Below, in pieces: positions 1 to 64,000 of a stretch of 64,000 nt of DNA. Below the pieces are notes generated by a model. That model worked only from the letters and a program-made list of their open reading frames with translations, made no database searches and had not been told where the DNA came from. Made by a program: the position numbers and the translations under genes. Within the stretch, counting starts at the first letter, position 1. The number at the start of each line of letters is the position of its first letter. Location of the stretch: positions 62,001 through 126,000 of the forward strand of contig NZ_JAHKRR010000002.1 in assembly GCF_018863395.1 (NCBI RefSeq), read 5' to 3'. The stretch is from Sinomicrobium weinanense. Lineage in GTDB: Bacteria; Bacteroidota; Bacteroidia; Flavobacteriales; Flavobacteriaceae.

Positions 1-57
1 TTAATTTATCACAATATTTTTACAGTGAGATAGTTATATATTTATCAAAAAAACCCC

Positions 58-2433
58 ATGACTCCTATAAAGAAAAGTTTACTTTTTGCTTTTTTCCTAC
101 TTTGCAGCATTTCCTTTGCCCAGGAAAAGTATACCATAAGCGGTATTGTTACCGAAGAAAAAAGTAATGAAAGCCTCATTGGTGTCAACATTATCGTGTC
201 GGGACTACACCAGGGAGTATCTACCAACGAATATGGTTTTTATTCCTTCAGCCTCCCGGAGGGGAAGCATACCCTGAGTATCAGCTACCTCGGGTTTAAT
301 ACCATTACCCGGGAGATCGACTTGCATTCGGATATACGGCTCAATTTGCAACTGTCCGAAAACTCCGAGCAGCTCGACGAAGTGGTCGTCACGGAATACA
401 TCAGTCCGGAAAATATCGGCTCTCCTCAGATGAGTGTCAACGAACTGTCGATAAACACCATCAAAAAGATGCCTGTTGTCCTGGGCGAGACCGATATCAT
501 CAAATCCATTCTCCTGCTTCCCGGTGTAACCAGTGCAGGCGAAGCGGCTTCGGGCTTCAACGTCAGGGGTGGTGCTGCAGACCAGAATCTTATTCTATTG
601 GACGAAGCTACCATCTACAACTCCTCGCACCTCTATGGTTTTTTCTCTGTGTTTAATCCGGATGCCATCAAAGACATCAAACTATACAAAGGAGGGATCC
701 CTTCGCGTTATGGCGGCAGGGTTTCTTCGGTCCTCGATATTTTCCAGAAGGATGGCAACAGCAGGAATTTTCATATGAACGGCGGAATAGGCGTCCTCTC
801 CAGCCGACTGCTCGCCGAAGGGCCTATCGTAAAGGACAAGGGTTCTTTTCTCTTCGCAGGCAGGAGCTCTTATGCCCACCTGTTCCTGAAACTTACGGAC
901 AATGAGAACGCCGCGTATTTCTATGACCTGAACACCAAGATCAGCTATCGTTTTAACGACAACAACAGTATATTTATCTCCGGCTATTTTGGCCGGGATG
1001 TGGTAAGCATCCGCAACAGTTTTAAAAATACATATGGCAATTCCATCCTCAATTTCCGCTGGAACCACCTTTTTTCGGACAAGCTCTTCTCTAACCTTTC
1101 ATTTATATACAGTGATTATTACTACGGATTACGCCTGAATTTTGTTCAGTTTAACTGGGATTCAGGTATTCAAAACTTCAACCTCAAGTACGACTTTAAA
1201 CATTATGTCAACCAGGATCTGAAATTATACTACGGGGTCAACGGGGCTTATTACAAGTTCAATCCCGGGGAGGTTACCCCCACCGGTGAAAATTCCGGGG
1301 CAAATTACCGGAAACTGGATGATAAATATGCCCTGGAAAGCGCCGTCTATATCGATGTGGAACACTCCATTTCCGACAGGTTAAAACTCCAGTACGGCCT
1401 TCGGGCCAGCAGTTTCTTCAGGATGGGCCAAAAAAACCTCAATCTGTATAAAAACAATAATCCCGTGATCTTTAATGAAGATTTCGGCATTTACGAAAAG
1501 GCCGTCCCGACCGGTACGTTGACCAGGTCCAGGACCAAACGCCTCAAGACCTTCATCAACCTGGAGCCCCGTGCCTCCCTGGCCTACAAACTAAGTGAGA
1601 ACACCTCGCTCAAGGTGAGCTATAACCGGATGGCCCAGTACCTGCACCTCATTTCCAACACCAGCTCACCTACCCCGCTGGATGTATGGGCACCCAGTGG
1701 CAGATACATCAAGCCTCAGTTGCTCGATCAGTATGCCCTGGGGTATTTCCACGATTTCAGGGACAACTCCTACACCCTGGAAGCCGAAGGATTTTACAAG
1801 AACATCAAGAACCGTATCGATTATATAGACGGCGCCGACCTCATTGCAAACAATGCCATAGAACAGGTTATACTCCCCGGCGAAGCTCGTGCCTACGGGC
1901 TGGAATTGCTGTTGAGAAAGAAAAAGGGGCGCCTTCAGGGCTGGCTGTCCTACACCCTGTCGCATTCAGAACAGAGAACCCCGCCAAGGACCATCCGGGA
2001 AACCGGTATAAATAATGGGGAATGGTATAACACCCCATATAATAAGACCCACGATATTTCCCTGACCGGCTCTTATGCCTTTAACAAAAAACTTACAATG
2101 GGCATGAATTTCATAGCGCAATCCGGGCAGCCGGTCACTTATCCGGACGGGTATTATCAATACCAGGGTGTAAACTTTCCCAGCTACACCGGTAGAAATG
2201 ACGAAAACCTGCCGGCCTACCATCGCCTGGACCTCTCCCTCACCTACACTCCTAAACCGGAAAAGAAAAAGGGCTGGCAGAGCGAGTGGGTTTTCGGTAT
2301 ATACAACCTGTACAACCGCAAAAATGCAGCTTCCATTACTTTCAGACAGGACCGGGAAACCGCCAGGAACGAAGCGGTGAGATTATCTATTTTCGGTATT
2401 GTCCCCTCCATTTCCTATAACTTTAAATTCTGA
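58..2433 (+). CDS. TonB-dependent receptor with carboxypeptidase-like N-terminal domain
   Basis: A 791-residue outer-membrane receptor. Residues 1-21 are a signal peptide ending in SFAQ. Residues about 24-110 look like the CarboxypepD_reg-like beta-sandwich that precedes the plug in Bacteroidota receptors (ISGIVTEEKSNESLIGVNI). The plug domain follows at about 130-235, with the GFNVRGG and NPDAIKDIKLYKGG signatures. The remainder is beta-barrel, ending in the aromatic C-terminus SISYNFKF. There is no SusD partner; instead a DUF4249 lipoprotein starts 4 bases after the stop, a pairing common in this phylum. Known for the family: TonB/ExbBD-energised uptake of a ligand too large for porins. The ligand cannot be inferred here. 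The gene is complete and the start follows an AT-rich leader. Confidence 0.93.
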   Translation: MTPIKKSLLFAFFLLCSISFAQEKYTISGIVTEEKSNESLIGVNIIVSGLHQGVSTNEYGFYSFSLPEGKHTLSISYLGFNTITREIDLHSDIRLNLQLSENSEQLDEVVVTEYISPENIGSPQMSVNELSINTIKKMPVVLGETDIIKSILLLPGVTSAGEAASGFNVRGGAADQNLILLDEATIYNSSHLYGFFSVFNPDAIKDIKLYKGGIPSRYGGRVSSVLDIFQKDGNSRNFHMNGGIGVLSSRLLAEGPIVKDKGSFLFAGRSSYAHLFLKLTDNENAAYFYDLNTKISYRFNDNNSIFISGYFGRDVVSIRNSFKNTYGNSILNFRWNHLFSDKLFSNLSFIYSDYYYGLRLNFVQFNWDSGIQNFNLKYDFKHYVNQDLKLYYGVNGAYYKFNPGEVTPTGENSGANYRKLDDKYALESAVYIDVEHSISDRLKLQYGLRASSFFRMGQKNLNLYKNNNPVIFNEDFGIYEKAVPTGTLTRSRTKRLKTFINLEPRASLAYKLSENTSLKVSYNRMAQYLHLISNTSSPTPLDVWAPSGRYIKPQLLDQYALGYFHDFRDNSYTLEAEGFYKNIKNRIDYIDGADLIANNAIEQVILPGEARAYGLELLLRKKKGRLQGWLSYTLSHSEQRTPPRTIRETGINNGEWYNTPYNKTHDISLTGSYAFNKKLTMGMNFIAQSGQPVTYPDGYYQYQGVNFPSYTGRNDENLPAYHRLDLSLTYTPKPEKKKGWQSEWVFGIYNLYNRKNAASITFRQDRETARNEAVRLSIFGIVPSISYNFKF

Positions 2434-2437
2434 TGCC

Positions 2438-3262
2438 ATGTCTATCACCATAAAACGCATACTGCCCTGCCTCATGTCCATCATCGCACTACTGGGCTGT
2501 GAAGACACCGTACATGTGGATGTACCCGAAGCCACTCCCCGTCTGGTCATAGACGCCTCCATAAACCTGCCCAAGGACGGGCTTCCGGAAGCACAACAGA
2601 TAAAACTCACAACTTCCGCCCCCTACTACAATGACCAGGTGCCACCTGCAACAGGGGCTTCGGTTGAAATTACCGATAGCGAAGGTATTGTCTATACCTT
2701 CCTTGAGGACGGTAATTCCGGGATATACAAAAACACACAGCTCGTCCCGAAGTTCGGCAAGTCCTATACGTTAGACATTGTATATCAGAATGAACACTAT
2801 ACGGCCACTGAAACCATGAAATCCGTCACAGAGATCGAAGATATCCTTCAATCCAAAGGCGGTGGTTTCAGCGGAAACGATTATGACATCAAAGCCTATT
2901 ATACCGACCCCCGGGATGAAGACAATTTCTACCTGTTCGAGTTTATTCCGAACATACAGCTTATTCCCAATTTACAGGTCTATGAAGACGAATACACACA
3001 AGGCAATCGCATATTTGCCTATTATACCGACGAAGACCTGGCTCAGGGCAACCAGATAACCATAAGGGTATACGGGGTTTCCGAACGGTTTTACAACTTT
3101 ATGAACATCCTCCTGGAGCAGAGCTCCAGCCAGGGCAACCCGTTCCAGACCCAACCTGCAACTGTCAAGGGCAATTGTGTGAACCTTACGGATAAGAACA
3201 ATTTTCCCTTTGGGTATTTCCGCCTTTCGGAAATGCATGAAGTGATATATACATTAGAATAA
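2438..3262 (+). CDS. DUF4249 family lipoprotein
   Basis: A 274-residue protein I place in the DUF4249 family, the usual partner of CarboxypepD-type TonB-dependent receptors. The ATG at 2438 is chosen because it gives a clean lipoprotein signal: ISIT-type basic start, hydrophobic core, then lipobox ALLGC with Cys about 21 residues in. An in-frame start further upstream would overlap the receptor and bury the signal. The mature part begins EDTVHVDVPEATPRLVIDA, typical of the family, and is followed by a beta-rich domain. It is probably co-transcribed with the receptor (4-base gap) and probably acts at the outer membrane as an accessory or surface-exposed ligand-binding lipoprotein. That role is inferred; no enzymatic motif is visible. 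Confidence 0.88.
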   Translation: MSITIKRILPCLMSIIALLGCEDTVHVDVPEATPRLVIDASINLPKDGLPEAQQIKLTTSAPYYNDQVPPATGASVEITDSEGIVYTFLEDGNSGIYKNTQLVPKFGKSYTLDIVYQNEHYTATETMKSVTEIEDILQSKGGGFSGNDYDIKAYYTDPRDEDNFYLFEFIPNIQLIPNLQVYEDEYTQGNRIFAYYTDEDLAQGNQITIRVYGVSERFYNFMNILLEQSSSQGNPFQTQPATVKGNCVNLTDKNNFPFGYFRLSEMHEVIYTLE

Positions 3263-3413
3263 AAATTAACGGGTAAAAGATATCAATACGTTAGTATCGG
3301 GATCCGTTTTATCCATGAACATCGTTTTTTATCAGTACATTTTTACAGACCGAAACAAATACTTAAACCCATGTAAACCACTGAAGTCAAACCTCTAAAA
3401 CCAAGCCCCCGCC

Positions 3414-4355
3414 ATGTTAGCCACTAAAAATTGTATTGCGATCCTGTCGCTGATCGCATGGTTGCCTGGTTTTTCCCAGGCCGAGGATTCAACACACACA
3501 AAAGAAGGACGTTTCCGGACGTCAGTAAATGTTTTAAAAAACAGTATCTTAAGCATTCCGGGAGATTTTAAAGAGATGGGACATTCTATTTCCGGAAACT
3601 GGAAAAAAACTGCTGCCTACACCGGTGGAATTGCCGGACTGGTTATGGTGGACAAATACACTACCGAATTCTACCAGGACAACATTGAGGATAATATTAA
3701 ATATTCCCTGCCCCGCATTTCATCCAGGAAAAGCAACTTTCCCCTGTTTCAGGGAAACGATGCCTACATTACCTACTCCCTGCTGGGAATTTACGGCGGG
3801 TCTATAATAGCCAACAATGAAAAGGGGCAGATCGCCGCGATAAATTCCTTTAAGGCCCTGGCATATTCTTATGTGATCTCCCATCTGGTATTGAAAACCC
3901 TTTTCGGCAGACAACGCCCGGACCCCGCTTTAAGTGATGGCATCCCTCCCGAAAGCCCTTTTACCTCCAACCCTCTTGATTTCGGTAATTTTCACGGTGT
4001 TTCTTTCGATGCCGACGCGGACGGTACAGCTTTTCCTTCATTGCACGCCACAGCCTATTTTGCCGTAGCAAAAGTGCTCGCCATGGAATTTAACAATTAC
4101 TGGATACCCTATACCCTGGTCAGCGTTGTATTTTTTGCCGACATCAAGAATCACAGGCACTGGGTTGCAGACATGGTTGCCGGGGGGCTTATTGGAACAT
4201 TGATAGGAAAAGCCATTGTAGTCAGTTCCCGGAAGCTGAAAGTTAAAGAAGACTCCGGTACACAGCAGGCCTCCTTGCGGAAAAGAGCCAGTTTTCAGTT
4301 GGTACCACAGATATCCGGCAGAATGGTCGGACTACATTGTGCGGTAACTTTTTAA
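3414..4355 (+). CDS. PAP2 superfamily phosphatase-like protein
   Basis: A 313-residue protein with a signal peptide (about residues 1-22, ending GFSQA) and the type 2 phosphatidic acid phosphatase core. Motif C1 is K161-x6-R168-P (KTLFGRQRP). Motif C2 is FPSLH at 207-211. Motif C3 contains H249-x3-D253 (HWVADMVAG). Family members dephosphorylate lipid or isoprenoid phosphates at the membrane. Oddity: the Arg normally found six residues before the C3 histidine (consensus SR-x5-H) is Asp243 here, so activity may be altered. C2 has Leu where Gly is usual. It stands alone and converges on the SIMPL gene across a hairpin terminator. Confidence 0.88.
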   Translation: MLATKNCIAILSLIAWLPGFSQAEDSTHTKEGRFRTSVNVLKNSILSIPGDFKEMGHSISGNWKKTAAYTGGIAGLVMVDKYTTEFYQDNIEDNIKYSLPRISSRKSNFPLFQGNDAYITYSLLGIYGGSIIANNEKGQIAAINSFKALAYSYVISHLVLKTLFGRQRPDPALSDGIPPESPFTSNPLDFGNFHGVSFDADADGTAFPSLHATAYFAVAKVLAMEFNNYWIPYTLVSVVFFADIKNHRHWVADMVAGGLIGTLIGKAIVVSSRKLKVKEDSGTQQASLRKRASFQLVPQISGRMVGLHCAVTF

Positions 4356-4375
4356 ACGTGATAGGGCAAAATAAA

Positions 4376-4405
4376 AAGCGGGATATTTTTTATCATATCC
4401 CGCTT
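4376..4405. terminator. Bidirectional hairpin terminator
   Basis: An 11-bp perfect stem (AAGCGGGATAT with ATATCCCGCTT) lies between the convergent PAP2 and SIMPL genes. The arms are rich in G+C at the base and flanked by A/T runs, so it can stop transcription from both sides. Confidence 0.75.
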
Positions 4406-4440
4406 ATGCTATATTAAACCCCAGAAAGGGCAACAATAAA

Positions 4441-5142
4441 TTACTTCAGTTCAAAACCTACATTTACCGTGGCTTCGATACTCATTTCACCAATAGCTAT
4501 GGACTCCCTGCCACCTGAAGCATCGGCTTCCACTTTCATCGTGGCAAATCTCGGCATGGGGATGGGTTCGGACAGTCCGGTCTCAGACAGGTAAATGGGA
4601 TCGCCTACACTTTTACCCAGTGCAGTAGCGTATTCTTCGGCTTTTTTTCTCGCATTTTCCACTGCCTTGATCCGTGCCTTGCTTTGCAGTTCTTCGATAT
4701 TGGAAGCTCCGAAGGTCACTCCGTCTATCCTGTTGATCCCGGCATCCAGAAGGCCCTGGGTCAGGGCTTCATATTTAGATAAGTCTTTCAGGCGAATGGA
4801 AAGTGATTGATTGGCCACATACTTGTATTCCTTGGTCTGGTAGTCGTAGTTTTTGTTAAGGTTCAGGTACTCCGTCCGGACATCTTTGGAGTCTATCTTC
4901 ATCTCCTTACAGAATTTCAGGACCTTGTCTATAAGCACATCGTTGAGTTTCTTTACCTCGCCAGCCGATTTTCCTTCGTTCTCTACCCTAACTTTCAGGG
5001 TTACGTTATCCGGAATCACTTTTACCGTACCTTCACCCGAAACAGATATCGTCCGGGACTGGTCTTTTACCAATACTGACGGATTTTGAGCTTGTAGTGC
5101 CATAGTGCTGCCTAATACTAAAGTTAAAATGATTTTTTTCAT
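4441..5142 (-). CDS. SIMPL domain-containing (DUF541) periplasmic protein
   Basis: A 233-residue secreted protein. The start at 5142 is chosen because it begins a proper signal peptide (MKKIILTLVLGSTMALQAQ); an in-frame ATG 22 codons upstream would add a non-conserved leader. The mature protein is the SIMPL/DUF541 fold: RTISVSGEGTVKVIPDNVTLKVRVE near the N-terminus, then a region with many Lys and Glu (KARIKAVENARKKAEEYATALG) typical of the family. Family members are linked to oxidative-stress tolerance or unknown periplasmic functions; no catalytic residues are known. It is transcribed away from the rhomboid gene's end, with a probable promoter of its own at 5312-5319. Confidence 0.88.
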   Translation of the reverse strand: MKKIILTLVLGSTMALQAQNPSVLVKDQSRTISVSGEGTVKVIPDNVTLKVRVENEGKSAGEVKKLNDVLIDKVLKFCKEMKIDSKDVRTEYLNLNKNYDYQTKEYKYVANQSLSIRLKDLSKYEALTQGLLDAGINRIDGVTFGASNIEELQSKARIKAVENARKKAEEYATALGKSVGDPIYLSETGLSEPIPMPRFATMKVEADASGGRESIAIGEMSIEATVNVGFELK

Positions 5143-5311
5143 CGTATATATTGCTTTTTTGTTTATATCCTTGCCTGTAATCAACTCCCGTGCCAAACCA
5201 AAAACCACTTTTTGCTCTCTAAAAAATTTATATTTTTCTTAACGCTCCGGGAAAACCAGATATACCGTCTCAACGGCAATCGGGACAAAAGTCTGGCGAG
5301 ACTTATCGAGA

Positions 5312-5319
5312 CAAAGGTA
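5312..5319 (-). promoter_or_regulatory. Candidate -7 promoter element for the SIMPL gene
   Basis: On the minus strand it reads TACCTTTG, matching the Bacteroidota -7 consensus TAnnTTTG. It lies in the gap between the rhomboid stop and the SIMPL start, giving a leader of about 165 bases. Confidence 0.45.
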
Positions 5320-5340
5320 GATTTTTCAACAGTAAAAACG

Positions 5341-5988
5341 TTACAGCTTCCCCATTTTTCCGAGCACATAGAGCAAAACGATCGGAATGGCTAGTAGAGT
5401 TACCATCAATGGATCAATGGCAATAAGCCCCGGATAGAAAACAAGCGTAAGGACATATCCGCCTATTGCCCCGCCAAAATGCGCCGTATGCCCGATGTTG
5501 CCTATTCTCTTTTTCATGCCGTAGATGGAATAGAGCAAATAGCCTATGCCAAATACATAAGCCGGGATCGGTATGGGGATAAAGAAGAAATACAGGCTCA
5601 TGTTCGGGTTGAGCAGTATGGCAGAATAAATGACCCCTGTCACCGCTCCGCTGGCCCCCACTGCGCTGTAATGATCTTCATTCTTGTGGAACTGAAAGGA
5701 AAGCAGGTTCCCTGCTAGCAGGCTCGCCAGGTAAATGGCCAGGAATTTCGGATCGCCAAAACGCGATACTACGATCGGGGCAAAAAAATAGAACGTTATC
5801 ATGTTAAACAACAGATGGGTCACATCCACATGCAAAAAGCCGGAAGTGACCATACGCAGCTTTTCCCCGTTCTTTATGCCCCTTATCTGGAATTTATAGC
5901 GTTCAAAAAAAGAAAGGTCGTTAAACCCTTTTATGGAGACTAATACATTAGCGGCGATAACCGCTATCATTACTATGTTCAAATTCAT
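5341..5988 (-). CDS. Rhomboid family intramembrane serine protease
   Basis: A 215-residue, six-helix membrane protein. The rhomboid catalytic dyad is visible: Ser113 in GASGAVTG and His170 in HTAHFGGAIGG. Asn62 in HLLFNM supplies the expected oxyanion-site residue, and the loop-1 region carries the GEKLRMVTSGFLHVDVTH pattern. Rhomboids cleave transmembrane segments within the inner membrane; the substrate is unknown. It has no extra N-terminal or zinc-finger domain, so it is a minimal rhomboid. A -7 element lies about 30 bases upstream of its ATG. Confidence 0.93.
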   Translation of the reverse strand: MNLNIVMIAVIAANVLVSIKGFNDLSFFERYKFQIRGIKNGEKLRMVTSGFLHVDVTHLLFNMITFYFFAPIVVSRFGDPKFLAIYLASLLAGNLLSFQFHKNEDHYSAVGASGAVTGVIYSAILLNPNMSLYFFFIPIPIPAYVFGIGYLLYSIYGMKKRIGNIGHTAHFGGAIGGYVLTLVFYPGLIAIDPLMVTLLAIPIVLLYVLGKMGKL

Positions 5989-6017
5989 GGAATCACTTGT
6001 TTGTAACCTTGTATGTT

Positions 6018-6025
6018 CAAAAATA
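6018..6025 (-). promoter_or_regulatory. Candidate -7 promoter element for the rhomboid gene
   Basis: Reads TATTTTTG on the minus strand, a match to TAnnTTTG, 30 bases upstream of the rhomboid ATG. Confidence 0.5.
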
Positions 6026-6114
6026 CATTAATTTTTTTCATTGCAATTCTTTTATGATTTTCTTTAGTACATGACAAAATTCAAAAATCCATTGTTTTTT
6101 TGACTCAGGACTTC

Positions 6115-6310
6115 AAGATATGGGATATGAGATGTTAGACATAAGGCTTAGGGCTTTAAGATGTGCCTATGTCAACTAGCTCGGGGTAAGCCCTTTGATA
6201 AATACTATACTAAGTTACCTGTACTGATCATACCAAAGTGCTCAGTACAGATTCCATAAGGCATTCAAATGAAATGAACCATATATCTAAAATCTCATAT
6301 CTGATATCTT
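6115..6310. repeat. Imperfect inverted repeat with 19-bp arms
   Basis: The left arm at 6115-6133 and right arm at 6292-6310 match as reverse complements at 17 of 19 positions. Both arms are built of heptad-like words (gatatga / tcatatc). Inside is a perfect 9-bp hairpin, CTGTACTGA at 6219-6227 with TCAGTACAG at 6242-6250. Confidence 0.65.
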
Positions 6311-6406
6311 CCTTCATGCCCATAATTTTTTGTCATATACCTAAATAATTTTCAATAAAAATTTAACGTGTTTCCTCCCGGATGGGACGAAGAGCGGAAA
6401 TATGGC

Positions 6407-6414
6407 TATATTTG
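6407..6414 (+). promoter_or_regulatory. -7 promoter element for the acyltransferase gene
   Basis: TATATTTG matches the consensus exactly. It sits 22 bases before the ATG at 6436 but inside a longer in-frame extension from 6382, so it argues for the downstream start. Confidence 0.55.
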
Positions 6415-6435
6415 CCGGAAATACTACGCGATATA

Positions 6436-7320
6436 ATGCAGCTTCTGGTCTTTATTCTGGCATATCCCCTGTTGTGGATCATCTCTCAACTACCGTTCCG
6501 TTTGCTTTATGTTATTTCTGATGTAGTGTACTTTATCCTGTACAAACTCATAGGGTATCGCAAAAAAACGGTCAGGACCAACCTTAAACTTGCTCTTCCC
6601 GAACGATCTGCCGAAGAAAGGCTCTGTATCGAGAAAAAGTTTTACAGACATTTCGGAGACGTGTTCCTGGAAATGATAAAATCCCTTTCGGTCTCAAAGG
6701 CCGAAATAAAGAAACGTTATACATTTACCAATATAGAGCTCATACAAAAGCTCGAAAAGGAAAAGAGTATTATTCTGCTGTTTCCGCATTATGCCAACTG
6801 GGAGTGGAGTTCTACAATAAACCTGTATGTCACTTCTTCCAAAGGGTATGCTGTATATCAACGTATTCAAAACAAATACTTTAACAATCTGGTTAAAAAT
6901 ATCCGGGAAAAGAACGGTACTACCCTGATCGAAACCAGGGAAACCATTAAGGTCATACGAAAGAACCAGATAAATAAGGTACCTGCTATTTACGGCTTTT
7001 TAAGCGATCAATCCCCGCAGTTGAGCAAGGCTGTATACTGGCAGGAATTTATGGGCATAAAGGTCCCTGTACACATAGGCCCGGAAGTACTTGCCAAGCG
7101 GGCAGACCTGACCGTACTATATATGCACACTGAAAAAATAAAAAGGGGATATTACCGCGCAACCCTTAAAACACTTACCACCTCTCCTGCAACAAACCCG
7201 AATTATCAAATAACCGATATGTATATCCGGGAAGTGGAAAAACAGATCAAAGAAGCTCCGGAATATTATTTCTGGACCCACAAACGTTGGAAACACAAAG
7301 GCAAGGCCCCGAAGGATTGA
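6436..7320 (+). CDS. Lysophospholipid/lipid A acyltransferase family protein (LpxL/HtrB-like)
   Basis: A 294-residue membrane acyltransferase. The start at 6436 begins directly with a hydrophobic anchor (MQLLVFILAYPLLWIIS) and lies just downstream of a -7 promoter element. The LpxL/HtrB family core is present. LLFPHYANWEWSS at about residue 115-127 is the HxxxW/HX4(D/E)-type motif, in which N/E positions vary in Bacteroidota. FLSDQSPQ corresponds to the second block, and VLYMHTEKIKRGYYR to the later strand. The family transfers secondary acyl chains to lipid A or acylates other lipids at the inner face of the inner membrane. The exact acceptor is unknown. Monocistronic; ends at a hairpin shared with the SDR gene. 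Confidence 0.86.
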   Translation: MQLLVFILAYPLLWIISQLPFRLLYVISDVVYFILYKLIGYRKKTVRTNLKLALPERSAEERLCIEKKFYRHFGDVFLEMIKSLSVSKAEIKKRYTFTNIELIQKLEKEKSIILLFPHYANWEWSSTINLYVTSSKGYAVYQRIQNKYFNNLVKNIREKNGTTLIETRETIKVIRKNQINKVPAIYGFLSDQSPQLSKAVYWQEFMGIKVPVHIGPEVLAKRADLTVLYMHTEKIKRGYYRATLKTLTTSPATNPNYQITDMYIREVEKQIKEAPEYYFWTHKRWKHKGKAPKD

Positions 7321-7326
7321 CGATAG

Positions 7327-7362
7327 TCATTCTGAACCCCGATGTATCAGGGTTCAGAATGA
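7327..7362. terminator. Long-stem hairpin between convergent genes
   Basis: A 13-bp perfect stem (TCATTCTGAACCC with GGGTTCAGAATGA) separates the convergent acyltransferase and SDR genes. The sequence also resembles dispersed intergenic palindromes common in Bacteroidota, so it may be both repeat and terminator. Confidence 0.6.
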
Positions 7363-7388
7363 TGATTGGCTTCAGCTCCTCAACGGTC

Positions 7389-8156
7389 TTACATCATCAT
7401 ACCCCCGGAAACTTCGATACGCTGTCCGTTGATCCAACGGGCATTTTCAGAGCATAAAAAAGCAACTACCCCTCCGATATCTTCCGGCAGGCCTGCCCGG
7501 CCAAGGGCGGTAGCATCCGCTATGTGTTTGTTCATCTCCTTATTATCCCATACGCGACCGCCGCCAAAATCTGTTTCTATGGCTCCGGGCGCAACTACAT
7601 TGGCAGCGATACCCCTCGCCCCAAGTTCTTTAGCCATATACCTGGTGAGCACTTCAACAGCACCTTTCATGGAACCGTAGGCCGAAGAGCCCGGAAAAGA
7701 GAAGCGCGCCAGTCCGGACGAAATATTGATGATGCGCCCCCCGTCATTGATGAAAGGTAAAGCCTTTTGCGTAAGGAAAAACACGCCTTTCAGATGAATA
7801 TTGAACATCCCGTCAAACTGTTCTTCCGTAGTTTCCGCAAAGGGGGCGTAAAGCGCAGTCCCTGCATTGTTGATCAAAAAATCGAAACTTGCGTTGCCAT
7901 TTTGCTCTTCCAGTCGCCCGGAGAGTTGCCGAAAGAAAGTATCGAATGTACTGACATTGCGCGTATTCAGTTGCAGGGCTATGGCCTTCCGGCCCAGGGA
8001 CTGAATTTCTGTAACAACTTCTTCGGCCTTCTCTTTATTGCTGTTGTAGGTCAGTACTACATCCGTTCCGTTTTTGGCCAGGTTTATTGCCATATCCCTT
8101 CCCAGGCCACGGCTCCCACCTGTTACCAAAGCGGTTTTACTCTTTGTTGTTGTCAT
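7389..8156 (-). CDS. SDR family oxidoreductase
   Basis: A 255-residue short-chain dehydrogenase/reductase. The start at 8156 is selected because residues immediately after it form the Rossmann strand (KTALVTGGSRGLGRD, TGxxxGxG NAD(P)-binding motif). The upstream in-frame extension has no homology-like pattern. Further motifs are NNAG, the catalytic ISSGLARF...SAYGSMKGA (Ser, Tyr-x3-Lys) and the C-terminal INGQRIEVSGGMMM. The SDR family covers NADPH-dependent ketone or quinone reductions; the substrate cannot be assigned. It lies 109 bases downstream of an AraC regulator on the same strand. A promoter-like element at 8254-8261 suggests control by that regulator. Confidence 0.9.
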   Translation of the reverse strand: MTTTKSKTALVTGGSRGLGRDMAINLAKNGTDVVLTYNSNKEKAEEVVTEIQSLGRKAIALQLNTRNVSTFDTFFRQLSGRLEEQNGNASFDFLINNAGTALYAPFAETTEEQFDGMFNIHLKGVFFLTQKALPFINDGGRIINISSGLARFSFPGSSAYGSMKGAVEVLTRYMAKELGARGIAANVVAPGAIETDFGGGRVWDNKEMNKHIADATALGRAGLPEDIGGVVAFLCSENARWINGQRIEVSGGMMM

Positions 8157-8253
8157 TGTTCTGCTATTTAAATTCACAATTTTTTTACAACACAAAGGTC
8201 CGCAGAGAAGCGGGATCGCAGTTTGTAAACAACAATCCAAGATTTGCAAAAAT

Positions 8254-8261
8254 CAAATATA
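8254..8261 (-). promoter_or_regulatory. Candidate -7 promoter element for the SDR gene
   Basis: On the minus strand it reads TATATTTG. It lies between the AraC stop codon and the SDR start, about 98 bases upstream of the ATG at 8156. Confidence 0.5.
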
Positions 8262-8265
8262 TATT

Positions 8266-9204
8266 TTACGAACGAAATGCCAGGGGAGACAGGGAGGTCC
8301 GTTTTTTAAAAAAGTTAGAAAAGTGGGCTACTTCTTCAAAACCGAGACTGAAAGCTATCTCAGACACGTTCCAGCCTGTTTGTTTCAGCAATATCTTGGC
8401 TTCCTGGAGCAGCCGGCCGTTTATGATCTCGGTAGTGGTCTTTCCGGTGTTTTCTTTGAGCACTTTATTGAGATGGTTTACATGAATGGCAAGCCTTTCG
8501 GCATATTCTCCGGCGGTTCGCAGCTTTAGTTGCTGACCGGGGGAATCCAGGGGGAATTGCCGTTCCAGCAGTTCAACAAAAAGGGAAGTGATACGGGCCG
8601 AAGCGCTCTGGTCGTTATGCAAAACTGCGGCAGGCTGCAATTTTTGCCCGTAGTGAATAAGCTCCAGGACATAATTGCGGAGCAGGTCGTATTTGTATTC
8701 GTAGTCCGATGCTATTTCGCGCTGCATTTTTACGAACAACTGTCCTATTTCTTCCGCTTCTTCATCGGTAATCTCAAAAACAGGATAGCCACCCGCCCTG
8801 AAAATAGGGAGTTCATCCAGCACCACCCCACTTTTGTTCCTGATCAGAAATTCACCGGTAAACACACAAAAAGAGCCGGCCTGCTCTTCTTCCAGCGGAA
8901 ACCAGTGATAAGGGACCTTTGGCGTGGCAAACAGCAGCGCATTCTTTTCCACATCGATCACTTTGTCGGCATATTCTGCCCTGTTCCTTCCCCTGATAAG
9001 GCTTATTTTGTAATAAGCCCTGCGATCATAAGGCATCACATTTTTTTGTTTTACCTGCCTGATGGTGTCCGATATATCGAATACATTAAAATGACCGATC
9101 TCCTTATGGATCCCCGGCGGTAAAAGGGTATTCAGGTCCTTCCCGGTAAAGTTTACGGCTTCTTCGTAAAATTGCTCAAGCGACCTGTTCCTTATATGTT
9201 TCAC
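8266..9204 (-). CDS. AraC family transcriptional regulator
   Basis: A 312-residue regulator with an N-terminal sensing half (about 1-190, cupin-like, with YDRRAYYKISLIRG and DVEKNALLFATPKVPYHW). The C-terminal AraC-type double helix-turn-helix is at about 210-310 (LAIHVNHLNKVLKENTGKTTTEIINGRLLQEAKILLKQTGWNVSEIA, then FSLGFEEVAHFSNFFKKRTSLSP). The second helix-turn-helix signature is intact. It lies directly upstream of and in the same direction as the SDR gene, which is its most likely target; AraC-SDR pairs of this kind are frequent. A -7 element lies 23 bases before the start. Confidence 0.92.
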   Translation of the reverse strand: MKHIRNRSLEQFYEEAVNFTGKDLNTLLPPGIHKEIGHFNVFDISDTIRQVKQKNVMPYDRRAYYKISLIRGRNRAEYADKVIDVEKNALLFATPKVPYHWFPLEEEQAGSFCVFTGEFLIRNKSGVVLDELPIFRAGGYPVFEITDEEAEEIGQLFVKMQREIASDYEYKYDLLRNYVLELIHYGQKLQPAAVLHNDQSASARITSLFVELLERQFPLDSPGQQLKLRTAGEYAERLAIHVNHLNKVLKENTGKTTTEIINGRLLQEAKILLKQTGWNVSEIAFSLGFEEVAHFSNFFKKRTSLSPLAFRS

Positions 9205-9226
9205 CTTGTGGTCGGTTTGTAAAATT

Positions 9227-9234
9227 CAAAGATA
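9227..9234 (-). promoter_or_regulatory. Candidate -7 promoter element for the AraC gene
   Basis: Reads TATCTTTG on the minus strand, about 23 bases upstream of the AraC ATG. Confidence 0.5.
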
Positions 9235-9251
9235 GTATACTGGGCTTTCTC

Positions 9252-10193
9252 TTAAAACGTGATCTCTTCCCAGGTATTGGCATACACAGGAGCCACCTTG
9301 TTCAGGGAATTTTTAAGGCTTATGATATCTACTTTGGGGCCATCGGAGAAAACCTTGAGTATCTCGTCTTTTTTGGCGTCGAAAAAGACCTGCAACAGGA
9401 ATGAATTAGGCCTGGTGGAATTTACCCGTTCCAGGAATTTCATGGATCTGGCCATGGATTCTTTTCCGGAAGCTGCGTCTTCTGTCATCATGTCCAGTCC
9501 TTTCCGGTGATATTCGTACAGGGCTGTACGATAGCTTTTGAACGGATTGGACAGTAGGTTGTCGATCAAGCCCCAGCGGCTTTTGTTCCCGTCGGACTGT
9601 TTCCACCCGGAATAGTCACTGCTCTGTGCCAGGTTTACGATATTTCGTGCCTGTTCGTAGTAGGGCGTCCCTCCTTCGGGCGTAAAGGTGTCGGCATCCA
9701 TCCCCAGGATGATGTATACATAATACGTCACCACCGATACGAGATTGGACTCAAAGGTATTGGGGTTAAAAAAAAGCGGTTGAAATTCCAGGTAGCGGAA
9801 ATTGAACTGCCTGTCCTGGAAATTCAACACAGGCGATTCATATGCGGAATTGTACACCGGACGCGACGATTGCACCTGTATGGAAGCCGTAAAACGGTCA
9901 GATTCATAATTGTTGATCGTGATATACATGCTACTCTTTATCCGTTCCTGAGGTGCATATACGCGGTTGGTCCATTGGGTCTTGTTCACAAAATCGGTAA
10001 GGGATTTCTCCAGGCTTTCGAAGATCTGTTTATTGCTTTGCCCTACCTGTTCGGCATTCACGATCACCCGGCAGTTCAGCTCCTGTGCAGACAGGGAATA
10101 CGACCATAGCAAAACGAAAAGTAAAAGTGTATTACTCCATACCGCCTTAAGACATCCGGCGGCATATTTCGGTAAAAATATCCTGGGCAACAT
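9252..10193 (-). CDS. DUF4835 family protein
   Basis: A 313-residue secreted protein of the Bacteroidota family DUF4835. The only in-frame ATG is at 10193, which makes the first 47 bases overlap the end of coaBC. The hydrophobic signal (LLLFVLLWSYSLSAQ) lies at residues 23-38, so the leader before it is longer than usual. The mature part starts ELNCRVIVNAEQVGQSNKQIFESLEKSL and contains FRYLEFQPLFFNPNTFESNLVSVVTYYVYIILGMDADTF, the characteristic family core. The function is unknown. It follows coaBC in the flavobacterial bamD-rpoZ-coaBC cluster, where this gene is a conserved neighbour. Translational coupling to coaBC is likely from the overlap. Confidence 0.85.
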   Translation of the reverse strand: MLPRIFLPKYAAGCLKAVWSNTLLLFVLLWSYSLSAQELNCRVIVNAEQVGQSNKQIFESLEKSLTDFVNKTQWTNRVYAPQERIKSSMYITINNYESDRFTASIQVQSSRPVYNSAYESPVLNFQDRQFNFRYLEFQPLFFNPNTFESNLVSVVTYYVYIILGMDADTFTPEGGTPYYEQARNIVNLAQSSDYSGWKQSDGNKSRWGLIDNLLSNPFKSYRTALYEYHRKGLDMMTEDAASGKESMARSMKFLERVNSTRPNSFLLQVFFDAKKDEILKVFSDGPKVDIISLKNSLNKVAPVYANTWEEITF

Positions 10194-11355
10194 CCGATTT
10201 AGGTTTTAGTTCAAACGGGATGGTATTCCCCTCCCTGTCTATAAAAGTAATCTTATTTGTGGACTTACCAAAACCGGCTCCTTCGTCATTGAGTGAATTG
10301 AGCACAATGGCATCGAGCTTCTTTTTGTGGAGTTTTCCCCGGGCATTTTCCAATTCGTCATGGGTTTCCAGGGCAAATCCTGCCAGGTATTGATGTTTTT
10401 TGATGGCCCCGAGGGAGGCCAGGATATCTTTTGTAGGTTCCAGTTCGATGGACAGGGAGACGTCTTTTTTCTTTATTTTTTTATCTACCGGTGCTGCCGG
10501 CCTGTAATCGGCCACGGCTGCTGCCAGAATGGCTATATCCACACCGGGGAACACCTCGTGTGCAGCCTCGTACATTTCTTTGGCACTTACCACCCGCACA
10601 GTCCTAATCTCCGGAATATCGGCAGAGAGGTACGTAGGGCCGGAAATCAAAGTTACTTCCGCCCCGAGCCGGGCGGCAGTTCTGGCCAGTTCATAGCCCA
10701 TTCTTCCGGAAGAATGATTTCCTATAAAACGCACCGGGTCTATGGCCTCATAGGTCGGGCCCGCGGTAATAAGCACTTTTTTGCCATAGAGGGGCAGGTT
10801 ACGGATGATATGGTTTTCCATGAATTCCACAATGGCCTCCGGTTCTGCCATACGGCCTTCGCCGGTAAGCCCGCTCGCAAGTTCACCATGGGTTGCGGGG
10901 ATCACTATATTACCGTAAGTCTTTAATCTGTCCAGCGTTTCTTTTGTAGACGGGTGCCGGTACATATCCAGGTCCATCGCCGGGGCAATGTAGACCGGGC
11001 ATTTGGCAGAAAGGTAAGTTGCAAGTAAAAAATTGTCCGATACACCATTGGCCATCTTTGCCATGCTATTGGCTGTGCCCGGGGCAATTACCATATAATC
11101 TGCCCATAAACCGAGCTCCACGTGGTTGTTCCATAGGGCATTTTCGTCGTCCTCACTGGTAAATGAGGACAATACGGGATTTTTGGACAGGGTAGACAGG
11201 GTGAGCGGTGTAACGAATTCCCTGGCGTTTTCGGTCATCACCACCCGGACACTCGCTCCGGACTTTATAAACAACCGTACCAGAAAAGCGGTCTTATAAG
11301 CGGCAATGCCCCCTGTAATGCCCAAAAGGATGTTCTTGCCGCTTAAAACAGACAT
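10147..11355 (-). CDS. coaBC: Bifunctional phosphopantothenoylcysteine decarboxylase/phosphopantothenate-cysteine ligase
   Basis: A 402-residue fusion catalysing two coenzyme A steps: 4'-phosphopantothenate is joined to cysteine (CoaB), and the product is decarboxylated to 4'-phosphopantetheine (CoaC, FMN-dependent). The N-terminal flavoprotein half shows LLGITGGIAAYKTAFLVRLF, the catalytic-His block NNHVELGLWADYMVIAP with GTANSMAKMANGVSDN, and APAMDLDMYRHPST. The CoaB half begins about residue 190 with VLITAGPTYEAIDPVRFIGNHSSGRMG, and has AAVADYRP and the Lys-rich KKIKKK loop. It is encoded immediately after rpoZ (stop and start adjacent) and overlaps DUF4835 by 47 bases. Confidence 0.96.
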   Translation of the reverse strand: MSVLSGKNILLGITGGIAAYKTAFLVRLFIKSGASVRVVMTENAREFVTPLTLSTLSKNPVLSSFTSEDDENALWNNHVELGLWADYMVIAPGTANSMAKMANGVSDNFLLATYLSAKCPVYIAPAMDLDMYRHPSTKETLDRLKTYGNIVIPATHGELASGLTGEGRMAEPEAIVEFMENHIIRNLPLYGKKVLITAGPTYEAIDPVRFIGNHSSGRMGYELARTAARLGAEVTLISGPTYLSADIPEIRTVRVVSAKEMYEAAHEVFPGVDIAILAAAVADYRPAAPVDKKIKKKDVSLSIELEPTKDILASLGAIKKHQYLAGFALETHDELENARGKLHKKKLDAIVLNSLNDEGAGFGKSTNKITFIDREGNTIPFELKPKSDVAQDIFTEICRRMS

Positions 11356-11682
11356 TTATGCTTCTTTTTCGGTATTCCTGTAATATATTTTGTCGTTCAA
11401 CCACTCTTCCACAGCAATAGCGTGGGGCTTGGGGAGTTTTTCATAGAACTTGGACACTTCGATCTGTTCCTTGTTCTCGAAGATCTCCTCCAGGCTGTCG
11501 GTATAGGTAGCGAACTCTTCCAGCTTTTCGATCAGTTCCTTTTTGATCTCTGAATTGATCTGGATAGCCCTCTTGGAAACAATGGATATCGCCTCGTAGA
11601 TATTGTCGGTAGAGGCGTCTATCTTGTTTTTGTCGAGCGTTACGGTAGAAACCGGTGCTTCTGTTTTTCTCAGGTTACTCAT
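11356..11682 (-). CDS. rpoZ: DNA-directed RNA polymerase omega subunit (Bacteroidota type)
   Basis: A 108-residue omega subunit. The recognisable core is NIYEAISIVSKRAIQINSEIKKELIEKLEEF, corresponding to the omega helix that latches onto beta-prime. The C-terminal extension (KLPKPHAIAVEEWLNDKIYYRNTEKEA) is typical of the Bacteroidota form. It is placed between bamD (10-base gap) and coaBC (adjacent), the arrangement expected in flavobacteria, and is presumably translated from the bamD transcript. Confidence 0.9.
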   Translation of the reverse strand: MSNLRKTEAPVSTVTLDKNKIDASTDNIYEAISIVSKRAIQINSEIKKELIEKLEEFATYTDSLEEIFENKEQIEVSKFYEKLPKPHAIAVEEWLNDKIYYRNTEKEA

Positions 11683-11692
11683 CTCTCTCTTC

Positions 11693-12487
11693 TTATTTGC
11701 TAAATTGTTGTAATTCTTTTTCCACCACGGCTATCATCTTTTCCGTTTTATCTGCATATTTGGTCTCGGGGTAATATCTTTTCAATGTATTATAGGCATC
11801 TTTTGTATTGTTTAACCGCTCTTCCATCTTTGCATAAACACTGTTCACTGCAAGATTATAGGAAGCCTCCATTTTGTAATACATGGCATCTTCCCTGAAA
11901 ACGGTTCCCGGATAATTGGACAAGAAATTATCAAATGACTTAATCGCTGCTTCATAATACCGTATCCGGTTGTATTGCTTGGCGATCTCCAAATCCTTCT
12001 TTTCCAGCTTTGTCCGCAATTCCTGCGTAAGTTTATTGGCTTCGTCTATGTACTCCGAATCGGGATAAGTGTTGATAAACAACTGTAATTTGTCCAGGCC
12101 CGTATTGGTCTCTGTCTGGTCTACACTAAACTTCGGAGAAAGCATATAGTAGCTCTTGGCCCCGAGGAAAGCCGCTTCTTCGGCCTTGTCACTTTTGGGA
12201 TACGATTTTGAAAAACGTTCAAACTGGTAGGCCGCCAGATAGTATTCCTTGGTCTGATAATAGGAGTCCGCATGAAAATATACCACCCTCTCTCCTTGCG
12301 GTTTTCCCGCATACTGGGGCACGATCTGTTCAAAAAGGCGGTTCGCTTTCTTGTAATCCCCTTTGTTATACAGCTTTTCGGCCAAATCGTATTTTAACTT
12401 AACATCCTCGCTCTTCAGCGCCTTCTGAAATTCACTGCAGGAACTCAGCAGGGCAGCTGTGACAGCGATGTAAACAAATCTCTTCAT
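11693..12487 (-). CDS. bamD: Outer membrane protein assembly factor BamD
   Basis: A 264-residue lipoprotein of the BAM complex that inserts outer-membrane beta-barrels. The signal ends in the lipobox LLSSC (Cys17). Tetratricopeptide-like repeats follow: AEKLYNKGDYKKANRLFEQIVPQYAG, ADSYYQTKEYYLAAYQFERFSKSYP, then IRYYEAAIKSFDNFLSNYPGT, closing with the C-terminal helix KMIAVVEKELQQFSK. Length and repeat number fit the family. It is first in the bamD-rpoZ-coaBC-DUF4835 run, and two -7-like elements lie upstream (12561-12568 and 12587-12594). Confidence 0.93.
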   Translation of the reverse strand: MKRFVYIAVTAALLSSCSEFQKALKSEDVKLKYDLAEKLYNKGDYKKANRLFEQIVPQYAGKPQGERVVYFHADSYYQTKEYYLAAYQFERFSKSYPKSDKAEEAAFLGAKSYYMLSPKFSVDQTETNTGLDKLQLFINTYPDSEYIDEANKLTQELRTKLEKKDLEIAKQYNRIRYYEAAIKSFDNFLSNYPGTVFREDAMYYKMEASYNLAVNSVYAKMEERLNNTKDAYNTLKRYYPETKYADKTEKMIAVVEKELQQFSK

Positions 12488-12560
12488 GCTTTGACTCGTA
12501 AGTTTTAGTGGTTCTTTCCGTTAAAATTACGGAAATGGCACTTACCGCTAAAATTAACGG

Positions 12561-12594
12561 CAAAATTAGCCAATAATTAGATAATACAAAATTA
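12561..12594 (-). promoter_or_regulatory. Two candidate -7 elements for the bamD operon
   Basis: Both 12561-12568 and 12587-12594 read TAATTTTG on the minus strand, fitting TAnnTTTG, 74 and 100 bases upstream of the bamD start. Either or both may drive the operon. Confidence 0.45.
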
Positions 12595-12749
12595 TTTATC
12601 GCCCGAAGATACAATTTACATTCTTCCCTGAAAACAGGAAGGAACGAATTTTAACCATATTTTAGAGTTTACTACGCTTCCTTCTCTGCTTTACCTTTTT
12701 ACCGAAATCCAAAAATCACCCTTGTACAGTGATTTTTTTCCTGCTCTTT

Positions 12750-12815
12750 AATTCTATGTTTGTAGAATTGAAATTTTATTCTATATTTGTAGAGTTAATT
12801 CTAATTTTATAGAAC
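12750..12815 (+). promoter_or_regulatory. Three BlaI-type operator dyads overlapping promoter motifs
   Basis: Three copies of the dyad TTCTA-N6-TAGAA lie immediately before blaI. The first, at 12750-12769, is AATTCTA-TGTTTG-TAGAATT with 7-bp arms. The second, at 12779-12794, has one mismatch (TAGAG). The third, at 12799-12814, abuts the ATG at 12816. Centres are spaced 27 and 20 bp. The first two dyads contain TATGTTTG (12755-12762) and TATATTTG (12782-12789), both -7 promoter matches. Repressor bound there would therefore block the promoter directly. Autoregulation by the adjacent BlaI is the natural reading but is inferred. Confidence 0.7.
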
Positions 12816-13181
12816 ATGAAGCTATCCAACTCCGAAGAAGAACTCATGAATTATCTATGGAAGCTCAAAAAGGCTTTTATGAAAGATCTGTTGCAGCAAT
12901 ATCCCGAACCCAAACCGGCCCCAACGACTTTGGCCACCTTATTAAAACGAATGAAGGATAAGCAGTTCATCGATTACAAAGTTTATGGAAAATCCAGAGA
13001 ATACTTCCCGCTGGTGAAGAAGAAAGACTACTTTTCCAGGCACGTCAACAGGTTGATAAAAACCTTTTTTAATGACAACGCCAGCCAGTTCGCTTCGTTT
13101 TTTACGACGGAAACCAATCTTACCAAAGAAGAATTGGAAAAACTTAAAGAGTTAATAGATGATGAAATAAAAAAGAAATAA
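12816..13181 (+). CDS. BlaI/MecI/CopY family transcriptional repressor
   Basis: A 121-residue winged-helix repressor. The N-terminal DNA-binding domain (MKLSNSEEELMNYLWKLKKAF, then PTTLATLLKRMKDKQFIDYKVYGKSREYFPLVKK) matches the BlaI/MecI fold. The C-terminal helices (residues 75-121) form the dimerisation region, where BlaI proteins are cleaved on induction. It is followed one base after its stop by an M56 metallopeptidase gene, the standard repressor-sensor arrangement, and is preceded by three dyads probably bound by the protein itself. No beta-lactamase gene is adjacent, so the regulon is unknown. Confidence 0.92.
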   Translation: MKLSNSEEELMNYLWKLKKAFMKDLLQQYPEPKPAPTTLATLLKRMKDKQFIDYKVYGKSREYFPLVKKKDYFSRHVNRLIKTFFNDNASQFASFFTTETNLTKEELEKLKELIDDEIKKK

Positions 13182-13182
13182 C

Positions 13183-14844
13183 ATGCTGTATTACATCTTA
13201 AAATCATCGGCCTGCCTGACGGTATTCATATTGTTTTACAAGTTGTTTCTGGAAAAGCAGGACATGCATGTTTTTAAACGGTTTTACCTGATCTTTGCGT
13301 TAATCGCCTCATTCTGCATTCCGCTGATCACTTTTAAAACCTATGTTGAACCGGCCCTGACACCACAACTTATAGCCCATACTGCAATTCCGGCCGAAAA
13401 ACTGTTGGGCACAACAATCCGGGAAACAAATTACTTTCCTGTCGTTTTGTGGGGTATTTACGGGATGGGAGCAGCAGTTTTTGGCATTCTTTTTTTATCG
13501 AACCTGCTGAAACTCATTAAAAAAATAACGCTTAATGAAAAAAAGAGGTCCGGGAAATTCACCAATGTGCTACTCTTAACAGAGGTAGTTCCGCACACCT
13601 TCTTCCATTATATTTTTCTGGAAAAGAATAAATTTGAAGCCGGACAAATTCCCGAAGAAATTTTACTGCACGAACAATCGCATGCCCGACAAAAACACAG
13701 TCTGGACCTTGTTTTTATCGAGTTGCTTCAGGTTATATTCTGGTTTAATCCGCTTATTTATTTTATAAAAAAAGACATCAGGCTCAACCATGAATTTTTG
13801 GCAGACCAGGCTGTTCTGTCCCATGGTTATCACACAAGAAAATACCAGCAGATGCTATTGGCATATTCATTAAGAGTAGCTCATTATCCATTTGCTGCAG
13901 CCATCAATTATTCATTCATCAAAAAGCGATTTACAGTTATGAGAACACACACATCTAAAAAAGCCATTTGGTTGAGAAGCCTCATGCTCCTACCGTTGTT
14001 GACGGTACTGGTTTGCAGCTTCAGCCAGAAAAAGGAGATTGAAAAAAACAACTCCGAAATTCAATCTCTCTCTTCAAAAAAGACAGTCTCCATTTTGGAA
14101 AATACAGAGATCCTGGTCACGAAAGACCGGAAACTCTATGTCAACGGAAAACAAACAACCCTTAAAGCATTGCCAAACATTCTTGCTCAGTTAGGCCTAA
14201 AGCCGTCTTCCGACAAGCAGGATAAAACAGGGCCTGTTAAGATTAAAATTGAAAAGGGCGTAAAAATGGGCCTTGTCACCGACATCAAAGAACAATTAAG
14301 GCAACACGGTTATCCTGCGGTGAAAATAACGCCCCTTTCGCAACGAAAAGGCGCAACCCCCAAACAAATTGCCGAACACAACAAACTGACGAGCTTTTAC
14401 AATTCACAGCCAGGCGGTAAGCGGATCATTAAATTTGACGACCTGGCCCGTATACAATATCTGTACACCCTTATGACCGGAGAGCAAAAGGCACAGGCTC
14501 AACCCCTTGCCACACTTCCTCCGCCCCCACCGGAGGCCCCTCAAAAGCCTGAACCCGTTTCAATCCAGGAAGATCAGTTCCAGCTCGTCATATTGATAAA
14601 CAAGCACGACGAGCTGATGTTAATCGAAAACTCCAAAGACTTTATAGAAAAAGTCTCCATAAATGACCTGAAAGATCAATTGCTGAACATCCATAAAAAC
14701 GAAATGAAGAGATCCGGTTCTATAAACACACTGATAAAAACTGACAGGGCTTCTAAAGGAATTATTGCCAGGGTCTCTTCCATTTTAGAAGAACTGAAAC
14801 TATACAAGCCCATTAAGATGGGGGTTAGGACTCAATACCCATAA
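13183..14844 (+). CDS. M56 (BlaR1-like) membrane metallopeptidase with extended C-terminal region
   Basis: A 553-residue membrane protein. Transmembrane segments lie at about 1-23, 33-52, 85-110 and 263-281. The zinc site is H163-E-Q-S-H167 in LLHEQSHARQ, with a likely third ligand in NHEFLADQA (Glu204). In BlaR1 proteins this domain is activated by a periplasmic signal and cleaves the partner repressor. There is no penicillin-binding sensor domain here. Instead residues 282-553 hold two stretches (about 307-378 and 468-541) that resemble ExbD/TolR periplasmic domains: a strand, KDRKLYVNGKQ or KHDELMLIE, then an LKxxL helix and a GVKMGLVTDIKEQLRQHG-like helix. A linker with PPPPPEAP joins them. 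The signal it senses is unknown. Confidence 0.85.
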   Translation: MLYYILKSSACLTVFILFYKLFLEKQDMHVFKRFYLIFALIASFCIPLITFKTYVEPALTPQLIAHTAIPAEKLLGTTIRETNYFPVVLWGIYGMGAAVFGILFLSNLLKLIKKITLNEKKRSGKFTNVLLLTEVVPHTFFHYIFLEKNKFEAGQIPEEILLHEQSHARQKHSLDLVFIELLQVIFWFNPLIYFIKKDIRLNHEFLADQAVLSHGYHTRKYQQMLLAYSLRVAHYPFAAAINYSFIKKRFTVMRTHTSKKAIWLRSLMLLPLLTVLVCSFSQKKEIEKNNSEIQSLSSKKTVSILENTEILVTKDRKLYVNGKQTTLKALPNILAQLGLKPSSDKQDKTGPVKIKIEKGVKMGLVTDIKEQLRQHGYPAVKITPLSQRKGATPKQIAEHNKLTSFYNSQPGGKRIIKFDDLARIQYLYTLMTGEQKAQAQPLATLPPPPPEAPQKPEPVSIQEDQFQLVILINKHDELMLIENSKDFIEKVSINDLKDQLLNIHKNEMKRSGSINTLIKTDRASKGIIARVSSILEELKLYKPIKMGVRTQYP

Positions 14845-15188
14845 TCACCCGAACCACAACCGGCTAGCCCTCATTAAGATCTGTAATCCGGTTAAGTGGC
14901 CTTACCCGCAAGTACTTTAATTTATTAAAATCAGTTCAACATAAATCACGAAGTCATTACGAGCCCTAACATTTTAGCAACCGCATAAATGGAAAATGAC
15001 ATCTCTGTCCCGTCAAGCGAAGTCGAGACGCCCTAGCCAGCCCGGAACCCCTCGACTCCGCTCGGGGTGACAGCTTCCTATATCATTGTAATTCATATTA
15101 TTACAACCAAAAAAAAGTATCGAGAAATATCTGACCAGAAAAAATCCTCGGCCTGATGATAGGGATCATTCTTATGTCGGGATTCAGG
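14845..15188. other. 344-bp intergenic region with a palindromic repeat
   Basis: No gene between the convergent M56 and dapA genes. At about 15004-15072 is a degenerate inverted repeat whose arms contain GCGAAGTCGAGACG (left) and CCCCTCGACTCCGCTCGGGG (right). It is of the CGAAGTCGA / TCGACTTCG kind seen between genes in many Bacteroidota. Confidence 0.6.
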
Positions 15189-16076
15189 TTATACCAAATT
15201 CACATTTTTTTCAACAAAACCCGATATTCTTGCTTCCAGTTCGCTGTCCACTTTTACCAGGGGCAGCCGCACCGCATCATCTGCCAGTTCAAGGGCATGT
15301 AATATGGATTTTATTCCGGCCGGGTTACCCTGTTCGAAAGCCATATCTATGACATCCATAAGTTTGTAATGTAAAGTATAAGCCTCCTTGGCATGCCCTT
15401 TCAACCCATACCTTACCATCTCCGAAAATTCCCTGGGAAATCCCTGCCCTATGACAGATATAACCCCGGATCCCCCGGCCAGTACCATGGGGAGAGTGAT
15501 CATATCGTCACCGGAAATGACCAGGAAGCCTTCCGGTTTGTCCTTTACAAGCCGCATGGCCTGTACGATATCGCCTGCTGCCTCTTTTATCCCTATAATA
15601 TTTTCCATGTCCCGGGCCAGCCTCAGTACGGTTGCAGGTAATATATTGGAAGCCGTTCTTCCCGGAACGTTATACAGGATAACGGGTATCGGTGACGCTT
15701 CTGCCACGGCTTTGAAATGCTGATATATACCTTCCTGTGTAGGCTTGTTATAATAAGGCGATACGGACAGGACGGCATCGAATGCAGACAGGTCTGCGTC
15801 CTGCAGCTCGCGGATCACTTCGGCCGTGTTGTTGCCACCGATACCGAGCACCAACGGAAGTTTGCCTGCATTTGCCTTTATAACGGTTTGTTTTACGATC
15901 TCTTTTTCTTCTTTGGTCAATGTCGCACTTTCTCCGGTGGTCCCCAAAACCACCAGATATTCCACTCCTCCTTCCGTGCAGTGGGTAACCACCCTTTCGA
16001 GTGCTGCCCGGTCCACACTGTTATCCCTGTTAAACGGGGTTACCAAAGCTACCCCGGTGCCTGTGAATTTTGACAT
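15189..16076 (-). CDS. dapA: 4-hydroxy-tetrahydrodipicolinate synthase
   Basis: A 295-residue TIM-barrel lyase of the diaminopimelate/lysine pathway, condensing pyruvate with aspartate semialdehyde. Visible residues are the Schiff-base Lys164 in GIKEAAGD, Tyr135 in LYNVPGRT, and the substrate loop GTTGES (45-50). [12 protein letters not shown] at the N-terminus is canonical. The length equals that of typical DapA. It starts one base after the stop of the DUF6913 gene and is probably translated from the same transcript. Confidence 0.96.
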
Positions 16077-16077
16077 T

Positions 16078-16602
16078 TTATATCTTGTTTAAAATAGTGA
16101 GGTATTTAATTAATTCTGTCCTGAACTCCGGAAACCTGTTCGGAGTAGTGTTTAATATAAAATCGTTCCCTTTCTCGTATTCGCCTGTCAGCCCCACCTT
16201 AAAGGCCGACCTGACCTGCAGGGTAGCCAGTCCCAGCAACAGTTGCGGCTGACTGTAATAGCTGAGCAACATATCGTAGGGCCTGTCCAGGATCTGCTTG
16301 TAACGATCGTTGCGGATCTCTCCTTTCCACCCCAGGTCTTCCTGGCGAAAGACCGGAATGCCATAATAGGCATTGGCATCTTTTCGCCCGGTATAACCTA
16401 TGATCCGGAAATGCTCCTGCCGGACCTGTATATCCATGGCCAACTCCTTAAACGCCTCTACATCATCAAATTCGTCAAGGTTTACCACACAGGCCAGTGA
16501 AGACACTTTGTCATTCCCGGCATTTCGTTCGCCACTGTTGGACGACAGGCCTTTTTTAAGAATTTTATAGGCCGCTTTTTCCTTGTATTTCTTAAAAAAC
16601 AT
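16078..16602 (-). CDS. DUF6913 family protein
   Basis: A 174-residue cytosolic protein, which I place in the flavobacterial family DUF6913 from its overall pattern and its position next to dapA. The start at 16602 ([15 protein letters not shown]) is chosen because a -7 promoter element lies 20 bases upstream. Longer in-frame extensions would run through the divergent gene's start. Recognisable stretches are [61 protein letters not shown] and the C-terminal [15 protein letters not shown]. No catalytic motif is visible and the function is unknown. Confidence 0.75.
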
Positions 16603-16621
16603 ATACCTTCGCTTTGTTTTG

Positions 16622-16629
16622 CAAATGTA
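16622..16629 (-). promoter_or_regulatory. Candidate -7 promoter element for DUF6913-dapA
   Basis: Reads TACATTTG on the minus strand, about 20 bases upstream of the ATG at 16602. Confidence 0.5.
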
Positions 16630-16639
16630 ATACATTACC

Positions 16640-17443
16640 ATGCATAAAAACATACTCAAACCGGACCTTAAATACATAAAAATAACACATTTTGTTATTT
16701 TTACAACAATTATAGTGTTTTTTTCCTGTAAAAATGAAAGTAGTGATTTCAGCGGAAATATTTCACGGATAGAAGGCAGGGAGATCAACATTAATGACAG
16801 CATCGCCGCAGACCAGTCCATAGACGACTTTGTACGCCCTTACCGCGAACATATAGACAAGGATCTAAGCACTCCCCTTGCATATAATCCGGAGACCCTG
16901 AACAAAACAGACGGAGAGCTAAACACAGCCATAGGCAACCTGATGGCCGATATTGTCATGGAACAATCAGCTCCCGTGTTCCGGAGCAGAAAAGAGAGCG
17001 AAATAGATGCCGTACTCCTTAATTTCGGAGGTATCCGGGCTATGATGCCCAAAGGGGATGTTACTGCAAGGACCGCCTATGAGGTAATGCCATTTGAAAA
17101 TGCTATTGTGGTCCTGGAACTTTCCGGCAAAAAGGTCAGGGAAATGATCGATTACCTGGTAAAAAGGAAAACCGCCCATCCCATAAGCGGCATCAAACTT
17201 TCCCTCAACAGCAACGGCGGCCTGAAAGAGGCACTTATCGGCGGAAAACAGATAGAGGATGGCAAAAATTATTTTATCGCCACATCTGACTACCTGATGA
17301 ACGGGGGCGACAATATGAACTTTTTCCTCAACCCGGTGAGCGTAACTCCCCTCGACTACCGTATCCGGAATGCCATGATCGATTATTTTACCCGAACCGA
17401 TACGATCCAGGCAGTCCGGGACGACCGTTTTGTGATGGAATAA
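16640..17443 (+). CDS. 5'-nucleotidase C-terminal domain lipoprotein, without the metallophosphatase half
   Basis: A 267-residue predicted lipoprotein (signal FVIFTTIIVFFSC, Cys about 30). The rest is the 5'-nucleotidase C-terminal domain that binds the nucleotide in UDP-sugar hydrolase/5'-nucleotidases: NLMADIVMEQSAPVF, LNFGGIRAMMPKGD, MPFENAIVVLELSGKKV and TSDYLMNGGDNMNFF. The N-terminal dinuclear-metal phosphatase domain is missing. In related flavobacteria, to my knowledge, that domain is often encoded in the next gene, but the downstream gene here is unrelated. It is probably exported; a nucleotide or sugar-nucleotide binding role is an inference. Catalytic activity alone is unlikely. 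Confidence 0.85.
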   Translation: MHKNILKPDLKYIKITHFVIFTTIIVFFSCKNESSDFSGNISRIEGREININDSIAADQSIDDFVRPYREHIDKDLSTPLAYNPETLNKTDGELNTAIGNLMADIVMEQSAPVFRSRKESEIDAVLLNFGGIRAMMPKGDVTARTAYEVMPFENAIVVLELSGKKVREMIDYLVKRKTAHPISGIKLSLNSNGGLKEALIGGKQIEDGKNYFIATSDYLMNGGDNMNFFLNPVSVTPLDYRIRNAMIDYFTRTDTIQAVRDDRFVME

Positions 17444-17577
17444 ACCGGTTATTCCTTTTATTCATAACAATTATTGCACGTTATACGTTATTATAAGGGT
17501 TTTCAGTTGCGAGTTGCCAGTTTTAATTCGTCTTACATGTATTAACAACAACTGGTAACCGGTAAAAAACACAAACC

Positions 17578-18096
17578 ATGACCTCGACATTAGACTTACT
17601 CTTCTACTGCATTCCGGCCCTGATCACCGGGTTGATCGCTTATTATTTTTTCGTTCAATTTATCAAAAACGAGGATGCCCGCCGCCGTTTTCTCCTGCAT
17701 AAGGACCACCAGAAGCACACTACGCCTATACGCCTGCAGGCCTACGAACGCATGGTACTCTTCCTGGAACGCATTGCTCCTTCCAAACTGCTTTTACGGG
17801 TGGCTCCCAACAGCACGGATAAAGAAAGCTATGAATCCATGCTTATCAAAAGTATAGAGGAGGAATACGACCACAATCTCTCTCAACAGATATATATGAG
17901 CGACAAATGCTGGAATGTGATCAAAACTGCTAAAAACACCACCATACAACTCATCCGGAAGACGGCCATGAGCGATAAGACCGATTCGGCCGACAAACTG
18001 CGGGAAACCATTCTCAACGAACTACTCGACAAAGCCCCGCCTTCCAGCACGGCCCTGGCGTATATTAAAAAAGAGGTCAATGACTTGTTGAATTGA
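17578..18096 (+). CDS. Conserved membrane-anchored protein of unknown function
   Basis: A 172-residue protein I cannot assign with confidence; it resembles small Bacteroidota-only families (possibly DUF7935). Residues about 6-28 form one transmembrane helix (LLFYCIPALITGLIAYYFFV) at the N-terminus. The rest is a soluble, charged, mainly helical domain, including HTTPIRLQAYERMVLFLERIAPSKLLLRV and SIEEEYDHNLSQQIYMSDKCWNVIKTAKNTTIQLI. It ends NDLLN. The topology suggests a cytoplasmic domain tethered to the inner membrane. It follows the nucleotidase-domain gene by 134 bases and is followed by a repeat-rich gap and then the RNase P RNA. Confidence 0.7.
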   Translation: MTSTLDLLFYCIPALITGLIAYYFFVQFIKNEDARRRFLLHKDHQKHTTPIRLQAYERMVLFLERIAPSKLLLRVAPNSTDKESYESMLIKSIEEEYDHNLSQQIYMSDKCWNVIKTAKNTTIQLIRKTAMSDKTDSADKLRETILNELLDKAPPSSTALAYIKKEVNDLLN

Positions 18097-18111
18097 AGGT
18101 GACAGGTTCCG

Positions 18112-18153
18112 GGTTTTGATCCCTGAGCAGAGCCGAAGGGCAGGTTCAAAGTT
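18112..18153 (+). repeat. Dispersed 42-bp repeat, copy 1
   Basis: Matches 33804-33845 at 39 of 42 positions by eye, in the same orientation. It contains GATCCCTGAGCAG and AAGGGCAGGTT. Each copy lies within about 30 bases of the preceding gene's stop codon. Confidence 0.75.
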
Positions 18154-18531
18154 CCAGGTTTCAGGTTGAAGGTTTCAGGTTGTTTACGTTTTATAGTCCG
18201 GAGCTTATGTTTTTCTGTTTTTAGTGAACGTTCTTTTAACTTCGGTATACATTTTTGTATTTACTCTATACGTTGTCTAATAAGGGAATAATATACTTTT
18301 ATCCACAGTTTACGTCCCATCAGTTACAATTTGTATTTTTTCCTTTTTGGTTTATATTCGGGCATTTACATTTAACATTTTTTAATCAGCAGTTTACATT
18401 CTCAGATCTGCAATCTACATTTTTCTTGCCATAATCTGCATTCTACCTCTGAACACCTACCTTTTACAGAACACTTTAAACTTCTAACCTGAAACCTGAA
18501 ACTTTACCACCTTAGTTAGTTAAAATGTTCG

Positions 18532-18539
18532 TACTTTTA
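18532..18539 (+). promoter_or_regulatory. Candidate -7 element for the RNase P RNA
   Basis: TACTTTTA differs from TAnnTTTG at the last base only. It ends 4 bases before the start of the P1 stem, which is about where transcription should begin. Confidence 0.4.
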
Positions 18540-18543
18540 CCCC

Positions 18544-18853
18544 GCAGGCCATCTTATCGCGCCCCGGTCTCTTTCCGGGGTGAGGAAAGTCCGGACACCA
18601 CAGCGCAGCGTAGCGGGTAACACCCGCCCTTCGCCAAGGCGGAGAGGACCAGTGCAACAGAAAGGATGTACAGGTAATGCTGTAGTGAAATCAGGTAAAC
18701 TCTACGCGGTGCAACGCCATGTAAACCGGCATTTGAGGGTTGCGCGCCCGACTCGCTCACAGCGGATGCCGGAGGGTAGGCGGTTAGAGATGCCGGGCAA
18801 CCGGTATCCCAGATAAATGATAAGACTCGACAGAATCCGGCTTACAGGCCTGC
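18544..18853 (+). ncRNA. rnpB: RNase P RNA component
   Basis: The bacterial class A RNase P RNA, which cleaves the 5' leaders of pre-tRNAs. The universally conserved blocks are present: GAGGAAAGTCCGGACACC with GCGCAG just after it (18581-18607), the CAGAAAGGATG and AAGGGTG-like core, and the 3' block AGATAAATGATAAGACTCGA with CAGAATCCGGCTTACAG (18811-18847). The ends are set by the P1 stem: GCAGGCC at 18544-18550 pairs with GGCCTGC at 18847-18853. A T-run follows immediately (18853-18860). The total length of about 310 bases is compact but normal for Bacteroidota. The strand is plus, from the order of these blocks. Confidence 0.95.
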
Positions 18854-18860
18854 TTTTTTT
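18847..18860 (+). terminator. RNase P RNA 3' end and T-run
   Basis: The 3' strand of P1 is followed directly by eight T residues, so the P1 helix itself may serve as the terminator hairpin. Confidence 0.55.
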
Positions 18861-18918
18861 AGAAAGTGAGAGGGTGAGAAAGTGAGAGTAGGTCAAAATT
18901 CTCACCCTCTCACTTTCT
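18861..18918. repeat. 20-bp perfect inverted repeat between rnpB and cysM
   Basis: Arms 18861-18880 and 18899-18918 are exact reverse complements, with an 18-base loop. They are made of the words AGTGAGAG and GGTGAGAA. The repeat lies 5 bases from the cysM stop and 7 bases after the rnpB T-run. It could terminate cysM transcription and shield the two convergent units. Confidence 0.75.
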
Positions 18919-18923
18919 CACTT

Positions 18924-19811
18924 TTACACCTCAAACAAGTCGGAAGACAGGTACCGGTCGCCACGGTCGCAGATAATGGCTACGATCACTCCTTTATCCA
19001 GAGTATCCGCCAGTTTCAGGGCGGCGCAGACAGCTCCTCCGCTGCTCATCCCGGCAAATATGCCTTCTTCCCGGGCCAGGCGCCTGGCCATGTCTGCAGC
19101 TTCGGCCTCACTCACTTCTATGATCTCATCTACCTTGGCGGGGTTGAATATTTTGGGAAGGTACTCCTCGGGCCATTTCCTTATCCCGGGAATACTGGAA
19201 TCATCCGTTGGCTGCACTCCCACAATACGGACATCCGGGTTCTTTTCTTTCAGGTAGGTCGATGTCCCCATGATCGTCCCCGTGGTCCCCATGGCCGAAA
19301 CAAAATGGGTGATCTTTCCTTCGGTGTCCCTCCATATTTCCGGTCCCGTAGTCTTGTAATGCGCTTTCCAGTTATCTTCGTTGCCAAACTGATTGAACAT
19401 CACATAGCCTTCTTCCCGGACCTTTTTCTCCGCATAATCCCTTGCCCCTTCTATACCAATATCCGAGGGCGTGAGGGTTACTTTGGCTCCATAGGCCCGC
19501 ATGGTCTGCACCCTTTCTTTTGTGGAATTTTCGGGCATGACCAGTTCGATGTTCAGCTTAAACAGCCCTGCTATCATGGCCAAGGCAATACCGGTGTTGC
19601 CACTTGTAGCCTCGATAAGCCTGGTTTCCGGGGATATCTCCTTTCGTTCCAGGGCACTTTTTATCATGTTATAGGCCGCCCGGTCCTTTACACTGCCTCC
19701 CGGATTATCGCCTTCCAGCTTCAGCAAAAGGGTGATGTTCTTGTTTTTTACCAGGGTGGTGGCTGCCACCAAAGGAGTGTTTCCTATATTGTCGAGTAAG
19801 GTTTTGTACAT
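18924..19811 (-). CDS. cysM: Cysteine synthase CysM
   Basis: A 295-residue PLP enzyme forming cysteine from O-acetylserine and sulfide (or thiosulfate in the CysM branch). PLP Lys42 is in NPGGSVKDRAA. The substrate loop is EATSGNTGIALAM and the phosphate-binding glycine loop is SAMGTTGTIMGTSTYL. Residues such as the GMSSGGAV block (about 255-262) complete the fold. An in-frame ATG 13 codons upstream (19850) is possible. I prefer 19811 because MYKTLLDNIGNTPLV matches the usual N-terminus. A -7 element lies at 19904-19911. It stands alone, convergent with rnpB. Confidence 0.93.
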   Translation of the reverse strand: MYKTLLDNIGNTPLVAATTLVKNKNITLLLKLEGDNPGGSVKDRAAYNMIKSALERKEISPETRLIEATSGNTGIALAMIAGLFKLNIELVMPENSTKERVQTMRAYGAKVTLTPSDIGIEGARDYAEKKVREEGYVMFNQFGNEDNWKAHYKTTGPEIWRDTEGKITHFVSAMGTTGTIMGTSTYLKEKNPDVRIVGVQPTDDSSIPGIRKWPEEYLPKIFNPAKVDEIIEVSEAEAADMARRLAREEGIFAGMSSGGAVCAALKLADTLDKGVIVAIICDRGDRYLSSDLFEV

Positions 19812-19903
19812 GTCTTTCGGGTTTGATCTGTTATTCCCTTCTTTTCCCATAGAGTATCTGGAAAAATAGGTTCGGAAATCCGCGAAACGGAATTTTTATC
19901 CAA

Positions 19904-19911
19904 CAAAAGTA
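19904..19911 (-). promoter_or_regulatory. Candidate -7 promoter element for cysM
   Basis: Reads TACTTTTG on the minus strand, about 93 bases upstream of the preferred start (54 bases from the alternative start). Confidence 0.45.
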
Positions 19912-20021
19912 CCATTATTTTCCTGAAAAAGTTTCGTAGTTTTTAGCTGGGCAATATTTATGGTAACTTATAATATCTCCCTATCCGCATCTCACCTTCT
20001 CACTTTCTCCCCCTCTCACAT

Positions 20022-20429
20022 TCAAAAAGAGAGCTCCCTGTTACCATCCGGCTGTTCAGTAATATAAATATGCACTGCTTCTTCCGGCAGCAGGCCTTCG
20101 ATCTTTTCGGGCCACTCCACAAAGATCCAGGTATCGGCATACAGGTAATCTTCAATACCGATGTCCAGCGCTTCAGTTTCATCTTTTATACGATAAAAAT
20201 CAAAGTGATAAACGGCGCAGCCATTATCTCCTACATATTCATTGACCAGGCCAAAAGTGGGACTGCTGGTCATATCGCGCACTCCTAACTGCTGCGCCAG
20301 GGATTTGATGAGGGTGGTCTTTCCTGCACCCATCACACCGTGGAACAACAGGGTCTTGTCCGGCACCTCGTCCAGGAGCTGCCGGGCCACTGCATCGATC
20401 TCAGCCAGGGTATAGCTAATTTTCTTCAT
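20022..20429 (-). CDS. tsaE: tRNA threonylcarbamoyladenosine biosynthesis ATPase TsaE
   Basis: A 135-residue P-loop ATPase that works with TsaB and TsaD to make t6A37 in ANN-decoding tRNAs. The Walker A motif GVMGAGKTTL is at about 31-40. The family block TSSPTFGLVNEY follows, then YHFDFYRIKDETEALDIGIEDYL and the WPEKIEGLLPE signature. Length is normal. It begins 10 bases after the porX stop on the same strand, so the two probably share a transcript; this adjacency is typical in flavobacteria. Confidence 0.94.
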   Translation of the reverse strand: MKKISYTLAEIDAVARQLLDEVPDKTLLFHGVMGAGKTTLIKSLAQQLGVRDMTSSPTFGLVNEYVGDNGCAVYHFDFYRIKDETEALDIGIEDYLYADTWIFVEWPEKIEGLLPEEAVHIYITEQPDGNRELSF

Positions 20430-20439
20430 TCAGCATTAA

Positions 20440-21987
20440 TTACTTGGGTTCCATCACTACAAAAGGTATAACCATCTCTTCGAGCGATATCCCTCCGTGC
20501 TGGTATGTATTCCGGTAATAGCTCACATAGTGGTTGTAATTGTTGGGATATGCAAAGAAGAGGTCTTCCTTGGCAAAAATAAAGGAACTGCTCATATTGA
20601 TGGACGGCAGGTGTGCATCCTTCGGCTTTTTTACGGCAAAGACATCCTTGTTGTTATAAGAGAGGCTCCTCCCCGTCTTATAACGCAGGTTAAGGCTGGT
20701 CTCCTTGTCCCCTATCACTTTAGATGGGTTCTTAACATTTATCGTACCGTGGTCTGTGGTAAGGAGCAGTTTAAAGCCGAGCCGCTGCGACTGCTGTATG
20801 ATCTCCAGCAGGGGCGAGTTCTTGAACCAGCTTTGGGTCAGGGAGCGATAGGCTTTGTCGTTCGAAGCCAGCTCCTTGATCACTTCCATTTCCGTCTTGG
20901 AATGAGAAAGGATATCCACAAAATTATACACCACCACCGTAAGGTCGTTGTCTTTTTGTGATTTGAAATTCTGCACCAGTTGCCTGCCTGCTTTTAAGCT
21001 GGATATCTTGTGATATTCCCACTTGATATTCAATCCCAGGCGGCGTATCTGCTCGTTCAGGAAATCGGCTTCGTGCAGGTTCTTACCGCCCTCGTCCGTG
21101 TCGTTCTTCCACAACTTCGGGTACAGCTTTTCCATTTCCGCAGGCATCAGTCCGGAAAAAATAGCATTCCGGGCATATTGTGTGGCCGTGGGAAGGATGC
21201 TGAAATAGGGTGTTTCGCTTTTTGTCTTGTAATGTACATTAGTAGCATCCTCTATGGCTTTCCATTGGTCGTATCTCAGGTTGTCTATGACCACGAGCAG
21301 CGTCGGAATATCTTTTTGCAGTTCGGGCACCACCAGTTCCCGGAATAAAGTATGTGACATCACAGGACCGGCATCGTCCGAAAACCAGTCCGGGTAATTT
21401 TTTTCGATAAATTTGCCAAACTGGGTATTGGCTTCCGTTTTCTGCGACTCCAGGATCTCCACCATCCCGATATCTTCAATATTCTCGAGTTCCAGCTCCC
21501 AATATATCAATCTCCTGTACAGGTCTGCCCAGTCTTCAAAAGAATTGACCATAGCCATGTCCATCGCTATTTTCCGGAATTCCTGCTGGTAATTGGCCGT
21601 AGTCTTTTCTGACACCAACCGCGAATGGTCCAGGTTTTTCTTCAGCGAAAGTAATATCTGGTTCGGGTTAACGGGTTTTATAAGGTAATCGGCGATCTTG
21701 GAGCCAATGGCCTCCTCCATGAGGTATTCCTCCTCGCTCTTGGTGATCATCACCACGGGAAGGTTGGGCCGCTTTGCTTTGATCTCTGTCAGGGTTTCCA
21801 GACCGGTGAGCCCGGGCATGTTTTCGTCCAGGAAAACAATGTCGTAATTGTTGCTGTCAATATCTTCCAGGGCGTCTGCCCCACTCTGGCAGGTCGATAT
21901 AGCGTAATTCTTGTTTTCCAGAAAAAGAATGTGCGGTTTCAGCAAATCGATCTCATCGTCTACCCACAGTATTTTTATGTTGCTCAT
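20440..21987 (-). CDS. porX: PorX, response regulator with PglZ/alkaline-phosphatase-like output domain
   Basis: A 515-residue two-domain regulator. The N-terminal receiver domain (1-about 120) carries the acidic pair WVDDE, the phospho-acceptor Asp54 in FLDENMPG and Lys in MITKSEEEY. The C-terminal part belongs to the PglZ/alkaline phosphatase superfamily, with VVIDNLRYDQWKAIE and the metal-ligand block LLLTTDHGTINVKNPSK. In Porphyromonas and Flavobacterium, PorX acts with PorY and a sigma factor to control type IX secretion genes, and its effector domain hydrolyses cyclic oligonucleotides. Its presence implies a type IX system elsewhere in the genome. Upstream are two -7-like elements at 22106-22113 and 22148-22155. 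Confidence 0.95.
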   Translation of the reverse strand: MSNIKILWVDDEIDLLKPHILFLENKNYAISTCQSGADALEDIDSNNYDIVFLDENMPGLTGLETLTEIKAKRPNLPVVMITKSEEEYLMEEAIGSKIADYLIKPVNPNQILLSLKKNLDHSRLVSEKTTANYQQEFRKIAMDMAMVNSFEDWADLYRRLIYWELELENIEDIGMVEILESQKTEANTQFGKFIEKNYPDWFSDDAGPVMSHTLFRELVVPELQKDIPTLLVVIDNLRYDQWKAIEDATNVHYKTKSETPYFSILPTATQYARNAIFSGLMPAEMEKLYPKLWKNDTDEGGKNLHEADFLNEQIRRLGLNIKWEYHKISSLKAGRQLVQNFKSQKDNDLTVVVYNFVDILSHSKTEMEVIKELASNDKAYRSLTQSWFKNSPLLEIIQQSQRLGFKLLLTTDHGTINVKNPSKVIGDKETSLNLRYKTGRSLSYNNKDVFAVKKPKDAHLPSINMSSSFIFAKEDLFFAYPNNYNHYVSYYRNTYQHGGISLEEMVIPFVVMEPK

Positions 21988-22105
21988 ATCCGTATATTTG
22001 TATTTTGCATTAATTCATTCCTCAATTCATGTTAAGACGGGGAAATGATCTCTGGTTGCCGGGTCTTTCGCCGGACTCAGGACGGGCTAAGGCCGAAGCA
22101 CGGGC

Positions 22106-22155
22106 CAAAAATAAACATATAAAAGCCCATAACGGGCATTTAACAGGCAAAGATA
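22106..22155 (-). promoter_or_regulatory. Candidate -7 elements for porX-tsaE
   Basis: 22106-22113 reads TATTTTTG and 22148-22155 reads TATCTTTG on the minus strand, 119 and 161 bases upstream of the porX ATG. Neither is verified. Confidence 0.4.
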
Positions 22156-22210
22156 ATTACTAACTGATATACAATCGTGCAAAACTCAAAGTTTACGAAA
22201 TTCTATATAG

Positions 22211-23437
22211 ATGAATCATACTAACAAGCTCAAAATATTTAACGATCCAATTTACGGATTTATTACCATACCCAACACCCTTGTCTTTGACCTTATCGAA
22301 CACAAATATTTTCAACGACTGCGGAGAATTTCGCAAATGGGGCTTTCCTACCTGGTGTACCCGGGAGCGCACCACACCCGTTTTCACCACGCCCTGGGTT
22401 GTATGCACCTTATGCAAAAAGCAGTACAAACCCTTCGTTTTAAGAAGGTTGACATTTCTGAAGAGGAAGAAGAGGCCCTGCTCATTGCCATTTTATTGCA
22501 CGACATAGGTCACGGTCCTTTCTCCCATGCCATGGAACACAGTATTGTGAGCGGGGTAAGCCACGAGCAGATATCCCTGCTTTTTATGGAAGAGCTGAAC
22601 CGTACATTTAACGGAAGTTTAACGCTTGCTATCCAGATGTTCCGGGGCGAATATCATCGGAAATTCATGCACCAGCTCATTTCGAGCCAGTTCGATATTG
22701 ACCGTACCGACTACCTGAAAAGAGACAGCTTTTATACCGGGGTAGCCGAAGGCAATATCAATTCTGAAAGGCTGATAACCATGCTCAACGTAGTAGACAA
22801 CGAACTGGCCATAGAGGAAAAAGGCATCTATTCCGTAGAAAAATTCCTGGTAGCCCGGCGGCTGATGTACTGGCAGGCCTACCTCCACAAAACGGGACTT
22901 GCGGCAGAACAACTTCTCATACGGGTGCTGAAGCGGGCCAAGGAACTGGTATCGGAAGGCACTGACCTGAAAGCTAGCAGCGCACTGGAATACTTCCTGA
23001 AAAACAAAGTGGAAATACAGGATTTCAACGCTTCCGTACTCGATATTTTTTCAAGGCTGGACGACTACGACATCATATCGGCCATGAAGGAATGGCAGTT
23101 CCATGAGGACTTTGTACTCTCTAATCTGTGCGCCATGCTGCTGAACCGCGACCTGCTGAAGATAAAGTTCAGGAAAAAGCCTTTTTCGGACAAAAAATTA
23201 AAGAAACACACAGACCTTTTTATCGAAAAACACAGTGTTCCGGATGAAGTGGCCCGTTATTTCGTATTTACGGGCGAAGTGGAGAACCTCGCTTACAGCA
23301 CAGACAAGGAAAACATCCATATCCTTATGAAAACAGGAAAGAAATCGGATGTGGTAAAGGCTTCGGACCTGCTTAATATAAAAGCGTTGTCTAAACTGGT
23401 AACCAAATATTATATCTGCTATCCGAAACAAAGTTAG
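22211..23437 (+). CDS. HD domain-containing phosphohydrolase (dNTPase-like)
   Basis: A 408-residue metal-dependent phosphohydrolase. HD-superfamily ligands are visible: TRFHHALG (about 56-63), LLHDIGHGPFSH (His97-Asp98) and FDIDRTDYLKRD (about 160-170). The N-terminal block IKIFNDPIYGFITIP with YFQRLRRISQMG is typical of the SAMHD1/YpgQ-like group, whose members hydrolyse dNTPs. It sits immediately upstream of lpxD, a conserved flavobacterial position. The true substrate is not known; a nucleotide triphosphohydrolase role is inferred from family. Confidence 0.9.
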   Translation: MNHTNKLKIFNDPIYGFITIPNTLVFDLIEHKYFQRLRRISQMGLSYLVYPGAHHTRFHHALGCMHLMQKAVQTLRFKKVDISEEEEEALLIAILLHDIGHGPFSHAMEHSIVSGVSHEQISLLFMEELNRTFNGSLTLAIQMFRGEYHRKFMHQLISSQFDIDRTDYLKRDSFYTGVAEGNINSERLITMLNVVDNELAIEEKGIYSVEKFLVARRLMYWQAYLHKTGLAAEQLLIRVLKRAKELVSEGTDLKASSALEYFLKNKVEIQDFNASVLDIFSRLDDYDIISAMKEWQFHEDFVLSNLCAMLLNRDLLKIKFRKKPFSDKKLKKHTDLFIEKHSVPDEVARYFVFTGEVENLAYSTDKENIHILMKTGKKSDVVKASDLLNIKALSKLVTKYYICYPKQS

Positions 23438-23606
23438 AGGTTGGAGGTACGAGATACGAAGTACAAAGTACAAAGTATAAAGTACCTGGTTAGGGTTACA
23501 GGTGGGGTGTGATAAGAAGTACGAAGTTTGTTTATGGCAAAGCCCAGTTAAACGAACATTACTTATTAATTTACAGTATTTTACCTCAGAAAAACACTAT
23601 CAATTC

Positions 23607-23653
23607 AAACCTGAAACCTGAAACTTGAAACCTGAAACCTGAAACCTGAAACC
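23607..23653 (+). repeat. 7-bp tandem repeat (AAACCTG), about 6.7 units
   Basis: Seven consecutive units of AAACCTG, the third being AAACTTG and the last partial, end 43 bases before the lpxD start. A second heptad family (ACGAAGT/ACAAAGT) occupies about 23450-23485 after the HD stop, so the gap is repeat at both ends. Confidence 0.85.
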
Positions 23654-23683
23654 ATAAACCACACACAATAAACCGAAATTTTA

Positions 23684-23691
23684 TACTTTTG
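23684..23691 (+). promoter_or_regulatory. -7 promoter element for the lpx operon
   Basis: TACTTTTG matches the consensus and ends only 5 bases before the lpxD ATG. Transcription would start at or near the first codon, so the mRNA would be leaderless or nearly so. Confidence 0.55.
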
Positions 23692-23696
23692 CAGGA

Positions 23697-24725
23697 ATGA
23701 AATTTACAGCAAGTCAAATAGCGGGCATACTGGAAGGGGACATTATAGGAGACCCCGATGTGGAAGTCTCCAATCTGGCCAAGATAGAAGAAGGCGCTGA
23801 GGGCGACCTCACTTTCCTTGCCAACCCCAAGTACAAACCTTATATCTATACCACCAGGGCTTCCATTACTATTGTAAACAAAGATTTTGAAGCGGAATCT
23901 GACCTCTTCACCACACTTATAAAAGTAGAAGATGCCTATAAATCGTTTTCCAAATTACTGGAATACTACAACCAGGTAAAGATGAACAAAACGGGAATAG
24001 AACAACCTTCCTTTATTTCCGATTCCGCCAGTTATGGCGAAAACATCTACCTGGGCGCTTTTTCCTATATCGGGGAAAACGTTCGTATAGGCAACAATTG
24101 CAAAATTTACCCTAATGCCTACATCGGCGACAATGTTTCCATAGGAGACAATGTTGTGGTGTTTGCAGGGGCCAAGATCTATTCGGAGACCGTCATAGGC
24201 CATCACTGTATTATCCATGGTGGAGTTATTATAGGTGCAGATGGGTTTGGTTTTGCCCCGGAGGAGAACGGCACGTATTCCAAGGTGCCTCAAACCGGGA
24301 ATGTTATCCTGGAAGACTATGTCGATGTAGGAGCAGGTACTACCATAGACAGGGCCACCCTGGGTTCTACCATTATAAGGAAGGGTGTTAAACTGGACAA
24401 TCAGATCCAGATCGCCCACAATGTGGAAATAGGAGAAAATACCGTAATAGCCGCTCAGACCGGTATTGCAGGATCGACCAAAATTGGTAAGAACTGCATC
24501 ATCGGGGGGCAGGTAGGCATAGTTGGGCACATCACCATAGGAAACCGGGTAAAAGTACAGGCTCAATCCGGAATAGGCCGGAATATTGAGGATGATGAAG
24601 TACTGCAGGGGTCTCCGGCTATAAGTTATGGAGATTTCAATAAATCATACGTACATTTTAAAAATCTGCCCAAATTAGTACAAACCATTCACCAATTAGA
24701 TAAAAAACGGAACGACAATGAGTAG
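23697..24725 (+). CDS. lpxD: UDP-3-O-(3-hydroxyacyl)glucosamine N-acyltransferase
   Basis: A 342-residue lipid A enzyme that transfers a 3-hydroxyacyl chain from ACP to UDP-3-O-acylglucosamine. The N-terminal uridine-binding domain (1-100) includes [11 protein letters not shown]. The left-handed beta-helix of hexapeptide repeats runs from about 105 to 305, with the catalytic His241 in [16 protein letters not shown]-terminal helix follows ([17 protein letters not shown]). Its last 8 bases overlap lpxC/fabZ, so the two are translationally coupled. It is first of the lpxD-lpxC/fabZ-lpxA-efp-lpxD2 series. Confidence 0.96.
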
Positions 24726-26127
24726 TGATAAAGTTGTTAAACAACGTACTATTGCAAAAGAAGTTACGCTACAGGGAGTTGGCCTGCACACAGGGCACGA
24801 AGTGACCATGACCTTTAAACCCGCTCCGGAAGACCACGGCTATGCCTTTAAGCGTATAGACCTGGAAGGAAGCCCTGTAATCGAAGCTGACGCCAACTAT
24901 GTGATCAATACCCAAAGAGGTACCAACCTGGAGAAAAAAGGAGTTAGGATACACACTTCCGAACACGTCCTTGCAGCTCTTGTAGGACTGCAGATAGACA
25001 ACGTACTGATAGAACTCAACGCCCCCGAACCTCCCATCATGGACGGTTCTTCCAAATATTTCGTAGAAGCCCTCGAAAGTGCGGGCATTGTGGAGCTGGA
25101 TGCAGAAAGGGAAGAATATATCGTAAAGGATGTGATCTCTTATACCGACGAAGAGAGCGGAAGCGAGATCACGGTCATTCCGGCAAACGAGTACCAGGTG
25201 ACCACCATGGTGGATTTCGGCACCAAAGTACTGGGCACGCAGAACGCTACGCTAAAACATCTTTCGGAATTTAAAAAGGAAATATCCGATGCCAGGACCT
25301 TCAGTTTTCTCCACGAGATCGAAACTCTCCTGGAACACGGGCTGATAAAGGGCGGAGACCTCAATAACGCTATCGTTTATGTAGACAAGGAACTCTCCCC
25401 GCAAACGATGGAAAAACTGAGAGTGGCCTTTAACAAAGATTCCATTTCCGTAAAGCCCAATGGCATCCTGGACAACCTTACCCTGCATCACCCCAATGAA
25501 GCGGCACGGCACAAGCTGCTCGATGTCATCGGGGACCTGGCCCTGGTAGGAACACGTATCCGAGGTAAGGTCATCGCTAATAAACCCGGACATTTCGTAA
25601 ACACCCAGTTCGCCAAAAAGCTCTCCAAGATCATCAAGATCGAGAAACGGAACAAGGTCCCCCAGTTCGACCTGAACAAACCACCGTTGATGAATATCAC
25701 GGATATCATGAAAAAATTACCGCACCGTCCGCCGTTTTTGCTGGTAGATAAAATACTCGAACTCTCGGATACTCATGTCGTAGGGGTTAAGAACATTACA
25801 ATGAACGAGCCGTTCTTTGTGGGTCATTTCCCCGGAGCACCTGTAATGCCCGGAGTACTTCAGATAGAGGCTATGGCCCAGGCAGGTGGTATACTGGTAT
25901 TGAGTACCGTACCCGACCCGGAGAACTACCTTACTTTCTTTATGAAGGTAGACAAGGTTAAATTCAAACAACAGGTAGGCCCGGGAGATACCCTGGTATT
26001 TAAACTGGAATTGATATCCCCCATACGAAGAGGCATCTGCCATATGCAGGGATATGCCTACGCCAACGGCAAACTGGCCACAGAAGCCGAAATGATGGCA
26101 CAAATAGTAAAAGTTAAAAATGAATAA
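24718..26127 (+). CDS. lpxC/fabZ: Bifunctional UDP-3-O-acyl-N-acetylglucosamine deacetylase / 3-hydroxyacyl-ACP dehydratase
   Basis: A 469-residue fusion characteristic of Bacteroidota. Residues 1-about 310 are LpxC, the committed zinc deacetylase of lipid A synthesis. It shows QGVGLHTG, the zinc His in [23 protein letters not shown] and [12 protein letters not shown]. Residues about 320-469 are FabZ, the hot-dog dehydratase of fatty acid elongation, with [13 protein letters not shown], the catalytic His in [11 protein letters not shown] and Glu in [12 protein letters not shown]. Fusing the two couples competition for 3-hydroxyacyl-ACP between lipid A and phospholipid synthesis. Both active sites look intact. 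Confidence 0.97.
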
Positions 26128-26187
26128 GTAAATGATAATGATGTGTCCCCCCGGTTCACATTTTAATTATCAACACAATCGACACAC

Positions 26188-26973
26188 ATGAATCAACCTT
26201 TAGCATACGTACATCCCGGAGCCAAGATAGCCAAGAACGTGGTTATCGAACCTTTTACTACGATCCATAACAATGTGGTCATAGGCGAAGGAACCTGGAT
26301 AGGCTCTAATGTAACCATCATGGAAGGAGCCCGAATAGGTAAGAACTGTAATATTTTCCCCGGGTCGGTGATCGCTGCCACTCCACAGGACCTGAAATTC
26401 GAGGGCGAAGAGACCACTGCAGAAATAGGCGATAATACCACGATTCGCGAATGTGTGACCATCAACCGCGGTACGGTAGACAGGATGAAGACCAAAATCG
26501 GAAACAACTGTCTTATCATGGCATACAGCCATATTGCGCACGACTGTATTGTAGGAGATCATTGTATATTTTCCAACAACAGCACACTCGCCGGGCATAT
26601 TAATGTGGGCGATTATGTTGTACTGGCTGGAATGACAGCCGTACACCAGTTCTGCTCCATCGGGAATCACGCTTTTGTTACCGGGGGCTCCCTGGTGCGA
26701 AAAGATGTTCCGCCTTATGTCAAGGGAGCACGCGAACCCCTGTCGTATGTAGGTATTAATTCCGTAGGACTGCGACGAAGGGGCTTCTCTTCCGAAAAGA
26801 TCCGTGAAATACAGAACATATACCGGATACTCTATCAGAGAAATTACAACAATACCCAGGCCATCGAGATCATCGAGGCCGAAATGGAAGCCACACCGGA
26901 AAGGGATGAAATACTCCAGTTCATACGCGATTCGCAAAGAGGTATTATGAAAGGATATTTCAACGCCGGGTAA
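26188..26973 (+). CDS. lpxA: UDP-N-acetylglucosamine acyltransferase
   Basis: A 261-residue acyltransferase catalysing the first lipid A step. Hexapeptide repeats fill residues 8-185. The catalytic His118 is in MAYSHIAHDC, with the following TVG/IVGDHCIFSNNSTLAGH strand and VHQFCSIG. The C-terminal helical domain begins RRRGFSSEKIREIQNIYRILY. It follows lpxC/fabZ after 60 bases in the same direction. No anomalies. Confidence 0.96.
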   Translation: MNQPLAYVHPGAKIAKNVVIEPFTTIHNNVVIGEGTWIGSNVTIMEGARIGKNCNIFPGSVIAATPQDLKFEGEETTAEIGDNTTIRECVTINRGTVDRMKTKIGNNCLIMAYSHIAHDCIVGDHCIFSNNSTLAGHINVGDYVVLAGMTAVHQFCSIGNHAFVTGGSLVRKDVPPYVKGAREPLSYVGINSVGLRRRGFSSEKIREIQNIYRILYQRNYNNTQAIEIIEAEMEATPERDEILQFIRDSQRGIMKGYFNAG

Positions 26974-27057
26974 AGAGTTGACGAGTTTGGGAGTTGATGA
27001 GTTACATTCCTCCAAAACTAAAAGCTCCAAAAACTAAAAAACTAAAAATCAAAAGAT
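26974..27057. repeat. Heptad words in inverted orientation between lpxA and efp
   Basis: The left side carries GAGTTG/GGGAGTTG words and the right side CTCCAAAACTAAAA words, the reverse-complement type, the last one a few bases before the efp ATG. The same words flank other genes here (48239-48490, 53505-53540). Confidence 0.55.
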
Positions 27058-27624
27058 ATGGCATCAACGTCAGATATACGAAAGGGATTATGTATCAGGT
27101 ACAATCACGATATATTTAAGGTCGTGGAATTTTTACATGTCAAGCCCGGTAAAGGGCCGGCATTTGTAAGGACAAAACTAAAAAGTGTTACTACCGGAAA
27201 GGTTATAGACAACACCTTTTCTGCCGGGCACAAGATCGAAGATGTCCGCGTGGAAACCCACGGTTTTCAATACCTGTATCCCGAAGGAGACACTTTCCAT
27301 TTTATGCATACGGAAGACTTTAACCAGATCTCCCTGCAAAAAAGCATCCTGGACAGCCCGGAATTACTCAAGGAAGGCGAAGTGGTTAGTGTGCTTCTCA
27401 ACACCGAGGACGGTTTACCGCTTTCAGTAGAGATGCCTTCTCACGTGATCCTGGAAGTTACCCACACCGAACCCGGCGTAAAGGGAAACACCGCTACTAA
27501 TGCCACAAAACCGGCAACCATGGAGACCGGGGCTATTGTTAACGTTCCACTCTTTATCAACGAAGGTGACAAAATAAAGGTGGAGACCGAAAAAGGAACT
27601 TACGTAGAACGGGTAAAGGAATAA
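27058..27624 (+). CDS. efp: Translation elongation factor P
   Basis: A 188-residue EF-P of normal length, which relieves ribosome stalling at polyproline. The modified loop is present as KPGKGPAFVRTKLK, with Lys32 in the tip position. The OB domains follow (TFSAGHKIEDVRVE, then VELEVTHTEP-like LEVTHTEPGVKGNTATNATKPATMETG and VPLFINEGDKIKVETEKGTYVERVKE). In this window it lies between lpxA and a second lpxD-like gene, a conserved order in flavobacteria. Separate epmA/epmB-type modification genes are not in this window. Confidence 0.97.
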   Translation: MASTSDIRKGLCIRYNHDIFKVVEFLHVKPGKGPAFVRTKLKSVTTGKVIDNTFSAGHKIEDVRVETHGFQYLYPEGDTFHFMHTEDFNQISLQKSILDSPELLKEGEVVSVLLNTEDGLPLSVEMPSHVILEVTHTEPGVKGNTATNATKPATMETGAIVNVPLFINEGDKIKVETEKGTYVERVKE

Positions 27625-27651
27625 CCACCGCTCACAAACGGAAAACAACAT

Positions 27652-28599
27652 ATGAAATTTCCACAGGCACACACGCTACGACAGATAGCGACCATTCTGG
27701 ACTGTGACTTTGCAGGCCCGGAGGATTTTCCTGTGTATGGCATGAACGAGATCCATGTCGTGGAACCCGGGGATATTGTCTTTGTAGACCATCCCAAGTA
27801 TTATGACAAGGCTCTGAACTCTGCCGCTACAGTGATCCTGATCAACAAACAGGTGGAATGCCCCGAAGGTAAAGGCCTGCTCATTTCGGACGACCCTTTC
27901 CGCGATTTTAACAAGCTTACCAATTATTTCCGCCCTTTCGAAAAAGCGGTGGCTACCATAGCCCCCTCCGCCACTATCGGAAAAAACACCATCATACAGC
28001 CCGATGTATTTATCGGGAACAATGTTGTTATAGGAGATCACTGCGTTATACATCCTCATGTCACCATCTACGACAATACCGTGATAGGCGACTATGTGAC
28101 CATACATGCAGGTACCGTACTGGGAGCAGATGCTTTTTATTATAAAAACAGGCCCGAAGGGTTCGACAAGCTCATCTCGGGAGGCCGGGTGGTCATCGAA
28201 GACCATGTAGACCTCGGTGCACTTTGCACCATTGATAAGGGCGTTACAGGCAGCACTATTATAAAAAAAGGCGCCAAACTCGACAACCAGGTGCACGTAG
28301 GCCACGACACGGTGATCGGAAAGAAATGCCTCATTGCCTCCCAAACCGGGATCGCGGGCTGTGTAATCATTGAAGATGAAGTAACCATCTGGGGGCAGGT
28401 CGGTATGACCAGCGGTATAACCATAGGTTCCAAAGCCGTGATACTGGCACAATCGGGCATAAGCAAGTCCCTGGCAGGCCACACCACTTATTTCGGATAT
28501 CCCGCCGAAGAGGCACGTAAAAAATATAAGGAACTGGCATCCATCCGTAAAATTCCGGATATCATAGAAAAACTAAACCCAAGGGAAGGTGATCAGTAA
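27652..28599 (+). CDS. Second LpxD-like UDP-3-O-acylglucosamine N-acyltransferase
   Basis: A 315-residue LpxD paralogue. It has an N-terminal uridine-binding domain (TLRQIATILDCDFAG, GDIVFVDHPKYYDKAL) and a left-handed beta-helix with many hexapeptide repeats. The catalytic-type His218 is in LDNQVHVGHDTVIG and the C-terminal part reads SISKSLAGHTTYFGYPAEEARKKYKEL. The core is shorter than lpxD at 23697. All residues expected for acyl transfer seem present, so it may be an active second enzyme with other acyl or sugar specificity rather than a decayed copy. It begins 27 bases after efp. Confidence 0.85.
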   Translation: MKFPQAHTLRQIATILDCDFAGPEDFPVYGMNEIHVVEPGDIVFVDHPKYYDKALNSAATVILINKQVECPEGKGLLISDDPFRDFNKLTNYFRPFEKAVATIAPSATIGKNTIIQPDVFIGNNVVIGDHCVIHPHVTIYDNTVIGDYVTIHAGTVLGADAFYYKNRPEGFDKLISGGRVVIEDHVDLGALCTIDKGVTGSTIIKKGAKLDNQVHVGHDTVIGKKCLIASQTGIAGCVIIEDEVTIWGQVGMTSGITIGSKAVILAQSGISKSLAGHTTYFGYPAEEARKKYKELASIRKIPDIIEKLNPREGDQ

Positions 28600-28711
28600 T
28601 CTGTGGTCGGTGAAAGCTAACAAACTAACAGCCGGAAACCGGCAACAAAAAAAATAACCCCGGGCCGCAAACATAAACAGCAAACCGTAACGGATAATTC
28701 ACATAAAACCC

Positions 28712-28719
28712 TATTTTTG
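28712..28719 (+). promoter_or_regulatory. -7 promoter element for sucD
   Basis: TATTTTTG, 26 bases before the sucD ATG, matches the Bacteroidota consensus. Confidence 0.55.
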
Positions 28720-28745
28720 CATAGCCTATTAAAAATTAAAGTATA

Positions 28746-29618
28746 ATGAGTGTTTTAGTCAACAAGGATTCAAAGATAATTGTACAAGGTTTTACCGGTA
28801 GTGAAGGTACTTTTCACGCCGAACAGATGATCGAATACGGAACCAATGTGGTAGGCGGGGTAACTCCCGGAAAAGGAGGCCAGGAACACCTGGGCCGTCC
28901 TGTTTTTAACACAGTTAAAGATGCTGTTGAAAAAGCAGGTGCCGATACTTCTATCATTTTCGTACCGCCCGCTTTTGCCGCCGACGCTATCATGGAAGCT
29001 GCAGATGCCGGGATCAAAGTGATCATCACCATTACCGAAGGTATTCCGGTAGCCGATATGATCACGGCTTCCAACTATATAAAAGACAAGGATTGCAGGC
29101 TTATCGGCCCTAACTGCCCCGGAGTTATCACTCCCGGAGAAGCCAAGGTAGGCATTATGCCCGGATTCGTATTCAAAAAAGGAAACGTGGGCATTGTGTC
29201 CAAGTCCGGGACCCTTACTTATGAAGCTGCAGACCAGGTAGTCCGTCAGGGACTGGGTATCACCACAGCCATCGGTATTGGCGGCGATCCCATTATCGGG
29301 ACCACTACTAAAGAAGCCGTGGAACTACTGATGAACGACCCCGAAACCGAATGTATCGTAATGATCGGTGAAATAGGCGGACAACTCGAAGCTGACGCCG
29401 CCAACTGGGTCAAAGAAAACGGCAATAAAAAACCCGTAGTAGGATTCATCGCCGGCGAAACTGCCCCCAAAGGAAGGACTATGGGGCATGCCGGAGCCAT
29501 CGTAGGAGGTGCGGACGATACTGCCGAAGCTAAAAAACGCATCATGAGGGAATGCGGCATCCACGTCGTAGACTCTCCGGCGGAAATCGGCAAAAAAGTA
29601 GCTGAAGTCATCGGGTAA
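28746..29618 (+). CDS. sucD: Succinate-CoA ligase alpha subunit
   Basis: A 290-residue alpha subunit of succinyl-CoA synthetase, which makes ATP or GTP in the TCA cycle. CoA-binding residues are in the N-terminal Rossmann half ([27 protein letters not shown]). The phosphorylated histidine is in GHAGAIVGG near residue 245, and [12 protein letters not shown] and GIGGDPIIG are canonical. The beta subunit is not adjacent here. It has its own promoter and ends at a strong terminator, so it is monocistronic. Confidence 0.97.
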
Positions 29619-29654
29619 TTATTGCTAAAACAGCAAACAATTATAAAATATTGT

Positions 29655-29690
29655 AAATCCACCAGTTATATGAGCTGGTGGATTTTTTTT
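29655..29690 (+). terminator. Intrinsic terminator after sucD
   Basis: A perfect 10-bp stem, AATCCACCAG with CTGGTGGATT, has a 9-base loop and is followed by a run of T residues. It is the strongest terminator in the window. Confidence 0.9.
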
Positions 29691-29746
29691 GCGCCCAAAC
29701 CCCGCTAAATTGATGGGGTTTCTTGTTTTGTCCTGTTTCTATTTGC

Positions 29747-29754
29747 TATATTTG
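29747..29754 (+). promoter_or_regulatory. -7 promoter element upstream of fabG
   Basis: TATATTTG with an upstream TTTTG at 29726-29730, separated by 16 bases. It would give a 5' leader of roughly 310 bases containing the nested palindrome element. Confidence 0.5.
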
Positions 29755-29781
29755 GACTTTGCTTATCGGGCAAAGAACGAA

Positions 29782-29936
29782 GAGGTAGTTAAAAAGTGAT
29801 CTTTACATCAGCCTGAACTTGCCTGTACTGAGTACAATCGAAGTGTTTTCAGGTTCTCATACTGATCGTCCGATCAGTGGAATGGGATGCTGAAACAAGT
29901 TCAGCATGACGTGGGATAGGACTTTTTAACTACCTC
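29782..29936. repeat. 155-bp element with 16-bp perfect terminal inverted repeats
   Basis: Arms 29782-29797 (GAGGTAGTTAAAAAGT) and 29921-29936 are exact reverse complements. Inside are a perfect palindrome around ACTGATCG / CGATCAGT (29861-29878) and a GCTGAA...TTCAGC palindrome (29889-29904). It is MITE-like in architecture. No coding potential. Confidence 0.75.
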
Positions 29937-30072
29937 CTTAGTCCCACAAAAATAATATTAAGAAATAGAGGTAAGGCCTCCCGGCATATAACATAAGGCC
30001 ATAACATCCGGTCAGCAATGCGTTATATGTCCTGAAGCCTTATATCAGCAACCGTTACAAATTGACAAACAG

Positions 30073-30819
30073 ATGAAACTCTTAGAAGGAAAAACAGCTA
30101 TCATTACCGGTGCAAGCAGGGGAATTGGAAAAGGTATTGCACAGGCTTTTGCCCGGGAGGGAGCCAATATTGCATTTACGTACAGCGCTTCGGCCGAAGC
30201 TGCCGCAGAACTGGAAAAAGAACTCACTGCCGAGGGAATTAAGGCCAAAGGCTACCAAAGCAATGCCGCCAGTTTTGACGATGCACAAAAACTGGCAGAA
30301 GAAGTGATCAAAGAATTTGGGAGTATCGATATCCTGATCAACAATGCCGGGATCACCAAAGACAACCTCCTGATGCGTATTTCCGAAGAAGATTTCGACA
30401 AGGTCATTGAAGTCAATCTCAAGTCTGTATTTAACATGACCAAGGCCGTACAGCGAACCATGCTCAAGCAACGCAACGGCTCTATCATTAACATGAGTTC
30501 GGTAGTGGGTGTCAAAGGTAATGCCGGGCAGACCAACTATGCAGCTTCCAAGGCCGGGATCATTGGTTTTACCAAATCCATTGCCCTGGAACTCGGATCG
30601 AGGAACATCCGTTGCAATGCCATAGCACCCGGATTCATAGAGACCGAAATGACAGCCAAACTGGACGAAAAGACCGTACAGGGATGGAGGAACGAAATAC
30701 CACTCAAACGGGGCGGAACCCCCGAAGACGTAGCCAATGCCTGCCTCTTCCTGGCCTCTGACCTCAGTGCATACATCACAGGACAGGTGCTCCAGGTAGA
30801 TGGTGGAATGCTCACGTAA
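30073..30819 (+). CDS. fabG: 3-oxoacyl-[acyl-carrier-protein] reductase
   Basis: A 248-residue SDR enzyme reducing beta-ketoacyl-ACP with NADPH in fatty acid elongation. It shows IITGASRGIGKGIA (NADP loop), NNAGITKDNLLMR, and the catalytic Ser143, Tyr156 and Lys160 (INMSSVVG, TNYAASKAG). APGFIETEMTAKL and the C-terminal GQVLQVDGGMLT are diagnostic of FabG rather than a generic SDR. Length is normal. It is followed after 31 bases by a VWA membrane protein; upstream lies the long repeat-containing leader. Confidence 0.95.
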   Translation: MKLLEGKTAIITGASRGIGKGIAQAFAREGANIAFTYSASAEAAAELEKELTAEGIKAKGYQSNAASFDDAQKLAEEVIKEFGSIDILINNAGITKDNLLMRISEEDFDKVIEVNLKSVFNMTKAVQRTMLKQRNGSIINMSSVVGVKGNAGQTNYAASKAGIIGFTKSIALELGSRNIRCNAIAPGFIETEMTAKLDEKTVQGWRNEIPLKRGGTPEDVANACLFLASDLSAYITGQVLQVDGGMLT

Positions 30820-30850
30820 AACGAGTATACTCGCCAACTAAACCTACAAA

Positions 30851-32872
30851 ATGTCTGTTTTATATATCATTCTGGCAGGAATATTGGCCTTACTGGCAGC
30901 AATATTCCAATACGGAAAAGCAAAAGGCAAGTCAAAAGGAAACTTGCTTTTTGCTTTTTTGCGGTTCCTGTCTGTGTTTTCCATACTCCTGCTCCTTATC
31001 AACCCCAAATTCAAAAAAGTTACCGTATACCAGGAAAATCCAGCCCTGGCCATCCTTACAGACAATTCTTCTTCCATAGCCTTCCTGGAACAGCAGGAAA
31101 AAGTAAATGATATCCTTACCGCCCTGGAAAATGACCAGGAGCTAAAAGAACGGTTTTCCATAGACCACTACACTTTCGGGGAAACTCTGAAAAACGGACG
31201 TGCCCTCACCTTTGGGGAAGGCCGGACAGACCTGAGTGAATCCCTGTCCTCCCTTAAAGATATTTACAGGGGCAAAAACACCGCCACTATCGTCATCACT
31301 GATGGTAACCAAACCTATGGAGAGGATTACACTTACACTTCCCTGAACTACCCTACCCCCGTATTCCCGGTCGCCCTGGGAGACACGGCCACCTACGATG
31401 ACCTGAAGATATCCAGGCTCAACGTCAACCGGTATGCCTATTTCAGGAATAAATTCCCGGTAGAAGTTATCCTTAATTATGACGGGGAAGCCCCGGTAAA
31501 CAGCACTTTCCGTATCTTATCCGGCAATCGCACCCTGTTCCGTAAAGCAGTGCATTTTTCCCCGGAGCACAGATCGGAGATCATACAGACCCATCTCGAC
31601 GCCGAAACCAGGGGCGTACTGACCTTCAGGGCTGAGGTGCTTCCCCTGGAAAACGAAAGGAATACCCGCAACAACCACAAGGCATTCGGTATCGAGGTCA
31701 TAGATCAGAAGACGGAAGTGCTTATCATTTCCGATATGCCCCACCCCGACATCGGGGCCTTAAAACGAGGTATTGAATCCAATGAAGAACGTACCGTAAC
31801 CCTTAGCAAACCCGATCTCAACATAAACAAGCTCAACGATTTTCAGCTTGTTATCCTCTATCAGCCCAATGCCTCCTTCGCCAATGTATTGCGTGAGCTT
31901 TCGAAGATCGGAAAGAACACTTTTACGATCACCGGCAGGAACACGGACTGGGATTTTCTCAACCGGGCACAGGATATTTTTTCCAAAAAGAAAAGCAATC
32001 TCACAGAAGAGGTACAGGGAAGTTACAACGAGAGCTATTCCATATTTGCTACGGACAACATCGGCTTCTCTCACTACCCTCCCCTTCAGGTAACTTTCGG
32101 GGATATAGACCTGAACGCCCCTTATGAAACGATCTTATATCAGAAAGTAAAAGGAGTCCCTACCGAAACCCCGTTGCTCTTTACCGTAGAAAAAGATCAT
32201 AAAAGGGGTGCCGTGCTCCTGGGACAGGATATCTGGAAATGGAGAATGCAGGACTACCGGGAAAACAAGAATAATGAAAAGTTTGACAAGTTTCTCGGCA
32301 AACTCATCTTTTATCTCGCTTCCAACCAGAAAAGGGACCGGCTGGAAACCGATTACGAAACCTTTTACGACGGAAGTTCCCCGGTGACCGTCACTGCACA
32401 ATATTTTGACAGGAACTACCTGTTTAACCCGGAGGCCTCGCTGCGCATAACAGTGAAAAAAGAAAGCGATACCTCCGGAAGGACCTACCCCATGCTCCTG
32501 CGCAATAATTATTACGAAGCCGATCTCAGCGACCTTGAAGCCGGGCAATATACCTTCACCGTCCGTGTGGAAGGCGAAAACATACAACGCTCGGGACAAT
32601 TCCGCATACTGGAATTTGACATAGAGCAGCAATACGGAAGCGCAGCTATCGGCAAACTCCAAACACTGGCCCGAAACTCCGGCGGAAAGGTATTTTACCA
32701 CACTGACATCGAAAACCTGAAAACCAGGCTGATGGAAGATGAACGTTTTAAACCTGTTCAGAAAAGTAAAGAAAATACCGTACCTTTAGTAGATTGGAAA
32801 ATATTGCTGTTCCTCATTGCCCTGTTCCTTACTGCAGAATGGTTCCTCAGAAAGTACCGTGGACTCGTATAA
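30851..32872 (+). CDS. VWA domain-containing membrane protein
   Basis: A 673-residue protein. Two N-terminal transmembrane helices (about 4-20 and 35-50) precede a von Willebrand A-like domain, whose metal-site motif is D71-N-S-S-S (AILTDNSSSIAFLE). The second strand is TATIVITDGNQTYGED. A long extracytoplasmic region follows, with Ig-like or glutamine-amidotransferase-like stretches (VLIISDMPHPDIGALKRGIE). A final transmembrane helix lies near the C-terminus (WKILLFLIALFLTAEWFLRKYRGLV). The topology resembles BatA-type and related membrane VWA proteins. The function is unknown. It starts 31 bases after fabG and is probably co-transcribed. Confidence 0.82.
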   Translation: MSVLYIILAGILALLAAIFQYGKAKGKSKGNLLFAFLRFLSVFSILLLLINPKFKKVTVYQENPALAILTDNSSSIAFLEQQEKVNDILTALENDQELKERFSIDHYTFGETLKNGRALTFGEGRTDLSESLSSLKDIYRGKNTATIVITDGNQTYGEDYTYTSLNYPTPVFPVALGDTATYDDLKISRLNVNRYAYFRNKFPVEVILNYDGEAPVNSTFRILSGNRTLFRKAVHFSPEHRSEIIQTHLDAETRGVLTFRAEVLPLENERNTRNNHKAFGIEVIDQKTEVLIISDMPHPDIGALKRGIESNEERTVTLSKPDLNINKLNDFQLVILYQPNASFANVLRELSKIGKNTFTITGRNTDWDFLNRAQDIFSKKKSNLTEEVQGSYNESYSIFATDNIGFSHYPPLQVTFGDIDLNAPYETILYQKVKGVPTETPLLFTVEKDHKRGAVLLGQDIWKWRMQDYRENKNNEKFDKFLGKLIFYLASNQKRDRLETDYETFYDGSSPVTVTAQYFDRNYLFNPEASLRITVKKESDTSGRTYPMLLRNNYYEADLSDLEAGQYTFTVRVEGENIQRSGQFRILEFDIEQQYGSAAIGKLQTLARNSGGKVFYHTDIENLKTRLMEDERFKPVQKSKENTVPLVDWKILLFLIALFLTAEWFLRKYRGLV

Positions 32873-32961
32873 TTGAACAGCATCTATCCACAAGATAAAC
32901 GATATAGCCGCAAATTCAGGCTTTAAAAACCAAACTAAATATAAACCGTTAAACTAAAAAC

Positions 32962-33777
32962 ATGGACAGATTGCCCAAATTAGGATTACCCGTGATCATT
33001 GGTGTTATACTTTTGATTATTCTTATTGTAAAATCAACAATTACCATAGCCCCGGGAAAAGCAGGAGTGTTGTACAGGACGTTCGGTGGTGGTGTCGTTA
33101 CAGATAAACCTCCCATGAGCGAAGGTTTCCATTGGGTGCTCCCCTGGAACAAAGTATACGTATACAATGTAAGGCAACAGGAGCTTTCCGAAAAAATGCA
33201 GGTACTCTCCTCCAACGGATTACAGATAGGACTGGATGCCACGGCCTGGCATCAGCCCGTCAGGGAAAAACTGGGGCTGCTGCACCAGGAAAAAGGAGAA
33301 CGCTATATTACCGATGTTATTCTCCCGGCCATCCGGTCGGCAGCCAGAAGTGTGGTAGGCAGATACACCCCGGAACAATTGTACTCTACCAAAAGAGATG
33401 CCATCCAGGAAGAGATATTTGATGAGACCAAGAAAATACTGGACAAACAATACGTACAATTAAACGAGGTCCTGGTTCGCGATATTACCCTGCCTCCTAC
33501 GATCAAAACTGCAATAGAAACAAAATTAAGACAGGAGCAGGAGACCCTGGAATATGAGTTCCGGTTGGAAAAAGCCGAAAAGGAAGCTGAACGCCAACGC
33601 ATAGAAGCCGAAGGTAAGGCCGCTGCCAACAGGATACTGAGCGCCTCCCTGACCGACAAAATACTCCAGGAAAAAGGCATTCAGGCCACCGTGGAACTTT
33701 CTAAGTCCCAGAATTCCAAAGTTATTGTCATAGGAGCCGGAAATGACGGTATGCCTATTATCCTTGGAAATCAGTAG
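32962..33777 (+). CDS. Prohibitin/SPFH family protein
   Basis: A 271-residue protein with one N-terminal transmembrane helix (LPVIIGVILLIILIVKST) and an SPFH/prohibitin domain (AGVLYRTFGGGVVTDKPPMSEGFHWVLPW). A coiled-coil segment rich in Glu/Ala/Lys follows (EFRLEKAEKEAERQRIEAEGKAAANRIL). Prohibitins form large membrane rings that scaffold or regulate membrane proteases such as FtsH. That role is known for the family and only inferred here. Length is close to mitochondrial prohibitins. It stands alone and is followed by the second copy of the 42-bp dispersed repeat. Confidence 0.9.
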   Translation: MDRLPKLGLPVIIGVILLIILIVKSTITIAPGKAGVLYRTFGGGVVTDKPPMSEGFHWVLPWNKVYVYNVRQQELSEKMQVLSSNGLQIGLDATAWHQPVREKLGLLHQEKGERYITDVILPAIRSAARSVVGRYTPEQLYSTKRDAIQEEIFDETKKILDKQYVQLNEVLVRDITLPPTIKTAIETKLRQEQETLEYEFRLEKAEKEAERQRIEAEGKAAANRILSASLTDKILQEKGIQATVELSKSQNSKVIVIGAGNDGMPIILGNQ

Positions 33778-33803
33778 TGGTTGGTTTGAGGTTACAGGTT
33801 GCA

Positions 33804-33845
33804 GGTTTTGATCCCTGAGCAGAACCAAAGGGCAGGTTTAAAGTT
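33804..33845 (+). repeat. Dispersed 42-bp repeat, copy 2
   Basis: Same orientation as 18112-18153, with 3 differences. Left of it are GGTTTGAGGTTACAGG words. At about 33918-33945 are reverse-complement words (CAACCTGAAACTTGAAACC), so the whole gap forms a large imperfect inverted repeat. Confidence 0.7.
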
Positions 33846-34006
33846 TGCTTTTGCATTCTGCAAAAAACGAACATTCGGAAGGAAAACGTAAAACAATATA
33901 ATCCGAAGCAAAACATCAACCTGAAACTTGAAACCTCAAACCCTCCTTTTGTTAACAACTCCCTGCAAAATTCAATCGCAGCTGCCCGAAATATGATCGC
34001 AATTTT

Positions 34007-34014
34007 TATCTTTG
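34007..34014 (+). promoter_or_regulatory. -7 promoter element for dnaX
   Basis: TATCTTTG matches the consensus and ends 18 bases before the ATG at 34033. It overlaps an upstream in-frame TTG, which supports the downstream ATG. Confidence 0.55.
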
Positions 34015-34032
34015 TGTCGTAAAGTTTTTTCT

Positions 34033-35799
34033 ATGGAGCAATTTGTGGTTTCGGCGCGTAAGTACCGCCCTCAGACATTCAGGGATGTTGTGGGGCAGCA
34101 GGCTATTACCAATACGTTACTAAACGCCATAGAAAACAATCACCTGGCACAGGCCCTTCTTTTTTGCGGACCCAGAGGTGTGGGAAAGACTACCTGTGCC
34201 CGTATCCTGGCCAAAAAGATCAACCAGGACGGCCAGGAAAGCCCGGAAGAAGACTTTGCATTCAATATTTTTGAACTCGATGCAGCTTCCAACAACTCCG
34301 TAGACGATATCCGGAACCTTATAGACCAGGTACGCATTCCTCCTCAAAGCGGAAAATACAAGGTATATATCATAGATGAGGTGCACATGCTCTCGCAAGC
34401 GGCCTTCAACGCTTTCCTGAAAACACTCGAAGAGCCTCCGAAGCACGCTATCTTTATCCTGGCTACCACGGAAAAACACAAGATCATCCCTACCATTCTT
34501 TCCCGTTGCCAGATATTCGACTTTAAACGCATTACCGTAAAGGATGCAGCCGAATACTTAAAATATATCGCGGAAAACCAGGGTATAGAGGCCGACGACG
34601 ACGCACTGCACATCATTGCCCAGAAAGCAGACGGAGCCATGCGCGACGCCCTTTCGATTTTTGACAGGGTCGTGAGTTTTTCCGGGCAAAAACTCACCAG
34701 GCAGGCGGTTACCGAAAACCTGAACGTACTCGACTACGATACCTATTTCAAAGCCACCGACCTTATCCTCGAAAACAATATTCCCCAACTGCTGATCGAT
34801 TTTAACGAAACGCTGGCGCGGGGATTTGACGGGCATCATTTTATCGCCGGGCTTGCCTCACATTTCCGGGACCTGCTGGTCTGTAAGAACGAAGCTACCA
34901 TTCCGCTGCTCGAAGTGGGCAGTGACGCCAAACAGCGCTATCTCGAACAATCGCGCAAAGCATCGGTCCCTTTTTTAATGAAAGGGATAGAGCTGGCCAA
35001 CACCTGTGACCTGAACTACAAAACGAGCAAAAATCAACGGTTACTTACAGAACTCTGCCTTATGCAACTCGCCTCCATCACTTTCGATGGAGAAAAAAAA
35101 AATGACACTCCCTTCATAATCCCTCCCGCATTTTTCAGGGATAAAAGGGCCACAGAGCACAAGGACAAGACTTCGTCTTCCACAATTTCGCAGGCCGCAG
35201 AACCCGTGTCCACGTATGAGACAACTCCGGTTACTGCCTCGAAACCCCATACAGATACCCCTGCTAAAAAAACAGAAACCACCCCTCCCGCCGTAGAGGA
35301 AAAACGACAACCTACCTCCCCTATCGAAATCGGAAAAAAGCGCGTTTCCGGCCTGTCCCTGTCGAGTATAAAGGCCAAAAAGGAACTGGAAAAGAACAAA
35401 AAAGAGACCAGGATAGACGAATCCAGCCTGCCACGGGAACCCTTTACCGAAGAAGATATGCAAAAGGCCTGGGACAGTTATGTAAAGCAGATGAATGACA
35501 AAGGAAAAAAGATCATAGCTTCCAACCTGGCCACAGACAGGCCCAAACTAAAAAACAGCAATACCATCTGGATCGAGCTCCCCAACGACACCATGAAAAA
35601 GGAAGTAGAAAGGGAACAGTTTCCATTAATGGAATACCTCAAGGATCAGTTGCACAATCATTTTATAAGCCTTCAGGTCACGGTAAACGAAACTATAGAG
35701 CGAAAATATGCCTTTACCCCTCAGGAAAAGTATGCCAAACTCCGCGAAACCAACCCGATGATCGACATGCTACGCTCGGAATTTGATCTGGACATTTGA
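34033..35799 (+). CDS. dnaX: DNA polymerase III subunits gamma/tau
   Basis: A 588-residue clamp-loader ATPase. Start ATG 34033 (MEQFVVSARKYRPQTFRDVV) is the canonical N-terminus; an in-frame TTG seven codons upstream is overlapped by the promoter. Walker A GPRGVGKT is at about 46-53. Walker B-like DEVHMLSQAAFNAFLKTLEEPP and sensor-1 LATTEKHKIIPTILSRC follow. The zinc-binding cysteine cluster found between these in E. coli DnaX is absent: the segment KKINQDGQESPEEDFAFNIFELD has no Cys, as is usual for flavobacteria. The linker at about 365-450 is low complexity (Thr, Pro, Lys). No obvious gamma frameshift site was checked further. Confidence 0.95.
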   Translation: MEQFVVSARKYRPQTFRDVVGQQAITNTLLNAIENNHLAQALLFCGPRGVGKTTCARILAKKINQDGQESPEEDFAFNIFELDAASNNSVDDIRNLIDQVRIPPQSGKYKVYIIDEVHMLSQAAFNAFLKTLEEPPKHAIFILATTEKHKIIPTILSRCQIFDFKRITVKDAAEYLKYIAENQGIEADDDALHIIAQKADGAMRDALSIFDRVVSFSGQKLTRQAVTENLNVLDYDTYFKATDLILENNIPQLLIDFNETLARGFDGHHFIAGLASHFRDLLVCKNEATIPLLEVGSDAKQRYLEQSRKASVPFLMKGIELANTCDLNYKTSKNQRLLTELCLMQLASITFDGEKKNDTPFIIPPAFFRDKRATEHKDKTSSSTISQAAEPVSTYETTPVTASKPHTDTPAKKTETTPPAVEEKRQPTSPIEIGKKRVSGLSLSSIKAKKELEKNKKETRIDESSLPREPFTEEDMQKAWDSYVKQMNDKGKKIIASNLATDRPKLKNSNTIWIELPNDTMKKEVEREQFPLMEYLKDQLHNHFISLQVTVNETIERKYAFTPQEKYAKLRETNPMIDMLRSEFDLDI

Positions 35800-35928
35800 A
35801 TATTATCGGTAAATCTGTATACGGGTATACCTGTATTCGAGTTGGTAAAAGACCACGAAAGAAATTGAATTATAAAACCTGAGATCACCCGAATACCGGG
35901 CACTCAAATACTCGAACACTGAAATAAA

Positions 35929-36747
35929 ATGAATTTCGTAAAGACCACGGAACAGGACTCCAATTACCGGGATTTGGAAAAAATGACGGTAAATGAACTT
36001 TTACACAACATCAATAAGGAAGATAAAACCGTTCCCCTGGCCGTTGAAAAGGCCATTCCTCAAATAGAGGCCCTGGTAGAACAAATAGTGATAAGGCTGA
36101 AGAAAGGCGGCCGCCTTTTCTATATCGGTGCAGGCACGAGCGGAAGGCTGGGCATACTCGACGCCTCCGAATGCCCTCCGACTTATGGAGTGCCGGAACA
36201 ATTGGTCATAGGCCTTATCGCAGGAGGGGACACTGCCATACGAAAAGCAGTGGAATTTGCCGAAGACAGCAAGGAACAGGCATGGAAAGACCTTAAAGCC
36301 TGTGATATATCTTCTGATGATGTGGTTATAGGCATAGCCGCATCAGGGACCACACCCTACGTTATAGGAGGCCTGGAACGGTGCAACAAGAACGGGATCT
36401 TAACAGGGTGTATCACCTGCAATGAGAACAGTCCCCTGGCCCTGACTGCAGAATATCCCGTAGTAGCTGTTGTTGGCCCCGAATTTGTCACCGGGAGCTC
36501 CCGTATGAAAGCCGGAACTGCCCAGAAACTCATTCTGAACATGATCTCTACGACCTCCATGATCCAATTGGGCCGGGTAAAAGGCAACAAGATGGTGGAT
36601 ATGCAACTCAGCAACATTAAGCTGGTGGACCGCGGTGTAAGAATGATCATGCAGGAGCTTCAGGTTTCCAGGGAAGAAGCTGAGGCCCTGTTACAAAAGC
36701 ACAAAAACGTAAGGAATGCCATAAAAGCATATCAAGCTGAAAAATAA
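35929..36747 (+). CDS. murQ: N-acetylmuramic acid 6-phosphate etherase
   Basis: A 272-residue SIS-domain lyase that cleaves the lactyl ether of MurNAc-6-phosphate to GlcNAc-6-phosphate in cell-wall recycling. Family motifs are YIGAGTSGRLGILDASECPPTYG, LIAGGD, VVIGIAASGTTPYVIGGL and GSSRMKAGTAQKLILNMISTT. The C-terminal LQKHKNVRNAIKAY is complete. Length is slightly shorter than in enterics (about 298). It is followed by the DUF6095 gene 16 bases later. Confidence 0.95.
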   Translation: MNFVKTTEQDSNYRDLEKMTVNELLHNINKEDKTVPLAVEKAIPQIEALVEQIVIRLKKGGRLFYIGAGTSGRLGILDASECPPTYGVPEQLVIGLIAGGDTAIRKAVEFAEDSKEQAWKDLKACDISSDDVVIGIAASGTTPYVIGGLERCNKNGILTGCITCNENSPLALTAEYPVVAVVGPEFVTGSSRMKAGTAQKLILNMISTTSMIQLGRVKGNKMVDMQLSNIKLVDRGVRMIMQELQVSREEAEALLQKHKNVRNAIKAYQAEK

Positions 36748-36763
36748 CCGAAAATCACCAGAT

Positions 36764-36988
36764 TTGAGAAGGACAGACCGGAAATTACTCTTAAAAAGCC
36801 TGAAATATTTTGCCTATACCGTGATCCTGATGTTTACGGCCCCCATAGTGATCTACCAGGCGTTCAAAAACCAGGAACACGCGTTTTACTGGCCTGTGCT
36901 CATCATAGGCCTTCTGGCCGGGATAGGAGCGATCGTTATGGCTTTTATAAGCCTGAAGATGATGATGCGATCCTTTTTCGGGGACTGA
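36764..36988 (+). CDS. DUF6095 family small membrane protein
   Basis: A 74-residue protein starting with TTG (no ATG in a suitable place). Two hydrophobic helices (about 14-30 and 43-62) fit the flavobacterial family DUF6095, whose members begin with a short basic peptide and KYLAY-like sequence; here KLLLKSLKYFAYT. The closing SLKMMMRSFFGD is characteristic. It lies 16 bases after murQ, where it is usually found. The function is unknown. Confidence 0.8.
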   Translation: MRRTDRKLLLKSLKYFAYTVILMFTAPIVIYQAFKNQEHAFYWPVLIIGLLAGIGAIVMAFISLKMMMRSFFGD

Positions 36989-36998
36989 AAAAACACAA

Positions 36999-37046
36999 CT
37001 CCGTTTCTCACCGGTGTGCAGGTCGTCAGACCGGATAAAAACGGAG
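36999..37046. terminator. Hairpin between convergent genes
   Basis: The outer stem CTCCGTTT (36999-37006) pairs with AAACGGAG (37039-37046). An inner CCGGT/ACCGG stem adds to it. It lies between the convergent DUF6095 and protease genes, with T-rich flanks on the minus side. Confidence 0.45.
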
Positions 37047-37073
37047 CATAGTAAAGCATATAATTTACACCAG

Positions 37074-40000
37074 TTATTTCCTGACCCTCACCGGATAGGG
37101 GGGGCTCTCCATTTTTCGGGGAGGATTTGCCTTTAATTCCTTCATCACTTCTTCTATAGCCCTTTCGAGTTGCGGATCTTTGCCCTGAATAACCTGTTCA
37201 GGCCACTGTTCCACCTTTATATCCGGGGCTATTCCTTCATTTTCAATACGGAATCCTTCTTCATTATAGAAAGCCACATTTGGAGCCATGACCGATCCGC
37301 CGTCGATAAACTGCGGAAAGCCCAATATACCTACCAGGCCTCCCCAGGTCCTCTTACCTATAAGTTTGCCCAGCTTGAACTTGCGGAACATCCAAGGCAG
37401 AAAATCCCCACCGGACCCGGCCGTCTCGTCTATAAGCATTACCTTAGGCCCCTGTATGGAAGCGCTGGGTGATTTGAGGTCATTCCCATATCGGAAATTC
37501 CAGTAGGCCTGTTCAGGTCTTTTGAGAATATCTATATAATAATCGGCCAGAGAACCTCCTCCGTTAAATCTTTCATCAATAATAATCGCCTTTTTGTTAG
37601 CCTGCGGGAAGAAATACCGCTTAAAATACTTGTGTCCCGCTACCGAGGTATTGGGCACATAGACATAAGCCACTTGTCCGTCCGTAGCTTCGTGTACCTT
37701 CTTCATGTTCCCTTCTACCCAGTCCCTGTTCCTCAGGGCCCATTCCGAAGCTACAGGGGTCACTTTTACTTTTCGCGCATCCGATGTACTATTCGTAGTA
37801 CTTACTGTAAGGGTAACGATCCTGTCTGCGGTATTCTCAAAGAAGCTGTACAGGTTATCTTCGGCCATAACTTCGTTACCATTAACCGCAAGGAGATAAT
37901 CACCTGCATTCACATTAACGCCAGGTTCGGTGAGAGGAGATCTCAATTCAGGATTCCAGTTGAGTCCTCCGTATATTTTTTTAAAGCGGTAACGGTTCCC
38001 TGCCACTTCATAATCTGCACCCAGCAGGCCTCCCTTTATTTTTCCGGGATTGTGCATACGATCTCCCCTGCTCCCGAAACGGTGGTGCCCCACAGCCAAC
38101 TCACTGAACATCCATTCCATAACACGGTACAAATCACTCCTGCAGGAGAGATCAGGGAGAAATGCCCCGTACTTTTCTTTCATCGCTTTCCAGTCTGCGC
38201 CGTGCATTCCGGGATCATAGAAATAGTCCCGGTTTACCCGCCAGGCCTCTTCGAATATATTGTTCCATTCGGCAACCGGGTCTATCTTCACCTGTATGGT
38301 ACCGAGACCCAGCATTCCGTTATCCGGCTTTTTTCCCGTATCGGTTATCCCCCACTTGCCTTCATTTCGATACAGCATTTTTTCTCCCCTGGCTGCAATG
38401 ACATAAGCATCCGCTGCCATAATCTCCTCGTCCTTACGCTCATTGAGATCGTATTTATGCAGCATGGCAGGGCTTCCGTTATGTGGGGCGGCAGCCAAGT
38501 AAAACAGCTCTCCCTCCTTTGCAATCCCCAGGTCGGAATACATACCCGCGGGTATAGGAATATCCACAATCCTGTGCTCTATATTATCCCAGTCTATGAT
38601 CAATGGAGGTTCTTCTTTTTTGTTTTTGTCTTTGCCCTTTTCCGTGTCCTCATTTTCTTCCTCCTCTTCTGCCACTGCTTTTTCTTCATCATTTTCCTTT
38701 GCAAAAGGGGATCTTGTCTTTTTTTGAAGGGTCACGAGATAGATAGAACTACTCATCTCCATATCGAGGGTCGATTGATCAAACCAGTTCACAACAGGAC
38801 CGGCATCTGTGGACGCCAGCATATACAGATATTTCCCTGACGGATCGAACACAGGGCTGGAAACATTGGACAAGCCGTCGGAAAGCGGGTAAGATTTGTC
38901 TTCTTTTACTGAATACAGATAGGCCCTTTCAAAATGGGTTTCTGTAATGACCGTATAGGCTATCCAGTTGGAATCAGGGGACCAGTCACCAAAGAGGTTC
39001 CGGAAAGCACCGGGAACATATTGTTTGTCCGAAGCGATCTTCTTTATTTTCCCGGTAACAATGTTGACCACATAAAAATTTCTGCCGTTATCCACAAAAC
39101 TTACTTTCTTACTGTCTGGCGACCATCGGACATACGCATAGAAACCTGTCCCTCCCGGACTGATCACTTTTTCCTTGCCCTCGCCGTCTTTGTCCTTTAT
39201 ATGCAGGGCATATTCACCACCGGCATCTGAAAAATACGCTATGGATTTTCCGTCCGGTGACCATTCCGGCATATTTTCGTGCACTCCAGGAGTATTGGTC
39301 AGGTTAACAGGGTTTCCCTTTTCAGCAGGAGCAGTAACAATTTCTCCCCTGAAATCCACAACTACCCGTGCTCCCGAAGGTGAAATGGAAATGCTTCGCA
39401 CATAGTTACTCCCCGATACAAAACGCGGCCGTAGCTCCAGTAGGTCCGTAGCGATACCTACTTCAATATGGTCAATGTTCCCACTGGCTGTTTCGTAAAT
39501 ATGCAGATAACCCGCCTGTTCAAAGACAACCTGCCCGTTGTGAACGGCGAGGTCCATTACCGGAAAGTCCTCATAGTGGGTCAGTTGTACAATTTCCTTT
39601 GTCTCCGTGTCATAGGAAAAGAGATTGAACTCCCCGTTCCTGTCACTTCGGAAATATATTCTGGAGTCCATCCATTCAGGATTGGAGTCATTGCATCCAC
39701 CCGCAGGTTTCGGAATCTCGACTACAGAGTGATCTTCCGTATTATACAGCCATATCCGACTAATGGTTCCTCCACGATAGTGTTTCCATTGTTTAAAAGC
39801 ATCAAAAAGAGGTGTGTAGGCAATATGTTTTCCGTCCGGTGCATAACTGGCCCAAAATGCATTGGGTATATCCAGCTGGGTTACTTTTCCGCCTTCCACG
39901 CTCATGGTAAACAGTTGGTCAAAGCGGTTGGTAAAGGTACTTCGCTGGGAAGCGAACAATACTCTTTTGCCATCGGGCGAAAATCCTCTGACAGTATCGT

Positions 40001-40340
40001 CATAGGGATGCCAGGTGAGACGACGGGGCACTCCCCCTGTTACCGGGACTATATATACATCGGTACTGCCGTCATATTCGGCATTGAAAGCTACCAGGGA
40101 GCCATCGGGTGAAAATACAGGGTTGGATTCAATACCTTCGTCTATGGTAAGCCTTCGCGGATTGGAACCGTCCTTGTTGGCTACCCAAAGGTCTTCTGCA
40201 TAAATAAAAGCTATGTGAGTATCGCTAAGGGCAGGTTGCGACAACAAACGGGTATTTTCCGGGTCGGGAGCACTTTTTAGCAGGGCCAGGTTAAATAAAA
40301 TAAGAATAAAGGCAAGAAATGTTCTGGTCTGGTTTTTCAT
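37074..40340 (-). CDS. Tricorn-type S41 protease with beta-propeller and PDZ domain
   Basis: A 1088-residue exported protease. The signal peptide (about 1-24) is followed by TolB/WD40-like propeller blades (repeats of SPDGxxIAF, for example FSPDGSLVAFNAEYDGSTDVYIVPV). An acidic Glu/Lys-rich linker follows near residue 550-575. The tricorn core is LDARVERxLFxD-like (WNNIFEEAWRVNRDYFYDPGMHGADW), then a PDZ domain and the S41 peptidase. Catalytic Ser is in DETAGSGGDFLPWMFRK (GSGGD). FNGGGSLADYYIDIL supplies the expected binding loop. Such periplasmic or outer-membrane-associated enzymes degrade peptides. Large and complete; monocistronic. Confidence 0.92.
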   Translation of the reverse strand: MKNQTRTFLAFILILFNLALLKSAPDPENTRLLSQPALSDTHIAFIYAEDLWVANKDGSNPRRLTIDEGIESNPVFSPDGSLVAFNAEYDGSTDVYIVPVTGGVPRRLTWHPYDDTVRGFSPDGKRVLFASQRSTFTNRFDQLFTMSVEGGKVTQLDIPNAFWASYAPDGKHIAYTPLFDAFKQWKHYRGGTISRIWLYNTEDHSVVEIPKPAGGCNDSNPEWMDSRIYFRSDRNGEFNLFSYDTETKEIVQLTHYEDFPVMDLAVHNGQVVFEQAGYLHIYETASGNIDHIEVGIATDLLELRPRFVSGSNYVRSISISPSGARVVVDFRGEIVTAPAEKGNPVNLTNTPGVHENMPEWSPDGKSIAYFSDAGGEYALHIKDKDGEGKEKVISPGGTGFYAYVRWSPDSKKVSFVDNGRNFYVVNIVTGKIKKIASDKQYVPGAFRNLFGDWSPDSNWIAYTVITETHFERAYLYSVKEDKSYPLSDGLSNVSSPVFDPSGKYLYMLASTDAGPVVNWFDQSTLDMEMSSSIYLVTLQKKTRSPFAKENDEEKAVAEEEEENEDTEKGKDKNKKEEPPLIIDWDNIEHRIVDIPIPAGMYSDLGIAKEGELFYLAAAPHNGSPAMLHKYDLNERKDEEIMAADAYVIAARGEKMLYRNEGKWGITDTGKKPDNGMLGLGTIQVKIDPVAEWNNIFEEAWRVNRDYFYDPGMHGADWKAMKEKYGAFLPDLSCRSDLYRVMEWMFSELAVGHHRFGSRGDRMHNPGKIKGGLLGADYEVAGNRYRFKKIYGGLNWNPELRSPLTEPGVNVNAGDYLLAVNGNEVMAEDNLYSFFENTADRIVTLTVSTTNSTSDARKVKVTPVASEWALRNRDWVEGNMKKVHEATDGQVAYVYVPNTSVAGHKYFKRYFFPQANKKAIIIDERFNGGGSLADYYIDILKRPEQAYWNFRYGNDLKSPSASIQGPKVMLIDETAGSGGDFLPWMFRKFKLGKLIGKRTWGGLVGILGFPQFIDGGSVMAPNVAFYNEEGFRIENEGIAPDIKVEQWPEQVIQGKDPQLERAIEEVMKELKANPPRKMESPPYPVRVRK

Positions 40341-40395
40341 GGTCGTTTTTTTTAGATTGTGATATGCAGAGCGCGCAGGGAAGGCATCGGGAACA

Positions 40396-40439
40396 ATACC
40401 TGAAACCGGTAACCGTGGAAGGGTACCGGCTGCAGGTAT
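40396..40439. terminator. Hairpin downstream of the CocE/NonD hydrolase gene
   Basis: ATACCTG (40396-40402) pairs with CAGGTAT (40433-40439), with inner CCGGT/ACCGG pairing. There is no T-run on the minus side, so termination is uncertain. Confidence 0.3.
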
Positions 40440-40454
40440 AGCTGTCTTTAACTA

Positions 40455-42302
40455 TTACTCGTTTTCTTTTAAAACGGTAAATTCAATGGCAGAAGAGTTG
40501 TATACCCTATGGGTCTGCTTTTGAAAGTCTTCTTCTTTGGCGTAGAAAATATTATCCACATAGGTTTGGGGATTACGGTCGATAAGCGGGAACCATGTAC
40601 TTTGCACCTGCACCTGGATCTTGTGCCCCTTTTTAAAAGTGTGGAACACGTCCTGTAATTTTATATCCACATTGGTCTCTTCATTGGGCACAAAGGGTTC
40701 GGGCTTTTCAAAACTGTTCCTGAAACGGCCCCGCATCACCTCGCTGCGCACCATCATGTGATAGTTGCTCATCTTCAGGTACTCCTGGGTCTCTTCATAA
40801 TCTTCGGCATCGGGAGGATAGACATCGATGACCTTTACGATCCAGTCGGCATCCGTTCCGGTGGTGGACACCCTGAGTTTGGCCAGGATATCACCGGCCA
40901 GGGTAATATCTTTATCCAGCACCCCTGTCTCAAAAACAAGTACATCGGGCCTTCGGGCGGCAAAACGCTGGTCGTCCGTCATATACTTCCTCGGGGTAAA
41001 TACCATTTTTATATCTTCGGAATAAGGGACCGGTTTTTTAGGGTCACTGACAAACTCCTGATAAGAATATTCCATGGTCATCACCTGCGACAAGCTCTGG
41101 TTCTGTCCCATGCCATACACTTCCTTGGTTGTGTTTTCGGGAGGCCAGGTATCGAATTTTTTCCATTCCCGTCGTCCGGTATCAAACATATAGGCTTCGG
41201 GCAGGCCGGAATTTTTGTCTCCGCTGCCCTTGAGGAAATGATTAAAGAACCTGGTTTCTATCTCGTCCTGGAAAAACTCGGAAATACCATCTCCGAAATA
41301 CACATTACCTATGGCCTGGCGCCCTTTTTTCCTGGCCCAGTCCCCATGGCTCCAGGGGCCTACAACTATGGTATTATAGTTGTCGCTTCTTTTTTCGATA
41401 TTTTTATATGTGGCCAGTGGCCCGTAAAGGTCTTCGGCATCGAACCATCCGCCTACGACCATAACTGCCGGTTTTATCTTTTCCAGGTGCTGGATGATGC
41501 CCCTGGTTTTCCAGAAATCGTCATAATTGGGATGATCTTTTAATTGCTGCCAGAATACATTATCTTCCTTATAATATTTATCGAGCTTGGAGAGTGGGCC
41601 GGCATCCAGGAAAAACTGGTACTGGTCTTTCGTACCCAGTTCCGGAAATTCATACCATGCTTCTGTTGTGGGCTTGTCTTTCATATAACCAAAAAGCGCC
41701 GTAGCTCTCCAATAGCTCAACAGATAAGCACCGTTATGGTGAAAATCATCAAAAAAGAAATCCCCTATACAGGCCTGGGGTGAAACGGCTTTTAGTGCCG
41801 GGTGTGCATCCAGCAGGGAATAGGTAGAATAAAACCCGGGATAGGATATGCCCCATACGCCTACTTTTCCGTTATTGTTGGGAATGTTCTTTACCAGCCA
41901 GTCTATGGTGTCGTAAGTATCGGAGGCTTCGTCGGTCTGTTTCCGTTTTTTATTCGGAACGTAAGCCCTCATATTGTCATATGTCCCTTCACTGTTCCAA
42001 CGTCCTCTTACATCTTCGTAAACGATGATATTGCCTTCTTCCATCATGGTTTCATTAGGGCCTATCTTGGAACGGTACTGCCCTTCTCCATAGGGAGCAC
42101 AGCTATACGGCGTTCGTTGGAGCAATATCGGGTATTTCCGGGACTTGTCCTTAGGGCTATAGATCGTAGCATGCAGCTTTATACCATCTCGCATGGCAAT
42201 AGTTACTTCCTGTTTGTCATAATGTTCCTTTACATCATATTCCTGTGCAAAACAGGAAATAAAGGCAAACATCACAAACAGCAATGCAGAAGTTTTTTTC
42301 AT
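40455..42302 (-). CDS. CocE/NonD family hydrolase (X-Pro dipeptidyl-peptidase-like)
   Basis: A 615-residue alpha/beta hydrolase with a signal peptide ending ISCFAQ. Catalytic Ser is in VWGISYPGFYS (GxSYxG). The N-terminal block DGIKLHATIYSPKDKSRKYPILLQRTPY is diagnostic, together with EDVRGRWNSEG. The C-terminal third is a jelly-roll domain (DWIVKVIDVYPPD, HKIQVQVQSTWFPLIDRNP) typical of X-Pro dipeptidyl-peptidases and cocaine esterase. These enzymes hydrolyse esters or N-terminal acyl/peptide bonds; the substrate is not predictable. It is probably periplasmic. It lies alone between the DsbD and protease genes. Confidence 0.9.
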   Translation of the reverse strand: MKKTSALLFVMFAFISCFAQEYDVKEHYDKQEVTIAMRDGIKLHATIYSPKDKSRKYPILLQRTPYSCAPYGEGQYRSKIGPNETMMEEGNIIVYEDVRGRWNSEGTYDNMRAYVPNKKRKQTDEASDTYDTIDWLVKNIPNNNGKVGVWGISYPGFYSTYSLLDAHPALKAVSPQACIGDFFFDDFHHNGAYLLSYWRATALFGYMKDKPTTEAWYEFPELGTKDQYQFFLDAGPLSKLDKYYKEDNVFWQQLKDHPNYDDFWKTRGIIQHLEKIKPAVMVVGGWFDAEDLYGPLATYKNIEKRSDNYNTIVVGPWSHGDWARKKGRQAIGNVYFGDGISEFFQDEIETRFFNHFLKGSGDKNSGLPEAYMFDTGRREWKKFDTWPPENTTKEVYGMGQNQSLSQVMTMEYSYQEFVSDPKKPVPYSEDIKMVFTPRKYMTDDQRFAARRPDVLVFETGVLDKDITLAGDILAKLRVSTTGTDADWIVKVIDVYPPDAEDYEETQEYLKMSNYHMMVRSEVMRGRFRNSFEKPEPFVPNEETNVDIKLQDVFHTFKKGHKIQVQVQSTWFPLIDRNPQTYVDNIFYAKEEDFQKQTHRVYNSSAIEFTVLKENE

Positions 42303-42349
42303 AATTCGGAGTTTTACTTATGGAAATGTATTATAAAAAGTAAATATAT

Positions 42350-42380
42350 AACAAAAAAGTACGGCCACAACCGTACTTTC
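42350..42380 (-). terminator. Intrinsic terminator after dsbD
   Basis: On the minus strand a perfect 9-bp stem (AAAGTACGG with CCGTACTTT, 6-base loop) is followed by TTTTTTGTTA, placed about 25 bases after the dsbD stop. Confidence 0.8.
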
Positions 42381-42404
42381 CTGTGTTTTATAAAAAGAGC
42401 GTAG

Positions 42405-44366
42405 TTATTTAACACTCTCCTTTCCGGCTTTAAGCCAGTTATAATACGTCTCCTCATCGGTGTATTTCTGCGGAGGGCCCAACAGTTCCAGATCCGGGGT
42501 CATGATAATATAGTAAGGCTGCGATGCCGTATGGAAATTGATCGCCTGGAAGGTCGCCCACTTCTCCCCTATCGTCCGGATCTGCTTTACCCGGCCAGAC
42601 TCCAACCGGTAGTTGAACTGTTTGTCATCCGGAAGTTCCTTTCGGTCGTCTATGTACAGGGAGATCAGCACATAGTCATCTTTCAACAGCTCATAGACCC
42701 GGGGAACACTCCAGACATTCTCTTCCATCTTCCGGCAGTTGACACACGCCCAGCCTGTAAAATCCAATAGTATCGGCTTGTTGTTCGCCTTGGCATAGGC
42801 CAAACCTTCATCAAAGTCCTTGAAACAGTTGATCCCCAACGGACAGTCGCTCTCCTGTTGTTTGACACTGTAAAACATCGGCGGAGGGAAACCACTGAGC
42901 AATTTCAGGTTGGCACCCCATAGCCCCGGGACCAGGTAGATCACAAAGGCTGCTACCAGTACACCGGAGGCGATGCGGATAAAGCCCAGTTTCTTTAAAG
43001 GGCCGTCATGCGGGAACTTGATCTTGCCGAACAGGTAAATGGCCATCAAGCCGAAGATCACAATCCAGATGCCGATAAAGATCTCACGTTTTAAAATTCC
43101 CCAGTGTTGGACCAGGTCCGCATTGGACAGGAATTTAAAGGCCAGGGCCAACTCCAGAAAGCCCAGCACCACTTTCACCGTGGTCATCCACCCGCCCGAT
43201 TTCGGCAGGGAGTTCAGCCAGTTCGGGAACAGGGCAAACAGTGCAAAGGGTAAAGCCAGGGCAAAACCAAAGCCAGTGATCCCTGCGGTAAGCTGGGTCG
43301 CTCCCCCTTCGGCCGTCAGCGAGCCTACCAATAAAGACCCTAGGATAGGACCGGTACATGAAAAGGACACGATGGCCAGGGTCAATGCCATAAAAAAGAT
43401 ACCGATGAGCCCTCCCGTTCCGGAGGCCGAGTCCATCTTATTCCCCCAGGAACTGGGTAAGGTCAGTTCGTAATACCCGAAAAACGAAAAGGCAAAGAAC
43501 ACAAAGATCACAAAGAAAATGACATTGAGCCAGACATTGGTCGAGATCGTATTCAGGATCTCGGGGTCGATACTGTCCAGAAAGTGGAACGGGATACTCA
43601 GCAGCATATAGATCACCACGATAAACACCCCGTAGAGTATTGCATTGGAGATCCCTTTTTTCCGGTTGCCCGACTGCTTGGTAAAGAAAGACACCGTCAG
43701 CGGGATCATCGGGAATACACAAGGGGTCAGCAGTGCCAAAAGCCCCCCCAAAAAGCCCAGCACAAAGATGCCCATAAGACCACCCCCGCCGCTTTGACCC
43801 TGGTCCCCGCCTTTTAACTGTTCCGGGTTTTGAAGCTCCAGTTTTAAGTTTTTAGACAAGAGCGCGCTCTTCTCATCCACTTCGAGCTGTTTGACCACCG
43901 CTTTACCACCATCCAGCGAAAAGGCCAGGTCGGCATCGGCAAAAATACAGCTCTGGTCGTCGCAGGCCTGGTATTCCACCAATCCCTGTATCACCTTGAG
44001 ATCGGGCTTCAGCAGTTTGATCTTTTGCTTAAAAACGGCTTCCCCGTCAAAATAGGAAAGCTCCATGTCGAAGATATTGTCGTATTCCGTATGCGATTCG
44101 CTTTCTTCCAGGCCCCCCACCAGTTCGTAATCTTTCCCGGCACCTTCGAAAGTAAAGGACGTAGGGATAGGGCCGCCTTCCGGGATATTGGTAGTATACA
44201 GGTGCCAGTGTTCTATGATGGACGCCGTCATGACCAACTGGTATTCCGTGTCTGACAGCTTTTCCACGGAAGTGTCCCAGGTCACCTGGTCCCCGGGCTG
44301 GGCCGAGACCCCGGAGGAAAACAGTATTGAAAAAAGTCCGATCAGGATGGGAAGTATATGTTTCAT
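42405..44366 (-). CDS. dsbD: Protein-disulfide reductase DsbD family protein
   Basis: A 653-residue thiol carrier passing electrons from cytoplasmic thioredoxin to the periplasm. The signal peptide is at 1-22. The N-terminal alpha domain has its redox pair at C135/C140 (EYQACDDQSC). The eight-helix CcdA-like membrane domain has C216 (LLTPCVFPM) and C337 (VSFSCTGPI), and the C-terminal thioredoxin-like domain has C541-x2-C544 (WACVNCRK). All six catalytic cysteines are therefore present. An extra pair, C508 and C514 (CPLGINC), lies just before the thioredoxin domain. It probably maintains periplasmic reductases and cytochrome c maturation; the partner is not nearby. Confidence 0.93.
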   Translation of the reverse strand: MKHILPILIGLFSILFSSGVSAQPGDQVTWDTSVEKLSDTEYQLVMTASIIEHWHLYTTNIPEGGPIPTSFTFEGAGKDYELVGGLEESESHTEYDNIFDMELSYFDGEAVFKQKIKLLKPDLKVIQGLVEYQACDDQSCIFADADLAFSLDGGKAVVKQLEVDEKSALLSKNLKLELQNPEQLKGGDQGQSGGGGLMGIFVLGFLGGLLALLTPCVFPMIPLTVSFFTKQSGNRKKGISNAILYGVFIVVIYMLLSIPFHFLDSIDPEILNTISTNVWLNVIFFVIFVFFAFSFFGYYELTLPSSWGNKMDSASGTGGLIGIFFMALTLAIVSFSCTGPILGSLLVGSLTAEGGATQLTAGITGFGFALALPFALFALFPNWLNSLPKSGGWMTTVKVVLGFLELALAFKFLSNADLVQHWGILKREIFIGIWIVIFGLMAIYLFGKIKFPHDGPLKKLGFIRIASGVLVAAFVIYLVPGLWGANLKLLSGFPPPMFYSVKQQESDCPLGINCFKDFDEGLAYAKANNKPILLDFTGWACVNCRKMEENVWSVPRVYELLKDDYVLISLYIDDRKELPDDKQFNYRLESGRVKQIRTIGEKWATFQAINFHTASQPYYIIMTPDLELLGPPQKYTDEETYYNWLKAGKESVK

Positions 44367-44443
44367 TTTATTCGTGATATGTTAGTTTAGTGTGTCTTTA
44401 TTAGATTTGAGATTTTAGCTATCAGATTTAGATATTCTACTTA

Positions 44444-45754
44444 TTATTCGGAAGGGTTTAGCACCACACTCATTTTGTTCACAGTATCCAGAGTTATTTT
44501 ATACCTGTTGTCCAGGCGGTGGCCTATCACCCACACGATATCGTCCCCGGAGCACAACAGCCAGATCTTTTGTTTGTCCAGTACTGATATTTTCTCGTCC
44601 TTGAAGAACTTGCTCAGTTTCTTTCTGTTGGACATTCCCAGGGGATAAAAATAGTCGCCTTTTTCCCATTTCCTGACAATCAGGGGGTACTTTAACTTAT
44701 CTTTATCAATCAGGACTGTATTTTTCTGGTTTTCCCCTAATTCTTTTCCTTCAAAAAATTTTAAATGCAACGGTTCCGTGATTTCCTTAACATCTTCATC
44801 AACAGTATAACACCCCGTTTTTGAACCCTTTAACGGCTCTATGAGGAGGTTTTCCCTGTCCTTCACCATAATATATCCGCGGGAAGTTATACGCTTCCCC
44901 GACATGGCATGCAACAGTTTCCGGACTTCATCCACCGGAAAAGAAAAATCCTTGAACAGGTAGTACAGGTAAGACTCCAACGGGCTTAATCTGCCAAGCA
45001 GGGAAATATCGACGATCCATCGTTCTCCTTCTTTTTTTATTATCTTTTCCTTTATTTCTTCCACATGTTTTTTCAGGATGGTTTCGCATTCCGACAAATG
45101 ATGCTGGGTTCTCCTGAATTGTTCCAGAAAATCAGGGGACAACATTTTTAACTGCGGAACAATGTCGTGCCTGATCTTGTTCCTCAGGTACCTGGTATCT
45201 ACATTACTACTGTCCTCTCTCCACTGCCAGCCGTTTTTTTTCAGATAAGAAAAGATCTCCTCCCTGGAAAAGGGCAGCAAGGGGCGTATGACCTTCCCGT
45301 TAACAGGTGGAATACCGGAAAGTCCTTCGATACCCGTACCCCTGGAGAGGTTAATAAGAAAGGTTTCCAGGTTGTCATCGGCATGATGAGCGGTGAGCAG
45401 GTAGTCGAAATTCAGGGTATCCTGCAGTTGGGCAAACCAGTTATACCTCAGTTCGCGTGCGGCCAGTTGTATGGAAAGGCCGTGTTCACCGGCATAGGCT
45501 TTGGTGTTGAAATGTTCTGTATAGACACTTACTTCCAGTTGCTTGGAAAGTTCCCGGACAAATTTTTCGTCTTTGTCGCTTTCTTCTCCGCGCAAATGAA
45601 AGTTGCAGTGGGCCAGTGCCATATCCAGCCCCGAAAGGTGGCAGAGCCGGGCCAGGACTACGCTGTCAATCCCTCCGCTGATGGCCACCAGTAACTTTGC
45701 ATCTTTCAAAAATGGAAAGTCTTGTGTTATATGCTCTTTGAACTGTTCTAACAT
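44444..45754 (-). CDS. tilS: tRNA(Ile)-lysidine synthetase
   Basis: A 436-residue PP-loop ATPase that converts the C34 of tRNA-Ile(CAU) to lysidine. The nucleotide motif is VAISGGIDSVVLARL (SGGxDS). LTAHHADDNLETFLINLSRGTG and IRPLLPFSREEI follow, with the TilS C-terminal domain (LIVRKWEKGDYFYPLGMSNRKKLSKFFKDEKI). The start at 45754 (MLEQFKEHI) is preferred over an ATG 11 codons upstream because the usual short N-terminus begins this way. Complete. The gene lies downstream of pabB with 147 bases between, so a common transcript is possible. Confidence 0.95.
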   Translation of the reverse strand: MLEQFKEHITQDFPFLKDAKLLVAISGGIDSVVLARLCHLSGLDMALAHCNFHLRGEESDKDEKFVRELSKQLEVSVYTEHFNTKAYAGEHGLSIQLAARELRYNWFAQLQDTLNFDYLLTAHHADDNLETFLINLSRGTGIEGLSGIPPVNGKVIRPLLPFSREEIFSYLKKNGWQWREDSSNVDTRYLRNKIRHDIVPQLKMLSPDFLEQFRRTQHHLSECETILKKHVEEIKEKIIKKEGERWIVDISLLGRLSPLESYLYYLFKDFSFPVDEVRKLLHAMSGKRITSRGYIMVKDRENLLIEPLKGSKTGCYTVDEDVKEITEPLHLKFFEGKELGENQKNTVLIDKDKLKYPLIVRKWEKGDYFYPLGMSNRKKLSKFFKDEKISVLDKQKIWLLCSGDDIVWVIGHRLDNRYKITLDTVNKMSVVLNPSE

Positions 45755-45901
45755 CCGGCTAAAATAATGGTTCTTCTTTAAAGCCAAAAATCGGGGGTGA
45801 TACCGTTTTCACATCACCGATCATTATAAGTTTTACCCCGCCAACAACCAAAGGTCCCAAGCTCCCGGATAAAACTTAGGAGTTGTTTTAGTATCGGGTT
45901 A

Positions 45902-47203
45902 TTATTCCTCCAATACCCTCCGCATGGCCCGGGCCTTTATCAGGCACTCCTCATATTCCTTTTCCGGGACGGATTCCCCGGTGATGGCCCCGCCAACTGT
46001 GAAAGACACATACTTGTCTGCCGCATTATACAATATACTCCGGATAACCACATTAAAATCAAAATCTCCCGAGGGGGTAAAATATCCTACCGCACCGCTG
46101 TACAGCCCGCGTTTTGTCTCTTCCAGTTTTTCTATGATCTTCATGGCCGATATCTTGGGGGCTCCTGTCATGCTGCCCATGGGAAAGGTGGACCGGATAA
46201 TATCCACAGAAGATATATCGTCCTCAACTTCAGACGTTACGGTAGATATAAGCTGATGCACCTGTTCAAAAGTATACACCTCGCACAATTCCTCCACCCG
46301 AACACTGCCTTTTTTTGCTGTTACGGAAAGGTCGTTGCGCACCAGGTCTACGATCATAATATTTTCTGAACGCTCCTTAGGCGTGTTTTCCAGGTCGTGT
46401 TTCAACTGCTGGTCTTCTTCCGGGTCTTCGGCACGTCTGGCCGTTCCTTTTATAGGTTGGGAAACCACCTTGTTTCCCGTTCTTTTCAGGTATCTTTCCG
46501 GTGACGCCGATATCAGGTATTTATCTTCCAGCTTCAGGTAAGCCGCAAAGGGTGGCCGGGAAATGGCATTGAGCCCGAAAAATGCCTTTAGCGGGGATAT
46601 ACCTGCCTCCTCTGTATAAAATTCCTGGCAGAAATTAGCTTCGTAAATATCGCCCCGGCGGATGTGTACCAGCATCTGTTCCACTTTTTGCAAGTAGGCT
46701 TCCCGAGGTATTCTTGCTTTTATGCCCTCACCCGGTATCGGGCGTAATTCCGGAGTGTCTTTCTCTTCCATATCCCGCACGGCATTAAAATCCTCCTCCA
46801 CTTCGTCATCCACCATGGGGAGATAGTGAAATTTTGCGGTGTTCCCTTTTATAAAGATCATTTTTTTAGGCTGAAAAAAATACAGCTCCGGGAAATGCAA
46901 ATGGTCCGTATTGGAAGAAGTCAGCTTCTCCACGTCATTTTTAAGGTCATAAGACAGGTAACCGAATATCCAGTCGGCCGTAGTGGCCTGATATTCCTTT
47001 AAGTCGTCAAAGGCATGGTGATGATCGGTTTTTATGGCGGTCAGGGCATCTACCGCCAGCACTGCGTCAAAAGACGGGTATAAATGTTGGTAATCATTGC
47101 TGTCCAGCCATATGACCTCTGTATATTGTTGTGCCCATAAAAGTAGTTTTTCCTTAAATCCGCCCCCGTCTTCCAGGGGAAATACAACTTCAGTTCTCCG
47201 CAT
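45902..47203 (-). CDS. pabB: Anthranilate synthase component I family protein (aminodeoxychorismate synthase component PabB)
   Basis: A 433-residue chorismate-binding enzyme that, with a glutaminase partner, makes 4-amino-4-deoxychorismate for folate. The C-terminal chorismate-utilising core is intact: RGDIYEANFCQEFY, GTARRAEDPEEDQ, ENIMIVDLVRNDL, STFPMGSMTGAPKISAMKIIEKLE and GLYSGAVGYFTPSG. The residues IKGTARR are typical of PabB rather than TrpE, and no trp genes flank it. The N-terminal half is divergent, as in other flavobacterial PabB. A -7 element lies at 47232-47239. Confidence 0.9.
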   Translation of the reverse strand: MRRTEVVFPLEDGGGFKEKLLLWAQQYTEVIWLDSNDYQHLYPSFDAVLAVDALTAIKTDHHHAFDDLKEYQATTADWIFGYLSYDLKNDVEKLTSSNTDHLHFPELYFFQPKKMIFIKGNTAKFHYLPMVDDEVEEDFNAVRDMEEKDTPELRPIPGEGIKARIPREAYLQKVEQMLVHIRRGDIYEANFCQEFYTEEAGISPLKAFFGLNAISRPPFAAYLKLEDKYLISASPERYLKRTGNKVVSQPIKGTARRAEDPEEDQQLKHDLENTPKERSENIMIVDLVRNDLSVTAKKGSVRVEELCEVYTFEQVHQLISTVTSEVEDDISSVDIIRSTFPMGSMTGAPKISAMKIIEKLEETKRGLYSGAVGYFTPSGDFDFNVVIRSILYNAADKYVSFTVGGAITGESVPEKEYEECLIKARAMRRVLEE

Positions 47204-47542
47204 CCTTCGGTTTTAGAAAATAAGAATGTTACAAATTTAACAAATCCTTTACGAAAGATACGCGACGAAAAGGAAAATATTTTGTAGTATTGCAATGTGA
47301 AAAACAAGCACTGAGGTTATTACGGATCATAAAAGAATCCACCTCTTTATTTTTACAAAATGGAAAATAGTCACAACATATTAACTTCTCTTCAACTGAG
47401 GCTTCCGGTTTCAGTTATTCGCCCTGTTGTGCGCCGTATCCGCCGTCGCCCGTAAGGGTGTACTTCTGTTTTGGAGCCCAGGTGAGTCCGGCTCCCCTCT
47501 CAAAGAAATCTGATATACTTTTTTCAACCAAGTACAAGCAAC
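47204..47542. other. 339-bp divergent region between pabB and the arginine cluster
   Basis: No gene. It contains the pabB promoter on the left. Near 47513-47522 is TATACTTTTT, a weak -7-like sequence for the GNAT gene. The stretch 47420-47500 is comparatively GC-rich, without visible repeats. Confidence 0.55.
47232..47239 (-). promoter_or_regulatory. -7 promoter element for pabB
   Basis: Reads TAAATTTG on the minus strand, about 29 bases upstream of the pabB start. Confidence 0.5.
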
Positions 47543-48238
47543 ATGGATATTGTTATTGCTAACAAGTCGCATATTAAACATGCTACTGTTATCTGTGATA
47601 CCATAGAAGAATCTGCCAAGGTAAGAGGTACCGGTATTGCCAAAAGGACACCGGAATACATCATCTCCAAGATAGAGAACGGTAACGCAGTAATAGCGGT
47701 AGACGGGGATAAATTCGCCGGGTTTTGTTATATTGAAGCCTGGGGACACGGAAAGTTCGTGGCCAATTCCGGACTCATCGTACATCCGGACTACCGAAAA
47801 ATAGGACTGGCCAAAAAGATCAAGAAGACCACATTTGAGTATTCGCGGACAAAATACCCCGATGCCAAGATATTCGGCATAACCACCGGGTTGGCCGTGA
47901 TGAAGATCAATTACGAACTGGGATACAAACCCGTAACCTTTTCCGAACTGACAGACGACCCCACCTTCTGGAAAGGCTGCCAGACCTGTAAGAACTACGA
48001 TATCCTGCAACGGACCCAGCAAAAAATGTGTCTTTGCACCGGCATGATGTACGACCCGAAAGAAAAGGAGAATAAAAAACAAAAACACCCCTATAACAGC
48101 AAGGTACTTCAAAGGTTGAAAAACATAAAACAGGCCCTCCTGTTAAAAAAGAAAAAACCAGCCAAAAATTCTATAATCCCTTTGGAAGAAGGGTATATCA
48201 GCTTAAAGAAAGTCATGGCAAAATTTAAAGGGAAATAA
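47543..48238 (+). CDS. GNAT family N-acetyltransferase, head of the arginine cluster
   Basis: A 231-residue GNAT. The acetyl-CoA core is visible (GFCYIEAWGHGKFVANSGLIVHPDYRKIGLAKKIKKTTFEYSRTKYP, with the R/Q-x-x-G-x-G/A loop as RKIGLA). Beyond it lies a Cys motif, C146-x2-C149...C163-x-C165 (GCQTCKNYDIL...KMCLCTGMMYD), which may bind metal or be redox active. The basic C-terminal tail (KKKKPAKNS) is unusual. It heads the operon for arginine and no ArgA or ArgJ gene is present. It is therefore the best candidate for the N-acylglutamate synthase that starts the pathway; that assignment is inference. It ends 254 bases before argG. Confidence 0.8.
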   Translation: MDIVIANKSHIKHATVICDTIEESAKVRGTGIAKRTPEYIISKIENGNAVIAVDGDKFAGFCYIEAWGHGKFVANSGLIVHPDYRKIGLAKKIKKTTFEYSRTKYPDAKIFGITTGLAVMKINYELGYKPVTFSELTDDPTFWKGCQTCKNYDILQRTQQKMCLCTGMMYDPKEKENKKQKHPYNSKVLQRLKNIKQALLLKKKKPAKNSIIPLEEGYISLKKVMAKFKGK

Positions 48239-48492
48239 GTTGGGGAGTTTTGGAGTTCTGGAGTCTTGGAGTTTTTTAGTTATCTATACTCCCGGACGTA
48301 TCAACTCCAAAACTAAAAAACCATTAAAACGATAAATACGGTTTAGGAGCACGGAGATAAGACAATACCCAACTCATCAACTCCAAAACTAAAAAACTAT
48401 TAAAAACGATAAATACGGTTTCGGAGCGCGGAGATAAGACAACACCCAACTCATCAACTCCAAAACTCCAAAACTAAAAAACTATTAAAACA
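48239..48492. repeat. Tandem 76-77 bp duplication and inverted heptads upstream of argG
   Basis: 48301-48376 and 48377-48453 are near-identical direct copies, and 48454-48490 starts a third before the argG ATG. Copies share the words CAACTCCAAAACTAAAAAAC, ACGATAAATACGGTTT and GAGATAAGACAA. The left flank (48243-48275) has GGAGTTTTGG words, reverse complements of the AACTCCAAAA words in the repeat, so the region can fold into alternative hairpins. Confidence 0.8.
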
Positions 48493-49680
48493 ATGAAAAA
48501 ACTCGTTTTGGCTTACAGCGGAGGATTGGACACTTCATACTGCGCAAAATATCTATCCCGGGAAAAAGGTTATGAAGTCCATGCCGTAAGCGTAAACACC
48601 GGGGGTTTTACGCCCGAAGAACAAAAGGACATTGAAGGAAAAGCCCTGAAACTGGGCGTGGCCACATACAGCAATATCGATGCAGTTAACTCTTTCTATG
48701 ACAAGGTAGTAAGACACCTTATCTATGGTAATGTTTTAAAGAACAACACCTACCCTCTTTCCGTAAGTGCCGAACGGATCGTTCAGGCCATAGAGATCAT
48801 TAACTATGCAAAAAAGATCGGTGCCAAATACATTGCCCACGGAAGCACAGGGGCCGGGAACGACCAGGTCCGGTTTGACATGATCTTCCAGATCCTCGCC
48901 CCGGAAATAGAGATCATCACTCCTATCCGCGACGAGCAGCTTTCCCGGCAGCAAGAGATCGAGTACCTGAAAAAAAACGGGGTCGACATGTCCTGGGAAA
49001 AAGCCAAATATTCCATCAACAAGGGGCTTTGGGGCACCAGTGTAGGTGGCGACGAAACCCTGACCTCTCACCTTTCCCTCCCCGAGGAAGCCTGGCCCAG
49101 TCAACTGGAAAACGATGGTTCTCAAAAAATAAAACTCACCTTTAAAGAGGGCGAGCTCATAGCTATAAACGACAAAGAGGATAGCCCGGTAAGCAATATC
49201 CAGCTCCTGAATGATATTGCCTCCAAATACGCTATCGGAAGGGATATCCATATAGGCGATACCATTATCGGCATCAAGGGAAGAGTAGGTTTTGAAGCCG
49301 CTGCGCCGCTTATCATCATCAAGGCGCACCACACTCTGGAAAAACACGTACTTACCAAATGGCAGCAACACCACAAGGAATACCTGGCCAACTGGTACGG
49401 CATGCTTCTCCATGAAGGCCAATACCTGGATGAGGTGATGCGGAATATCGAAGCCTTCCTTTCCGACACGCAAAAGAACGTGACCGGCCATGTTTTCGTA
49501 ACCCTTCATCCCTATCGGTTTGTGGTGGATGGCATCCAGTCTCCCCACGACCTGATGAACGCTTCGTTCGGAAGCTACGGTGAGATGAACAAGGGCTGGA
49601 CGGCAGACGATGCCAAAGGATTTATCAAGATAAATTCCAATCAGAACAAGATCTATTATCACGTCAATAAAATGAGCTAA
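48493..49680 (+). CDS. argG: Argininosuccinate synthase
   Basis: A 395-residue ATP-dependent ligase joining citrulline and aspartate. Motifs are LAYSGGLDTSYCAKYL (PP-loop), AHGSTGAGNDQVRFD, ISPIRDEQ-like TPIRDEQLSRQQEIEYLKKNG, and SINKGLWGTSVGGDETLTSHLSLPEEAWP. Complete, normal length. It is preceded by the duplicated repeat region and followed at 49700 by a palindromic element, then argC. Confidence 0.97.
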   Translation: MKKLVLAYSGGLDTSYCAKYLSREKGYEVHAVSVNTGGFTPEEQKDIEGKALKLGVATYSNIDAVNSFYDKVVRHLIYGNVLKNNTYPLSVSAERIVQAIEIINYAKKIGAKYIAHGSTGAGNDQVRFDMIFQILAPEIEIITPIRDEQLSRQQEIEYLKKNGVDMSWEKAKYSINKGLWGTSVGGDETLTSHLSLPEEAWPSQLENDGSQKIKLTFKEGELIAINDKEDSPVSNIQLLNDIASKYAIGRDIHIGDTIIGIKGRVGFEAAAPLIIIKAHHTLEKHVLTKWQQHHKEYLANWYGMLLHEGQYLDEVMRNIEAFLSDTQKNVTGHVFVTLHPYRFVVDGIQSPHDLMNASFGSYGEMNKGWTADDAKGFIKINSNQNKIYYHVNKMS

Positions 49681-49699
49681 CAGGTTTCCAAGCTATTCA

Positions 49700-49730
49700 G
49701 TAGAGACGCACGGCCGTGCGTCGCAACGTG
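49700..49730. repeat. REP-like palindrome, copy 1 (argG-argC junction)
   Basis: Perfect palindrome GACGCACGGCCGTGCGTC at 49705-49722 within GTAGA...GCAACG. The same family recurs at 54507-54528 and 55365-55384. Confidence 0.75.
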
Positions 49731-49776
49731 ATGGGCCTGTGCACCTCAAATGAGCAATAAATCTAAAATTTAAAAA

Positions 49777-50754
49777 ATGATACAAGCAGGAATCATAGGC
49801 GGTGCCGGATATACGGCAGGAGAACTGATACGGCTCCTCCTCCGGCATCCCGCAGCAGAAATAAATTTCGTTTACAGCACTTCCAATGCCGGGAACCTGA
49901 TAAGCGATGTTCATCAGGACCTGCTCGGGGAGACAGAACAGAAATTTACCAGTGAAATAAACACCGATGTCGATGTGCTTTTTCTTTGCCTTGGGCATGG
50001 AAACTCCAAATCCTTCCTCGAAAAACACAGTTTTTCCGCCCAAACGAAGATCATAGATCTCAGCAATGACTTCCGGTTGAGCCCGGATGCCGATTTTAAC
50101 GGTATGCACTTCGTATACGGATTGCCCGAACTCAATAAGGCTGAGATTGAAAACGCACAGTATATCGCCAACCCGGGATGCTTTGCTACGGCCATACAAC
50201 TGGCATTGCTTCCGTTGGCACAGCACGACTTGTTACAGCACGATGTACACGTCAACGCCGTTACCGGGGCCACCGGGGCAGGCACATCCCTGTCGCCCAC
50301 CTCGCATTTCCCGTGGAGAGACAACAATTTTTCGTATTACAAGCCCTTTACCCATCAGCATTTGGGAGAAATAGGACAAAGTATCACTCAATTACAAAAC
50401 AATTTCGACAGGGACATCCTTTTTATGCCCAACCGGGGGAATTTTTCCAGGGGGATCTTTGCCACGGCCTATACCGAATGTACCGAAGATCTTGAAAAGA
50501 TAAAGGAATTATACAAGGCATTTTACAAAAATGCTGCTTTCACAACGGTTAGCGACAAAGAGCTGCACCTCAAACAGGTGGTCAACACCAACAAGTGCCT
50601 TATCCATTTGCATAAGCACAAAAACAAACTGCTGATCACCTCCATCATCGACAACCTGACCAAAGGTGCATCCGGACAGGCCATACACAATATGAACCTG
50701 ATCTTCGGATTGGAGGAGAGCCTGGGATTGCAATTAAAGGCCGCTTATTTTTAA
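49777..50754 (+). CDS. argC: N-acetyl-gamma-glutamyl-phosphate reductase
   Basis: A 325-residue NADPH-dependent reductase of the N-acylated arginine route. The Rossmann start is AGIIGGAGYTAGELIRLLLRHP. The catalytic-Cys block is ANPGCFATAIQLALLPL, with HFPWRDNNFSYYKPFTHQHLGEI supplying the substrate-side residues. The C-terminal GASGQAIHNMNLIFGLEE is diagnostic. Whether the natural substrate is N-acetyl or N-succinyl cannot be told from this gene alone. Followed 121 bases later by proC. Confidence 0.96.
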   Translation: MIQAGIIGGAGYTAGELIRLLLRHPAAEINFVYSTSNAGNLISDVHQDLLGETEQKFTSEINTDVDVLFLCLGHGNSKSFLEKHSFSAQTKIIDLSNDFRLSPDADFNGMHFVYGLPELNKAEIENAQYIANPGCFATAIQLALLPLAQHDLLQHDVHVNAVTGATGAGTSLSPTSHFPWRDNNFSYYKPFTHQHLGEIGQSITQLQNNFDRDILFMPNRGNFSRGIFATAYTECTEDLEKIKELYKAFYKNAAFTTVSDKELHLKQVVNTNKCLIHLHKHKNKLLITSIIDNLTKGASGQAIHNMNLIFGLEESLGLQLKAAYF

Positions 50755-50875
50755 GTACGAAGTTAGAAATACGAAGTTAGAAGTATAAAACGACCGAACT
50801 AAAGGAAAAACAGCCTAAAACCTGCAACTTTAAACTTTGAACCTTGAACATTAAACCACAAACAACGATCAGCCG

Positions 50876-51670
50876 ATGAAAATAGCCATCATAGGAACCG
50901 GAAACCTCGGCCTTTCCATAGCCAAGGGCCTCATCATCAACAACGCGGTGACCACGCTTTACCTGACAAAAAAAAACCCGGATTCCATTAAAAGCTGGGA
51001 AGAATACGGAAATGTCACAGTCACCTCCGACAACCGGCAGGCCGTACAGAATTCTGACATTCTCATCTTTGCCGTACAGCCCCGGCAATTTGAAGGTATC
51101 CTTCACGAAATAAAGGATTTGCTGAATGACAAGCACGTCCTTATCTCTACCATAACCGGATTTAAGATCAAAAAGATCGAAGCTATTGTCGGTGACGACA
51201 ACTACATTATACGGAGCATGCCCAACACGGCTATCTCTGTCGGAAAGTCCATGACCTGTATATGTAGCAACGAAAAAGGGAAACAGCGGGTGGAACTCAC
51301 CAGGGCTATTTTTAACAAACTGGGCACCTCCATAGAGATCCCCGAAGAACAGATGCGGGCAGCCACAGTGATCTGTGCCAGTGGTATTGCCTTCTGGATG
51401 CGCCTGGTCCGCGCCACCACACAGGGTGCCATACAACTCGGTTTCGATGCTAAAGAAGCCCGGGAACTAGCCATGCACACCTGTATGGGAGCCGCCAGCC
51501 TCCTCGTAGAATCGGGTAACCATCCCGAAGAAGAGATCGACAAGGTCACCACACCCCGGGGATGTACCATAGAAGGCCTTAACGAAATGGAACACAGCGG
51601 ACTGAGCTCTTCCCTCATCAAAGGGATCGTAGCTTCATTTAACAAAATCAATCAAATTGCCGATTTGTAG
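50876..51670 (+). CDS. proC: Pyrroline-5-carboxylate reductase
   Basis: A 264-residue NAD(P)H-dependent enzyme that finishes proline synthesis. It has the GTGNLGLSIAKGL nucleotide loop, AVQPRQFEGIL, IRSMPNTAISVGKSMT, SGIAFWMRLVRATTQGA and the C-terminal TTPRGCTIEGLNEMEHSGLSSSL. These are the standard ProC blocks. It is set within the arginine cluster between argC and argD, probably co-transcribed. The arrangement may let glutamate semialdehyde leave for proline and share substrate control; that is inference. Confidence 0.95.
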   Translation: MKIAIIGTGNLGLSIAKGLIINNAVTTLYLTKKNPDSIKSWEEYGNVTVTSDNRQAVQNSDILIFAVQPRQFEGILHEIKDLLNDKHVLISTITGFKIKKIEAIVGDDNYIIRSMPNTAISVGKSMTCICSNEKGKQRVELTRAIFNKLGTSIEIPEEQMRAATVICASGIAFWMRLVRATTQGAIQLGFDAKEARELAMHTCMGAASLLVESGNHPEEEIDKVTTPRGCTIEGLNEMEHSGLSSSLIKGIVASFNKINQIADL

Positions 51671-51857
51671 AAAACGACGTAAGATTGCAGGACTTAAGAC
51701 ATAGGATCGTGAAGATAAGATCTGTCTTTTCGAACTTGTTATTAAGCATCGGTTTAAAAAATTATTTACCAAACATGAAATTTTGGAGTGCAAGGCATCA
51801 GACCACAAACCATCATACGTCATAAGTCTTACAGTCCTAAGTCAAAAAAAGATAAAA

Positions 51858-52988
51858 ATGAAACTATTCGACGTTTACCCATTATATGATATTACTCCGG
51901 TACGGGGAAAGGACGTTTTTGTTTACGACGAAAATAACACATCTTACCTGGATCTTTACGGAGGTCATGCCGTGATCTCCATAGGGCATTCCCATCCCCG
52001 GTATGTATCGGGCATTTCCGGGCAGTTGCAAAGACTTGGCTTTTATTCCAATGCCATACAGAACCCGCTACAAGCCGAACTGGCCCAAAAACTCGGCGCC
52101 CTTTCCGGGTGTGACGATTACGAACTCTTTCTCTGCAACTCCGGGGCCGAAGCCAATGAAAACGCCTTAAAGCTCGCCTCCTTCCAGACAGGAAAGGCAC
52201 GCGTTATTGCCTTTAAAAATGCCTTTCACGGAAGGACATCCGCCGCAGTAGCTGCCACAGACAACAAAAACATTGTTGCCCCGCTTAACGCACAACACCG
52301 GGTAACCTTTCTGGAAATGGGAGACACCACTTCCCTGGAAAGCGAACTTCAAAAAGGAGATGTCTGCGCCGTGATCGCAGAATTTATACAAGGTGTAGGC
52401 GGACTGGATGAAGCCCCCGCCGGTTTCTACGAAAAAACCGATAAACTCTGCAAACAATACGACAGCTTGTTCATCGCCGACGAAATACAGTGTGGATACG
52501 GCCGTACAGGTGATTTTTTCGCCTTTCAGAAGTATAACATAACACCAGATATCATCTCCATGGCCAAAGGTATGGGCAATGGTTTCCCCGTAGCAGGCAT
52601 CCTTATACACCCATCCATAAAGGCCAGACACGGCATGCTGGGCACCACCTTCGGAGGCAATCACCTGGCCTGCGCCGCAGCCATAGCCGTACTGGATGTG
52701 CTGAAAGAAGAAAACCTTATGCAGAACGTCACCGAGATTTCCGCATATTTTACCGAAAAAGCCAAATCCATACCCCAAATAAAACAAATCAAAGGCCGGG
52801 GATTGATGCTGGGACTGGAATTCGATTTTAAAGTGGGTGAACTCCGCAAAAAACTCATCCATGACAAACATATCTTCACCGGCGGAAGCAGTAACAAGAA
52901 ATTGTTGCGTATTTTACCTCCGCTCACCGTGAAAAAAGAACATATTGATACGTTTTTTGACGCACTTAAAACAATTCTTCCCTCGTAA
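51858..52988 (+). CDS. argD: Acetylornithine/succinylornithine aminotransferase (class III)
   Basis: A 376-residue PLP-dependent class III aminotransferase. ATG 51858 (MKLFDVYPLYDITPVRG) is preferred; an in-frame ATG 25 codons upstream adds no conserved sequence. Key blocks are CNSGAEANENALKLA, KNAFHGRT, IADEIQCGYGRTGDFFAF and the PLP-Lys block DIISMAKGMGNGFPVAG. TTFGGNHLACAAAIAV and the C-terminal LRILPPLTV are typical of ArgD. It lies in the middle of the arginine cluster. Immediately after the stop is the DUF559 element. Confidence 0.95.
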   Translation: MKLFDVYPLYDITPVRGKDVFVYDENNTSYLDLYGGHAVISIGHSHPRYVSGISGQLQRLGFYSNAIQNPLQAELAQKLGALSGCDDYELFLCNSGAEANENALKLASFQTGKARVIAFKNAFHGRTSAAVAATDNKNIVAPLNAQHRVTFLEMGDTTSLESELQKGDVCAVIAEFIQGVGGLDEAPAGFYEKTDKLCKQYDSLFIADEIQCGYGRTGDFFAFQKYNITPDIISMAKGMGNGFPVAGILIHPSIKARHGMLGTTFGGNHLACAAAIAVLDVLKEENLMQNVTEISAYFTEKAKSIPQIKQIKGRGLMLGLEFDFKVGELRKKLIHDKHIFTGGSSNKKLLRILPPLTVKKEHIDTFFDALKTILPS

Positions 52989-52998
52989 GAGAAAGAAA

Positions 52999-53447
52999 AG
53001 CTCCCCTCTTGAGAGGGGCCCGGGTGTGTAAAGCAAAAAATTTGAAAAGAAGAAAAATCATTCCATATAACCCAAAACTAAAAGAGCTCGCCAGGCAGTC
53101 ACGTAACAATAGCACCAAGGCCGAGATCATTCTCTGGACAAAACTGAGAAGAAAACAACTATACGGATATGATTTTCACCGGCAGAAACCCATAGATAAT
53201 TATATTCTCGATTTTTTCTGTCATGAACTTATGTTGGGTATTGAAGTGGATGGATACTCACATGGTATCGTGGAAGTTTATAAAAAGGATGTACAAAAAG
53301 AACAAACAATGAGCAGATTAGGGATACAAGTCCTTCGGTTTACGGACGAACAGGTTCTGAAAGATACTGAAAATGTGTTGAGGGCTATTGAGGCTTATAT
53401 ACATGAATATGAAGTACACACCCCCAACCCCTCTCAAGAGGGGAGCT
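52999..53447. mobile_element. 449-bp inverted-repeat-bounded element encoding a DUF559 nuclease
   Basis: Left end 52999-53030 and right end 53415-53447 are near-perfect inverted repeats. The outer 20 bp (AGCTCCCCTCTTGAGAGGGG and its reverse complement) are identical; the inner parts differ by one base in length. Each end contains its own hairpin CCCCTCT-TG-AGAGGGG. The element starts 11 bases after the argD stop and sits in the gap before argF'. It resembles REP-type elements that carry their own DUF559 gene in Bacteroidota; the comparison is from memory, not searched here. Confidence 0.8.
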
Positions 53448-53449
53448 AA
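53042..53449 (+). CDS. DUF559 domain (Vsr-like) endonuclease
   Basis: A 135-residue protein with a PD-(D/E)xK-like DUF559 core. It shows LRRKQLYGYDFHRQKPIDNYILDFFC, then ELMLGIEVDGYSH (D57, E68, D70, H74 in my numbering), the same fold as the very-short-patch repair endonuclease. No ATG lies in a sensible place. TTG at 53042 is chosen because MKRRKIIPYNPKLKELARQ is the usual N-terminus; an earlier TTG at 53009 falls inside the left inverted repeat. The last 10 codons (TPNPSQEGS) are read from the right inverted repeat and the TAA straddles its edge. Presumably it nicks or processes the repeats for mobility; that role is inference. Confidence 0.85.
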   Translation: MKRRKIIPYNPKLKELARQSRNNSTKAEIILWTKLRRKQLYGYDFHRQKPIDNYILDFFCHELMLGIEVDGYSHGIVEVYKKDVQKEQTMSRLGIQVLRFTDEQVLKDTENVLRAIEAYIHEYEVHTPNPSQEGS

Positions 53450-53548
53450 GTTTCGTTTTCCTGAAGGAAAACATCTGATAACCACGTAACCCAAGATATA
53501 ATCAACTCCAAAACTCCCAAACTAAATAACTTATTAACTAAAGAACAA

Positions 53549-54496
53549 ATGAAACATTACCTGACAACAGACGACATAGAAAACCTCCCGAAAACCATAG
53601 CAGACGCTATTGCCTTAAAACAGGCCCCTTATAAGTTTGAACAACTCGGTAAACACAAAACACTGGGGATGTTGTTCTTCAATTCCAGCCTGCGTACCCG
53701 CCTCAGCACACAAAAAGCGGCCATGCAACTCGGAATGCAGGTCATGGTGATGAATTTTTCGGGAGAAGCCTGGTCGCTGGAGTTTGAGGATGGTAGTGTT
53801 ATGAACGGTTCCACCTCCGAACACATCAGGGAAGCTGCAGCGGTTATATCGCAATACTGTGATATCATAGCGGTCAGGGCCTTCCCTACCCTCACGGACA
53901 AGCAGAAGGACGAAAATGAATACGTGTTAAAGAGTTTCCAGAAATACGCCTCCGTCCCTATTATAAATATGGAAAGTGCCACCGGGCACCCACTTCAGGC
54001 GTTGACCGATGCTATTACCATTACCGAACAGAGAACAAGGGAAAAACCCAAAGTGGTCCTCTCCTGGGCTCCGCACCCCAAGGCATTGCCCCATGCCGTG
54101 GCCAATTCCTTTACCAGCATCATGCAAAAGATGGATGCAGACTTTGTCATCACCCATCCCGAAGGATATGAACTCAATCCGGAAGTCACTGGCGATACCC
54201 CGATCATCTACAATCAGGATGAAGCCCTGAAAGATGCTGATTTCGTTTATGTAAAAAGCTGGAGCTCGTACAGGGATTACGGTAAAGTGTTGCACACCGA
54301 TCCCAACTGGAGGATCACAGCCGACAAAATGGCGCTGACCAACAACGGCAAATTTATGCACTGCCTGCCCGTAAGGAGAAACATCATTGTGGATGACGCT
54401 GTTCTTGACAGCCCGCAATCCATCGTCATACCACAGGCCAATAACCGTACCTTTGCAGCACAGGTAGTTTTAAAACAGATCCTTGAATCTATATAA
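53549..54496 (+). CDS. argF': N-acylornithine carbamoyltransferase (ArgF' type)
   Basis: A 315-residue transcarbamylase acting on an N-acylated ornithine rather than free ornithine, as in Bacteroidota. Carbamoyl-phosphate residues are in FFNSSLRTRLSTQKAA (Ser46-Thr-Arg loop). TWAPHPKALPHAVANSF and HCLPVRRNIIVDDAVLDSPQSIVIPQANNRTFAA are the signatures of this branch. At position 90, where Bacteroides N-succinylornithine transcarbamylase has Pro and the N-acetylornithine enzyme has Glu, this protein has Ser (GSTSEHI). Specificity is therefore uncertain. It starts 99 bases after the DUF559 ORF and 102 bases after the DUF559 element. Confidence 0.93.
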   Translation: MKHYLTTDDIENLPKTIADAIALKQAPYKFEQLGKHKTLGMLFFNSSLRTRLSTQKAAMQLGMQVMVMNFSGEAWSLEFEDGSVMNGSTSEHIREAAAVISQYCDIIAVRAFPTLTDKQKDENEYVLKSFQKYASVPIINMESATGHPLQALTDAITITEQRTREKPKVVLSWAPHPKALPHAVANSFTSIMQKMDADFVITHPEGYELNPEVTGDTPIIYNQDEALKDADFVYVKSWSSYRDYGKVLHTDPNWRITADKMALTNNGKFMHCLPVRRNIIVDDAVLDSPQSIVIPQANNRTFAAQVVLKQILESI

Positions 54497-54506
54497 TGAC
54501 GATGTA

Positions 54507-54528
54507 GAGACGAACGGTCGTTCGTCTC
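54507..54528. repeat. REP-like palindrome, copy 2 (argF'-argB junction)
   Basis: Perfect 10-bp arms (GAGACGAACG with CGTTCGTCTC) around GT. A trailing GTCTCAAACGAGAC may form a second, competing hairpin. It starts 11 bases after the argF' stop. Confidence 0.75.
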
Positions 54529-54568
54529 AAACGAGACCGGGATTTAACAGCCCATTAAAAATATAAAA

Positions 54569-55348
54569 ATGAAACCCAAACTATCCATAGTCAAAATAGG
54601 TGGTAACATCATCGAAAACGAATCGGCATTAAGCGATTTCCTCCGGGACTTTGCCGTAATGGAAGGCCAAAAGATCCTTGTTCACGGCGGGGGGCGAACA
54701 GCCACCCGTATTGCCGAACAACTCGGAGTCCCTGCAAAAATGGTAGGCGGCCGGCGGATCACCACCCGCGAAACACTCGACGTCATTGTCATGGTCTACG
54801 GTGGGCTCGCCAATAAAAACATCGTCTCCCGCCTGCAAAGTTTCGATTGCAATGCCATAGGCTTATCGGGTGCCGACGGCAACATTATTATTTCCGACAA
54901 AAGGCCCGTTAAGGATATTGACTACGGTTTTGCCGGGGACATCAGGCAAGTAAACGCCACAACTATAAAGGCCTTGCTCGAAAGTGGGATGACCCCTGTA
55001 TGCTGCGCCATAACCCACAACAAGAAAGGACAATTGCTCAATACCAATGCAGACACCATCACCTCTGAAGTAGCCATCGCCATGAGCGAACACTTTGAGA
55101 CTTCGCTCTACTACTGTTTTGAGAAAAAAGGGGTATTGCGAAGCGTGGAAGACGACAATTCGGTCATAGAGCACATCAACACGGAAAAATACGAGCAATT
55201 ACTCCAGGAAAATGTCATATCAGACGGCATGCTGCCCAAAATGCACAATTGCTTTAATGCCCTGCAACGCCACGTGCACAGGGTATATATAGGCCTGCCG
55301 GGGATGATCGCAGGAAAGGAAAAACTGTTTACAACGCTAACGTTATAA
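54569..55348 (+). CDS. argB: Acetylglutamate kinase
   Basis: A 259-residue amino acid kinase phosphorylating N-acyl-glutamate. It shows VKIGGNIIENESALSDFL, LVHGGGRTATRIAEQLG, VGGRRITTRETLDVIVMVYGGLANKNIVSRL, GLSGADGNII and PVCCAITHNKKGQLLNTNADTITSEVAIAMSE. The last block contains the ATP-site residues. Slightly shorter than the enteric enzyme and without an N-terminal helix, so arginine-feedback sensitivity is not expected from the extra helix; that is inference. The neighbouring REP palindrome follows at 55365. Confidence 0.95.
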   Translation: MKPKLSIVKIGGNIIENESALSDFLRDFAVMEGQKILVHGGGRTATRIAEQLGVPAKMVGGRRITTRETLDVIVMVYGGLANKNIVSRLQSFDCNAIGLSGADGNIIISDKRPVKDIDYGFAGDIRQVNATTIKALLESGMTPVCCAITHNKKGQLLNTNADTITSEVAIAMSEHFETSLYYCFEKKGVLRSVEDDNSVIEHINTEKYEQLLQENVISDGMLPKMHNCFNALQRHVHRVYIGLPGMIAGKEKLFTTLTL

Positions 55349-55364
55349 TATAGATTGATCGTAA

Positions 55365-55384
55365 AGACGCGCGGCTGTGCGTCT
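55365..55384. repeat. REP-like palindrome, copy 3 (argB-argE junction)
   Basis: AGACGCGC and GTGCGTCT form an 8-bp stem with one G-T mismatch around GGCT. It is followed by TCAAGCGAGAT, as in copy 2. Confidence 0.7.
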
Positions 55385-55420
55385 CAAGCGAGATTATCTC
55401 CTTAAAAGATATAAAGTAAA

Positions 55421-56482
55421 ATGATAGACCAACTCAAACCATCGGCCATAGCGCTTTTAGAGCAACTGATAAGCACCCCTTCCTTTTCATCCGAAGAGGA
55501 CCGGACTGCGGCACATATCGAAAATTGGCTTCGATCAAACAGCATACCCTTTAAGCGTAAGGACAATAACGTATATGCTTTCAATAAACACTTTAAAGAA
55601 GGTAAACCCACCCTTTTGCTGAATTCGCACCACGATACCGTAAGGCCCAATACCGCCTACACCAAAGATCCCTTTGATGCACATATAGAAGATGGCAAGC
55701 TCTACGGATTGGGGAGCAACGATGCCGGAGGGTGCCTTGTATCCCTGCTGGCCACCTTCGTTTATTTCTACGATAAACCCGACCTGAATTACAATCTGGT
55801 CATAGTGGCTTCTGCCGAAGAAGAAAGTTCCGGCGATAAAGGGCTAAACAGTATGCTCCCCATACTACCCCACATCGACGTGGCCATAGTAGGCGAACCC
55901 ACTCTGATGCAGCTTGCCATAGCCGAAAAAGGACTGGTGGTATTCGATGCCGTGGTCAGGGGCACACCCAGCCATGCTGCACATCCTAACGATAATAACT
56001 CCATATACAACACCATCAGGGTGCTGGAATGGTTCAGGGACTATCGCCTTGAAAAAGTATCTGAAGTCCTGGGGCCGGTAAAGCTGACCGTGACCCAGAT
56101 CAACGCCGGAAAGCAGCACAATGTCGTCCCCGCCGACACCAACCTCGTTATCGACGTGCGGGTCAACGACAAATACACTAACCAGGAGATCGCAGACCTT
56201 CTGCGGGCAGAATCCCCCTGTGATGTTATTACCCCGCGTTCGTTAAGGCTTAATTCATCATCCATACCGAAGGATCATCCACTGGTACAGGCAGGAATAG
56301 CTTTAGGAAGAGAAACCTATGGTTCGCCAACGCTGTCTGACCAAGCTGTATTGACTTGTCCTTCCCTTAAACTGGGACCAGGAGACTCTACCCGCTCTCA
56401 CTCTGCAAATGAGTATATTTACGTACGCGAAATTGAGGAAGGCATTGAGCTATACATCAAATTAATGGAAAAGGTTTTGTAA
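55421..56482 (+). CDS. argE: M20 family N-acylornithine deacylase
   Basis: A 353-residue zinc-dependent deacylase that releases ornithine or citrulline from the N-acyl intermediate. Metal ligands are in LLLNSHHDTVRPN and GLGSNDAGGCLVSLLA. The catalytic Glu is in VASAEEESSGDKGLNSM, and VGEPTLMQLAIAEKGL follows. Its small lid domain is present (DYRLEKVSEVLGPVKLTVTQINAGKQHNVVPADTN). It lies between argB and argH in the cluster and starts 37 bases after the palindrome. In an ArgF' pathway it would act on N-acylcitrulline. Confidence 0.93.
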   Translation: MIDQLKPSAIALLEQLISTPSFSSEEDRTAAHIENWLRSNSIPFKRKDNNVYAFNKHFKEGKPTLLLNSHHDTVRPNTAYTKDPFDAHIEDGKLYGLGSNDAGGCLVSLLATFVYFYDKPDLNYNLVIVASAEEESSGDKGLNSMLPILPHIDVAIVGEPTLMQLAIAEKGLVVFDAVVRGTPSHAAHPNDNNSIYNTIRVLEWFRDYRLEKVSEVLGPVKLTVTQINAGKQHNVVPADTNLVIDVRVNDKYTNQEIADLLRAESPCDVITPRSLRLNSSSIPKDHPLVQAGIALGRETYGSPTLSDQAVLTCPSLKLGPGDSTRSHSANEYIYVREIEEGIELYIKLMEKVL

Positions 56483-56530
56483 CGCATCAAACCAAAAACC
56501 TTAAACAAGAAACCACAGAAACCACAAAAC

Positions 56531-57811
56531 ATGAAACTCTGGGACAAAGGCTTTAGCACAGACCAAAAAATAGACCATTTTACCGTAGGCAATGACAGGG
56601 AGCTGGACCTGCTCCTGGCCAGATATGACGTTATCGCCTCTACGGCACATGCCAGAATGCTGGGTAAGATAGGACTGCTTACCGAAGAAGAAACCGGGCA
56701 ACTCGTCACGGAACTCGAACATATCCAAAAGGACATCGAAGCGGGGAAATTTACCATAGAGGACAGTTTCGAGGACATGCACTCCAAGATAGAGTACCTC
56801 CTGATCCAAAAACTGGGCGACACCGGAAAAAAGATACACACCGCCCGCTCCCGGAACGACCAGGTACTCGTGGCCATGCACCTGTACCTCAAAAACGAGT
56901 TGCAGGAGATCAGGCAGCAGACGGCTGACCTTTTTGGCCTTCTCCTGGAACTTGCAGAAAAACACAAAGACACACTCCTTCCGGGCTACACCCATTTACA
57001 GATCGCCATGCCCTCCTCTTTCGGGCTGTGGTTCTCCGCCTATGCCGAGAGCCTTATCGATGACCTCTACTTTATCGATGCCGCATACAAGGTCGCCGAC
57101 CAGAATCCACTGGGAAGTGCCGCCGGGTATGGCAGCTCCTTCCCCATAGACCGAAGCTATACTACTAAGGAACTCGGTTTCGAGACCATGAAATACAATG
57201 TTGTAGCCGCGCAGATGGGCCGTGGCAAGGTAGAGAAAAGCACCGCCTTCGGATTGAGCAGCATTGCCGCTACCCTCTCCAAAATGGCTATGGATGTGTG
57301 CCTGTACATGAGCCAGAACTTCAATTTTATCTCCTTTCCAGACGAACTTACTACCGGGAGCAGTATCATGCCCCACAAAAAGAACCCCGATGTGTTTGAG
57401 CTTATCCGTGGCAAGTGCAACAAAATACAGGCCGTGCCCAACCAGCTCACCCTGATCACCAACAACCTCCCCAGCGGATACCACCGTGACCTCCAACTCG
57501 TCAAAGAAGTCATTGTCCCTGCCATTCAGGACCTCAAGGCCTGCCTGGAAATGGCCGCCTTCACCCTGAAGGATATCCGGGTAAACAAAGGTATCCTCGA
57601 AGATCCCAAATACGATTACCTCTTTAGTGTTGACACCCTAAACGAACTCGTACAGTCGGGCATGCCCTTCCGGGACGCCTATAAAAAAATGGGTATGGAC
57701 ATCGCTGAAGGCAACTTTAAACCTAAGCGGGACATACATCATACACATGAGGGCAGTCTGGGTAATCTCTGTCTGGATCAGATCCGGGAGAAAATGCAAA
57801 AAACACTGTAA
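56531..57811 (+). CDS. argH: Argininosuccinate lyase
   Basis: A 426-residue fumarase-superfamily lyase releasing arginine and fumarate. The signature is GSSIMPHKKNPDVFELIRGK. It also shows TARSRNDQVLVAMHLYLKNE, GYTHLQIAMPSSFGLWFSAYAESL and LGSAAGYGSSFPIDR. The C-terminal part is complete (GNLCLDQIREKMQKTL). It is the last clear arginine gene; a GNAT gene starts 15 bases downstream. Confidence 0.96.
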   Translation: MKLWDKGFSTDQKIDHFTVGNDRELDLLLARYDVIASTAHARMLGKIGLLTEEETGQLVTELEHIQKDIEAGKFTIEDSFEDMHSKIEYLLIQKLGDTGKKIHTARSRNDQVLVAMHLYLKNELQEIRQQTADLFGLLLELAEKHKDTLLPGYTHLQIAMPSSFGLWFSAYAESLIDDLYFIDAAYKVADQNPLGSAAGYGSSFPIDRSYTTKELGFETMKYNVVAAQMGRGKVEKSTAFGLSSIAATLSKMAMDVCLYMSQNFNFISFPDELTTGSSIMPHKKNPDVFELIRGKCNKIQAVPNQLTLITNNLPSGYHRDLQLVKEVIVPAIQDLKACLEMAAFTLKDIRVNKGILEDPKYDYLFSVDTLNELVQSGMPFRDAYKKMGMDIAEGNFKPKRDIHHTHEGSLGNLCLDQIREKMQKTL

Positions 57812-57826
57812 AGAATACTTGTCATT

Positions 57827-58273
57827 ATGGAAAAGTTAATTGTACATAAAGACGGATTCTGTATCTCAACAGATAAAACAAAATTAAACATCGGGATCAT
57901 ATATAAATTTTTATCAACCGAAGCATACTGGTGCCTGAACATCCCAAAAGATAAGGTATTGAATTCAATACAAAATTCATTATGCTTCGGAATTTATAAA
58001 GATGACGAACAAGTAGGTTTTGCAAGAGTAATTTCCGACTTTTCCACCATTGCCTATCTCGGCGATGTTTTTATACTGAATAATTACAGAGGCATCGGAT
58101 TATCTAAATGGCTGGTAAAAACCATCATGGATCATCCCGACCTGCAAGGCTTGCGAAGGTGGATATTACTTACCGGTGATGCTCACGGATTATATAGACA
58201 ATTCGGATGGACTGATATCGCCGATCCCACAAAATGGATGGAGCTTTATAACAAAAAAATATACTCAAAATAA
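57827..58273 (+). CDS. GNAT family N-acetyltransferase (tail of arginine cluster)
   Basis: A 148-residue GNAT: CFGIYKDDEQVGFARVISDFSTIAYLGDVFILNNYRGIGLSKWLVKTIMDHPDL, with acetyl-CoA loop NYRGIGLS. It closes with YRQFGWTDIADPTKWMELYNK. It is visibly more AT-rich than argH, which suggests a different origin. The 15-base gap to argH implies read-through transcription, but no arginine role is apparent; the acceptor is unknown. It is not related to the first GNAT of the cluster beyond the superfamily fold. Confidence 0.82.
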   Translation: MEKLIVHKDGFCISTDKTKLNIGIIYKFLSTEAYWCLNIPKDKVLNSIQNSLCFGIYKDDEQVGFARVISDFSTIAYLGDVFILNNYRGIGLSKWLVKTIMDHPDLQGLRRWILLTGDAHGLYRQFGWTDIADPTKWMELYNKKIYSK

Positions 58274-58486
58274 GACCAAAATATATCAGCATTCACTGAA
58301 AACAATGATTACCAGATCATTATTCAGCATTAATATACTTAACATATACAAGCCATTCAAAGACCAAAACACGGCATTACGATAGTACAACACAAAATTT
58401 ACGACAATATACGACAATTCAACAGGGCGTTAATCATAATACATTTACTCCCATATATTGTTACAATAATATAGCCCTGCCCGTCT

Positions 58487-59344
58487 TTATTTCCGGGTAC
58501 GGCTTATTTCCTTACTCCGCTGCTGTACTTCCCGGACCAGCAAAGGAAGTGCAGGCTGCACCATATTATGCCCGTAACCCTCCAGTTCATACAGCTCTGT
58601 ATCCTTATGCCCGGCAAGTTTCATCATCCGTAGAAAATAGGCGTTCTCCTCATACCTGCCCAGCATTTCTTTCTCCCGGTCACCGGTGATCAGTAACATG
58701 TGAGGGGCATCATCACGAACGTGGTAGAGCGGGGCATATTGGTCTATTAAAGGCTGTATATCCGAAAGCCCCATTTCCTTCCGGATATTAAAGTGGGTTA
58801 TGGTATGCCCGCTAAAAGGGATGACCTCGGCTATTTTATCCGCATCAACATGATGGGGTTTGAGATAATCCTTGTCCAAGGCGGCCATCATGGCCAGGTA
58901 TCCGCCTGCGGAATGCCCGGAAACGAAAATAAGGTCCGGATCACCGCCGTATTCCCCGATGTGTTTAAAGACCCAGGCAATGGCAGCGGCCGCATCCTTT
59001 ATGCACTGCTCTGACTTCACTTTGGGAGAAAGCCGGTATCCTGCACCAACCACGGCAAAACCCTTGTTTTTCAACGCTTCGGGAATTTCCCTGCTTCCCC
59101 CGGTGAGCCCCCCACCGTGAAACCATATCACCGTAGGATAATTATCCAGGTTCACGGGATAATAGATATCTAACTTACATTTTTCATTTACATAAGAGTC
59201 TTTTTCACTCAGTGAATCAGAATAATAAAGAACATCCATCTCCGTCTTGTAGTTCTCCTGGGAAAATCCGGAGAACCCGGTAAAGAGCAACAAAATAATA
59301 CAGCATTTTGTTTGTAGTGATCCGGGGAGTATGATATTAATCAT
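58487..59344 (-). CDS. Alpha/beta hydrolase (carboxylesterase-like)
   Basis: A 285-residue exported hydrolase. The signal peptide ends GFSQE. The oxyanion motif HGGGLTGGSREIP and nucleophile GHSAGGYLAMMAALD define the hormone-sensitive-lipase/esterase group. VFVSGHSAGGY places Ser near 140. His lies in the C-terminal GYGHNMVQPALPLLVREVQQ. The substrate is probably a short-chain ester; this is inference. It stands alone, with a 140-base gap to the next gene. Confidence 0.9.
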   Translation of the reverse strand: MINIILPGSLQTKCCIILLLFTGFSGFSQENYKTEMDVLYYSDSLSEKDSYVNEKCKLDIYYPVNLDNYPTVIWFHGGGLTGGSREIPEALKNKGFAVVGAGYRLSPKVKSEQCIKDAAAAIAWVFKHIGEYGGDPDLIFVSGHSAGGYLAMMAALDKDYLKPHHVDADKIAEVIPFSGHTITHFNIRKEMGLSDIQPLIDQYAPLYHVRDDAPHMLLITGDREKEMLGRYEENAYFLRMMKLAGHKDTELYELEGYGHNMVQPALPLLVREVQQRSKEISRTRK

Positions 59345-59483
59345 AAGGTATTGATTTGAATATATGTGTTTTGTTTCAGTTGAAAGACCAATTTACTGTA
59401 TTATCCCATAGGTAAGAAAACAAAAAGAGGTAATTCTGTTAAAGTATTTGACCTATCTCCCGGTTCGACTCATTCAATGGGAT

Positions 59484-60476
59484 TCAACGCCCCAGGGAAG
59501 TTACCATCCAGAAGGCAAATACAGAAATGACAAACCAGAGCAGGCATCCCATGATAAAAAGCCTGCCTCCTACGGCAGCAACGGTCTTCCTGGTAAGCCC
59601 GCATCCGATGAGAAAAAGGGTAAGCGTAAGGGCCGATTTGGATATCTCAACAACATACGGACTGATATACCGAACGGAAGGAACATAAGTGTTCAGTAAC
59701 ATACCAAGGATAAACAACCCAATAAAATAAGGGATCTTTATCTTACTGCCCTTTGTTCTGAATATTACGGAAGAACACAGGGCCACGGGAATAATCCATA
59801 GCGCCCGGGCCAGTTTTACGGTTGTGGCTACCTCCAGGGCTTCGGATCCGTACTTTGCAGCCACACCTACCACCGAACTGGTGTCGTGAACTGCTACCGC
59901 ACTCCAAAGCCCGAAAGTGTTCTGGGAAAGCCCCAGAAAATGCCCTATGGGAGGAAAAAGGAACAGTGCCAGGGAATTCAGGACAAACACCACCCCAAGG
60001 GCCACCGAGATTTGCTTTTCCTGGGCTTTTATCACGGGAGCTATGGCGGCAATGGCACTACCGCCACAAATGGCCGTACCTACCGATACCAGGAAAGCGG
60101 TCTTTTTTTCGATTTTCAGAACCTTGTGCAACACAAACCCCAGCACCAGTGTCCCTATGATGGAACCAACGGTGAGCATCAGGCCTTCCCTGCCCGCCTT
60201 TAATGCACTCTCTGCATGCATTCCAAATCCCAGCCCCACCACGGAAAATTGCAACAGAAGATGGGAAGCCCGGTGGTTGAGGTGCATATACGGATGCCCC
60301 ATGACCTGCGCTGTCATCACTCCGAGAAGCAGGGCAACCGGCGGGGAAACGAAAGATGAAAGACAAAGGAGAACCAGGGCGATAAAGATAATTTCCCGAA
60401 TGCTGACATGCTTATTGAAAATCTCTTTTACGACAAGCGTACGGAAGTCTATTCTGCTTTTTGATTTCCTGTTCAT
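59484..60476 (-). CDS. YeiH-type putative sulfate exporter (UPF0324)
   Basis: A 330-residue integral membrane protein of the YeiH/UPF0324 family, with about ten helices. Family blocks are GMHAESALKAGREGLMLTVGSIIGTLVLGFVLHKVLKI, STAICGGSAIAAIAPVIKA-like GTAICGGSAIAAIAPVIKAQEKQISVALGVVFVLNSLALFLFPPIGHFLGLS, and WSAVAVHDTSSVVGVAAKYGSEAL. The exported compound is uncertain. In enterics the family is linked to sulfur compounds and controlled by a LysR regulator; here the neighbour upstream on the same strand is a LysR regulator. Confidence 0.88.
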   Translation of the reverse strand: MNRKSKSRIDFRTLVVKEIFNKHVSIREIIFIALVLLCLSSFVSPPVALLLGVMTAQVMGHPYMHLNHRASHLLLQFSVVGLGFGMHAESALKAGREGLMLTVGSIIGTLVLGFVLHKVLKIEKKTAFLVSVGTAICGGSAIAAIAPVIKAQEKQISVALGVVFVLNSLALFLFPPIGHFLGLSQNTFGLWSAVAVHDTSSVVGVAAKYGSEALEVATTVKLARALWIIPVALCSSVIFRTKGSKIKIPYFIGLFILGMLLNTYVPSVRYISPYVVEISKSALTLTLFLIGCGLTRKTVAAVGGRLFIMGCLLWFVISVFAFWMVTSLGR

Positions 60477-60547
60477 AGTTGCAAGTTTTACCCTGCAAAG
60501 TTCCCCTGCCCCGGTGAGTTATGGAAATCACTTATGGGAATGTAGTA

Positions 60548-61441
60548 TTACCTGTAGTTATAACGAAGGGCAAAATCCATAAAAAGCCCTGTGAGTATAT
60601 CGGCATGGCCCTGTAACCGGACAAAATAAAAGAGCCGTTCTATCTCCAGCCCTTCCACATCTATAATAGAACAGCTATTATTCTGAAGTTCGCTTTGTAT
60701 GGTATAGACAGAAAGAAATGCCAGGCAACCGGAATGTTGCAGGTATAGTTTTATACCTTCACTACTGGTGAGTTGAAGCGCTATGTGCAGATCGGATATT
60801 TTTATATGCAATGCCTGAAGGGCATGGGTTATTACATCTAAAGTACCGGAACCAAATTCACGTATCAGTAAAGGTTGCTGTTTTAATTCCTCTGTATCTA
60901 TGGTCCCTTTCAGGGCCGCCGGGTGATCAGCAGAACCGGTCAGGACGATTTCATCCCGGATAAAGGGCGTATACTTCAATCCCGGCGATTTGGACACGCC
61001 TTCGGTAACCCCGAGATCAATGTCCTTGTTTTCCAGCAATTTTTCTATCCATTCCGTATTCCCCACCAGGAGTTCGATATCCACATCAGAATATTTTTCC
61101 CGGAAAGCGGGCAATACTTTAGGCAATATATAATTGGCTATCGTGGTACTGGCCCCGATACGCAGCTTCCCTACCTGCTCTCCCGATAAGGCGTGCAGGT
61201 CTGTTTCCAGTTTCCGGTATATTTCAAATATCTTCTCCGTGCTTTGCAGCAGCAGCTCCCCTGCATAGGTGAGTTGTATTTTTGTTCCGTTACGTTCGAA
61301 CAACTGTATCCCGTATTCCTGCTCCAAAGCCTTTACATGCTTGGTTACCGCGGGCTGGGAAATATACAGTTCACGGGCGGCACGGGTAAAATTAAGCCGT
61401 TTGGCCACGGTGTGAAAAACCTTTAAACGAAAATCGAGCAT
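60548..61441 (-). CDS. LysR family transcriptional regulator
   Basis: A 297-residue LysR-type regulator. The N-terminal helix-turn-helix is MLDFRLKVFHTVAKRLNFTRAARELYISQPAVTKHVKALEQEYGIQLFERN. The co-effector domain spans about 90-295. It lies 71 bases upstream of the YeiH-type exporter on the same strand and is the most probable regulator of it. A LysR-yeiH pairing is common. No promoter motif was certain. Confidence 0.93.
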   Translation of the reverse strand: MLDFRLKVFHTVAKRLNFTRAARELYISQPAVTKHVKALEQEYGIQLFERNGTKIQLTYAGELLLQSTEKIFEIYRKLETDLHALSGEQVGKLRIGASTTIANYILPKVLPAFREKYSDVDIELLVGNTEWIEKLLENKDIDLGVTEGVSKSPGLKYTPFIRDEIVLTGSADHPAALKGTIDTEELKQQPLLIREFGSGTLDVITHALQALHIKISDLHIALQLTSSEGIKLYLQHSGCLAFLSVYTIQSELQNNSCSIIDVEGLEIERLFYFVRLQGHADILTGLFMDFALRYNYR

Positions 61442-61599
61442 GGTGTAAAAGTATGAATTAAAATCTGTCTGTCTGCCCGGTCCTGCATTTTAACTTTTAC
61501 ACAAAACCTTCCAAAACAACTGATCCTTTTTCAACAGCCTCCTTTTTAACATTTCCCTTAATTTTATCCTAAACATCACGCTTATCTGCCCGGAAAGTT

Positions 61600-61607
61600 T
61601 AACTTTG
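61600..61607 (+). promoter_or_regulatory. -7 promoter element for the TlpA-like gene
   Basis: TAACTTTG fits TAnnTTTG, about 106 bases upstream of the ATG at 61713. Confidence 0.5.
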
Positions 61608-61712
61608 CACAAATCCATTAAATTGAGTTTCGAATCACAACAGGTGATTTTCAATACAATCCCGCTTGTAGATCGTAGCTCTTAAATCGTGAATTATTAA
61701 AATAATAGATAA

Positions 61713-62816
61713 ATGAAAAAGATCGGCTTATTGTTTTTTATGGTACTTGTTGCCGTTTCCTGCGGTAAAAAGGACGGCTATACGATCACTGTAAAATTGG
61801 ACGGTGTGGAAGATGGCAAACAGGTATTCATGAAAAAAGTAGATGAAAACAATCAGCCTGTGGATGTGGATTCAACCGAAGTGAAAAACGGGGAATTTAC
61901 TTTTGCGGGAAAAGCGGATATTCCGGAAATACATTATATTATTGTAGACCAGGTTGGAAATATTCCGGTGATCGTAGAGAATGGGGATATTGAAATAGAA
62001 GCCTATAAAGACAGCATTAACTTCTCTAAAATGGGAGGTACGCCGTCTAACGACGACTTTTATGCTTTTATCAACGGTACACGCAGTATCGGAGAAAAGA
62101 TCAACGCCCTGCGCGAACAGATGATGAAGGCTTCACAAGAAAAAGACACGGTAACCATAGCTACTTTACAGGATACCTATGCCGATATCATGGATGAGGC
62201 CAAGGAATATGAAGTGCAATTTGTTACCGACAATCCGGATTCTTATATCTCTGCCATAGTGCTTGAAAAAATACTCCAGTCCAAGTCACAGTCTCCGGAA
62301 AAGGTAAAGGAGCTGTTCTCCACCCTGACCGAGGAGGTAAAGAAAACCAAGCCTGCACAACGAATAACTACGCAATTGGAGCAAGCATCCAAGTTGTCCA
62401 TAGGTGCTGTGGCCCCCGATTTCTCCGGTCCTACTCCCGAAGGAGAAACCCTGACCTTAAAAGATATCAAAGGAAAAGTAACCATTATCGATTTCTGGGC
62501 GGCATGGTGCAAACCCTGCAGGGCCGAAAATCCACATGTGGTTTCGCTCTACAACAAATATAAAGACCAGGGATTGAGCATCATCGGTGTTTCCCTGGAC
62601 CGAAAAAAGGAAGATTGGGAAAAAGCCATCGAAGAAGATCAACTTCCCTGGCATCATATTTCTAACCTGAAGTTCTGGCAGGACCCCATTGCACAGCTCT
62701 ATAACATAAAGGCTATCCCCGCTACCTTTATCCTCGATGAAGAAGGCAAGATCGTGGCTAAAAACCTGCGCGGTGAAGATCTCGACGCCAAACTGGCCGA
62801 GCTTTTTGAAATGTAA
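61713..62816 (+). CDS. TlpA family disulfide reductase with DUF4369 domain, lipoprotein
   Basis: A 367-residue lipoprotein (lipobox VAVSC, Cys17). Residues about 25-125 form the DUF4369-like beta domain, and 125-225 a helical linker. Residues about 230-367 are a TlpA/thioredoxin domain with the redox motif C266-K-P-C269 (DFWAAWCKPCRAENP). The C-terminal part includes YNIKAIPATFILDEEGKIVAKNL (cis-Pro loop IPAT). Known role of the family: periplasmic thiol reductant. It is monocistronic with a strong terminator. Confidence 0.93.
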   Translation: MKKIGLLFFMVLVAVSCGKKDGYTITVKLDGVEDGKQVFMKKVDENNQPVDVDSTEVKNGEFTFAGKADIPEIHYIIVDQVGNIPVIVENGDIEIEAYKDSINFSKMGGTPSNDDFYAFINGTRSIGEKINALREQMMKASQEKDTVTIATLQDTYADIMDEAKEYEVQFVTDNPDSYISAIVLEKILQSKSQSPEKVKELFSTLTEEVKKTKPAQRITTQLEQASKLSIGAVAPDFSGPTPEGETLTLKDIKGKVTIIDFWAAWCKPCRAENPHVVSLYNKYKDQGLSIIGVSLDRKKEDWEKAIEEDQLPWHHISNLKFWQDPIAQLYNIKAIPATFILDEEGKIVAKNLRGEDLDAKLAELFEM

Positions 62817-62834
62817 AAATCCATTACCAGATAT

Positions 62835-62867
62835 AAGAAAGGCTATCCGTGAGAGATAGCCTTTCTT
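62835..62867. terminator. Bidirectional terminator after the TlpA-like gene
   Basis: A perfect 13-bp stem AAGAAAGGCTATC with GATAGCCTTTCTT, 7-base loop and T-rich flanks on both sides. It serves the TlpA-like gene and the convergent lutC. Confidence 0.88.
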
Positions 62868-62889
62868 ATTTTCTGTTTTTCCTTTCCTC

Positions 62890-63468
62890 CTAATACAGTA
62901 TCACAGCCAGCTCCTTAGCTCCCTGTGCTCCTTTTACCAGAGTTTGTTCTATATCTGCCGTCTTGGACGGGCCTGCCATAAACAGTCCGAAACCAAAGGT
63001 TTTCCCCTCCTCTATCCTGGCATAGGCCTCGTGCATGGTGGCCACTAAGTGGTTACGGGAAAGCAGTATTATCAGTTTTTCGGGAATAAAGGCGAGCAGG
63101 CGGGACGTCAGTTCCTCATCGGTGAACCAGAGGGCAGCGTTTTCCACCACTCCGAAAGAGGCCTCCGCGACAAACACTCCCGGGATATTGTCTTGATCAA
63201 AAGGCATATCTTCATCAAATACCAATGGATATTTTTCCCGCAGACGGGGAACGGACGATTGTATTTTTTGCCCCTCGCTCCACTGCGTTATGATCCCTGT
63301 GATGTTTTCTTCTTCCCCGAGAAACACCTCGGTCCCGGAAGCCTCTGCCGTACGTACATACTCTTCTACCAGGGCCGTTTTGTCATACAAAAGGTCTATC
63401 TCCGGCCTGGGAAGCGGGTCCCCGCACGCTTTTTTTAAACTATCGAGTATCTTTTCCTTACTGTTCAT
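62890..63468 (-). CDS. lutC: Lactate utilization protein LutC/YkgG family
   Basis: A 192-residue LUD-domain protein. In Bacillus and others LutA-LutB-LutC form an iron-sulfur lactate oxidase complex converting L-lactate to pyruvate. Family residues visible are VAEASFGVVENAALWFTDEELTSRLLAFIPEKLIILLSRNHLVATMHEAYARI and LFMAGPSKTADIEQTLVKGAQGAKELAVILY. The GPSKTADIEQ block is diagnostic. It lies 41 bases downstream of lutB on the same strand, as expected. No separate promoter was seen. Confidence 0.92.
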   Translation of the reverse strand: MNSKEKILDSLKKACGDPLPRPEIDLLYDKTALVEEYVRTAEASGTEVFLGEEENITGIITQWSEGQKIQSSVPRLREKYPLVFDEDMPFDQDNIPGVFVAEASFGVVENAALWFTDEELTSRLLAFIPEKLIILLSRNHLVATMHEAYARIEEGKTFGFGLFMAGPSKTADIEQTLVKGAQGAKELAVILY

Positions 63469-63508
63469 CGATCCTTAAACTTTGATATGTCTGAAGTAGG
63501 AGTTTATA

Positions 63509-64000
63509 TTATTTTTGTCTTTTCTTATACCATTGCCGGAAGGTTTCCCCGGGCACTTCCGGGAACACCCTGGCCTTTTTGCCGTCTTCTCCTTTACTGT
63601 TCCAAGGGTTGAATTTTGACTGCAACAGGCTTTTCGGCACCCATCGGAACGCCGTAGTGACCATCCCGTATTTTTTATGGCTTTTCAATATGCTGCTTCC
63701 CACTTGCATACTCATTTTTTTGGATGTATCGGCAGAGGTTTCATCTGTAAGTTTTTGCCTCCATTTATACAATAGCCCGGCCAGGTCTATTTTTACCGGA
63801 CATACATTATTGCACGAACCACAGAGTGTAGAAGCAAAAGGAAGGTCCTTGTTTTTTTCTTTGCCGTAGAACGGGGCCAGTACGCTCCCGATGGGTCCGG
63901 GGACCGTATGGTGATAGGAATGTCCGCCGGAACGCCTGTACACCGGGCAGGTGTTCATACATGCCCCACAACGGATGCAACGCATGGCCTGGCGGAATTC
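63509..64000 (-). CDS. lutB: Lactate utilization protein LutB (partial, 5' end outside the window)
   Basis: The last 163 or so codons of the iron-sulfur/LUD subunit of the lactate oxidation complex. The gene reads in frame to the right edge of the window, so its start lies beyond base 64000. Two [4Fe-4S] ferredoxin motifs are visible: C-x2-C-x2-C-x3-C in CIRCGACMNTCPVYRR, and C-x2-C-x3-C in TLCGSCNNVCPVKIDL. The segment GGHSYHHTVPGPIGSVLAP between them is characteristic of LutB. The C-terminus (FRQWYKKRQK) is intact. Only the C-terminal part can be judged. Confidence 0.92.
   Translation of the reverse strand, partial: EFRQAMRCIRCGACMNTCPVYRRSGGHSYHHTVPGPIGSVLAPFYGKEKNKDLPFASTLCGSCNNVCPVKIDLAGLLYKWRQKLTDETSADTSKKMSMQVGSSILKSHKKYGMVTTAFRWVPKSLLQSKFNPWNSKGEDGKKARVFPEVPGETFRQWYKKRQK

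Follow-up and report, generated by a model that had tools for sequence, protein, structure and literature searches.

A DUF559 nuclease gene between inverted hairpin repeats in Sinomicrobium weinanense: a possible counterpart of the RAYT-REP pairing

The window, that is, the whole stretch of 64,000 nucleotides analysed here, comes from the genome of Sinomicrobium weinanense (G000) and holds a small nuclease gene enclosed by inverted hairpin repeats. The unit lies between two open reading frames that are presumably argD and argF', as named in an earlier note on this DNA. The features, by position in the window, are:

51858-52988, + strand: open reading frame, argD, left neighbour (context)
52999-53031, + strand: left end repeat, with AGCT, the hairpin CCCCTC-TTGA-GAGGGG (53003-53018), a linker and the G-rich tail GGGTGTGT facing the gene
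53042-53449, + strand: DUF559 (PF04480) nuclease gene for a product of 135 aa, with TTG as the probable start codon and TAA as the stop
53416-53447, - strand: right end repeat, in inverted orientation with its tail toward the gene; it codes for the C-terminus HTPNPSQEGS and the first stop base
53455-53472, no strand: AT-rich palindrome GTTTTCC-TGAA-GGAAAAC, directly outside the right end
53549-54496, + strand: open reading frame, argF', neighbour on the right and fixed point for comparing empty sites

The earlier note had described a self-contained unit of 449 bp, set between argD and argF' and bounded by inverted ends that each form a hairpin, with a DUF559 gene filling it and running its final ten codons through the right repeat; our analysis confirmed this architecture in each of these points. 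Indeed, the arms at 52999-53018 and 53428-53447 are complementary at 20 of 20 positions with 409 nt between them, and they form the only pair reported by an inverted-pair search of 52800-53650 (minimum length 12). The same hairpin stands in both ends, folds by computation, and has on its inner side a short linker and then a tail rich in G (GGGTGTGT or GGGGTGTGT). The likeness continues past the outer 20 bp (...GAGAGGGG-CCC-GGGTGTGT against ...GAGAGGGG-TTG-GGGGTGTGT), and a repeat length of 32-33 bp is therefore fair. The open reading frame matches PF04480 with 99.9 bits (cut-off 20.6), its other Pfam match, MTES_1575, being sub-threshold only, and its stop occupies 53447-53449. To judge from the sequence, TTG 53042 is the likely start, since the aligned codon in the congener G249 is ATG; the two gene copies agree at 366 of 405 bases. 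Within 52900-53560, Rfam gave no match, and PADLOC returned a single weak one (DpdF, E 0.0024). Note that a second hairpin type (GTAGAGACG...CGTCTC) occurs at 54503-54540, between argF' and argB.

The unit was compared with two familiar classes. As an insertion sequence, it has terminal inverted repeats but no target-site duplication beside 52999 and 53447 (by eye) and no transposase domain in the open reading frame (Pfam scan). As a REP-RAYT system, it has a reading frame that is DUF559 by Pfam and not Y1/HUH (PF01797), and no GTAG tag was seen by eye at the hairpin foot, where AGCT stands outside and GGGTGTGT inside.

A structure model of the protein built from 51 sequences (pLDDT 89.2, pTM 0.82), together with profile matches, places it in the EDxHD/Vsr-like nuclease fold. 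The best structural match is 3hrl (Neisseria NGO0050; E 2.1e-7, profile 3.7e-29), followed by the catalytic domain of I-Bth0305I (3r3p; Foldseek E 4.7e-4, TM 0.79 on target, profile 1.2e-5), and the alignment holds 19 invariant columns, including E24, D53, E64, D66, G67 and H70, as counted from the codon at 53054. The E. coli relative YcjD has been placed among PD-(D/E)XK nucleases near Vsr (PMC1189080). The Caulobacter member VsrA supports the view that DUF559 proteins can cause DNA damage, being responsible for the SOS response seen in a subset of cells without a solitary methylase (PMC12907096). A study of Legionella evolution reports as recombination hotspots segments that hold both a DUF559 gene and a transposase (PMC12308824). 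A repeat partnership of DUF559 is not described in the portions seen of the literature searched, a body that takes in few subscription journals.

The repeats of the window belong to a dispersed family in this genome. The earlier note had proposed the outer 20-bp arm as the mark to follow and held that a repeat found only here would argue against mobility; the exact arm was seen at one further place only (C1:560858), whereas sequences within 2 mismatches of the 16-bp hairpin stand at 47 distinct places (50 hits when counted by strand; the control, the reversed pattern, gave 3), most of them in the CCCCCC variant, so that the repeat is not confined to this site. Twelve hairpin pairs lie at most 150 bp apart, every one in (-,+) order; the five that were fetched carry their tails outward around an AT-rich palindrome, and for the other seven the outward tails are deduced from hit strand only. 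Many of the dispersed copies that were fetched have, by eye, an AT-rich palindrome placed like the one outside the right end of the window element. Among pairs no more than 600 bp apart, the window element alone shows the reverse order, its tails pointing inward with the gene between. G000 has only 2 DUF559 genes, and the second (L031, C25:153631-153948), from a different lineage, has at its 3' end a repeat of its own type, with a GGGAGGGGTGT tail and the same design as the window repeat; no repeat copy was found on its 5' side.

Comparison of relatives at the same site bears on the mobility proposed in the earlier note, which had set an identical gap in all relatives as evidence against it. 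Among the six genomes of the genus compared by eye, the argD-argF' site holds the element in G000 and G249 and a solo AGCTCCCCTCTTGAGAGGGGAGCT in G251, with recognisably homologous DNA on both sides, and shows no such hairpin in G250, G094 and G252; relatives without the element at this site thus exist. As a separate observation, a hairpin resembling the argF'-argB type fills the argD-argF' gap of G094 (L147; by eye). The single intact hairpin of G251 could be a target or the product of a deletion through the shared AGAGGGG, as a deletion would leave the same product. Of 7 Mucilaginibacter genomes, 4 (four species) carry the element upstream of the same conserved gene; G255 has none there, with a left neighbour like that of three carriers (by eye) and an element elsewhere (L243), and the remaining two have different neighbours and no element there. 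A larger difference was found in G033, where a 2.09-kb stretch made of repeats, a 354-aa open reading frame within inward repeats, the DUF559 gene and further repeats corresponds in the congener G260 to 190 bp with a degenerate AGGGTGTG...CACACCCT palindrome, with 93-97% identity on either side. The 354-aa frame (L119, 1270-2420) is a predicted membrane protein without clear family, its Pfam matches (DUF4153 and MscL) being both sub-threshold only. It is possibly cargo, enclosed by repeats of the same type as those of the adjoining DUF559 gene.

In E. coli, a ycjD match is present in 3365 of 5426 genomes, with the sapF-fabI setting throughout the matches listed. Just downstream of ycjD lies a sequence that fits, by eye, the published TMECO consensus, and the median number of places in a genome that match this downstream region is 13. 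In three opened genomes that lack ycjD, efflux genes stand at the site (L287-L292, the sapF-fabI loci), so that no clean empty site was obtained among them for a strain-level test of mobility; an exchange of ycjD with the eef operon has been reported too (PMC12817139). In one E. coli strain ycjD is incomplete, and the gap downstream of it is shorter by about 106 bp. Since ycjD keeps one setting in the E. coli matches listed and four Mucilaginibacter species carry the element at the same gene, residence appears to be old and stable in these cases. The variation of the site within the genus supports in part the mobility proposed in the earlier note, though insertion and deletion would look alike at the argD-argF' site; against recent mobility stand the missing target-site duplication, the lack of a clean strain-level event, the long residence of some elements and the many loci without flanking copies.

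Beyond the window, PF04480 was found in at least 98 of 249 genomes drawn from the family, and 97 zones were taken around the shorter DUF559 frames among the matches listed (including nine of 346-573 aa), the set leaving out the long frames (for the most part 700-1300 aa) and some matches that were fragmentary or lay at a contig edge. Inverted flank repeats scoring at least 14 occur in 36 of these 97 zones, compared with 0.44% of 2729 shifted zones in the same loci and 3.0% of 970 cross-locus pairings, and direct repeats at the same score in 43 of 97 compared with 1.3% of the 2729 shifted zones; flanks were long enough in 94 of the 97 for one flank test. At a score of at least 15 within 700 bp, direct repeats were found in 66 of 97 zones, some of them hundreds of bases long, and at one locus, L109, DUF559 is present as a tandem pair. 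These shifted and cross-locus controls exclude chance or base composition as the cause of the flanking repeats. The inverted ends described in the earlier note as a terminal-inverted-repeat element are thus real but only part of the picture, because many DUF559 genes lie between direct copies. The long frames of about 700-1300 aa (L033-L036, L038-L041 and others) hold many DUF559 domains and have a different context.

The pairing recurred in three further collections. Inverted or direct repeats flank 56 of 78 named-genome loci among the matches listed (80 loci from at least 549 relatives, 2 of them too close to a contig end), compared with 1.33% of 3917 shifted zones, and 54 of 74 once four loci shared with the first set are removed. 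Judged by record title, the positive loci include members of Bacteroidota, Chlorobiota, Ignavibacteriae, Zixibacteria, Planctomycetota and Desulfoferrobacter, and the sole locus titled Nitrospirae was negative. Another draw from the Bacteroidota, which shares no locus with these sets, yielded flanking repeats at 16 of 26 loci compared with 9 of 383 control zones (3 of its 29 loci lacked orientation by motif). Of the 12 plasmid-collection loci opened, from 38 records and without a shifted control, 6 have flanking repeats that match each other; on pSymB of Sinorhizobium meliloti these form an inverted pair of 114 bp (score 104). Both E. coli records are among the six plasmid-collection negatives. 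Our findings demonstrate that the nuclease-repeat pairing spans phyla and is broader than a single operon, and also that a quarter to half of DUF559 loci have no clear flanking copies (22 of 78 named, 10 of 26 in the Bacteroidota draw and 6 of 12 plasmid loci).

The type of repeat follows the lineage of the protein. In a test on 87 proteins, kept after nine fusions above 260 aa and one member of a tandem pair had been set aside, and with premature stops read as X for distances only, the share of between-genome pairs whose upstream non-coding flanks (-300 to -75) score at least 14 rises from 2.2% to 61% with rising protein similarity. The rank correlation with the protein is 0.23 for the upstream and 0.32 for the downstream flank, and 0 of 300 permutations reach either value. 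For DNA 1.2-1.4 kb away, the correlation is not above the permutations (44 and 65 of 300), although among the most similar proteins 4.9% and 12% of the pairs still pass the mark there, which means that a few loci have wider surroundings in common. Within one genome, none of 32 pairs of differing DUF559 proteins share flanks at that level. Taken with the between-genome tracking, this indicates that the repeat goes with the protein lineage and not with the genome. A linked repeat co-diverging with its gene could account for part of the signal. The two partners also tend to occur in the same genomes. The full window-type motif is present in 14 of 395 genomes of the phylum, 13 of which have a DUF559 relative against 144 of the 381 others (p 4e-5, with taxa that are not independent), and within the family PF04480 is found in 14 of the 16 hairpin genomes against at least 84 of 233 others (p 6e-5). 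Note that 7 of these 16 genomes with the exact hairpin have, among the matches listed, long DUF559 frames only (five, of about 1000 aa or more) or none (two), and that two of the seven carry 6 and 12 hairpin copies.

The repeats share a further regularity across lineages, a tail that tends to be the mirror image of its hairpin's 3' arm, with T or A opposite A, as in GAGAGGGG-TTA-GGGGTGTG, GGGAGGGG-TTA-GGGGTGGG, AGGAGGGA-TTG-AGGGAGGT, AAGGGGG-TTA-GGGGGTTG and GGGGAGAGGG-TTA-GGGTGAGGGG. Over 32 distinct stem classes, chosen for GGG in the tail and at least 3 C in the 5' arm and each represented by a single drawn hairpin, tails fit their own stem at 6.69 of 8 positions, a value that 0 of 5000 permutations reached, and permuted stems at 5.71 of 8; the corresponding count is 264 of 5000 for a model in which the tail copies the arm directly and 1821 of 5000 for an inverted copy; the rule was noticed and then tested on the same loci. 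The tail base opposite G is G in 126 cases and A in 3, and opposite A it is T in 25, A in 23 and G in 4. In a wider, unselected set, a fit of 7 of 8 is attained by 140 of the 296 hairpins close to DUF559 and by 38 of the 235 in other parts of these loci; the mirror tail is thus enriched and not exclusive, since control hairpins have it too. In one lineage (L192, L196, which equals L105, L200, L208, which equals L096, and L132), the stems of the two ends differ, with TCCCCTCT..AGAGGGGA on the left and TCCCTCCT..AGGAGGGA on the right, and the tail of either end corresponds, by eye, to the stem of that end. This correspondence between stem and tail is the code of an intramolecular purine-motif triplex. 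Abundant intrastrand triplex motifs (TM) were described by Holder et al. in 2015, TMECO being a class II purine motif triplex whose oligonucleotides adopt the triplex fold in vitro, as CD and NMR demonstrated (PMC4666352). The mirror purine-rich tail of TM class II is present in the repeat family, and imperfectly in the left end of the window element (GGG for GGGG). From their sequence, the ends of the window element are triplex-type repeats already in print, with the fold predicted. That study found no mobility gene near its motifs, and its available text has no mention of endonuclease, DUF559 or ycjD (PMC4666352).

Altogether, the explanation that we favour, with a confidence that is about evenly balanced, is that the unit is a cognate pair, in which a single-domain DUF559 nuclease would spread the hairpin-mirror-tail repeat that stands at its ends. 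The nuclease would recognise the repeat, most likely as an extruded or single-stranded hairpin or triplex during replication, and would nick or break the DNA there; repair by recombination or template switching may then copy repeats, repeat pairs and sometimes the gene. Copying into or between other repeat copies would yield both the inverted and the direct repeats around the gene, and selection on the pair would keep enzyme and repeat matched. Such a nuclease may have the role supposed for RAYT at REPs, performed by an unrelated enzyme and with a flavour of homing.

Other explanations must be weighed against this one. The nuclease may instead tend the repeats as a host (or addicted) repair enzyme that resolves triplex or hairpin trouble without spreading anything, its adjacency to them reflecting autoregulation. 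The old residence in E. coli and Mucilaginibacter, the Vsr-like fold, the link of triplex repeats to instability (PMC4666352) and the solo hairpin of G251, which shares both outer flanks as a deletion product would, are all consistent with such an enzyme; we nevertheless consider it unlikely, if credible, because it leaves unexplained why the gene is bounded by inverted or direct copies in differing surroundings, why the repeats are lineage-specific and why similarity ends outside the unit. A methylase-linked mismatch repair of the VSP type, with incidental repeats, could appeal to the Caulobacter VsrA work (PMC12907096) and to a weak fold match of the model to Vsr (1cw0, E 0.31), but it gives no reason for matched flanking repeats, there is no methylase gene between the ends of the window element, and it seems to us quite improbable.

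The repeats themselves might owe nothing to the nuclease. If RAYT or another transposase moves them, DUF559 would be a mere resident, and since the 354-aa frame of G033 is enclosed by the same inward repeats, other genes can indeed sit between copies; G000 also has three RAYT-like genes (PF01797; L149, L150, L151). However, each of these lies beside its own, differing palindromic repeats, and their flanks score only 10-12.5 against the DUF559 flanks, so that the repeat-nuclease pair of G000 shows no link to them. In other genomes, RAYT and DUF559 flanks reach scores of at least 15 in four pairings (28 for L254-L126, 16.5 for L260-L122, 16 for L265-L126 and 15.5 for L251-L125). Y1_Tnp, the transposase family covered by our search, is absent at E 1e-5 from 11 of 24 genomes chosen for such DUF559 loci, including G033 with its 133 exact hairpins, and DUF559 lineage and repeat type change together, all of which makes a passenger role improbable. 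Finally, hairpins that fold, with AT-rich DNA outside, could be ordinary terminators or insulators that bound a small gene. On the argD strand no T-run is seen by eye at the left end, a mirror tail is no feature of a terminator, an earlier study cited in PMC4666352 found no promoter or terminator activity for PIT/TM motifs, and the shifted and cross-locus controls speak against a signal of this kind, which we regard as very improbable.

Returning to the cognate pair, a nuclease that recognises and cuts its own repeat would thereby spread it, and the hunch of the earlier note was on the right track. A bolder version, which we put forward tentatively and at less than even confidence, is that DUF559 would be the missing engine of the triplex repeats, a second REP system that reads a three-stranded fold through a stem-to-tail code changing by lineage and that drives repeats, gene and some cargo. 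The nuclease may be the partner that a widespread family of orphan repeats has lacked, and a lineage-matched nuclease partner makes the origin of triplex repeats testable in E. coli K-12, with YcjD and its repeats. In addition, it would offer a second REP-like system, unrelated to the first, to compare with RAYTs and would point to a role for DUF559, a common domain of unknown function; should the nuclease truly read a three-stranded DNA fold, this would be an unusual mode of DNA recognition.

Several known systems resemble the unit in part. The protein is a DUF559 member like E. coli YcjD, Neisseria NGO0050 and Caulobacter VsrA, and it shares its fold with I-Bth0305I and the EDxHD homing endonucleases (3r3p; PMC9403480); 3r3p is by its PDB name a mobile-intron protein, whereas the window gene is intergenic between repeats. 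The repeat resembles the intrastrand triplex motifs TM, TMECO, PIT and BoxC in its C-rich and G-rich arms with a loop between them, in the 3-nt linker (TTA or CCG) before a G-rich mirror tail, and in the inverted pairs (PMC4666352). Unlike in that study, where no mobility gene was found according to its available text, one nuclease family is here tied to the motifs. As in the REP/REPIN-RAYT systems (REPtron) and TIRtrons (PMC3733652, PMC3116915), a gene is flanked by a short dispersed palindromic repeat, here within inverted copies of it, and the repeat is dispersed as singlets and inverted pairs, as REP/REPIN are (PMC3733652); 'CGTC' REPs, too, have no known transposase (PMC3733652). The window-type repeat differs from REP in its mirror-symmetric triplex tail, and the enzyme is a PD-(D/E)XK-type nuclease, unlike RAYT, a Y1/HUH transposase. 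The analogy with REP and RAYT drawn in the earlier note is supported by the like architecture, the dispersed repeat family and a repeat type that follows the protein lineage, and by this analogy we judge the chances about equal that DUF559 takes, at these repeats, the place that RAYT has at REPs.
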